A stretch of DNA of 34,292 nt. Origin: Chitinophagales bacterium. Lineage in GTDB: Bacteria; Bacteroidota; Bacteroidia; Chitinophagales; Chitinophagaceae. The stretch's first letter is position 1. Each line of letters opens with the position of its first letter. Positions 1 to 34,292 of the stretch are shown here, piece by piece. The notes under the pieces were generated by a model. The model saw nothing but the letters and a program-made list of their open reading frames with translations, did no database searches and was not told the DNA's origin. The position numbers and the translations under genes are program-made. The DNA lies in contig JANXQO010000065.1 in the NCBI GenBank assembly GCA_025353485.1, positions 1-34,292 on the forward strand, in the 5' to 3' direction.

Positions 1-777
1 ATCGGGTTTTAATATTAAAGGCAGATGCGCCCATTGAGGCATGTTATCAATTCCGAATAAATATTTCCAAAGCAATACATGAACGGGAGCGCTCGGTAAC
101 CATTCCTCGCCCCGAAAAGCATGGGTTATTTTCATTAAATAATCATCAACAACTACAGCCAGGTGATACGTTGGCATACCATCGGCTTTCAATAATACCT
201 TATCGTCAACATTTTCTGTATTAAATTCAACAGCGCCTCTAATCATATCTTCAAAAGAAATGATCTCGTTGGGTTCCACTTTTATTCTTATAACATATGG
301 TGTTCCTGCATCAATAATTTGTTTTGTTTCTTCAGCATTTAAGTTTAAAGAGTTGCGCATTTTGTTACGAACATGATGATCATAATGCAGCGTATGTTTT
401 CCATCAGCTTTTTGTTTTTCTCTCATCGCCTCAATTTCTTCCGGTGTATCAAATGCATAATAAGCATGGCCTGCTTTTACCAATTGTTCTGCATATTCTT
501 TATACAAATTTTTTCTTTCGCTTTGCCTGTAGGGCGCAAACTCGCCACCCACATGCGGGCCTTCATCAGGATTTAATCCGCACCATTTCAAACAATCAAT
601 AATATATTGTTCGGCACCCCCAACATAACGGCTTTGGTCAGTATCTTCTATGCGTAAAATAAATTCACCCTTGTGTTGCCTGGCAAAAAGATAATTATAT
701 AAAACAGTTCGTACACCGCCTAAATGCAATCCGCCGGTAGGGCTTGGCGCAAATCGTACTCTTACTTTTTTTGACAT
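1..777 (-). CDS. gltX: Glutamyl-tRNA synthetase, N-terminal part (cut by window edge)
   Basis: Charges tRNA(Glu) with glutamate in the cytoplasm (class I aminoacyl-tRNA synthetase). The reading frame is open from the ATG at 777 to base 1, giving 259 codons. It opens [20 protein letters not shown], the family start with the HIGH-type signature (HLGG). It continues with [17 protein letters not shown] and [13 protein letters not shown], all typical of GltX. The last visible residues, LPLILKPD, lie just ahead of where the KMSKS loop belongs, so the catalytic second half and the anticodon-binding domain lie outside the window. The gene is divergent from pepE. A TATCTTTG promoter element lies only 8 bases upstream of the ATG. 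The family assignment is very secure. Confidence 0.97.
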
Positions 778-784
778 ATTACTG

Positions 785-792
785 CAAAGATA
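785..792 (-). promoter_or_regulatory. -7 element (TATCTTTG) of the gltX promoter
   Basis: On the minus strand, TATCTTTG is an exact match to the Bacteroidota -7 consensus TAnnTTTG. It ends 7 bases before the gltX ATG, so transcription should begin within a few bases of the start codon. I see no convincing -33 TTG at the usual spacing. Confidence 0.5.
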
Positions 793-902
793 ATTTTTTC
801 CTCTCTCCCACGTTTCGTATTGAAAAGGATTAGGAACTGTTAAATAAACCAGGTATAAAATTTTCTATTAAAGTCAGGGCAACCCTTTACTTTTATTCTC
901 TG

Positions 903-1625
903 ATGCAAAAATCAATTCTACTGATTTCCAGTTCCACTGTTGCCGGCAGTGGCTATCTCGATCCGTTTGAAGAAACTATTAAAGACTTTTTAAAAGATAT
1001 TCCTCAAATTGTTTTTGTGCCTTACGCTGCGGATAAAAGCAATTGGGATTCCTATACACAAAAAGTAAAGGACAGATTTAAATTATTTGGCATTGATGTA
1101 AAAGGCATTCATGAAGTTGAAAACAACATAGAAAAATTTAAAGCAATATTTATCGGCGGCGGAAATACATTTAGGTTGCTAAACCGGTTACAGGAATTCA
1201 GTCTCTTGTCAAAAATAAATAATGCAGTAATTAACAATAGCATGCATTATATAGGTTCCAGTGCAGGAAGCAATGTTGCCTGTAAAACAATTTGCACCAC
1301 TAACGATATGCCCATTGTTTATCCGGCAAAAGGTTTTGATGGTATAAATTTAATTCCGTTGCAGATAAACCCTCACTACATTGATCCCGATCCAAACTCT
1401 ACTCACATGGGTGAAACAAGAGATGACAGGATCAAAGAATTTCATGAAGCCAATACAACTTCGGTTATTGGATTACGGGAAGGAGCATTTTTAAAAATTG
1501 ATGATGAATATTTCTCCAGTCAAAAAATATTTTTAGGAGGAACAAATGGCGCAAAGATTTTTTTAAGAGGAAAAGAGCCTGTTGATATTCCAAATGCAAA
1601 ACAAATTATTGTAGACAGCATCTAA
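903..1625 (+). CDS. pepE: Dipeptidase E (alpha-aspartyl dipeptidase, family S51)
   Basis: Cytoplasmic serine peptidase that hydrolyses dipeptides with N-terminal aspartate. The 240-aa length is normal for the family. The visible signatures are AIFIGGGNTFRLL (about residues 81-93), the nucleophile elbow YIGSSAGSNVA with Ser120, and NPHYIDPDPNSTHMGETRDD (from residue 156) containing His158, the expected catalytic His. There is no signal peptide. The ATG at 903 begins directly at the conserved first strand (SILLISSS), which supports this start. It stands alone between divergent gltX and the convergent two-component operon. A weak TACTTTTA lies just upstream as a possible -7 element. Confidence 0.95.
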   Translation: MQKSILLISSSTVAGSGYLDPFEETIKDFLKDIPQIVFVPYAADKSNWDSYTQKVKDRFKLFGIDVKGIHEVENNIEKFKAIFIGGGNTFRLLNRLQEFSLLSKINNAVINNSMHYIGSSAGSNVACKTICTTNDMPIVYPAKGFDGINLIPLQINPHYIDPDPNSTHMGETRDDRIKEFHEANTTSVIGLREGAFLKIDDEYFSSQKIFLGGTNGAKIFLRGKEPVDIPNAKQIIVDSI

Positions 1626-1683
1626 ATAAATATTGCAGACAAGTTTGCATTACGTATAGAGCATAAATTAAATGTCAATACGC

Positions 1684-1706
1684 ATCATTCACCATTCACA
1701 ATTTCA
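1684..1706. repeat. Short tandem GTGAATG-type repeat at the 3' end of the regulator gene
   Basis: On the minus strand this stretch reads as imperfect GTGAA(T/A)-based heptamers, including two adjacent GTGAATG units. It overlaps the last codons and the TGA stop of the response regulator. The same simple motif is common between genes in Bacteroidota (from memory, not searched). Confidence 0.35.
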
Positions 1707-2337
1707 CCAGATCTCTTCTTAAAGCTTCTAATATTAATCCAATCCTGGAATGTACACCCAGCTTTGTAAAAAGACTGTCTCTGTAATTATCTATTGTTCT
1801 TTCTGCCACTGACATTTCATCTGCAATTTGCTTGTAACTTAATTCCATACAGGCAAATTGCAAAAATTGTTTTTCTTTATCTGTAATGTACCGCGGATCA
1901 TTTTTATCCTCATTCATAAACATGCGCCGGAAATTAATATTCCCTGCATCTTCATTATAATAACCCTTAACATTAATTTCATTCAATGCTTTTTCCAGTT
2001 CAATGGGATGAATATCTTTTAATAAATAAGCGCAGCAGCCTGCCCTTATCATACCAATAATTGCTTTATCAGTATCATTCATAGAGAGGGCAACTAATTT
2101 TATATCGGGATAATTTGCATGTACCCACGATGCAGTTTCTATACCATTCATTACGGGCATGTTTACATCAAGCAATAATATCTGCGGAAGTATTTCTGTT
2201 GTCTCCATTTTTAGCTGAAGTTCTTTTCCATTCAATGCTTCAATGGTAACGGTATAATTATCAAAACCCGAAAGCATAAGCCCAAGTGATTTTAAAAAAA
2301 GCTGGTGATCATCAACAATGCCTACCGGAATTTTCAT
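1696..2337 (-). CDS. Response regulator, NarL/LuxR (FixJ) type
   Basis: DNA-binding output protein of a two-component system, 213 aa. The receiver domain (about residues 1-125) shows the acidic pair D9/D10 (GIVDDH) and the phospho-acceptor D57 in LLLDVNMPVMNG, with the conserved lysine in LLKDIHP. The C-terminal HTH_LuxR domain (about 150-213) has LSYKQIADEMSVAERTIDNY followed by LFTKLGVHSR. Its ATG overlaps the histidine kinase stop by 4 bp (ATGA), so the two are translationally coupled and are cognate partners. Likely targets include the divergent region at 4195-4695, where a 14-nt motif occurs four times; that link is inference. The C-terminus runs into a short tandem repeat. Confidence 0.93.
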   Translation of the reverse strand: MKIPVGIVDDHQLFLKSLGLMLSGFDNYTVTIEALNGKELQLKMETTEILPQILLLDVNMPVMNGIETASWVHANYPDIKLVALSMNDTDKAIIGMIRAGCCAYLLKDIHPIELEKALNEINVKGYYNEDAGNINFRRMFMNEDKNDPRYITDKEKQFLQFACMELSYKQIADEMSVAERTIDNYRDSLFTKLGVHSRIGLILEALRRDLVKL

Positions 2338-3116
2338 TGTTCACTTTTTTTAACGGGTAATTTAAGCATAACTGCTGAACCATTACCCGGTGAAGACTTC
2401 CATTCAATTGTACCACCCATTAATTGTGTTCTATGCTTCATATTTTTAAGCCCTAAGCCGGCAGACATCATCACATCTTTTTCAAAACCTTTACCATTAT
2501 CAATAATACTTACAATTAATGAGGCAACAGAATGGCTGACGTTAATATCAATTTGTTGAGCCTGTGAATGTTTAATCGAATTTTGTATTGCCTCCTGAAC
2601 AATACGAAAAAGAATAATTTGCTCTTCGGGTTGCAATAATAATTTTTCAGGATGTGAAAAGCTTACCTGTAAAGTTTGCATAGCATTTATTCTTTTAACT
2701 TCCGCCTGCAGGTTGGCAATAAAATCAAATTGTTGAAGCCATTCTTTATCAAGTAATTTAGATAATGAGCGTAGCTCGCTAATAGCTTTTCCTAATGTTT
2801 CTCCGGCTACATTTAAAGTCTCCGGCGGCGAAGGCATATTATACTGTGTTACCCCAATAAGGGCTTTGGCACTAACCAGCAACTGCCCTATATTATCATG
2901 TAATTCCATGCTCAGCGCAGCAAATGTATTTTCCTGTACTTCTATCTGTGACTGCATTAGTATTTGTTCAAATTCTTTTTGCAAATTTTCTCTCTCACTA
3001 ATATATTGATTGCTTCTTGTACGGTATCTCACTAAAAAAAACAGCAGGAAGAATGCAAGCAATAACAGTACCGCAGTAGCAAACAGAACCGCAATTATTA
3101 ACTGGCTTTTTTCCAT
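2334..3116 (-). CDS. Sensor histidine kinase (HPK7 / HisKA_3 family), one TM
   Basis: Inner-membrane sensor kinase, 260 aa. There is one N-terminal TM helix (about residues 6-29), a short linker coiled coil (about 33-65), and then the HisKA_3 dimerisation domain with phospho-acceptor H73 in MELHDNIGQLL. The ATPase domain carries the N-box EAIQNSIKHS (N179), the G1 box DNGKGFE (about 206-212) and the G2 region GLGLKNMKHRTQLMGG. There is no extracellular sensor domain, so input probably comes through the membrane segment or the 7-TM partner encoded upstream. Its start overlaps the end of that gene by 19 bp and its stop overlaps the regulator start by 4 bp. This organisation is typical of NarL-type pairs in Bacteroidota. 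Confidence 0.93.
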   Translation of the reverse strand: MEKSQLIIAVLFATAVLLLLAFFLLFFLVRYRTRSNQYISERENLQKEFEQILMQSQIEVQENTFAALSMELHDNIGQLLVSAKALIGVTQYNMPSPPETLNVAGETLGKAISELRSLSKLLDKEWLQQFDFIANLQAEVKRINAMQTLQVSFSHPEKLLLQPEEQIILFRIVQEAIQNSIKHSQAQQIDINVSHSVASLIVSIIDNGKGFEKDVMMSAGLGLKNMKHRTQLMGGTIEWKSSPGNGSAVMLKLPVKKSEQ

Positions 3117-3748
3117 TTGTGGTTACATAAAAAACTTATTGTAAATGCACCATACAATAGTATATTCAAAGTAACCATAATAAATTGATAAATTTTCCCT
3201 TCGGGGTCAAGATGATTGCTGATCATGTATTTTAATAAACTCATTTCCACAAGGCTTCCCGCAAAAAAAAATAATAAACCGGTTGTTATCCAGAACATAG
3301 GTGTTGTAAAATAATTCATAAGCATGTCAGATGTAAAAAGCCTCATAAAATATAATAAACAGCACATTACTATTAGTATACATCCCAGGCAATATGAATA
3401 CGTATTAAAATAATAAAACCCTTCAATAAACATAATATCATATACACAGAATAACAGGTATAAAATAAACGCTGTATAAGTAATTATTTTAAATTTTTTT
3501 GTTTCAAATGTTTTGAAGAAAATAAAAAAGTAAAAGCTAAAGCTAACCGGCAAATAAATATTAATAATGAAGTGATTACTTTTTTTAGTGTATTGAGAAT
3601 AAAGACCAGACCCTATTTCTGCCGCTAAAATAAAAACCAGCAAATACAAAAAAAGCCGGAGCCATTTTGGCTGCAGCTTTTTATAAAAAATAATTACAGT
3701 GAGCAAACATATTAATGGCGGTATACAAACAATTATTATAGTTTTCAT
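3098..3748 (-). CDS. Seven-TM membrane protein in the two-component operon
   Basis: No family recognised. The 216-aa protein has about seven hydrophobic helices, beginning MKTIIIVCIPPLICLLTVII and ending in ILLYGAFTISFLC, with only short loops. I chose the ATG at 3748 rather than the in-frame ATG at 3784. The shorter start gives a 4-bp ATGA overlap with the upstream gene's stop, as at the kinase/regulator junction, and it avoids a Ser/Thr stretch encoded inside the neighbouring proline-rich tail. Because the adjacent kinase lacks a sensor domain, this protein could be its membrane input partner. That role is inferred from operon position only. Confidence 0.75.
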   Translation of the reverse strand: MKTIIIVCIPPLICLLTVIIFYKKLQPKWLRLFLYLLVFILAAEIGSGLYSQYTKKSNHFIINIYLPVSFSFYFFIFFKTFETKKFKIITYTAFILYLLFCVYDIMFIEGFYYFNTYSYCLGCILIVMCCLLYFMRLFTSDMLMNYFTTPMFWITTGLLFFFAGSLVEMSLLKYMISNHLDPEGKIYQFIMVTLNILLYGAFTISFLCNHKWKKAS

Positions 3749-4194
3749 CCCTGTGGTGGTGGTGGTGGACAAGAGGGAGGACATAGAGTGGCAACCTCTC
3801 CGGCTGAACCTTCATAACTTGTTGGTTCAACGCCGGAGCCTTCCATAACACCTATATCCCGCAATTGATCAACACTGGTTTGGGTTGTTGGATTTTGTGC
3901 ATCAACCGAATCTTTAGTGGCTACAAAAATTATGTTGTGCAATCCATGGTAATCAAGTTTTGGATTATTGTGTGTACGCTCATGGTGACAGCCATAATAA
4001 ATTCTAAGACCATCCGCATTATTGGCGTTTAACAATGCTTCCAGCTCTTTGCGGCTTACCCATATTGAAGAAACTTCTTCTATCCACGGCCTGTCCGGAA
4101 ATTTCTTTCTTAAATTTTCTGTTGAGGATTTACGAATTGTTCTTTCGTACGCATCTCTCATTTTCATTACAGTTTTTTTGGAAGTGGGTTGCAT
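3745..4194 (-). CDS. 149-aa unknown protein, first gene of the two-component operon
   Basis: Not recognised. It is a soluble, basic N-terminal region (MKMRDAYERTIRKSSTENLR) followed by a mixed domain. That domain contains DRPWIEEVSSIWVSRKELEA and IYYGCHHERTHNNPKLDYHG, a Cys/His-rich patch that could bind metal. The tail is a low-complexity CPPSCPPPPPQG. There is no signal peptide or TM helix. It is the promoter-proximal gene of the operon and is coupled to the 7-TM gene by a 4-bp overlap. Two internal methionines (residues 10 and 12) are alternative starts. The C-terminal Cys-Pro tail is odd and could be a flexible tether. Function unknown. Confidence 0.7.
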   Translation of the reverse strand: MQPTSKKTVMKMRDAYERTIRKSSTENLRKKFPDRPWIEEVSSIWVSRKELEALLNANNADGLRIYYGCHHERTHNNPKLDYHGLHNIIFVATKDSVDAQNPTTQTSVDQLRDIGVMEGSGVEPTSYEGSAGEVATLCPPSCPPPPPQG

Positions 4195-4517
4195 ATTAAT
4201 TGTTTTTTGGTGAAAGAAAAAATGGTGTATAGCAATGTGTATATACTAACATCCAAATATTGCAATAATAAAATGAGAATACCTAAAGTGAAATCACCCT
4301 AAACCAAGGTGATAAAACAAGGTGTTTTCCCCTATTACAAAGTAGTATAACAACTTTTTTGACAAATATCCGGCCTGACTAAATATTTATTTTATACTTA
4401 TAACAAAAAAATTATTCATTTAAAAGGGTGAAAACACGTGAAAAAAAGGATTAAAATAGGGTGATTTCCCTGTATGAAATATTATTTTTATTTTAGAAAT
4501 TTACACTAACCTATCCC

Positions 4518-4545
4518 GCTCTTTATTCAAGCAAATGTAAAGAGC
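4518..4545. repeat. Inverted repeat / potential hairpin
   Basis: GCTCTTTA and TAAAGAGC form a perfect 8-bp stem around a 12-nt loop. No T-run follows on the plus strand, so it is more likely an operator or leader hairpin of the peroxidase transcript than a terminator. Confidence 0.4.
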
Positions 4546-4647
4546 AATCGAAACAAAAGCCGTTGCCTTCTGCGAATCACCTCACTCACATGTAATGCTA
4601 ACCTCAATACACCTTACAAAAAATTGCTAAGCGTTTATAAACACTCA

Positions 4648-4680
4648 CCGGCTGGCCGAAAACGGTATCAAGAGTAGGCA
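4648..4680 (+). promoter_or_regulatory. Shared leader element, copy 1 (before heme peroxidase)
   Basis: CCGG-CTG-GCCGAAAACGG-TATCAAGAGT-AGGCA, ending 15 nt before the ATG at 4696. It is nearly identical to the elements at 6239-6271 and 7203-7233. As RNA, CCG can pair with CGG after the AAAA loop, and GCC can pair with the distal GGC, giving an H-type pseudoknot. The constant distance to three start codons points to control of translation or mRNA processing. Confidence 0.65.
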
Positions 4681-4695
4681 ATAAAATAAAAAATT

Positions 4696-6201
4696 ATGAG
4701 CAACAAACACATCAGGAAACATGGAGAAATCCGCGGATTAAATGCCGTGCTATCTTCCAGTATATTTGAAGGCCGTTTTGGACGTATGTTCCGAACTTTA
4801 CCAAAAGCTCATTTTGAGGAATCTGTTTTAACCCTGCTGGCTTCTGCCATGGTTGCCAAAGCTGAACCCAATCCAACTCCTGAAACAGAAAAAGACGATG
4901 AAGAAAATAGTGGTATCAGTGCAGGCTATACTTACCTGGGGCAGTTCATTGATCATGATCTCACTTTTGATCCTGCCAGCAGCCTACAAAAAGAAAATGA
5001 TCCCAATGCCCTGGTAGATTTTAGAACACCACGATTTGATTTAGATAATTTATATGGACGTGGCCCTGATGACCAGCCTTATTTGTATGAACAGGGTGGA
5101 AAAAAATTTATTCTGGGCCGCCCACTCACCGGCAGCACAGTTGATAATAAAGTGCAGGATGTAGCAAGAAATAATCCGAAGACAGGCGACAAAAGAGCCA
5201 TCATTGGAGATCCAAGAAATGATGAAAATGTAATCATCTCGCAATTACAGGCAATTTTTTTAAGGTTTCATAACCGGGTGGTTGATGAATTTCCTGATGC
5301 CGGTTTTGAATCTATACAACGTCTTGTAAGATGGCATTATCAATGGGTGGTTTTGAATGATTTCCTGCCAACGATTATTGGCAAAAAGACGTTAGAAATA
5401 ATACTTCCGAACTTTGATAAAAAAATTGATAAAGAACATTATAAAGCAGAACTTAATTTTTACAAATGGCACAACGATCCATTTATACCTGTTGAATTTT
5501 CAGTGGCTGCATACCGTTTTGGCCATTCTATGGTTCGTCCTGTTTACCGGCTCAACCAAACCATACCCAGGTTCGAAATTTTTTCAAATGATCCGCTTAC
5601 AAGCCTTACAGGTTTCAGAGAATTCCCATCCATCTGGGCAATAGACTGGCGGCTGTTTTTTGATTTCGGAAACAACCCTAACCCGCTTTCACCAGAACGC
5701 ATTCAACCTGCTTATAAAATTGACAGTTCACTTGTTAATCCATTGGGCCATCTTCCGCCAAGTATTGGTGGCACAGTACCAAGCCTTGCTTTTAGAAATC
5801 TGCAAAGAGGTGTTACTATGGGTATTCCATCAGGCCAGGCAGTGGCAAAAAAAATGGGCCTGCCTGTTATTCCGGATGAAAAACTTAAAGTGGGAAAAGC
5901 AAACGAAGATGGGAAAACAAAAAACCCTTCAATTGCAACATTGCACCCTGCATTTAGAAATAATGCGCCACTATGGTTTTATATATTGGCCGAGGCACAA
6001 CAGGCTTTTAAAAATAATGATACACCTATACACATGGGACCAGTGGGCGGCCGCATTGTGGGGGAAGTGTTTGTAGGCATTATGCAGGGTGACAAGCATT
6101 CCTTTATAAGCCAGGATCCGTTATGGGAGCCTTTGGAAATATTTAAGAAAAATGGAAAATTTGGGATAGCAGAATTGATAAGTGCAGCCATAAACCCATA
6201 A
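4696..6201 (+). CDS. Animal-type heme peroxidase (peroxidase-cyclooxygenase superfamily)
   Basis: A 501-aa member of the An_peroxidase family, which uses a covalently or tightly bound heme to oxidise halides, phenols or fatty acids with H2O2 or O2. GQFIDHDLTFDPAS carries the distal His87 and adjacent Asp86. GDPRNDENVIISQLQAIFLR carries the expected distal Arg174, followed by FHNRVV. AAYRFGHSMVRPVYRLN carries the proximal His277. All heme-pocket positions are therefore present. There is no Sec signal peptide and no TM helix, which is unusual because eukaryotic relatives are secreted. The ATG is fixed by the leader element 15 nt upstream. It is the first gene of the plus-strand island. Whether it acts as a halogenating peroxidase or a fatty-acid oxygenase cannot be told from sequence. 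Confidence 0.93.
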   Translation: MSNKHIRKHGEIRGLNAVLSSSIFEGRFGRMFRTLPKAHFEESVLTLLASAMVAKAEPNPTPETEKDDEENSGISAGYTYLGQFIDHDLTFDPASSLQKENDPNALVDFRTPRFDLDNLYGRGPDDQPYLYEQGGKKFILGRPLTGSTVDNKVQDVARNNPKTGDKRAIIGDPRNDENVIISQLQAIFLRFHNRVVDEFPDAGFESIQRLVRWHYQWVVLNDFLPTIIGKKTLEIILPNFDKKIDKEHYKAELNFYKWHNDPFIPVEFSVAAYRFGHSMVRPVYRLNQTIPRFEIFSNDPLTSLTGFREFPSIWAIDWRLFFDFGNNPNPLSPERIQPAYKIDSSLVNPLGHLPPSIGGTVPSLAFRNLQRGVTMGIPSGQAVAKKMGLPVIPDEKLKVGKANEDGKTKNPSIATLHPAFRNNAPLWFYILAEAQQAFKNNDTPIHMGPVGGRIVGEVFVGIMQGDKHSFISQDPLWEPLEIFKKNGKFGIAELISAAINP

Positions 6202-6238
6202 ATAAAAAAGTTATCTGAAGTAATATAATATAATAAAA

Positions 6239-6271
6239 CCGGGTAGCCGAAAACGGTATCAAGAGTAGGCA
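6239..6271 (+). promoter_or_regulatory. Shared leader element, copy 2 (before zinc protease)
   Basis: CCGG-GTA-GCCGAAAACGG-TATCAAGAGT-AGGCA, ending 16 nt before the ATG at 6288. From GCCG onward it is identical to copy 1 and differs only in the three-base spacer. The surrounding sequence is not similar, so conservation is confined to the element. Confidence 0.65.
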
Positions 6272-6287
6272 AATAAAAACTGCAATA

Positions 6288-7124
6288 ATGAAAACAAAAA
6301 AACAAAAAATTAAAAAAAAAGAAATTATTCATGTTTGCATTGACAGGCCGGTAACATTACTAAATGCTCCGCAAAGAATGTTGCATTCAATAAAACATAA
6401 TAAAAAAAACAATCCTGCTGAGTCCGGAACTAAAGAACATGAATTGGTTACAAAGTTTATTGAAAATCCAAATCACAGCTTTAGCCCTACCGATGCCGGT
6501 TTGCTCGCCAGGATGGCGATTCTTACTTCTACTAAATGGCAAAAGGGAACAACAATAACAATTTCATTTCTTGATGGTTCTGCAAAACAAAAAGCCCAGG
6601 TAAAAAAAATGGCAGCTAAGTGGAAACCTTTTATTGATCTGAAACTTAGTTTCATTACCTCAAAAAAAGGAATGGTCCGTATATCGTTTGTAAGTGACCC
6701 GGGATCATGGTCATACATAGGAACAGAATGTTTATCTATTGCTGTAAATAAACCTACAATGAATTTTGGATGGCTTAAAGATAATACAGCAGACGCTGAA
6801 TGGGAGAGAGTTGTAGTTCACGAGTTTGGTCATGCACTTGGCTGCATTCATGAACATCAAAACCCTGCCGGTGGCATTAACTGGAACAAACCTGCTGTAT
6901 ATAATTATTATCAGGGACCGCCAAATAACTGGACAAAAGCAGAAGTGGATAGCAATCTCTTTCAAACATATGCTGTTTCAAAAACTCAATTTACTAAGTT
7001 GGATCCCAATTCAATTATGATGTATCCTATCCCTAAAGAGTTTTTATTAAGTGGTGATCCGGTTGGTTGGAATTTACATTTATCTCCTACTGATGAGTCA
7101 TTTATCAAAACTACTTATCCATAG
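6288..7124 (+). CDS. Astacin/matrixin-like zinc metalloprotease (metzincin)
   Basis: A 278-aa zinc endopeptidase. The extended metzincin zinc site is HEFGHALGCIHEHQNP (His178, Glu179, His182, His188), the HExxHxxGxxHE form of M12A astacins. The Met-turn is NSIMMYPIP near residues 241-249. Upstream, ISFLDGSAKQKAQVKKMAAK and RISFVSDPGSWSYIGTECLS match the N-terminal lobe of bacterial M12-like enzymes. The N-terminus is strongly basic (MKTKKQKIKKKEIIHV) with no Sec signal and no long propeptide. Its start is supported by the leader element 16 nt upstream. It lies 86 bp after the peroxidase, in the same orientation and with the same leader. The substrate is unknown. How it would leave the cell, if it does, is unclear. 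Confidence 0.92.
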   Translation: MKTKKQKIKKKEIIHVCIDRPVTLLNAPQRMLHSIKHNKKNNPAESGTKEHELVTKFIENPNHSFSPTDAGLLARMAILTSTKWQKGTTITISFLDGSAKQKAQVKKMAAKWKPFIDLKLSFITSKKGMVRISFVSDPGSWSYIGTECLSIAVNKPTMNFGWLKDNTADAEWERVVVHEFGHALGCIHEHQNPAGGINWNKPAVYNYYQGPPNNWTKAEVDSNLFQTYAVSKTQFTKLDPNSIMMYPIPKEFLLSGDPVGWNLHLSPTDESFIKTTYP

Positions 7125-7202
7125 AGAGTAAATAAATTAATTGATTTGCATCAAAATAATTAAGGGAACTAACAGCCGAACACCCTTTTAAAATAGTAAG
7201 CG

Positions 7203-7233
7203 CCGGAAAGCCGAAAACGGGATAGAGCAGGCA
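7203..7233 (+). promoter_or_regulatory. Shared leader element, copy 3 (before 133-aa gene)
   Basis: CCGG-AAA-GCCGAAAACGG-GATAGAGC-AGGCA, ending 16 nt before the ATG at 7250. The potential stems (CCG/CGG and GCC/GGC) are kept, while the loop between them is 2 nt shorter than in copies 1 and 2. That pattern is expected of a structured RNA. Confidence 0.6.
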
Positions 7234-7249
7234 GCTTAAAAATATTACT

Positions 7250-7651
7250 ATGCCATCTACAACTTCAATTACCACTGGTGGTAAAAAATGTAAGCCTTTT
7301 CTCTTACGGGTAATGATCTTTAGTCCTGAATCAGGATATAAATTTACCATTGAAATTCAAAAGGCATGTTCAAGCCAGAATGAACCTGTATGGAAATTAC
7401 TTTTTGATCTTTATAAAAAAATTGGTGCCGACTTTCAGGAAGTAGTAAGCGTTGAGTTTGTTGCAGGAGATCCCAATGATATTGATAAAATTGCTGCTGT
7501 TACTGAAGATGGCATGAAAAGATCTCAGGTTCGTTCATTTAGAGATGATGTTTATCCGCTTGTAAAACCTTTTGGTGATTCAGGACAAAAACCTAATAAC
7601 GACCAAAAGAAAATGATTGATGATAGCATGAAGAAAGCTATCAATGCTTGA
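7250..7651 (+). CDS. 133-aa unknown protein under the shared leader
   Basis: Not recognised. It is a soluble protein with a short Ser/Thr-rich N-terminus (MPSTTSITTGG), then a probably alpha/beta core containing PFLLRVMIFSPESGYKFTIE and WKLLFDLYKKIGADFQEVV. The C-terminal half is charged and helical, ending in KKMIDDSMKKAINA. There is no signal peptide or TM helix and no obvious catalytic motif. The start codon is supported by the leader element 16 nt upstream, so it is co-controlled with the peroxidase and protease. As a small non-enzymatic protein beside two potentially self-damaging enzymes it could be an inhibitor, chaperone or adaptor. That is a guess from context only. Confidence 0.75.
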   Translation: MPSTTSITTGGKKCKPFLLRVMIFSPESGYKFTIEIQKACSSQNEPVWKLLFDLYKKIGADFQEVVSVEFVAGDPNDIDKIAAVTEDGMKRSQVRSFRDDVYPLVKPFGDSGQKPNNDQKKMIDDSMKKAINA

Positions 7652-7754
7652 TAATCTTTATTTGTAATAAGGTAATAGTTAAACCTGCAAAATCTTTTAA
7701 AATTCAGTTTACTTATGAAACTATAGTATGTAAGCGTGAGCTATATCTTATGCT

Positions 7755-9554
7755 ATGAATTTATATATGCTTTTTATGATTTTTAAAAACAGCAGGTTAA
7801 TTATCCTGTTATTAGCTTGCAATCTTCTTTTGATAAATAATATGTTTTGTCAAAAGGTAGCTTGCAATACAATTACCGCTGATATGAATTTTACAGTTAG
7901 CTCTGTAAAAATTATTGGTCGCTGGGTTCCAAAAGAATTGCAGGCAAAAGTTGAACAACTTATTGGAGTAGGACAACCATTTGATCCGTCGAAAGTTGGC
8001 CTTGCAGAAGAAATAGTAAGAAGTGAAATAATAGAAAGCGACGGTAAGTTTGCAATCAGGTTATTAGGATCCACTTCAGTATTATTTATTACATCAGATA
8101 TTTGTCCCGTCTCTGATAGTTCGGAACTAAAGGAAGTACAGGTTGTAATACATCCATACTATCTGCGAATTGACCTGTACAATATTGGTAATAATATTTT
8201 ACCAATTCCACGAACTGCAAAACCTACTTTTTATAAACAGGTGCCATCACTTCTTTTGGCTACAGCACCGTATATTGGATTAATGAATGACCGCCGGTTT
8301 GGAACTTCTGCATTTATAAAAACTACAACTGATTTGTTACATATTCCCGGTATATATAATCCATCCGGAAGTTCAAAAAAACTTAGGTTAGACTTTGATA
8401 TAGATTTTAGTAAATCATTTAATAATTCTTTTTATAATAGTTCGGGATTGCTTCAATTAATTCACCCCGTTTATGCTGACTTAACTATTGGATGGTTGCT
8501 TGGTATTATATACGCTAAAAACTTACTGTCACTAAATATCAATGATTACAATCGTGAGTCCACAAAGATGTTTGCAGCTATTCATGGTAATGGAAAAAAA
8601 TCTTTTTTAAGTAAATACATGATAAGTGCTGGAGTTGAATTTTCCCAAAATAATTACACTCCCCTGAATAATAAAATTCAAAATCCTGAAACCGGCTATG
8701 AATTTAGTGCACTTATAGACGGCAGAGTTGCAAAAGGATTATCACGAATGGGAATATGGTTTAATGCCGGTATTCCAAAAAATAATATCAATTTAAAATC
8801 TTACCAGAGAATCGCCGGTAAAGCGGGTTATGCAGTTTCTATAGGGCGTGGTCATAATAATGTTGATGTGGAAACTACATTAGGTTCTGGATATACATGG
8901 GGAACTCCACCAACTTATAGCGAATATTTTGCCGGCAATACTGCTTCGGATTTTTTATATGTTCCTCTTAATTCCTTTAGTAATATGCCTTTTCCTGAAG
9001 GTCCGGTTATTCGTAGTTTAGGAGAGAGAGAAGGTGGCTTTTCTTCTGCATTTAATTCTGTTTCAGGCGGAACTTTGTATTTGGGATTGAACTTAAATTT
9101 TTCTATACCTGTTTCAAAATGGTCCTCTCCATTAATTCCTGATATAGTTATTCAGGATGAACCCCGCCGCATTACAATCCGGAGCGCTATAAAAGGACAG
9201 GTAACAACAGCAAAAAGTTTTATTGCAAATGATTTAGCCCTAAATGGCGGTCTTTCAGATGATGAAGCCGATGCTGCTGCAGAGCGTATTGTAGATAAAG
9301 ATATTAAACCAACCATAAATTATCTTGCAGACAGGGCAAATATTTATAGTATTAAACCTTTACTATTTTTTGATTTTGGAGAAATTAATAAACCCAGCGT
9401 AGGTGATAAAATATGGGCAGCTTCCGGCGCAGGTCTTCAATTAAATATTGTAAATGCAAAACTTGAAATTGGATATGTACAAACATTATTTCCAAAGAGT
9501 GATGTTTCTAAAGGAAATTTTTTGATGAGATTTTCAGTTCAAAATTTTTATTAA
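7755..9554 (+). CDS. Omp85/BamA-superfamily outer-membrane barrel with a single POTRA-like domain
   Basis: A 599-aa exported protein. Residues 1-33 are a signal peptide ending FCQ. Residues about 46-125 have a POTRA-like pattern (SSVKIIGRWVPKELQAKVEQ, then a second helix and two strands). The rest is beta-barrel. Barrel signatures are VIRSLGEREGG near residue 420, in the position of the Omp85 loop-6 (V/I)RG(F/Y) motif, followed by GGTLYLGLNLNFSIP. The last strands are LLFFDFGEI, WAASGAGLQLNI and a terminal aromatic residue (SVQNFY). The canonical RGF/Y is changed to RSL. It resembles single-POTRA members such as type Vd (patatin) translocators or TpsB. It lacks the leader element of its three upstream neighbours. 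It may export or anchor a product of the island, which is inference. Confidence 0.72.
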   Translation: MNLYMLFMIFKNSRLIILLLACNLLLINNMFCQKVACNTITADMNFTVSSVKIIGRWVPKELQAKVEQLIGVGQPFDPSKVGLAEEIVRSEIIESDGKFAIRLLGSTSVLFITSDICPVSDSSELKEVQVVIHPYYLRIDLYNIGNNILPIPRTAKPTFYKQVPSLLLATAPYIGLMNDRRFGTSAFIKTTTDLLHIPGIYNPSGSSKKLRLDFDIDFSKSFNNSFYNSSGLLQLIHPVYADLTIGWLLGIIYAKNLLSLNINDYNRESTKMFAAIHGNGKKSFLSKYMISAGVEFSQNNYTPLNNKIQNPETGYEFSALIDGRVAKGLSRMGIWFNAGIPKNNINLKSYQRIAGKAGYAVSIGRGHNNVDVETTLGSGYTWGTPPTYSEYFAGNTASDFLYVPLNSFSNMPFPEGPVIRSLGEREGGFSSAFNSVSGGTLYLGLNLNFSIPVSKWSSPLIPDIVIQDEPRRITIRSAIKGQVTTAKSFIANDLALNGGLSDDEADAAAERIVDKDIKPTINYLADRANIYSIKPLLFFDFGEINKPSVGDKIWAASGAGLQLNIVNAKLEIGYVQTLFPKSDVSKGNFLMRFSVQNFY

Positions 9555-9639
9555 AATTCTTTATAATGCCAACTTAAAAAATATATATACCCATTACTTT
9601 TCATGTAAACTAATTGAGATTTAAATTAAATCATCTTAT

Positions 9640-11700
9640 ATGCAACCCGAATCTTCTTCACCCAAAACAACACGTCCTTCTGCTAAACAGCAAAGGGAAA
9701 AACCTGCAGAAAAAACTACTGCAAAAAAACTTGATAAAAAGTTAGATGCTTTTCCTGATAAGATTGATGCAAGAGATTGGTTTTATCAGCCAACACTTAA
9801 TCCATTACCCGGGCAGTTGATCAATTGCGATAATGTGCCGGTAATTCTAAACCAGGGGCAACAAGGCGCCTGTACTGGCTTTGCGCTGGCAGCAAATATT
9901 AATTATCATCTTGCAGTAAATGGAAGGTGCAATGTTGCTGATATTGTAAAGATTGGTGCAAGCCCCAGGATGCTGTACGAAATGGCGAGAAGATATGACG
10001 AATGGCCCGGCGAAAATTATGAAGGTTCCTCTGCAAGAGGTACTATGAAAGGCTGGAATGCACACGGGGTTACTACCAGAAATTCGTGGAAGGATAATTT
10101 ATTTGGCGTTAAAAATTTTGATGAAGCAAAAGCAAAGGAAGCGCTTAATATCCCGGCAGGAGCGTATTACAGGGTTTTCCATCGTAATGTAAGAGATATG
10201 CATTCAGCATTAAATGAAGCCGGAATTTTATTTGCAACCTTAATGGTACATGATGGATGGGATGCGCCAAAAGAAATGTTTAAGATATATGAATACAGTT
10301 TTAATGATGAGATTAAAAGAATAAAATTACCAATAATACAACGCAAAGGCAGGGCAACTGATGGGCATGCAATTGCAATTATTGGCTACACAAAAGAAGG
10401 ATTTATTATACAAAATTCATGGGGTACAACGTGGGGCCACAAAGGCTTTGCGATATTGCCGTATGAAGACTGGATGCTTCATGCTTCTGATTGTTGGGTT
10501 GCACAGTTAGGCGTTCCGGTTGATCTTGATCTTTGGAGCAAAGGTTACGCAGATACTGATGCAGGTAAACAAAGAGCTTCACAGGTTATTCCGTTGGAGC
10601 AGATACGGCCGTATGTAATTAATGTTGGTAATAACGGGTTTCTCTCTGATTCAGGAAATTACTGGACAACCAAAGATGATGTTATACGTTTATTCAGCAC
10701 CATTGCAACCGCTGCTGCCACATGGAAAAAGAAACGCATCATGTTATATCTGCATGGCGGATTAAATTCAGAAAAAGAAGTTGCCGCCAGAATTATAAGT
10801 TTTAAAGATGTATGCCTGGATAATGAAATATACCCCGTACACATTATGTGGGAAACAGATTTCTGGACATCATTAAAAAATAATCTATTAGATGTTTTTA
10901 CAAATGATGATAAGGCAGACGCTAACTGGTTAAATAAATTAAGAGAAGGCGCATTGGAAATTCTTGACCGCACTTTTGAATTAACAGCTTCAAAGCCTGG
11001 TACTATGTTGTGGAATGAAATGAAAGAGAATGCAAGCCTTGCATCAAGAGAAGGAAGATCAATGGATATTGTGGCTACCGAAGCTTTAAAAGCATTCAGC
11101 GCAGTAGATGCTTCAAATAAAAATAATTGGGAACTGCATATCGTAGCACATAGCGCCGGTTCAATTTTTACTGCTTATACCATTGATACTTTGCTTCGCA
11201 TTGGCGTACCCATCCGCTCCGTGCAATTTATGGCGCCTGCAATTTCCATTGATGTGTTTAAGGAAAAACTTCTACCGCATATACAAAATAAAGATTGCCC
11301 TTTACCAACCATGTATATTTTAAGTGATGTAGGTGAGAGGGATGATGATGTTGGGCCTTATGGAAAATCGCTGTTATACCTTGTTAGCAATTCGTTTGAG
11401 CCGAAAAGAAATACACCCATACTTGGTATGGAACGTTTTATTAACGGACGGAATAGTAAGCTGGATAAATCTTTTATTGATCCTGTAATTTCTAAATTAT
11501 TTACTGCAACTGTTGATAATTGGCCAAGTCTTGTAATTGCGGGTGCAGCGGACGCATCAGCTAAAGTGGGTCCGGATATAAGCAGGAGCGATTCACATGG
11601 TGGCTTTGATAACGATGCCTATACTTTAAATTCAGTGCTGTTCAGAATTCTTGGTAAAAAACCAACAAGATTATTTGATGCAAGAGATTTGCAATTTTAA
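9640..11700 (+). CDS. Papain-like (C1) cysteine protease fused to an alpha/beta hydrolase
   Basis: A 686-aa two-enzyme fusion. Residues 1-40 are a Lys/Pro/Ser-rich, probably disordered leader without a Sec signal. Residues about 45-300 are a C1A peptidase with NQGQQGACTGFA (oxyanion Gln72 or Gln75, nucleophile Cys78), TDGHAIAIIGY (His243) and IIQNSWGTTWGHKGF (Asn259). Residues about 360-670 look like an alpha/beta hydrolase. IMLYLHGGLNSEKE gives the oxyanion region, LHIVAHSAGSIF gives the nucleophile elbow with Ser505, and DSHGGFDND gives a likely catalytic His653. All catalytic residues of both modules appear intact. The gene sits 85 bp after the Omp85-like gene. Substrates are unknown; the C-terminal module could be a lipase or esterase. 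Confidence 0.88.
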   Translation: MQPESSSPKTTRPSAKQQREKPAEKTTAKKLDKKLDAFPDKIDARDWFYQPTLNPLPGQLINCDNVPVILNQGQQGACTGFALAANINYHLAVNGRCNVADIVKIGASPRMLYEMARRYDEWPGENYEGSSARGTMKGWNAHGVTTRNSWKDNLFGVKNFDEAKAKEALNIPAGAYYRVFHRNVRDMHSALNEAGILFATLMVHDGWDAPKEMFKIYEYSFNDEIKRIKLPIIQRKGRATDGHAIAIIGYTKEGFIIQNSWGTTWGHKGFAILPYEDWMLHASDCWVAQLGVPVDLDLWSKGYADTDAGKQRASQVIPLEQIRPYVINVGNNGFLSDSGNYWTTKDDVIRLFSTIATAAATWKKKRIMLYLHGGLNSEKEVAARIISFKDVCLDNEIYPVHIMWETDFWTSLKNNLLDVFTNDDKADANWLNKLREGALEILDRTFELTASKPGTMLWNEMKENASLASREGRSMDIVATEALKAFSAVDASNKNNWELHIVAHSAGSIFTAYTIDTLLRIGVPIRSVQFMAPAISIDVFKEKLLPHIQNKDCPLPTMYILSDVGERDDDVGPYGKSLLYLVSNSFEPKRNTPILGMERFINGRNSKLDKSFIDPVISKLFTATVDNWPSLVIAGAADASAKVGPDISRSDSHGGFDNDAYTLNSVLFRILGKKPTRLFDARDLQF

Positions 11701-11784
11701 TGCAGGTTGGTTGCCTGTAGGGTTCGGCACGGGGTAATTGATTGTTGTAGAGAAATTTATTTATAAACTTTAAACTATATTTTT

Positions 11785-12405
11785 ATGCCCGACATAATTT
11801 TAAAAGTTGTACTTCCAACTATAGGGTTGATAATAATTTTGTTATGTTTAGGCGCCTATTTTTTTAAATACGGCGCCAATATAAAAGACAGCGTTCAGGA
11901 AATTAAAATGCTAGGCGCTGATATGAAAATTTCTATCATCACTGTTTTTGTTTTGGTTGGGCTTATATTAATTTTTGCGGGCACCTATTTTAATATCGTG
12001 AACACCAATTCAAAACTGGCAAAAATGTTAGATGATGAAAAACAAAAGAGTAACGATTCTCAAACGCAATTGTTTAAATTACAGGGCGAGGTAAATTCAT
12101 TAAAGCTTTCTCAGAATAAAACCCTTAATTATTTTCTTGATCTTGATGGCGTAGCAGATATTCCTAATCCAAAAGATTTAAAAGTAACCTACAAACTTTG
12201 GGGAGATGAGGACAAAGAGAATGTTCTCAATTGTTCACCCGTTACGCAAAACGACAAACAAAGACTGTATGTAACGATATCCGATCTTAAACCGGAGAGC
12301 TTTATAACTTCTTTAATGGTAGAAGACATAAAAACAAAACATAAGTGGAAAGTAAGCAGCTTCTATCCTTTATCACCATCTATTAAATTAACTTCTGTAA
12401 ATTAG
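11785..12405 (+). CDS. Two-TM protein with coiled coil and beta-rich C-terminal domain
   Basis: Family not recognised, 206 aa. TM1 (about residues 8-27, LPTIGLIIILLCLGAYFF) and TM2 (about 50-69, ITVFVLVGLILIFAGTYF) form an N-terminal hairpin. A coiled coil follows (about 72-112, including KLAKMLDDEKQKSNDSQTQL). The C-terminal domain of about 90 residues looks beta-rich (LKVTYKLWGDEDKE, QRLYVTISDLKPESF, HKWKVSSFYPLSPSIKL) and may be Ig-like. It precedes the YEATS-domain gene by 5 bp, so the two are almost certainly co-translated. A membrane-tethered sensor or scaffold is a reasonable guess, but no function is proven. Confidence 0.8.
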   Translation: MPDIILKVVLPTIGLIIILLCLGAYFFKYGANIKDSVQEIKMLGADMKISIITVFVLVGLILIFAGTYFNIVNTNSKLAKMLDDEKQKSNDSQTQLFKLQGEVNSLKLSQNKTLNYFLDLDGVADIPNPKDLKVTYKLWGDEDKENVLNCSPVTQNDKQRLYVTISDLKPESFITSLMVEDIKTKHKWKVSSFYPLSPSIKLTSVN

Positions 12406-12410
12406 ATTGT

Positions 12411-12803
12411 ATGTTGTACAGAAACTTTCTGCTTTTCCTCCTCATTATTATTTCGCCTGTTACTGTTGCTCAGCAAATAGCAATAAATAATACTTCATCC
12501 TTATCCGGTAGAAGTGGTTATTATAACTGGACGGTTTTTGTACAGGCAGATTATGCTACGCTTAACAATATAGATCATGTGGAATATTTATTACATCCCA
12601 CTTTTCCTAATCCGCAGGTAAGCAGCAATAACAGGAATATCAATTTTGGCTTTTCGTCAACCGGCTGGGGTGAATTTGAGATAAAAGTAAAAGTTGTTTT
12701 TAAAAACAGGCAGCCACCTCAATACATTTCCTATTGGTTGCGGTTACAATCTAAAATTATAAAAGTACCATTAAGGTCTGTGAGGCAGGTTTATAAAAGA
12801 TAA
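12411..12803 (+). CDS. Exported prokaryotic YEATS-domain protein
   Basis: A 130-aa protein with a Sec signal peptide (residues 1-20, cleavage probably before QQIA) followed by one YEATS-like domain. The diagnostic motifs are HVEYLLHPTFPNPQV (residues 56-70) and STGWGEFEIKVKVVF (83-97). The second is almost the same as the GWGEFEI segment of eukaryotic GAS41/Yaf9-type YEATS domains. The reader-pocket positions His62, Thr64, Phe65 and Trp86-Gly87 are conserved. Eukaryotic YEATS domains bind acyl-lysine; bacterial pYEATS ligands are, to my knowledge, undefined. Being exported, it would act in the periplasm or at the surface, not on DNA. It directly follows the two-TM gene and precedes the patatin. 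Confidence 0.8.
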   Translation: MLYRNFLLFLLIIISPVTVAQQIAINNTSSLSGRSGYYNWTVFVQADYATLNNIDHVEYLLHPTFPNPQVSSNNRNINFGFSSTGWGEFEIKVKVVFKNRQPPQYISYWLRLQSKIIKVPLRSVRQVYKR

Positions 12804-12878
12804 ATGAATAATAAGTAATCTTTGTTGTTGAAACGAATAAGATAAATAACAACGGAATAAATAAATTAAATTCTAAAT

Positions 12879-14348
12879 ATGGCACAAGAGCTTACCCATG
12901 ATGATTTCATTAATAATGATACTGTAAAAAAATGTCTTAGCGATTTAAAGGCAGCGTATCCTGCGGGTGGTAAATCTTTTGTTGTTTCTGATGTTATAGA
13001 CGATAAAGGAAATCAATATGTAAACCTTGTACAAAAAGGCGGCGGCGTATTAGGCATTGCGTTGGTGGGCTATACGTATATTCTGGAGGAGATGGGCATT
13101 CGTTTTATAAGGCTTGCCGGCACCAGCGCAGGCGCTATCAATACAGCTTTAATGGTTGCAACCGGAACAAAACAGGATGCTAAATCAATACCGGTATTAG
13201 ATGCGATTTGTAAACTTGAATTTATTAAACTGGTTGATGGACATCCGGCTGCACGTTGGTTAATAAGCAAATTTATTACGCATGTAGATTTTGGCAAAAG
13301 GATAAAAAGCTGGATCAGGGCCATTTTGGGCACATTAGCCATGCTGCTTGTTGGCGATTTTGTTTTCCTCGGATTGCAGCATAGCTTACCCTGGATATCA
13401 GTTTTTACAAAAGTGTTTTTTGTTCTTACAGGCCTTTGCCTATTGATTGTTGCGGGGGTAATCACTTATGTAGATACTCTTTTAAAGCGGTTTAAAAATT
13501 CAGGTATTGGTATTAACCCGGGAGATTTTTTTTACGACTGGATAAAACAACAGCTTGCTGACAATGGTGTAACAACCGTTACTGACCTAAACAATAAAGC
13601 CACATCTCCTGTACCTGGCCTTCATTTAAGGGTTCCCAATCCTGAAGAATTAAAAGGGCTTGATGGGGATGTAACTTTTATTACCTCTGAACTGGTATCT
13701 CAAAATAAAATTCAGTTTCCTGAAATGTGGTACCTCTTCAGAAAAACTATTGATGCTCTGCAGCCCGCAGGTTTTATCAGAGCTTCGATGTCTATTCCTG
13801 TATTTTTTGAATCTTATTTCATTAATGAAATTCCGTGCGATGATGAGGATATAAAAAAGTTATGGTTAGATAAATTCGGCGAAACAGATCCACCCTCTTC
13901 TGCACGTTTTGTTGATGGCGGTATATTATCCAACTTCCCGATAAACCTGTTTTATAATCCAAAAGTTATTACACCCAGGCTTCCCTCTTTTGGTATAGAC
14001 CTGGATGACAGTGCGCCCGGTGATGTTGGTAAACATGCAATAAAGTGGACACTGCTTGGTTACTTTGGAAGAATATTTAATACCATCAGGTTTTACTACG
14101 ATAAAGATTTTTTATTAAAAAATAAAGTATTTAAAAAAGGTATCGGAACAATTCATTTGAATGGTTACAACTGGCTAAACTTTTTTTTAACCAATGAGGA
14201 TAAAATAAACATGTTTGTCAAAGGAGCTGAGGCTGCTGCCGATTTTTTAAAAACGTTTGATTGGAATGATTATAAAGAAGACCGTGATAAAATGCGCAAA
14301 GAATTACTTAAAGAACAAACACCAACTACTATAACTCCTGAAAAATAA
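12879..14348 (+). CDS. Patatin-like phospholipase with an inserted TM hairpin
   Basis: A 489-aa serine acyl-hydrolase of the patatin family, which acts on phospholipids or acyl-lipids using a Ser-Asp dyad. The oxyanion loop GGGVLG spans residues 54-59, the nucleophile elbow is GTSAGA with Ser83, and the dyad Asp is in FVDGGILSNFPI (Asp346). Two hydrophobic helices (about residues 147-165 and 176-197) sit between the nucleophile and the Asp, so the enzyme should be held on the inner membrane. There is no N-terminal signal, so the catalytic half probably faces the cytoplasm. The stop is 6 bp from the next gene, which encodes a 5-TM protein. The catalytic assignment is secure; the substrate is not known. 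Confidence 0.92.
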   Translation: MAQELTHDDFINNDTVKKCLSDLKAAYPAGGKSFVVSDVIDDKGNQYVNLVQKGGGVLGIALVGYTYILEEMGIRFIRLAGTSAGAINTALMVATGTKQDAKSIPVLDAICKLEFIKLVDGHPAARWLISKFITHVDFGKRIKSWIRAILGTLAMLLVGDFVFLGLQHSLPWISVFTKVFFVLTGLCLLIVAGVITYVDTLLKRFKNSGIGINPGDFFYDWIKQQLADNGVTTVTDLNNKATSPVPGLHLRVPNPEELKGLDGDVTFITSELVSQNKIQFPEMWYLFRKTIDALQPAGFIRASMSIPVFFESYFINEIPCDDEDIKKLWLDKFGETDPPSSARFVDGGILSNFPINLFYNPKVITPRLPSFGIDLDDSAPGDVGKHAIKWTLLGYFGRIFNTIRFYYDKDFLLKNKVFKKGIGTIHLNGYNWLNFFLTNEDKINMFVKGAEAAADFLKTFDWNDYKEDRDKMRKELLKEQTPTTITPEK

Positions 14349-14354
14349 ATCTAT

Positions 14355-15053
14355 ATGACAATATTTATTATTAGCTGGGCATTCTTTTGTGTAACGTTTG
14401 GCTTAATGCTTTTTTTTAGTTTTATAATGGGTATTCAAAACCGGAATTTTTATACCAAAGATGGGGTAGAAAAAAAGTTTAGCATTATGGAACTTGAATT
14501 ACCTGCATCCCCCAAAGAATTAGTAAACCTTATCAGAGGCTTATACAGGCTGCCGGAAAGGCGGGAATCAATAAAAGCAATAAGCGCATTAAGGAGGCAG
14601 TTGTATATTGATTTTCTGTTTATGCCCTGTGCTTACGGAAGTATTTTTTTATTATGCATGTTGGTATCAGCTAAAATGCAATCCTCCGTTGGTATTAATA
14701 TATTTTCCATCCTTGCATGGGCGCAAATAATACCCTGGCTCTGTGATATTATTGAAAATATTTATCTCCTTCGCAAAATGAAACCTCATCCTCCTGTATC
14801 TGCTGCTGTTGTTCACAAAGCTTATTTGCTTATGGAATGTGTAAAGTGGGGCATTTCATTAGGCGCTGCCATTTGCGCCGTTGCGGCTATTTGTTATTTC
14901 TGGCTTGCCGGGCATTATGATGTACACTCATTAAATTACCTGGCCATAATTGCAGGAGAAATAATATTGTTTGTATTGTTTGGAAATTTTTTTTTTAAAA
15001 AGAAAAAACTTAGAGATGTGATTGTAAAACTGGAAACACCGGCAATTAAATAA
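14355..15053 (+). CDS. Five-TM membrane protein following the patatin
   Basis: Not recognised, 232 aa. Hydrophobic helices are seen at about residues 1-27, 74-95, 100-128, 155-178 and 190-212. A soluble loop of about 45 residues lies after TM1 (KDGVEKKFSIMELELPASPK), and the C-terminus is basic (FKKKKLRDVIVKLE). It starts 6 bp after the patatin stop, so it is translated from the same message. It may partner the membrane-bound patatin. No catalytic motif is visible. Confidence 0.75.
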   Translation: MTIFIISWAFFCVTFGLMLFFSFIMGIQNRNFYTKDGVEKKFSIMELELPASPKELVNLIRGLYRLPERRESIKAISALRRQLYIDFLFMPCAYGSIFLLCMLVSAKMQSSVGINIFSILAWAQIIPWLCDIIENIYLLRKMKPHPPVSAAVVHKAYLLMECVKWGISLGAAICAVAAICYFWLAGHYDVHSLNYLAIIAGEIILFVLFGNFFFKKKKLRDVIVKLETPAIK

Positions 15054-15077
15054 AAATTATAACCTAAATAATGAAAC

Positions 15078-15296
15078 ATGCCTTACAATGAAGAAGACAT
15101 TAAAAGTTATTGCGGCAACTGCAAACTGCAATTTGATGCATCGTTATACAAATGCCCCCAATGCGGCAGTAACCTTGTTAACTATAATACAGGAATGCGT
15201 ACCGAAAAATTTGCAGTGCAGGACAGATGGGAACGACACAATAAAAATTTTAAAAAAGATAATGAAGAGACGGATCAACTGTCTTTAATGAAGTAG
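15078..15296 (+). CDS. Small zinc-ribbon protein
   Basis: A 72-aa protein with two CxxC knuckles 10 residues apart: YCGNCKLQFD (Cys12, Cys15) and YKCPQCGSNLV (Cys26, Cys29). This is a typical zinc ribbon. The rest is charged and probably disordered, ending DNEETDQLSLMK. It is the last gene of the plus-strand island, 24 bp after the 5-TM gene, and converges with the COG4705 gene. A role as adaptor or RNA/protein-binding module is possible but not shown. Confidence 0.75.
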   Translation: MPYNEEDIKSYCGNCKLQFDASLYKCPQCGSNLVNYNTGMRTEKFAVQDRWERHNKNFKKDNEETDQLSLMK

Positions 15297-15334
15297 GATA
15301 AAACTATTTTTCTGCATATATAAATGATTAAAAT

Positions 15335-16147
15335 TTATGCGGTTGCTGCCTGCAAGCTATGATTATTAACGTTCTCATTTTTTGATCTTTGTTTCCTGAG
15401 CCTTATGCTCTCGTAAATAACCAATATTATTAAAAGACCAAAAAGGATGAATGATGAACCTTTAGTTCCATAAGCTAATCCGCCATGATTATGTGGCTTG
15501 GTAAGCAGGTCGCCAAAAGTTGCACCAAAAGGCCGGGTTAAAACAAATGCAATCCAGAATAAAACAACCCGGGAAATTTTAGTGAAATAGTAGGCAAGAA
15601 CAATGAGAGCTAAAACAACTGTAATTAATAAGGCACTTCCTCCAAAACCAAGCCCGGAATCATCGGCTAAAAAATCACCCAGCGCTGTACCCAGTGTATT
15701 GGAAAATAAAATTGCCGTCCAGTAAAACGCTTCCCCTCTGAAAGATTTAATATCGGTTACTGATAATGATTTTTCTGTAACACGCCAGATAATTAAAATG
15801 ATAATTAAAATTGATATAAGGATTAATGAACCCATGGCATATCCAAGTGCAAGTGTACGATCCATATAATCTGACATGGTTGTGCCTGAAGTGCTGGTAG
15901 CAACTATAACTGCCCAATAGATAGGTGGTATATATCTTTTTACTCCCATCTGGCAAAAAAGCATAATGAGGAAGAATCCAAAAAATATCAGTGTGCTTGT
16001 TCCATATCCTACTTTTAATGTTTGTGCTAAAAGATCGCCTCCGGTTTCACCAAATGTTGTTGCGATTATTTTCATGATCCAGAATAAAAGTGTCAGCTCC
16101 GGAATTTTGTTCCATACATGTTTATTATTTCTTTGTAAAGTTTGCAT
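15335..16147 (-). CDS. COG4705-type membrane protein, four-fold repeat (copy A)
   Basis: An integral membrane protein of unknown function, about 270 aa and about eight TM helices. Four internal repeats share an aromatic-Trp start and a G-(E/T/A)-x3-D signature: FWIMKIIATTFGETGGDLL, then GTTMSDYMD, YWTAILFSNTLGTALGDFL, and FWIAFVLTRPFGATFGDLL. The conserved acidic residue inside each membrane repeat suggests a transporter or channel with internal pseudosymmetry. I used the ATG at 16147; an in-frame TTG at 16156 would add three residues. A paralogue lies at 28287-29036. It is convergent with the zinc-ribbon gene. Confidence 0.85.
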   Translation of the reverse strand: MQTLQRNNKHVWNKIPELTLLFWIMKIIATTFGETGGDLLAQTLKVGYGTSTLIFFGFFLIMLFCQMGVKRYIPPIYWAVIVATSTSGTTMSDYMDRTLALGYAMGSLILISILIIILIIWRVTEKSLSVTDIKSFRGEAFYWTAILFSNTLGTALGDFLADDSGLGFGGSALLITVVLALIVLAYYFTKISRVVLFWIAFVLTRPFGATFGDLLTKPHNHGGLAYGTKGSSFILFGLLIILVIYESIRLRKQRSKNENVNNHSLQAATA

Positions 16148-16265
16148 CGTGGACAATTTAAATTCTATGCTTGCAACGATAGTGCCAGATGGGTTGTTGT
16201 TGATTTATTAACTGCAAAAATCCAATAGTTGTTATGATTTTAAAGTAATTACCTGGTGGAAAAAA

Positions 16266-17192
16266 TTATTCAGGATAAATAAATACAACAGGATTACTTT
16301 TAATCATAGATGAAAAATAGCCTATAGCTCTGCTTCCAAATTGGCCTTCTCTTAGAAACACAGGTTCTACAAAAGGATTAAATTGAGCCAGTTTTTGTTT
16401 ATCTAACTGGTCAAAAAAATCATAGGCGTTCTTATCAATACTTTGAATAAATATTGTTCCTTTTGTGCCTTGAATGTGTGTGTACGCAGGTTCTATTACA
16501 ATCTTGATTTGCTTACCCTGTTGTCCCTGATCGCTGAAAACAGACCGTCCCAGTTCATGTACCAATGTACTGTCTTTCCTGGTGCGGTCAAGGCACGTAC
16601 TTCCGGGTAGCTGCGGGCCTGCCAGTTGAGTGGAAGTGTCAATGTATCTTATCATTTCATAACGATAATAATTTACCTGTGCTGTTAGATCTTTAAAATA
16701 TACGATCACTCCTTCATGCTGCCCGTACAAGTCGTTAAATGCAGGAGTATAAGAAGTGCTGTCTATAATTGCTTTTGAAAGTGCGGTGCTGGTTGTTGCT
16801 GAGTAGGTGTTCGCTCCATTGATAATGCTGAGTGTGTAATTATTATTTAATTTAATGGGAATTTTACCTTTATAATAATAATCATACTGGCAAAATGTTT
16901 TACTGAATACACTGTCAAAATACAAAATGTCTGTGCCGCTATTGCTGGTTATTTTTATGATCGAATTTCTTATAACCAACGATCCAAGACTTACATCATT
17001 ACCAAAATAGGGGACAGTCCGGTTGAAATAAACAATAGGTACACTGTCAGGTTCCAACATACTCTGAATGCTAACCTTACCCGAATATGTGGGAGTACTT
17101 ATTATTATTATTTTTTCGCAGGCGCAGAAACAAATTGAAAGGAAAATTATCGTTACTACACAAAATATTTTCATTGTTGTAAATTTCTTCAT
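16266..17192 (-). CDS. DUF4249-type lipoprotein paired with the TonB receptor
   Basis: A 308-aa predicted outer-membrane lipoprotein. The N-terminus has a signal peptide and lipobox (MKIFCVVTIIFLSICFCACE, Cys at about residue 25), followed by a beta-rich domain (YSGKVSIQSMLEPDSVPIVY) typical of DUF4249. It starts 6 bp after the TonB receptor stop. DUF4249 proteins regularly accompany this class of receptor in Bacteroidota, so a ligand-capture role beside the receptor is likely, but the substrate is unknown. An in-frame ATG at 17174, directly before the hydrophobic core, is an alternative start. Confidence 0.82.
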   Translation of the reverse strand: MKKFTTMKIFCVVTIIFLSICFCACEKIIIISTPTYSGKVSIQSMLEPDSVPIVYFNRTVPYFGNDVSLGSLVIRNSIIKITSNSGTDILYFDSVFSKTFCQYDYYYKGKIPIKLNNNYTLSIINGANTYSATTSTALSKAIIDSTSYTPAFNDLYGQHEGVIVYFKDLTAQVNYYRYEMIRYIDTSTQLAGPQLPGSTCLDRTRKDSTLVHELGRSVFSDQGQQGKQIKIVIEPAYTHIQGTKGTIFIQSIDKNAYDFFDQLDKQKLAQFNPFVEPVFLREGQFGSRAIGYFSSMIKSNPVVFIYPE

Positions 17193-17198
17193 TAAAAT

Positions 17199-19493
17199 TT
17201 AAAATTTAAAATTGAAACTGATACTGGGTACGATGGGCAATAAAGAAACCTGCCTTGCTTCCGGTTGTTTGGTTGCTGCATTAGGCGCCAGGTAAACAAA
17301 ATAGGGGTTGAGATGACTGTAAATATTATAGGCACCAAATACCCATTCGCTTTCATATTTTTTACCAAAGAGTTTCCTTATTTTTTTATAAGAAAAACTT
17401 ACATCAAGCCGGTGATAGTTATGTAATCTTGCATTGTTGCGGCTGGTAAAATCATAATACGAAGCATCATATAGTGAACCATTTATCGGTACAGTAACTC
17501 TTCCTGTTGGCAATGTAAAAGCTCTACCTGTGTAAAAAACGAAATCAGCAGATACAGTCCACCGCTTACTTAGCTCATAGGTGCCAACGAGGGAGAAATT
17601 ATGCCGCCTGTCAAATGATGCAGGGAATTCCTTACCACGATTCAATGCAGGGAAAAGTTGTGTTGTCTTACTTAAAGTATAACTGAACCATCCGGTCAAC
17701 TTACCAAAATTCTTTTTTATAAATAGTTCCAATCCATATGATTTACCGCTTCCAAAAGTTAGTATACTGTCTAAATTGGTAGATAAAACAATTTGTGAAC
17801 CTTCTTTAAAAAGTACTTGATTATCCATGGTCTTGTAATAAATTTCCGCACTTGTTTCTATTGAATTATCATTAAAGTTTTTAAACAACCCTATGGCAGT
17901 CTGGGAGCTTTTCTGAGGCTTAATGATAACACTACTACTCATCCAGATATCCGTAGGCAACGAAGCAGTGCTGCTGGGAACTGAATGCAAAAACTGGTTC
18001 ATCCTTGTATAAGAAGCTTTGAAGGAAGTTGTTGGGGTAATAGAAATTTTAGCAGTTATGCGGGGCTCTACAGAAGAATAAGTGACTCCCGGAGCATTGA
18101 ATAAAGGAACCCTGATCCCATAATTGATTGAAACCTTATCAGAAACATCATACTCATCGCTTGCGTAAAAAGCAAACTCATTGGAAACCCTGGCGGCTAC
18201 GCTGTCTTTATTAATTGTGATCCTGTTGCCTCTTCTTGGTATTCTTGATGAAACTGCAGCCGGGTACAAACTATGGTGGCTGAAAGTAAAACCTGTTTTT
18301 ATTTTGTGCTTGTTAGCAGGGATATACGTAATATCTGTTTTTACGCCAACGTCTTTAATACCGGTGTATAATACTTCGTAATAATTATTTTGTGTTGTGC
18401 CAAGGCCCAAAAAATAATCATTATAAATTAAAGAGGTGTTGGAAAAAACCTTGCTGCCAAACAAATGATTCCATCGCAACGTAGCAGTTGTATTGCCGAA
18501 ATTGGTACCATAATTCAAGCTATTAGGTCCTACATAACCTGCATTGTCATTGCCTTTGAAGAAACTGAAAAATACATGATCTTTCTTCCCAAGCTCATAG
18601 TTCATTTTAGCATTTACATCATAAAATTTATAAGTTGTAGTTTTTGAAGTAAGTGGTTTCAGCAACAGGTCAATATAACTTGTTCTTGCTGAGACGATGA
18701 ATGAAGCTTTGTTTTTTTGTATCGGTCCCTGGAAGGTAAGATTAGTTGACAACAACCCGATGCCACCTTCCATTTGATAATTTTTTTTATTTCCTTCCTT
18801 CATAGTAATATTTAAAATGGAGCTTAACCTTCCGCCATACTCTGCCGGAAAACCTCCTTTTATCAACTGCACATTATTAATAGAGTTTACATTAAAGGTG
18901 CTGAACAGGCCAAACAGGTGGTTGGGATTATATACAATTGCTTCATCCAGCTGAACCAAATTTTGATCAAGGTTTCCACCCCGTACATAAAAGCCGGTCG
19001 TTCCTTCCTGTCCGCCTTGAACACCTGGAAGTAACTGGATAATTTTAAGCACATCCCTTTCACCCAAAAGAACAGGTAAATTTTTAATTGCTTTTAAAGG
19101 CACATCAATAAATCCCATCTGCGCTTTTTGTACATTATGATCATTCTTTCCGGAAATGACAACTACTTCACTTAGGTTAGAGGCTGCTGATAGCAGTAAA
19201 ATCTCCAACCTAAGATTTTCCTTTGCTGTAATTTTTTTTGCCTGAATAGTGTAACCACTAAAAGAAATAATTAATTCGATGGTATCTGCCGCAAAAGCGG
19301 CTAATGAAAAATATCCATACTGATTTGTAGTTGTACCTGATTTAGTGTTGGCGTTTACTATACTTGCACCAATCAAAGCCTCTTCAGATGCCACGTCTTT
19401 TACATAGCCACTTATAGTTATTTTTTGTGCTGACGTTACATTTAAAAGTATTGATCCAATTGAAGTAAGAAGGATCATCTTGTAAAATTTCAT
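17199..19493 (-). CDS. TonB-dependent outer-membrane receptor with CarboxypepD_reg-like N-domain
   Basis: A 764-aa energised outer-membrane importer. The signal peptide is residues 1-22. A CarboxypepD_reg-like beta-sandwich spans about 25-110 (ISGYVKDVASEEALIGASIV, then TTTNQYGYFSL). The plug domain spans about 115-235 (LPVLLGERDVLKIIQLLPGV, GFYVRGGNLDQNLVQLDEA, FPAEYGGRLSSILNI). The 22-strand barrel follows and ends in an aromatic residue (PSISFNFKF). The gene is full length. It forms an operon with the DUF4249 lipoprotein and is divergent from the ECF sigma gene. A promoter-like ATTG-N19-TATTGTTG lies 29 bp upstream. The substrate cannot be deduced. Confidence 0.93.
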   Translation of the reverse strand: MKFYKMILLTSIGSILLNVTSAQKITISGYVKDVASEEALIGASIVNANTKSGTTTNQYGYFSLAAFAADTIELIISFSGYTIQAKKITAKENLRLEILLLSAASNLSEVVVISGKNDHNVQKAQMGFIDVPLKAIKNLPVLLGERDVLKIIQLLPGVQGGQEGTTGFYVRGGNLDQNLVQLDEAIVYNPNHLFGLFSTFNVNSINNVQLIKGGFPAEYGGRLSSILNITMKEGNKKNYQMEGGIGLLSTNLTFQGPIQKNKASFIVSARTSYIDLLLKPLTSKTTTYKFYDVNAKMNYELGKKDHVFFSFFKGNDNAGYVGPNSLNYGTNFGNTTATLRWNHLFGSKVFSNTSLIYNDYFLGLGTTQNNYYEVLYTGIKDVGVKTDITYIPANKHKIKTGFTFSHHSLYPAAVSSRIPRRGNRITINKDSVAARVSNEFAFYASDEYDVSDKVSINYGIRVPLFNAPGVTYSSVEPRITAKISITPTTSFKASYTRMNQFLHSVPSSTASLPTDIWMSSSVIIKPQKSSQTAIGLFKNFNDNSIETSAEIYYKTMDNQVLFKEGSQIVLSTNLDSILTFGSGKSYGLELFIKKNFGKLTGWFSYTLSKTTQLFPALNRGKEFPASFDRRHNFSLVGTYELSKRWTVSADFVFYTGRAFTLPTGRVTVPINGSLYDASYYDFTSRNNARLHNYHRLDVSFSYKKIRKLFGKKYESEWVFGAYNIYSHLNPYFVYLAPNAATKQPEARQVSLLPIVPSISFNFKF

Positions 19494-19521
19494 TGGATTT
19501 TTTTTAAATAATTAAGAGGAC

Positions 19522-19552
19522 CAACAATAAGCCGACCCGTTTGAAACTCAAT
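19522..19552 (-). promoter_or_regulatory. Possible promoter of the TonB receptor operon
   Basis: On the minus strand, ATTG is followed after 19 nt by TATTGTTG. This resembles the Bacteroidota housekeeping promoter TTTG-N19-21-TAnnTTTG with one mismatch in each box. It ends 28 bp before the receptor ATG. Confidence 0.35.
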
Positions 19553-19634
19553 TGTAATGTGAGTTTTCGAACATTCATTTCTATTTTTAAAAAGTTTTAT
19601 ATGGCAATAAAGTAGTAGAAGAAATTTTTTTTAA

Positions 19635-19736
19635 TCACCCTGTTATTGAAAATAAAAGCATCAAAAATGCAGTTATGAATAGCAGAGTAATAGCGTATAA
19701 TACTACTTCCTCCTTAGTTACTTTATCTATTGTCAT
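19635..19736 (-). CDS. Possible 33-aa single-TM small protein
   Basis: A short open frame from the ATG at 19736 to the TGA at 19635. It starts with a charged segment (MTIDKVTKEEVVLYAI) and continues as one hydrophobic helix (TLLFIAxF-like, with LMLLFS) to the end, the shape of a bacterial membrane microprotein. It lies between the sigma-facing repeat arm at 19808-19824 and the TonB receptor, on the receptor strand. It fills part of an otherwise gene-free 455-bp gap. No homology could be checked, and a chance ORF is possible. Confidence 0.35.
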   Translation of the reverse strand: MTIDKVTKEEVVLYAITLLFITAFLMLLFSITG

Positions 19737-19807
19737 AATTAGTTGAATAAAGTTTTAAAAAGACAATCAGTATATCAATTAAACATATTCAGAGATAACA
19801 TACTTTA

Positions 19808-19929
19808 TAAAATAGTTGTGTTGCATTCCCTATTTTTTTCAATTCAATATTTCCACATAATTATCATCCAGCTTGCAGTTTGATACTCATATTTTTTAAA
19901 ATAATTTTGTTGCAAACACAACTATTTTA
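19808..19929. promoter_or_regulatory. Inverted motif pair flanking the divergent ECF sigma promoter
   Basis: The left arm at 19808-19824 reads GCAACACAACTATTTTA on the minus strand. The right arm at 19912-19929 reads GCAAACACAACTATTTTA on the plus strand. They differ by one inserted A and point outwards, one toward the TonB/DUF4249 side and the other into the sigma gene. Sequence downstream of each is also loosely alike (TTACATCT and TTATCTCT). They could be ECF-sigma-dependent promoter elements or operators; I cannot distinguish these. Confidence 0.45.
19879..19909 (+). promoter_or_regulatory. Housekeeping-type promoter of the ECF sigma operon
   Basis: TTTG (19879-19882), a 19-nt spacer and TAATTTTG (19902-19909) match the Bacteroidota consensus TTTG-N19-21-TAnnTTTG exactly. 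The predicted transcript starts near 19914, about 35 nt before the GTG start codon. Confidence 0.6.
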
Positions 19930-19948
19930 ATAGCACCTTACATCTATA

Positions 19949-20530
19949 GTGAATAATACTGTTATTATATTGTCAGATAAAGAAACCAGGCTTATTGCAG
20001 GCTGTATAGCATTTAACAGATCTTCCCAGTCAGAGGTATACACTTTATTTGCGCCTAAGATGATGATAGTATCAATGCGCTATTCCAAAAATCAGGAAGA
20101 AGCAGAAGAGATATTGCAGGATGGCTTTATGAGGGTTTTTAAATTTATTGCACAATTTAAACAGGACGGTTCTTTTGAAGGATGGATACGGAAAATTATG
20201 GTGAATTGCGCATTGCAAAAATTACGGAACCAGGTAAATTTAAGACCTGTAGTTTCTTTAGATACAGCAAGCAATAATTATAGCAGCAATATTGATATAG
20301 TGGGAGACCTAAGCGGAAAAGAATTATTAAAACTGATACAAAACCTGTCTCCCGCTTATCGAATGGTTTTTAACCTGTATCACTTTGAAGGACTGAAGCA
20401 TAGGGAAATTGCTGTATTATTAAAAATAGAAGAGGGTACATCAAAATCTAATCTTGCGCAAGCAAAGAGAATTTTACAGAACGCTGTTATTCAAAATTTA
20501 AAAATTGCCAAACAAACACACAATGGATAA
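19949..20530 (+). CDS. ECF (sigma-70 family, group 4) RNA polymerase sigma factor
   Basis: A 193-aa ECF sigma factor. Region 2 covers about residues 25-90 (YSKNQEEAEEILQDGFMRVF, FEGWIRKIMVNCALQKLRNQ). Region 4 covers about 130-185 (LSPAYRMVFNLYHFEGLKHR, then EIAVLLKIEEGTSKSNLAQA). It starts with GTG at 19949; an in-frame TTG at 19970 (giving SDKETRLIAG) is an alternative and still precedes region 2. Its last codons overlap the ATG of the next gene, an anti-sigma-like membrane protein, by 8 bp, so the two are coupled. It is probably autoregulated through the GCAA(A)CACAACTATTTTA motif just upstream. Confidence 0.92.
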   Translation: MNNTVIILSDKETRLIAGCIAFNRSSQSEVYTLFAPKMMIVSMRYSKNQEEAEEILQDGFMRVFKFIAQFKQDGSFEGWIRKIMVNCALQKLRNQVNLRPVVSLDTASNNYSSNIDIVGDLSGKELLKLIQNLSPAYRMVFNLYHFEGLKHREIAVLLKIEEGTSKSNLAQAKRILQNAVIQNLKIAKQTHNG

Positions 20531-21923
20531 AAATTTACACGATGATATTGGTGATTGGTTCCAGCAAAAGATAGAACCAATGACGGAATTGCCAAGGGAA
20601 GAGTTGTGGCAAAATTTAGAGCAACAATTGGATAAAACGGATGCTTCAAACTATAGGAATAAATTTTTAACTGCCCGCAGAATAGCGGCAATTTTATTTT
20701 TTTTATTAGTCGGTTTTGCAACGGCTGCTATTTTTTATATCAATAAAACGAAAAGTGATTTGGCTAATAACAAAATTAATCCCGGTAACAAAATAAATCT
20801 AATAAATAATATATCAGCAATTGACAGCGGTAATATGTCTATCATTCCTCCATCATACAATAATAAAAATATTACCGGCAAGCAATCTGTTGCAGATGAC
20901 CTTACTACTGATAAGAACAAAAAGAATATGTTTAAAAAACAATCTTTAAATAAACCGGGAAGACAAATTGTAATAATTAAAAATGAAATTCCGTCGGAAG
21001 AAAATTTGACAACAATCAAAGAAACGCAATCAGCTGCTTTATTAAATAATACAGAATCTGTTTTTCAACAGGCAATGGAAAGTATTGCCGCCCGTGAAAT
21101 TAAACCTGAATTACAATTAATTGCAAAAAATAAAATTAATTTATTGAAAAGCTCAGAAGTAAATTCTTCTATTGCAAAAAACAGTAAAAAGAACAAAACT
21201 TCTGCTGCACGTTATTCTATCGCTGCTTTTGCAGCACCAGAATTTGCAGGTTATTATTTAGAAAACGATGATATAAATGCATACGGTAATAAAAATATTA
21301 TTGATAAAAGAGAAAACCATTTGCTTTCATCATCAGCAGGTATTTTAATTTCCCGCAAAATAAATAAACGCCTGAGCATTCAATCAGGAGTTATTTATTC
21401 ATCATCAAATATCAGTATCGACCCTTCTAAAATTTATGCCGTAAAAGATGCTGTCGGCAATATTAAATACCGGTATAATACTTCTTCCGGCTTTGCTTAT
21501 TTCTTACCTTCTTTCAGTTCATCGCCAAATGTAGGCGATAGCTTATATACAAGAACCAGTAATCATACTATAGAATACATAAGTGTTCCGGTAATGATAA
21601 AGTACAGTTTTGAAAAAAAGAAATTTAGTTTTAATCCGGCAGCAGGTGTTTCATTTAATTTTCTTACAAAAGCAAAATTAACAACAGATATAGAAAATTC
21701 TCAGAACAATGAGATTGAAACCACAACAAAATTAGAAAGTACCCAAAGAGTTGGATATAGTTTAATAGTTACGCCTGAAATTCAATATAAAATATCTACG
21801 CAATGGGCTATAAGTGCAATGCCTTATTTTAAATATGCTTTAACACCCATTACTAAGGCATATGTAGTACGTACATATCCTTTTAATGTTGGATTAGGTA
21901 TAGGTGTAGTGTACAAATTTTAA
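20523..21923 (+). CDS. Anti-sigma-like single-TM protein with C-terminal beta-barrel domain
   Basis: A 466-aa protein. A cytoplasmic N-terminus of about 50 residues (LHDDIGDWFQQKIEPMTELP) probably binds the sigma factor. One TM helix follows (about residues 52-72, AAILFFLLVGFATAAIFYI), then a Lys/Asn-rich linker of about 150 residues. The C-terminal domain is predicted beta-barrel or beta-rich (SAGILISRKINKRLSIQSGV to VGLGIGVVYKF). I start at the ATG at 20523 because ATGGATAA overlaps the sigma stop. Pairing a membrane anchor with a PorT-like barrel domain is recurrent behind ECF sigma genes in Bacteroidota. It could link outer-membrane state to sigma release, which is inference. Confidence 0.8.
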   Translation: MDKNLHDDIGDWFQQKIEPMTELPREELWQNLEQQLDKTDASNYRNKFLTARRIAAILFFLLVGFATAAIFYINKTKSDLANNKINPGNKINLINNISAIDSGNMSIIPPSYNNKNITGKQSVADDLTTDKNKKNMFKKQSLNKPGRQIVIIKNEIPSEENLTTIKETQSAALLNNTESVFQQAMESIAAREIKPELQLIAKNKINLLKSSEVNSSIAKNSKKNKTSAARYSIAAFAAPEFAGYYLENDDINAYGNKNIIDKRENHLLSSSAGILISRKINKRLSIQSGVIYSSSNISIDPSKIYAVKDAVGNIKYRYNTSSGFAYFLPSFSSSPNVGDSLYTRTSNHTIEYISVPVMIKYSFEKKKFSFNPAAGVSFNFLTKAKLTTDIENSQNNEIETTTKLESTQRVGYSLIVTPEIQYKISTQWAISAMPYFKYALTPITKAYVVRTYPFNVGLGIGVVYKF

Positions 21924-21978
21924 TTTTTTAAACAATCCTATTTTAAAAATTACATCTTCACAATAAATTAAAAAAATC

Positions 21979-22344
21979 ATGAAAAAAATAATTGCTATCG
22001 CAGGTTTAGCAGCATTGATTTGCTCGTGTACTAAAGATGAGAAAAAAGAAACTGATATGCCGAAATGCCCTGTTATCAGCAAGGAAGCAGTACCGCTTAG
22101 TGTGAAGCAGGCTTTTGCCACAAAATATCCTGCAGATTCGGTAATAACCTGGTTTGATAAAAGTGGCTCCGGCTATTGTGCTTATTTTATACAGCCGGTT
22201 TCTGTAAAGAAGTTAGCCGAATTCAGTACTACAGGTTTATTTATAAGAGAAGAAACAGATTTGGATCATGATGGTAATTTTGAAGACTCAACAAGTACAG
22301 GTACAGGCAAAACACCTGCGGTTTGTGAATGCGATATTGAATAA
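21979..22344 (+). CDS. PepSY-like (BLIP-like fold) lipoprotein
   Basis: A 121-aa putative lipoprotein with signal peptide and lipobox-like end (AGLAALICSC, Cys17). A single small domain follows (VPLSVKQAFATKYPADSVIT, then WFDKSGSGYCAYF) that resembles PepSY-like proteins. It sits 55 bp after the anti-sigma/barrel gene, so it probably belongs to the same transcription unit. It likely acts in the periplasm, perhaps binding or inhibiting a peptidase as proposed for PepSY domains. The tail is Asp/Thr-rich and ends with CECDIE. Confidence 0.75.
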   Translation: MKKIIAIAGLAALICSCTKDEKKETDMPKCPVISKEAVPLSVKQAFATKYPADSVITWFDKSGSGYCAYFIQPVSVKKLAEFSTTGLFIREETDLDHDGNFEDSTSTGTGKTPAVCECDIE

Positions 22345-22454
22345 TTACTTATTATCAATTTAACCTTTAATTAAACGCATGCCTGCAATCTTAGATTTTT
22401 AAATCCAACCTTTGGAATAACATTTTTTTGATAGCTAACCTATAAACTTTAGTT

Positions 22455-22889
22455 GTGAAAAATAGTATAGCAGGAATATTTTTTTTAATAAATTCATTCA
22501 TTTCAATTGCACAAAATAACCCGGATGCTATACTCGGCAAATGGGTAACTACGGCTGGAAATTGTATGGTTGAAGTATATAAACAAAGCAATGAATTTAA
22601 AGCAAAAATTATCTGGTTTAAAGAAGGCAAAAAACCGATAAACGAATGGGTTGATGAAAAAAATCCTGATCCTGCTTTGCGCAACCGCAAGCTGTTAGGG
22701 ATGGAAGTGTTGCATGGACTTCATTATGACCTGGATGAAAAAGAATGGGTAGATGGAGTTATTTATGATGCAACATCCGGCAAAGAATGGGATTCAGTGG
22801 TGTGGCTTACCGATGACAATTTATTAAAAGTAAAAGGGTATTGGGTTTTTAAATTTTTAAGTGAAACAAAAACTTTTAAAAGAATATAA
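22455..22889 (+). CDS. DUF2147 exported protein
   Basis: A 144-aa secreted or periplasmic protein. The signal peptide covers about residues 1-20 (IAGIFFLINSFISIAQ). The DUF2147 lipocalin-like core includes ILGKWVTTAGNCMVEVYKQ, LLGMEVLHGLHYD, WVDGVIYDATSGKEW and LKVKGYWVFKFLSETKTF. The start is GTG, since no ATG precedes the signal sequence. Members of this family are small envelope proteins of unknown role, often near lipid or transport genes. It is 18 bp upstream of the fatty-acid hydroxylase gene and probably co-transcribed. Confidence 0.88.
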   Translation: MKNSIAGIFFLINSFISIAQNNPDAILGKWVTTAGNCMVEVYKQSNEFKAKIIWFKEGKKPINEWVDEKNPDPALRNRKLLGMEVLHGLHYDLDEKEWVDGVIYDATSGKEWDSVVWLTDDNLLKVKGYWVFKFLSETKTFKRI

Positions 22890-22907
22890 CATTAGTAAAT
22901 TTATCAG

Positions 22908-23726
22908 ATGAACAACCTGCTTAATTTTTTGTCAAATACTTCTGATGAAGCACAGATCTTTTTATTTTCAGGAATTTTATTTGTTTGCTGGAATATTGAA
23001 ACGATTGCCGGGTTAACACTCGGATATAAAAGATGGAATCATGCATCCTTAAATGCGAAATTTATTTTATCCAATATACCCATTCAGTTTTTATTAGGCT
23101 TTGCATTTACAAAAGTTATTCAATATACCGGGAATCATCAGTTTGGATTGCTCTATCATTTGCCTTACATGAATAATAAACTTATTTTATTCATAGCTTC
23201 ATTTATATTACTCGATCTGGGTGAGTTTATTTATCATGTTCTTATGCATAAATTTAAAAGACTATGGATGTTTCATGTTGTTCATCATACGGATAATATT
23301 GTAGATGTATCCACAACTTTAAGGGAACATCCGGGTGAAAACATTATTAGAAATCTGATGACATTAGCATGGATATTTTTGGGGGGAGTAGTTTTTTGGG
23401 CTTTGCTTTTACGGCAGCTTATCCAGATAGTTTCAAATATATTTTCTCATATTAATTATCGGCTACCCGAGAAACTGGATAAAATAGTCGGGTGCGTTTT
23501 TATTACCCCCAATCTTCATCATGTACATCATCATTTTCAGCAACCTTATACTGATTGTAATTATGGCGATGTGCTAAGTATTTGGGACAGGTTATTTGGA
23601 ACATTTAAAAGGCTGCCTTTTAAAGATGTATTATATGGAGTAGACACCTATATGGATAAAAAAGAAAATAGCAACTATTTTTACCTGCTTAAAATACCAT
23701 TTGGAAAGTACAAAAAAAGAAGTTGA
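22908..23726 (+). CDS. Fatty-acid hydroxylase / sterol-desaturase superfamily enzyme
   Basis: A 272-aa integral-membrane di-iron oxygenase. The His clusters are HVLMH (His110, His114), HVVHH (His123, His126, His127) and NLHHVHHHF (His204-His209), matching the FA_hydroxylase pattern HX3H, HX2HH, HX2HH. About four hydrophobic helices precede and separate them. The family introduces hydroxyl groups or double bonds into lipid acyl or sterol-like substrates. The exact substrate is unknown. It lies between the DUF2147 and LysE-like genes in the same orientation. Confidence 0.92.
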   Translation: MNNLLNFLSNTSDEAQIFLFSGILFVCWNIETIAGLTLGYKRWNHASLNAKFILSNIPIQFLLGFAFTKVIQYTGNHQFGLLYHLPYMNNKLILFIASFILLDLGEFIYHVLMHKFKRLWMFHVVHHTDNIVDVSTTLREHPGENIIRNLMTLAWIFLGGVVFWALLLRQLIQIVSNIFSHINYRLPEKLDKIVGCVFITPNLHHVHHHFQQPYTDCNYGDVLSIWDRLFGTFKRLPFKDVLYGVDTYMDKKENSNYFYLLKIPFGKYKKRS

Positions 23727-23757
23727 TCCTACAATCAGTTTCAGGTAAAAATAAAAA

Positions 23758-24414
23758 ATGGGTCTTGCAAAAGTATTTTTCTGGGGAATGATTATAAGTT
23801 TCCTGGGCACACTGCCACTCAGCACATTAAATGTTGCTGCCATGCAAATCAGTGTACAGGAAAGTATTAAGAATGCAATGTATTTTTCTTTAGGAACCAT
23901 TTTTACAGAATTGATTTATGTTCGTATTGCCCTGGTTGGAATTAACTGGGTTAAAAAGCAAAAGAATTTATTCAGATGGCTTGAATGGTTAACTTTTGCT
24001 ATTGTATTATTGTTGGCAACAGGAAGCTTTATTGCTGCAACAAGAGCGCATGAGACTAAGAATGTTATTCTAAATAATCACATGAACAGATTTATTTTGG
24101 GTATGTTTCTTAGTGCAATAACTCCGATGCACATACCATTTTGGTTTGGATGGAGTACAGTTTTATTTGCAAAAAAAATTCTTCAACCTGTCAAATCTTA
24201 TTATCATCTATATATTATAGGAACCGGAATAGGGACTTTCATTGCTAATTGTATTTTTATATTTGGAGGAAAATATATTGTAGAAAAACTAAACACCAAT
24301 CAACATACACTTAACTGGATTATAGGCGGCATATTTTTAATTACTGCTATCATTCAATTACTAAAAATACTATTGCATAAAGATGCAGCAGAAAAATTGA
24401 ATACGCTGGGCTGA
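23758..24414 (+). CDS. LysE/RhtB-family exporter
   Basis: A 218-aa inner-membrane protein with about six TM helices. The N-terminal FLGTLPLSTLNVAAMQISV, followed by QESIKNAMYFSLGTIFTELI, is the LysE-type signature. The family exports amino acids or small metabolites. It is the last gene of the plus-strand sigma-led cluster, 31 bp after the hydroxylase. It ends 3 bp from the convergent glycosyltransferase stop, so there is no room for a separate terminator. The substrate is unknown. Confidence 0.85.
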   Translation: MGLAKVFFWGMIISFLGTLPLSTLNVAAMQISVQESIKNAMYFSLGTIFTELIYVRIALVGINWVKKQKNLFRWLEWLTFAIVLLLATGSFIAATRAHETKNVILNNHMNRFILGMFLSAITPMHIPFWFGWSTVLFAKKILQPVKSYYHLYIIGTGIGTFIANCIFIFGGKYIVEKLNTNQHTLNWIIGGIFLITAIIQLLKILLHKDAAEKLNTLG

Positions 24415-24417
24415 TTA

Positions 24418-25437
24418 TTAAAGAGTATTAATTGTTGGACAAACGAGTTGGTTATATACCTGGAGCAATTGCTCTCTTATTTTATTTTTATCAAATTGCT
24501 TTATTAAATTTTCTGAAACATTTAGCGCCTGTGAATAATATTCTTTATCATAGAGTAATTTTTTTGTCATCTTTATAAATTCTGTAGAATCTCCTGCTTT
24601 TAAATAGGGGTTTTCATATAACAATTTATATTCTTTAATATCACGATATATAACAGGCATTCCTGATGCAGCTGCTTCAAGCGGAGCCAATGGACAATTT
24701 TCCTGATAGGATGGGAATAAAAAAATATCTGCAGCAGCATATATACATTGCATTTTTGATAAATCTAAAATGCCCGTAAAATGAATATGGTCCGATGCAC
24801 TTTTAATCCTGGAGTTTATTCTATTTATCCCCTCAGTAAAAACTCCGAATGGTCGGCCTCCAACCCAAACAAATTTGGCCTCCGGTATTGCTTCTGCAAT
24901 ATCAATAAAATCTTCTACACCTTTTCTTCCTTGTAACTGGCCTACACCTAAAACAATTTTATCATTAAAATTCAAACCCAGCAACTCTCTGCCTTTTGTA
25001 CATAACGCTTCATTACGTTTCCATTTTTCTTTTAAAATTGGATTATAAATTTTTACAATTTTTGTGGGTATGCCTAATTGCAAAATTGTTTGTTCAACCA
25101 TGGGAGAAATTGCAATCACCACATCAGCAAATGAATAAACTTTTTTAAAATACCATTTTATAAGAGGATATAGAAGTTTCCACATTGGAAGAGATCCTTT
25201 TATTGAGTCAGGAATTACATGGGCTGTATGAATACGTTTATTTTTATATTTTCTTCCTTTCCAAAAATAATAAGGTCCATAACTATGTCCATGAAATATG
25301 TCTCCGAAACCTTCTCCATTAACAATAACTTCAATATCATTTCTTTCTTTTAGTAATTCAACAGCTTCAACAAATGCGGTATGCACTCCCTGGCCTTTTA
25401 TCATGAATTCCGTTTCTGAAACAACATGAATTTTCAT
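24418..25437 (-). CDS. Glycosyltransferase family 4 (GT-B)
   Basis: A 339-aa retaining glycosyltransferase, cytoplasmic or membrane-associated. The nucleotide-sugar domain shows GVGQLQGRKGVEDFIDIAEA, FVWVGG and the characteristic FPSYQENCPLAPLEAAASG (the E-x7-E region), followed by MPVIYRDI. The N-terminal acceptor domain opens MKIHVVSETEFMIKGQGVHT. It is the last gene of a four-gene minus-strand operon (GtrA, GT39-like, DedA, GT4), 5 bp after dedA. It probably adds a sugar to a lipid or polymer for the envelope. The acceptor is unknown. Confidence 0.92.
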   Translation of the reverse strand: MKIHVVSETEFMIKGQGVHTAFVEAVELLKERNDIEVIVNGEGFGDIFHGHSYGPYYFWKGRKYKNKRIHTAHVIPDSIKGSLPMWKLLYPLIKWYFKKVYSFADVVIAISPMVEQTILQLGIPTKIVKIYNPILKEKWKRNEALCTKGRELLGLNFNDKIVLGVGQLQGRKGVEDFIDIAEAIPEAKFVWVGGRPFGVFTEGINRINSRIKSASDHIHFTGILDLSKMQCIYAAADIFLFPSYQENCPLAPLEAAASGMPVIYRDIKEYKLLYENPYLKAGDSTEFIKMTKKLLYDKEYYSQALNVSENLIKQFDKNKIREQLLQVYNQLVCPTINTL

Positions 25438-25442
25438 ATTTA

Positions 25443-26048
25443 TTATTTACTTTTTGTTCGTCTTTTTTTAAAAAAATAAATTACTATTATAATAACAATA
25501 ATGGATATTATAAATAGAATTACATGGCTGAATAATAAATTTTTTCCAACTAAAGACCAGGATGGCCCTAATAAAAAACCACTAATGATGCATACAGTAC
25601 ACCAGATAATTGTAGAAATTATAGTTATTGGTAAAAAAGCCCTGGGTCTTATTCTTAAAAGCCCTGCAATTACGGTTACATAACCTCTTATGAAAGGAGT
25701 CATTCTTCCTATAAATATAAAAGTCAGCCCTTTATCATATACATTTTTTTCTAACTTTTTTAATCGAGTGACTGATATCGGCAACCAGCGTGGTTTATTT
25801 TCCATAATGTAATTACCAAAATGGAAGAATACAAAGTATAATATAAGCGTTGCAATAAGATCAGATAAAATGGCTACAATGATAGTTAATGGAAGGCTTA
25901 AAAGATGAGTGAATGAAAGGTATCCGGTGTATAATAAAACTATTTCATTCGGAACAGGATTGGGTATACCGATTTCCTGAATAAATATTAAAATGCAAAT
26001 GGCCATATAACCATGTTTAATAATAAAGCTGGAAATTTCCTCTGGCAT
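25443..26048 (-). CDS. DedA-family membrane protein
   Basis: A 201-aa polytopic protein of the DedA/SNARE-associated family; members act as undecaprenyl-phosphate or phospholipid flippases. GIPNPVPNEIVLLYTGYLSF is the re-entrant signature segment. GRMTPFIRGYVTVIAGLL carries the conserved Arg and Gly residues. It lies between the GT39-like and GT4 genes. This fits recycling of the polyprenyl-phosphate carrier those enzymes use. Confidence 0.9.
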   Translation of the reverse strand: MPEEISSFIIKHGYMAICILIFIQEIGIPNPVPNEIVLLYTGYLSFTHLLSLPLTIIVAILSDLIATLILYFVFFHFGNYIMENKPRWLPISVTRLKKLEKNVYDKGLTFIFIGRMTPFIRGYVTVIAGLLRIRPRAFLPITIISTIIWCTVCIISGFLLGPSWSLVGKNLLFSHVILFIISIIVIIIVIYFFKKRRTKSK

Positions 26049-26079
26049 AAGATTTTTTTAACTAAATCTCTTTCAAATT

Positions 26080-27627
26080 TTATCTAACTAAAATAATATG
26101 TGCCTCATCATTACCCCGATAGCCACTTAAAAGATATACTTTAAAGTAACGTACTATTGTATGCATCCTTTTTGATAATATTGTATGAATAAGTTGGGCT
26201 GAATTAAAATAGTTTAAATACGTGGAAGATAGATTAACAGAATAGTTACTCGGAATAATGCAGATTGCGCTATCCCCTTTTTTTAAATCATTTTTGTGAT
26301 GATTTAAAAAAACATATTGATGCAAATCATTTACAGTGCCAGTGCCAATAACCTGCATGTTGTATTTGCGGGCAATATAATAATCTATATGGGCAGCCGG
26401 AAACCACTTATTACAAACGATAGTATTATTAGCAGGTAAGCTATTCGGCTGCCTTACCTCTTTCATCCATTTACCAAATTCATCTCCTGCCTGCTGCCAC
26501 CCATATAAGTCCAAAGTAAAATCACCTGATCCTGTTTCATTTACTTTTTTGCTACCCAATGTTCCAGGGTAAAAATTTATAAACAAGATACCAATTGTGG
26601 CTGATACTACAACAAGTGCAAGAGCATATCTAATAAAAAGGGGTATATAATTAGTTGAGTTAAATTTATTATCAAGATAAGAGGCAGCCAAAAATTGCAG
26701 GGTCATAAAACCAGGTCCACTCCAGTGAGGCAGCATGGGATTAAATAATGATAATAAAGTAACGATTATAATTAGCGGTAAACCTAAAAAAAGCAAAAGC
26801 CTGTTTACGGGTGATAAGGAAAACTTTTGTTTGCGATAAAATAGGATTCCCTGGATAATTAAAAAAACATTTAAGGGATTATTATAGGCCAACTGCCCTA
26901 TAATTGCCTCTATTAAACTATCCTTATTTAAACTGATGGGATGAACTGCTATCCTTGTACTATGATAGTTCCATGTAACAAAATTATTTAACCAGTTCCA
27001 GATAAAAATTGGACTAATAATCAGAAGTGTAATTATCAGGGAAATGTATAAAAATCTTTGTGAAAGAAAATGCCTTTTATAGCTAACAATATATAATCCC
27101 AATCCTATCCATAAGAAAATACCATGCACTTTACACATTATACAAAGCCCTGTAAATACACCCCACAAAATCCATGTTTCATTTATAGATTTTTTATTAT
27201 TTTCAATAGCAAAGTTTACTGCAATTCTCAACCCTAAGAGCCAGAATATAACCTGTGGGCTGTCGGGCAAAATAAATACCCCGGCAATTATTGAAGTATA
27301 GATACTGGAGTTATAAAGCAAAGCTGCAAACCAACCTGTTCGTTCATTTTTAATTTTTTTTCCAATGGAATAACTTAACCATGTTCCTGCTGCCGCTCCC
27401 AATATTGCTCCGCATCGCAAAAATATTTCCTGCTGTAAAAACAGGTTTAATGTAGTAATCCGTATTAATAAAGCAACCATTGGAGGATGGTCAAAATAAT
27501 TCATCTGAAGATGTAATGGATAAGTCCAGTAATAAACTTCATCATTACTTAATTCAATAGTATTGGCTACAACTATTCTGAATACGGCGCTTGCAAGTAT
27601 TAAGATATAGACTTTGTTCTTATACAT
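26080..27627 (-). CDS. ArnT/PMT-like GT39-fold glycosyltransferase
   Basis: A 515-aa integral-membrane enzyme with about 11-13 TM helices that transfers a sugar from a polyprenyl-phosphate donor. The first periplasmic loop holds LSNDEVYYWTYPLHL and NYFDHPPMVALLIR; the Asp/Glu pair (NDE) and DHPP are family hallmarks. The C-terminal soluble domain (about residues 370-515) is periplasmic. It starts 7 bp after the gtrA-like stop, so donor flipping (GtrA) and transfer (this enzyme) are encoded together. Targets may be lipid A, glycans or proteins. Confidence 0.9.
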   Translation of the reverse strand: MYKNKVYILILASAVFRIVVANTIELSNDEVYYWTYPLHLQMNYFDHPPMVALLIRITTLNLFLQQEIFLRCGAILGAAAGTWLSYSIGKKIKNERTGWFAALLYNSSIYTSIIAGVFILPDSPQVIFWLLGLRIAVNFAIENNKKSINETWILWGVFTGLCIMCKVHGIFLWIGLGLYIVSYKRHFLSQRFLYISLIITLLIISPIFIWNWLNNFVTWNYHSTRIAVHPISLNKDSLIEAIIGQLAYNNPLNVFLIIQGILFYRKQKFSLSPVNRLLLFLGLPLIIIVTLLSLFNPMLPHWSGPGFMTLQFLAASYLDNKFNSTNYIPLFIRYALALVVVSATIGILFINFYPGTLGSKKVNETGSGDFTLDLYGWQQAGDEFGKWMKEVRQPNSLPANNTIVCNKWFPAAHIDYYIARKYNMQVIGTGTVNDLHQYVFLNHHKNDLKKGDSAICIIPSNYSVNLSSTYLNYFNSAQLIHTILSKRMHTIVRYFKVYLLSGYRGNDEAHIILVR

Positions 27628-27634
27628 TCATTTC

Positions 27635-28015
27635 TTAGGAATGGAAATTGAAAAAATAATTCGTTGTAAAATTCCAGGCAAACACACATAATATAGCGAA
27701 CGCTTTTGAAACATAAAAGCGAATATGTAATTTGCTGTGAAAGAAAAAAAGAAAAAGAGTATTAAGCCCCAATCCTATCATGGCAAACAGGATAAACTTT
27801 ATAAAATCTATACTTATAGTACTATTATTTTGTCGGAATGTCCATTTATAGTTCAAAAAAAAGTTATTAACGACCGCTAATAAAAAACCAATTGTATTAG
27901 CTATGTATTTATTCAATAACAATTTCTCTTTACAAAGCCATGTGGCTAAAAAATCAATCAACATTCCCGAAAGGCCCACAATACCGAACTTTATTATTTT
28001 CAAAAGTGTTGCCAA
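27635..28015 (-). CDS. GtrA-family membrane protein
   Basis: A 126-aa protein with four TM helices, the usual GtrA size. Signature segments are IIKFGIVGLSGMLIDFLATW, NTIGFLLAVVNNFFLNYKWTF and the final AWNFTTNYFFNF. GtrA proteins flip or organise polyprenyl-phosphate-linked sugars. It is the first gene of the glycan operon, 7 bp ahead of the GT39-like transferase. Confidence 0.93.
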   Translation of the reverse strand: MATLLKIIKFGIVGLSGMLIDFLATWLCKEKLLLNKYIANTIGFLLAVVNNFFLNYKWTFRQNNSTISIDFIKFILFAMIGLGLNTLFLFFFHSKLHIRFYVSKAFAILCVFAWNFTTNYFFNFHS

Positions 28016-28286
28016 GGATAATTATTAATTTATTTAAAAAATCAATCCATTACCCTGGTACTTTAAAAAAATCCCAACTGGCAATCTTGTTATTTATAAG
28101 AGATAGCAATCTAATTTTAGAAATATTTTTTATCTGATGCAAATCAAAAAATTATAAACCCCCATAAGATCATCAGAATTATTAGAAAAATGGAATCTAA
28201 GAATTTTTATTTCTATAAACTTTCACTTAATAATTAGATAGCTAAAAACCTGGAATAGTTGTGTTATTATTCAATAAATAGATTAT

Positions 28287-29036
28287 TTATATATGATTGT
28301 GTTTCTTTTGCTGAATAGTTAAATAAATAACGAGGATTAAAATGATAACAAGAAAAACTATACTGGTTACCGTTGTACCTAAACCTAAGCCGCCATCTTT
28401 AACCGGCTGCGATAGCAGATCACCGAGAGAGGCGCCCAAAGGGCGTGTAAGGATATAGGCGATCCAAAATGAAAGGATCGCATTCAATTTTAAAAATTTA
28501 TAAGCCATAAATACTAATACAATTATTCCTGCAAATAAAAGTGCTGCATACGCATAACCAAATCCTGAGCTTTCTGCTATTAAGTCTCCTGCTGAAGTGC
28601 CCAATGCAAACGTGAATAATATTGCAGACCAATAAAATAATTCTCTTTTGGTTGTATTAATACTATCAACCGATAATGACTTTTCGCTAAAATACCAAAC
28701 TATAAATACCAGTATAAGGGCGGTACCAAATAGTATGGTAGTGGTTAGTAAACTTACTCCAAGGTTATCTACTAAATTATCTGAGATTAAAGTACCGACA
28801 ACACTTAACAAAACAACAGCAAGCCAGAAAATTGCGGGTATATATCTTTTACATTTAAACTGAATAAAAAGCACGATCAACAATATTGCGCCCATCACAT
28901 ATGAAGTGCCTGATAAACCTAACTTTAATGTTTCTGATAAAAAATCTGCTGCCGTTTCACCCACTGTAGTTGCTAATACTTTTATTATCCAGAATATCAG
29001 GGTGATTTGGGGTACTTTGTTTAACATCTTATTCAT
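28287..29036 (-). CDS. COG4705-type membrane protein, four-fold repeat (copy B)
   Basis: A 249-aa paralogue of the protein at 15335-16147, with roughly half of positions alike by eye. It has the same four repeats: FWIIKVLATTVGETAADFL, FWLAVVLLSVVGTLISDNL, YWSAILFTFALGTSAGDLI and FWIAYILTRPLGASLGDLL. Each has an aromatic-Trp start, a small-residue turn and a membrane Asp. The EKSLSV loop is identical in both copies. Function unknown; the buried acidic residues suggest transport. The preceding 271 bp (28016-28286) are AT-rich and hold nothing I can call. Confidence 0.85.
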   Translation of the reverse strand: MNKMLNKVPQITLIFWIIKVLATTVGETAADFLSETLKLGLSGTSYVMGAILLIVLFIQFKCKRYIPAIFWLAVVLLSVVGTLISDNLVDNLGVSLLTTTILFGTALILVFIVWYFSEKSLSVDSINTTKRELFYWSAILFTFALGTSAGDLIAESSGFGYAYAALLFAGIIVLVFMAYKFLKLNAILSFWIAYILTRPLGASLGDLLSQPVKDGGLGLGTTVTSIVFLVIILILVIYLTIQQKKHNHI

Positions 29037-29055
29037 AATACATTTTTATGATTTA

Positions 29056-29262
29056 TCAAATATCAACAACACATTTCTGTTCCTTTGAATATTGAAACTC
29101 CACACCGGTACCTGGCTCAAACTGCCCGGAACCAATGGGGTTTTGATTCCTCTGTTTCCAGCACTTGTGCGAATAAAGTATTTACATGATTTATAAAAAT
29201 TAAAACCAATAAAATAGTAAGGATTTTTTTTAACCCCCTCTCTTTGTTTTAAAAAATATTTT
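29056..29262 (-). pseudogene. Possible remnant of a small exported protein (frameshifted)
   Basis: On the minus strand one frame encodes a good signal-peptide-like segment (LKKILTILLVLIFINHV, then NTLFAQ) and about 15 more residues ending WFRAV before a TGA. The adjacent frame then stays open with a coding-looking QFEPGTGVEFQYSKEQ to the TGA at 29056-29058. No ATG precedes the signal segment, and an A8 run lies at its start. A single frameshift would join the two parts. The patch is richer in G+C than its AT-rich surroundings. Otherwise the 403 bp between the COG4705 gene and the cold-shock gene hold only the promoter element near 29411. Confidence 0.3.
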
Positions 29263-29410
29263 ATTTTTTAAAGGTAAAAAGTAAATCTATACCAATTCTG
29301 AAGATAAAATTTATTGATAGTATTATATCATGATTTTAAAAACCGTTTTGAGTTAGCGATTTCAGTAAATTATATTATCCGTTCAGCACAAACCGTAAAA
29401 CTTTAATTGT

Positions 29411-29418
29411 TATCTTCG
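29411..29418 (+). promoter_or_regulatory. -7-like element of the cold-shock gene
   Basis: TATCTTCG differs by one base from TAnnTTTG. It would start transcription about 17 nt before the ATG at 29440. No clear -33 box. Confidence 0.3.
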
Positions 29419-29439
29419 CCTGATATTATCAAAATATTT

Positions 29440-29892
29440 ATGGCCAGATCACAGGAAACATATAGTAAAAAGGAAAATGAAAAAAAGAGGATAAAGAAGA
29501 AACTCGATAAAAAAGAAAAGAGAGAAGAACGCAAGGCTAATGCCGTTAAGGGGAAAAGCTTAGATGATATGATGGCATATATTGATGAAGATGGAAATCT
29601 TTCATCAACACCGCCGGATCCACGCAGAAAAAAGATTGTGAAAAGTGAAGATATGCAGATAAGTACTCCCAGGCAAACTGCTGCAGACCCCGCCGATCTT
29701 ATCAGAACCGGAACGGTAACACACTTCAACGATTCAAAAGGTTATGGGTTTATTAAAGACTCGCAAACACAGGAAAGCATCTTCGTTCACATAAATGCAT
29801 TGGATGGCCCGCTAAAAGAAAATGATAAAGTAACCTTTGAAGTTGAAATGGGGCAAAAGGGTCCAAACGCTGTAAGGGTTAAAAAAAATTAG
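29440..29892 (+). CDS. Cold-shock-domain protein with basic N-terminal extension
   Basis: A 150-aa nucleic-acid-binding protein. The N-terminal 45 residues are almost all Lys/Glu/Arg (for example KKENEKKRIKKKLDKKEKRE), likely helical or disordered. An acidic linker follows. The C-terminal cold-shock domain (about residues 89-149) has TGTVTHFNDSKGYGFIKD (RNP1) and ESIFVHINAL (RNP2). I start at the ATG at 29440; an in-frame TTG at 29407 lies upstream of the predicted transcription start. It probably acts as an RNA chaperone, a family-based expectation. Confidence 0.9.
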   Translation: MARSQETYSKKENEKKRIKKKLDKKEKREERKANAVKGKSLDDMMAYIDEDGNLSSTPPDPRRKKIVKSEDMQISTPRQTAADPADLIRTGTVTHFNDSKGYGFIKDSQTQESIFVHINALDGPLKENDKVTFEVEMGQKGPNAVRVKKN

Positions 29893-29906
29893 TGCGCCAT
29901 ATATGT

Positions 29907-29988
29907 ACGTCTTTGCGAGGAGGAACGACGAAGCAATCTTATATTCAATTAGCGATATAAGATTGCTTCGCTCAGCTCGCAAAGACGT
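29907..29988. repeat. REP/MITE-like 82-bp palindrome
   Basis: Outer arms ACGTCTTTGCGAG (29907-29919) and its complement (29976-29988) are perfect. Inner arms GAAGCAATCTTATAT (29930-29944) and ATATAAGATTGCTTC (29955-29969) are also perfect. The short segments between arms differ (GAGGAACGAC against GCTCAG). It follows the cold-shock stop by 15 bp and may act as a transcript end. Its sequence resembles a dispersed element found in many genomes (from memory). Confidence 0.8.
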
Positions 29989-30082
29989 TTTGCTGTTTAT
30001 AGTATTAACACACTCTTGAGATTTATCTTACAGATACCCATATTTAATTTGGTTATTTTTGAATTGATTAAAATCATCCTTT

Positions 30083-30709
30083 ATGAAAAAGATACTTCCT
30101 GTTTTCTTATCACTTCTTTTTTTATTTTCTTCCGGATTTTTATTTGCCCAGAAATTTAAACAAACTGACCAGGAGAAATTTTTTCATATTGGCGCAAAAG
30201 CCGGGATAAATATTAATAAGATAAAAGGGCAATCTTATAAATCCGGTTTTAATTATAATTACCTGTTAGGAGGCTTTATGCAATTTAATTTTGGCAGGTT
30301 TGGTTTACAGCCTGAAGTGAATTTAGTGCAATCATCTTCTGAATTTTCAAAAGATGCCAACAATGTTTACAATGATCTTTTTTTTAATGGAAGCCAGAAA
30401 GAAGCCAGGCTTAATTATATAAAAGTTCCTCTATTGCTTACTATAAATGTTGGGGAGAGCAAGCATGTGAAACTACAGTTGGGGCCACAGTTTAGCGGAT
30501 TGTTTAAGCAAACGGTAGATAGTTTAAAAGCAAGGAAAAATATTTTTAAAACTTCTGATTTTAGCATGTTAGGCGGCGTATGGTTTCAACTGCCTTTAAT
30601 AAATCTTGGTGCCAGGTACGAGATTGGTTTATCAAACGTGAATGATATTGATAATAAGGAAAAATGGAAAAGCCAGGCCTTTACAATTTTTGCAGGAATT
30701 ACTTTCTGA
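30083..30709 (+). CDS. PorT-like outer-membrane beta-barrel protein
   Basis: A 208-aa protein with signal peptide (about residues 1-23, ending LFAQ). A small barrel of alternating strands follows: FHIGAKAGININKIKG, FNYNYLLGGFMQFNFGRFGL, QPEVNLVQSSSEF, IKVPLLLTINVG, LGARYEIGLSNV and the C-terminal FTIFAGITF. This matches the OMP_b-brl_2 (PorT-type) family. There is no partner gene; it stands between two repeat elements. The specific role is unknown. Confidence 0.85.
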   Translation: MKKILPVFLSLLFLFSSGFLFAQKFKQTDQEKFFHIGAKAGININKIKGQSYKSGFNYNYLLGGFMQFNFGRFGLQPEVNLVQSSSEFSKDANNVYNDLFFNGSQKEARLNYIKVPLLLTINVGESKHVKLQLGPQFSGLFKQTVDSLKARKNIFKTSDFSMLGGVWFQLPLINLGARYEIGLSNVNDIDNKEKWKSQAFTIFAGITF

Positions 30710-30746
30710 TTTCAGAAGGTTATTAAATAAGGTTTTAACACCCACC

Positions 30747-30830
30747 GCAGAGAAAAGAGATAAATGAGATTTCGCTGAGGATCCCTGCGTATCCCGATAG
30801 CTATCGGGGACTGTTTCTTCTTTTCTCTGC
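30747..30830. repeat. Inverted-repeat element with nested 16-bp palindrome
   Basis: The arms GCAGAGAAAAGA (30747-30758) and TCTTTTCTCTGC (30819-30830) are perfectly complementary. Inside them lies the perfect palindrome CCCGATAGCTATCGGG (30793-30808). Both look like pieces of dispersed intergenic repeats. The element fills most of the gap between the barrel gene and the exonuclease gene. Confidence 0.7.
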
Positions 30831-30906
30831 AGTAGATTTTCTTTTGGTAAAATAATTTCCCACTACTTTTTGTTGTAAATTGGTTTGCACTTAATAAACT
30901 AAGCTT

Positions 30907-31647
30907 ATGCAAAACATTGCTGTAGAAAATCTTTTTTTTATTGATATTGAAACGGTGAGTTGCAGCGAAAATTATGAATTGCTCACGGATGAATGGAAGG
31001 AACTGTGGACAGAAAAAATTAATAAAGCTTTACCCGATAATACAACTCCCGAAGAATATTACCCCAGGCGTGCCGGTATAATGGCAGAGTTTGCCAAAGT
31101 GGTTTGTATAAGCTTTGGATATATAAAAACTGAAAATGCCTGCTTGCCGGACAGGCAGGGTAAATCACAACTTCGTATAAAATCATTTTATTCAGAAGAT
31201 GAAAAAGAGATATTAGAAAAATTTATAGATACTGTTTGCCAGATGCAGGCAAAAAATAATTGGTGTTTTACAGGCCACAATATTAAAGAGTTTGATATAC
31301 CGTTTTTATGCAGAAGAATTCTGGTAAATAATATTTCTATCCCTGATTGTTTTAATTTTCAGGCAATGAAGCCATGGGATGTGCCTGTACTGGATACGCT
31401 GCACCTGTGGCGTTTTGGTGATTATAAACATTATACTTCTTTAAAGTTATTGGCGGCTGCTCTTGGTGTTCCATCTCCTAAAGATGATATTGATGGCAGT
31501 AAAGTAGGAGAGGTGTACTGGAGTGAAAAAGATCTGCAGCGCATTGCTTTGTATTGCCAAAAAGATGTTGCAACGGTTGCTAACATTATTCTCCGGTTTA
31601 AAAATTTACCATTACTGAGTGAAGAACAAATTGTGTTTGTTGACTAA
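30907..31647 (+). CDS. DEDDy 3'-5' exonuclease (PolB-exonuclease-like)
   Basis: A 246-aa DnaQ-fold exonuclease related to the proofreading domain of family B polymerases. ExoI is FFIDIETVS (Asp13, Glu15), ExoII is FTGHNIKEFDIPFLCRR (Asp130), and ExoIII is LYCQKDVATVA with Tyr216 and Asp220 in the YxxxD form. All catalytic acids are present. Residues 78-86 (ACLPDRQGK) are encoded by a palindromic repeat inserted in frame at a loop between two strands (GYIKTEN and LRIKSFY). Otherwise the length is normal for stand-alone members. The likely role is DNA repair or RNA/DNA trimming, not established. Confidence 0.9.
   Translation: MQNIAVENLFFIDIETVSCSENYELLTDEWKELWTEKINKALPDNTTPEEYYPRRAGIMAEFAKVVCISFGYIKTENACLPDRQGKSQLRIKSFYSEDEKEILEKFIDTVCQMQAKNNWCFTGHNIKEFDIPFLCRRILVNNISIPDCFNFQAMKPWDVPVLDTLHLWRFGDYKHYTSLKLLAAALGVPSPKDDIDGSKVGEVYWSEKDLQRIALYCQKDVATVANIILRFKNLPLLSEEQIVFVD
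31139..31159. repeat. Palindromic repeat inside the exonuclease gene
   Basis: The arms CCTGCTTG and CAGGCAGG pair over 8 bp (one G-U) around CCGGA. The repeat is read in frame as ACLPDRQ. A similar CTGCC-rich palindrome is a frequent intergenic element in Bacteroidota (from memory). Confidence 0.7.
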
Positions 31648-31656
31648 TGTATCAGA

Positions 31657-31669
31657 CCACTCAAAGTGG
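31657..31669. terminator. Small hairpin between convergent genes
   Basis: CCACT-CAA-AGTGG forms a 5-bp stem in the 35-bp gap between the exonuclease stop and the DsbA-like stop. It could serve both transcripts, but no T-run follows, so this is a weak call. Confidence 0.25.
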
Positions 31670-31682
31670 CCAGACACCTAAC

Positions 31683-32255
31683 TTATGCTCTTTGCTTAAC
31701 CGGAGCTTTACTTTTTATCTTTTTGAACGCCAATGTAATCGCTTTTTTCATTTCTTCAAAAGTTGGCTTGCCTGTATACATCTCATCATTAATAAAAAAT
31801 GCAGGTATTTTTTTTATGCCTTTATTCATGCCTTCCATCAGGTCGCCCCTAACCTGCCATCCAAATGTGCCGTCTACCATTTGGTTTAAAAAAGCTTTGT
31901 TGTTTACACCTGCTTCTTTTGAATATAATTTTAAACTGATAGTACCCAATTGGCGCCTGTTTTTAAAAAGCAGGTTATGCATTTCCCAAAATTTTCCATC
32001 CTGTGCTGCTGCAACTGAAGCTTCGCCTGCCTTCATGGAGCGCTGATGAATTTGTGTTAGCGGAAAATGGCGGAAATTAAATTTTAATTTATCGCCAAAT
32101 TCTTCCAATAATTTTTTTACTACTTCATTTGCTTTTGCACAATCTTCATTTTCGTACTCACCAAATTCCATAAGGGTTACCGGTGCATGGGGATTGCCTA
32201 CAAATATATTTTTAGGCGGAATTATTTCTACCACTTCTTTGGCTTTCATTGCCAT
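31683..32255 (-). CDS. Cytoplasmic DsbA/thioredoxin-fold protein lacking the nucleophilic Cys
   Basis: A 190-aa protein with a DsbA-like thioredoxin fold: VTLMEFGEYENEDCAKANEV, then FNFRHFPLTQIHQRSMKAGE, AAQDGKFWEMHNLLFKNR and the cis-Pro segment KKIPAFFINDEMYTGKPTFE. The usual CPxC active site is replaced by NEDC, so only the second cysteine remains. There is no signal peptide, placing it in the cytoplasm. It follows clpB by 16 bp with an unusually good Shine-Dalgarno (AAAGGAG) 8-9 nt before the ATG, so it is probably co-transcribed. A role with the disaggregase in protein quality control or glutathione-type chemistry is inference. Confidence 0.85.
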   Translation of the reverse strand: MAMKAKEVVEIIPPKNIFVGNPHAPVTLMEFGEYENEDCAKANEVVKKLLEEFGDKLKFNFRHFPLTQIHQRSMKAGEASVAAAQDGKFWEMHNLLFKNRRQLGTISLKLYSKEAGVNNKAFLNQMVDGTFGWQVRGDLMEGMNKGIKKIPAFFINDEMYTGKPTFEEMKKAITLAFKKIKSKAPVKQRA

Positions 32256-32271
32256 AATATTTCTCCTTTTT

Positions 32272-34292
32272 TTAAATTGTTTTTTCTCTCTTTTTTTTCT
32301 CTGCTGTTACAGGCGTTTCGTTTCTAAATACTACGGTGCCATCAAATACATCTACCAAAACAGGGTGCGATTTATCAATGGTGCCTCCCAGTAATTTTTT
32401 ACTTAACTGGTTAATGATCTCTTTTTGTATCAAACGCTTTAACGGCCTTGCACCAAATTGAGGATCAAAACCATTTTCGGCAAGATAGTCTAAAGCATAG
32501 TCACTAAACTGAAGATCGACATCATTTTTTAAAAGTGTTTTCCTCAATCCTTCTAACTGGATTTTAATAATGGTTTTAATTTCTTTTTTCATCAACGGCT
32601 GAAACATGATGATCTCATCTATCCTGTTCAATAATTCAGGGCGAATAGTTTGTTTTAAAAGCTCCATTACTTCACGTCTTGTATTATCAACTACTTCCTC
32701 TTTAGTTGCTTCCGTTACATCTTCAAAATTTGCCTGTATGATGTGACTGCCGATATTACTTGTCATGATAATAATCGTGTTCTTAAAGTTTACGATACGA
32801 CCTTTATTATCCGTAAGCCTTCCATCATCCAATACCTGCAATAATATATTAAAAACATCAGGATGTGCTTTTTCAATCTCATCCAATAATACAACGCTGT
32901 AAGGTTTACGACGTACTGCTTCTGTTAGTTGGCCGCCTTCGTCATATCCAACATAGCCGGGGGGTGCACCAATCAAACGGCTAACTGTATGTTTTTCCTG
33001 GTATTCACTCATGTCTATCCGGGTCATCATGCTGTCATCATCAAATAAATAATCTGCTAATGCTTTTGCCAATTCTGTTTTACCAACACCGGTTGTGCCA
33101 AGAAAAATAAAAGAGCCTATTGGTTTTTTTGGGTCCTGCAAACCCGCCCTGCTCCTGCGTATGGCATCTGCAACTGCTTCTATTGCCTCATCCTGGCCAA
33201 CAACACGTTTATGTAATTCTTCTTCAAGATTTAATAATTTTTCCTTTTCACTCTGCAACATTTTATTTACAGGAATGCCTGTTGCCTTGGCTACGCTTTC
33301 GGCAATATCTTCTGCATCTACTTCTTCTTTCAATAACCGCCTTTCGCTTATATCAGCTAAATCTTTTGTAGAGTCAGCAATAATTTTTTCCTGCTCCTGT
33401 AATTTGCCATACCGTATTTCGGCAACCTTTCCATAATCACCTTCCCTCTCCGCTTTTTCGGCAGCAGCTTTTAAATTTTCTATTTCTGCTTTTGAATTTT
33501 GTACTTTCTCCACGATCTCTTTTTCCTGCTGCCATTTGGCTTTAAAAGTATCACGTTCAACTGTAAGATTGGCTATCTCTGTATTCAACTGCTTAAGTTT
33601 AACATCATCCTTTTCTCTTTTAATGGCTTCTCTTTCTATCTCTAATTGGCGGATAGCTCTCTCCAATTTATCCAGTTCTTCAGGCATTGAATTCATCTCA
33701 AGTTTAAGTTTGGCGGCGCTTTCATCAATAAGGTCTATGGCCTTATCCGGAAGAAATCTATCCGTAATATACCTGTGAGAAAGTTCTACAGCTGCAATAA
33801 TGGCTTCATCTTTTATGCGAACGTGGTGATAGGTTTCATAACGGTCTTTTAAACCCCTTAAAATGGAGATCGCATCTTCAACTGTTGGTTCATCAATCAA
33901 TACTTTTTGAAAGCGCCGCTCAAGGGCTTTATCTTTCTCAAAGAATTTTTGATACTCATTTAATGTTGTTGCACCAATAGCTCTTAATTCACCTCTTGCC
34001 AAAGCAGGTTTTAAAATATTGGCAGCATCCATTGCACCATCACCGCCACCTGCACCAACCAAAGTATGTATCTCATCAATAAATAAAATTATTTCCCCCT
34101 CACTTCCGGCTACTTCTTTTACAACACCTTTTAATCTTTCTTCAAACTCACCTTTGTATTTTGCACCTGCAATTAACAACCCCATATCCAACGCATAAAT
34201 AATTTTTGATTTAAGATTTTCGGGCACATCACCATTTATAATGCGATGCGCTAAACCCTCTGCAATAGCGGTTTTACCAACACCAGGCTCAC
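32272..34292 (-). CDS. clpB: ClpB disaggregase (N-terminus beyond window)
   Basis: An AAA+ protein disaggregase that works with DnaK to rescue aggregated protein. The frame enters from the window edge and reads [14 protein letters not shown], the first Walker A, without a start codon in view. Next come Walker B1 ([16 protein letters not shown]) and the coiled-coil middle domain typical of ClpB, which separates it from ClpA ([18 protein letters not shown] region). The second module has [15 protein letters not shown] (Walker A2), [16 protein letters not shown] (Walker B2) and [10 protein letters not shown]. The C-terminal region includes [11 protein letters not shown]. The stop is at 32272. An in-frame GTG at 34227 is internal, not the start. 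Confidence 0.96.

Follow-up and report, generated by a model that had tools for sequence, protein, structure and literature searches.

The window analysed here is a stretch of 34,292 nt from a Chitinophagales bacterium (contig JANXQO010000065.1). On its forward strand lie genes for an animal-type haem peroxidase of 501 residues (4696–6201; PF03098, E = 1.1e-19), a matrixin/astacin-like zinc protease of 278 residues (6288–7124; PF00413, 24.6 bits with a cut-off of 24, and PF01400, 22.1 bits with a cut-off of 22.5), and a protein of 133 residues (7250–7651), which belongs to no Pfam family and matched only itself in 244 genomes of the same family at E ≤ 1e-5. Each gene is preceded by a leader of the form CCGG-N3-GCCGAAAACGG-N8/10-AGGCA, and the preliminary description had placed these leaders exactly, in position and in letters, at 4648–4680, 6239–6271 and 7203–7233. 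The gaps of 15, 16 and 16 nt that it gave between leader and ATG, at 4696, 6288 and 7250, are also correct.

Copy 1 occupies 4647–4680 on the forward strand. Its first helix, P1, pairs 4648–4650 with 4663–4665, with an outer A4647–T4666 pair, and its second helix, P2, pairs 4655–4657 with 4677–4679; the loops GAAAA and AGAGTA are at 4658–4662 and 4671–4676. Copy 2 (6238–6271, forward) has P1 at 6239–6241/6254–6256 and P2 at 6246–6248/6268–6270, and has the same letters as copy 1 from GCC through GGCA. In copy 3 (7203–7233, forward), P1 is at 7203–7205/7218–7220 and P2 at 7210–7212/7230–7232. As had been noted before, the loop of copy 3 is 2 nt shorter than in copies 1 and 2, and it reads AGAGCA rather than AGAGTA, a change seen in 1 of 136 compiled elements with a finder that accepts either letter. 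A small-ORF reading of the leader was dropped on inspection because of this 2-nt change in length. The core CCGGNNNGCCGAAAACGG is matched exactly at three places in the window, and allowing up to 2 mismatches adds none, while the chance expectation is 0.01 per window (mean of 100 shuffles) and none of the 100 shuffles had three. The identity of copies 1 and 2 from GCC through GGCA might suggest a recent local duplication, or the similarity might be due to chance, but the low expectation and the presence of the element before unrelated genes in many genera leave this explanation with a negligible probability. The leaders are real, functional-looking RNA. When folded with nested pairs only, the window copies do no better than shuffled sequences (z = −0.35, −0.99 and −0.47), which is expected for a weak pseudoknot and yields no support for one either.

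What is the identity of this RNA? The preliminary description took the leader to be without a name, and this was wrong. By sequence likeness, the three leaders are divergent members of DUF805b RNA (Rfam RF02914; clan CL00115, type Cis-reg) in a form with a CCG/CGG first helix. DUF805b was already known as a catalogued RNA, and the family reportedly comes from a 2017 survey by Weinberg and co-workers; our text searches of the literature found no paper naming DUF805b or describing its function. A scan of the window at the Rfam gathering threshold gave no match, and RF02914 was found in the window solely under an E-value setting. Copy 2 aligns with positions 1–35 of the 35 in the model, with 34.8 bits against the gathering score of 35.6 (E = 2.3e-6, window scan). 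Copy 1 (22.4 bits, E = 0.035 for the window) and copy 3, the weakest (15.6 bits, E = 0.199 for the whole genome), are individually weak, and their membership rests on likeness to copy 2. Since all three copies score below 35.6 bits, a default Rfam scan misses them. This score is a curation threshold and not a structural feature. Relatives of the CCG/CGG type reach 41.1, 39.5 and 36.1 bits. Of the 23 elements in 20 loci picked for the CCG type, 6 reach the gathering score, 5 of these being among the 21 with CGG, so the Rfam threshold misses 17 of the 23.

The leaders share with RF02914 the 35-position layout, the conserved CCGAAAA and AGAGUAGG, the P1 columns, and a gene downstream. The consensus P1 of the family is GGC/GCC, whereas P1 in the window is CCG/CGG, altered on both sides in the same columns, and it likewise closes the GGAA-xCC-GAAAA segment. 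The whole-model homology, with both conserved segments, is significant for copy 2, and all three copies have the cis-regulatory position before a coding region. The printed structure line of RF02914 holds P1 alone; we have added P2 from covariation.

In the whole 3.82-Mb genome, GCCGAAAACGG-N4-12-AGGC occurs at the three window places only, and the reversed-pattern control has 1 match. A fourth, sequence-diverged element is found on the minus strand of contig C93 of this genome, G000 (3462–3494; RF02914, 33.2 bits). It reads ACGG-GAAC-GCT-GAAAA-CCG-AAT-AGAGTA-AGC, and with P1 CGG/CCG and P2 GCT/AGC it keeps both helices in other letters, 22 nt ahead of a 68-aa reading frame. At E ≤ 1 the genome has 11 matches to RF02914, but all 14 control genomes match at that level too, and we accept as real the C93 element and the three window copies alone. 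A match in contig C94, inside an ORF that looked on visual inspection like a sigma-54 activator, was rejected.

In the same family, GCCGAAAACGG-N4-14-AGGC was found in 41 of 244 genomes; the reversed pattern likewise occurs in a number of genomes. AGAG(T/C)AGGC is present at 33 of the 52 listed places in these genomes, although AGAGTA was not in the search pattern, and the other 19 look like chance matches. Among the family copies fetched, the gene starts 13–18 nt past GGC, with one at 23 nt, and one locus (L020) is without a reading frame of 60 aa. A looser genome-wide pattern scan was unspecific, and the matches listed were mostly in unrelated organisms. At E ≤ 1e-4, RF02914 has matches in 82 of the 296 Bacteroidota genomes scanned, and in 57 of these the cut-off is exceeded; a single genome holds as many as 15 matches, and none of the 14 control genomes has any. 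In one Bacteroidetes MAG, two genes are each preceded by two adjacent tandem DUF805b elements (L095, 768–833 and 1407–1472); tandem arrangement is known in some ligand-binding RNAs as well. Elsewhere, four Acido-Lenti-1 RNA matches above threshold occur in a 3-kb stretch upstream of a DUF805b-led gene (L016, 362–1095).

The preliminary description had proposed that the leader forms an H-type pseudoknot from CCG/CGG and GCC/GGC, and that the pairing would be conserved in homologous leaders. As a guard against circularity, homologues were selected by their loops, with CCGAAAA-N4-15-AGAGTAGG in 395 genomes of the phylum, a search that fixes the letters of the loops and of the two inner P2 pairs; this set is excluded as evidence of loop conservation, just as the 136 compiled elements, picked for pairing, are excluded as evidence of pairing. 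The pattern matched in 104 of the 395 genomes, and for the reversed control a minority of genomes had one or two matches. In the resulting structure set (30 loci given, 31 hits), the P1 core with a 4-nt loop pairs fully in 25 hits (2,000 shuffles: mean 5.0, maximum 12), and in 29 when L1 may have 3–5 nt. The outer P2 pair is present in 28 (shuffled mean 18.2, maximum 24). The P2 failures (L272, L281 and L289) may be chance hits; P1 nevertheless forms in L281.

For the covariation analysis, the loop-selected hits, window copies 1–3 and the fourth genomic copy were combined in one alignment of 34 rows, from which only a duplicate of copy 1 was dropped. Paired cells amount to 93.5% (68.7 in shuffled alignments), and 45 cells are altered on both sides (shuffled 12.4). 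The covariation score is 0.547, as compared with 0.127 for shuffled and at most 0.073 for slid alignments. Weaker measures discriminate less, double-change pairs being equalled by 10 of 500 shuffles and further pair types by 65 of 500. In most rows the search itself dictates the inner P2 pairs and the loops, so that their lack of variation cannot count as evidence. The compensatory changes back exactly the two pairings proposed. In the 136 compiled elements, L3 before AGAGTA varies from 1 to 10 nt. The 3' strand of P1 is CGG in 30 of the 136, and so a competing CCG-AAAA-CGG hairpin is possible in those alone.

The tie to start codons also holds in the wider sets. Of the 28 paired hits in the loop-selected bacterial set, 26 have an ATG opening at least 35 codons 12–30 nt downstream, and of the 3 unpaired hits 1 has one. 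Among the matches listed in viral contigs, the same is true for 69 of 87 paired and 9 of 38 unpaired hits (Fisher p = 5e-9), while 8.5% of random places have an ATG so placed. A reading frame begins at 10–30 nt in 127 of the 136 compiled elements, and 5 have none. In the window, 16–17 nt separate the end of P2 from the AUG; the median in the wider sets is 21 nt, and the spacer is A-rich. Both helices, the homology and the position are features of these leaders.

We also considered a DNA element, that is, a promoter, operator or recombination site, for which the high conservation of letters and the repeated use before genes might speak. Against this are the compensatory changes in both helices and the variable L3, which suits a loop better than a protein–DNA site. 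Furthermore, a search for a promoter box at a fixed distance found none. The 100 nt upstream contain 12 TAnnTTTG boxes, few and scattered, as expected for an RNA-level element, and it is the distance to the ATG that is kept instead. Consequently, we regard a DNA element as very improbable.

The preliminary description had foreseen matches mainly before peroxidase, protease or related genes, and this is not what we find; the downstream families are diverse and include phage genes. From 127 downstream proteins, 123 were taken as targets, 4 being left out as near-duplicates. By NCBIfam (25 of 48 families listed), 11 are bacteriocin-like GG-leader peptides and 3 are CCPGW peptides, with possible overlap. 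Pfam gives 51 families, and among the 25 listed none has more than 5 members; these include subtilases, astacin/matrixin, caspase, tail collar, DUF2589, one DUF805 protein, one rhodopsin and others. With such diverse families, no single pathway is apparent.

Could the element simply set a level of translation? It might act without regulation, as a translational enhancer, an insulator or a stabiliser of the 5' end for accessory and phage genes. It is short, lies near the AUG with an A-rich spacer, and is used by phages, all of which would fit. However, the conserved unpaired CCGAAAA, AGAGUAGG and AGAGTA exceed the needs of a stabilising structure, and the 25 of 51 Pfam families listed include no ribosomal or obviously core, highly expressed family. 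We think this explanation unlikely, though it deserves more weight than a DNA element.

In the window, the three led genes are followed on the same strand (7755–14348) by genes for a 599-aa protein and for papain-like, membrane, pYEATS and patatin proteins, and no further core match occurs among them. Patatin-like and papain-like proteins, by eye, are also found near DUF805b-led genes elsewhere (for example, L167 and L172), hinting at a recurring module.

At least 120 stretches of IMG/VR viral contigs, which may hold host DNA, carry the loop pattern. Among the matches listed, 126 viral hits were assessed; both helices are present in 88, of which 77 have an ORF within 44 nt, and of the 38 without both helices 15 have one. 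A stricter finder gave 90 elements in 1.07 Mb of the listed viral stretches and 0 in the reversed sequence. Of 79 viral downstream ORFs, 73 proteins were kept (6 were duplicates or shorter than 50 aa), and among the matches listed a single ParB-like PHROG family accounts for 16 of the 73. The isolated Flavobacterium phage lillamy9-1 carries one DUF805b element in the 24.8 of 38.3 kb read (L435, 11946–11980; RF02914, 52.1 bits). There, the end of P2 is 21 nt before an annotated ParB-like gene, near genes for single-strand binding and primase/helicase proteins. The led phage genes are probably early genes. No element was found in phages elemoE (32.7 of 60 kb read) and P12002L (25 of 48.7 kb read), which encode distant homologues of another led protein, with 42% identity for the elemoE homologue. 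Thus, the leader does not always travel with its gene. Short BLAST queries against named phages gave no credible homologue, and for one led phage protein no named relative was found.

What does the pseudoknot respond to? One possibility is that it is the site for a global RNA-binding protein, encoded by the host and used by phages too, that represses or activates translation. Some genomes have several targets (up to 15 matches), and this, like the adjacent tandem elements and the use by phages, would suit a global regulator. A dedicated regulator might be sought next to the elements, but no neighbour family is present at most loci, and even the commonest ones are limited to 13 of 66 genomes each. 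In 695 kb of neighbourhoods from the 66 genomes (overlapping loci included), two families have 14 and 17 members, as compared with 3.5 expected for each from a 400-kb control in which the counts are only 2 each. These families, which seem enriched near the elements (neighbourhoods L162–L271), resemble by our reading the sensors and response regulators of two-component systems, not RNA-binding proteins, and among the 22 commonest neighbour families listed no RNA-binding gene stands out. A regulator gene elsewhere in the genome is compatible with these results. We consider a global RNA-binding protein a tentative alternative, well short of our preferred one.

Our preferred explanation, which we consider probable as a whole, is that the DUF805b pseudoknot leaders have a pocket binding a signal and alter translation of the three genes. 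Most likely, the leader is a translational control pseudoknot answering a signal or factor, and the translational switch suggested in the preliminary description would be plausible. Each mRNA leader would fold as a compact H-type pseudoknot, with P1 CCG/CGG, a 4-nt loop and P2 GCC/GGC, in which the conserved loops GAAAA and AGAGUA may make the pocket. Binding would stabilise the short helices, and the stabilised pseudoknot would change how readily the 30S subunit reaches the spacer and AUG. Three unrelated genes would thereby respond to one signal, with translation as the presumed regulated level. A small molecule is our best single guess for the ligand, at slightly less than even chances, and a protein is possible but clearly less favoured. 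In folding of 127 elements, no sequestration of the start region by the element was found (0.628 unpaired, as compared with 0.629 for shuffled elements, p = 0.37), so how the fold would act on translation is not apparent. In the simplest model, a factor would stabilise the pseudoknot and owe its effect to closeness to the 30S site. We count against the explanation the elemoE homologue without an element, the loop change in copy 3, and the scores below the gathering threshold. A study of F. johnsoniae describes initiation there as using no SD and depending on local structure and upstream adenines, with bS1 placed to meet about −12 to −15 (PMC6847099). The leader spacer spans this place.

More broadly, we suggest, with considerable reserve, that DUF805b is an orphan pseudoknot switch of Bacteroidota and their phages, in which one global signal would set translation of antagonism-peptide, secreted-enzyme and accessory genes in the host, and phages would exploit this signal too for genes that are probably early, ParB-like ones among them. 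Covariation support for a two-helix pseudoknot, a first gene list and a link to phages come from the present analysis. With a directly probeable motif of about 33 nt before GG-leader peptide and phage ParB-like genes, what DUF805b senses becomes testable.

Small H-type pseudoknots are familiar among regulatory RNAs, the preQ1-I riboswitch being one. At the elements, the Rfam scans gave no match to a family of the SAM-V or preQ1-I type. The likeness of the leaders to SAM-V is that of a small H-type pseudoknot, and SAM-V reportedly controls translation (PMC6061858). The difference from both SAM-V and preQ1-I is that, by the statement on this lineage in PMC6847099, there is no SD here for the pseudoknot to hide.
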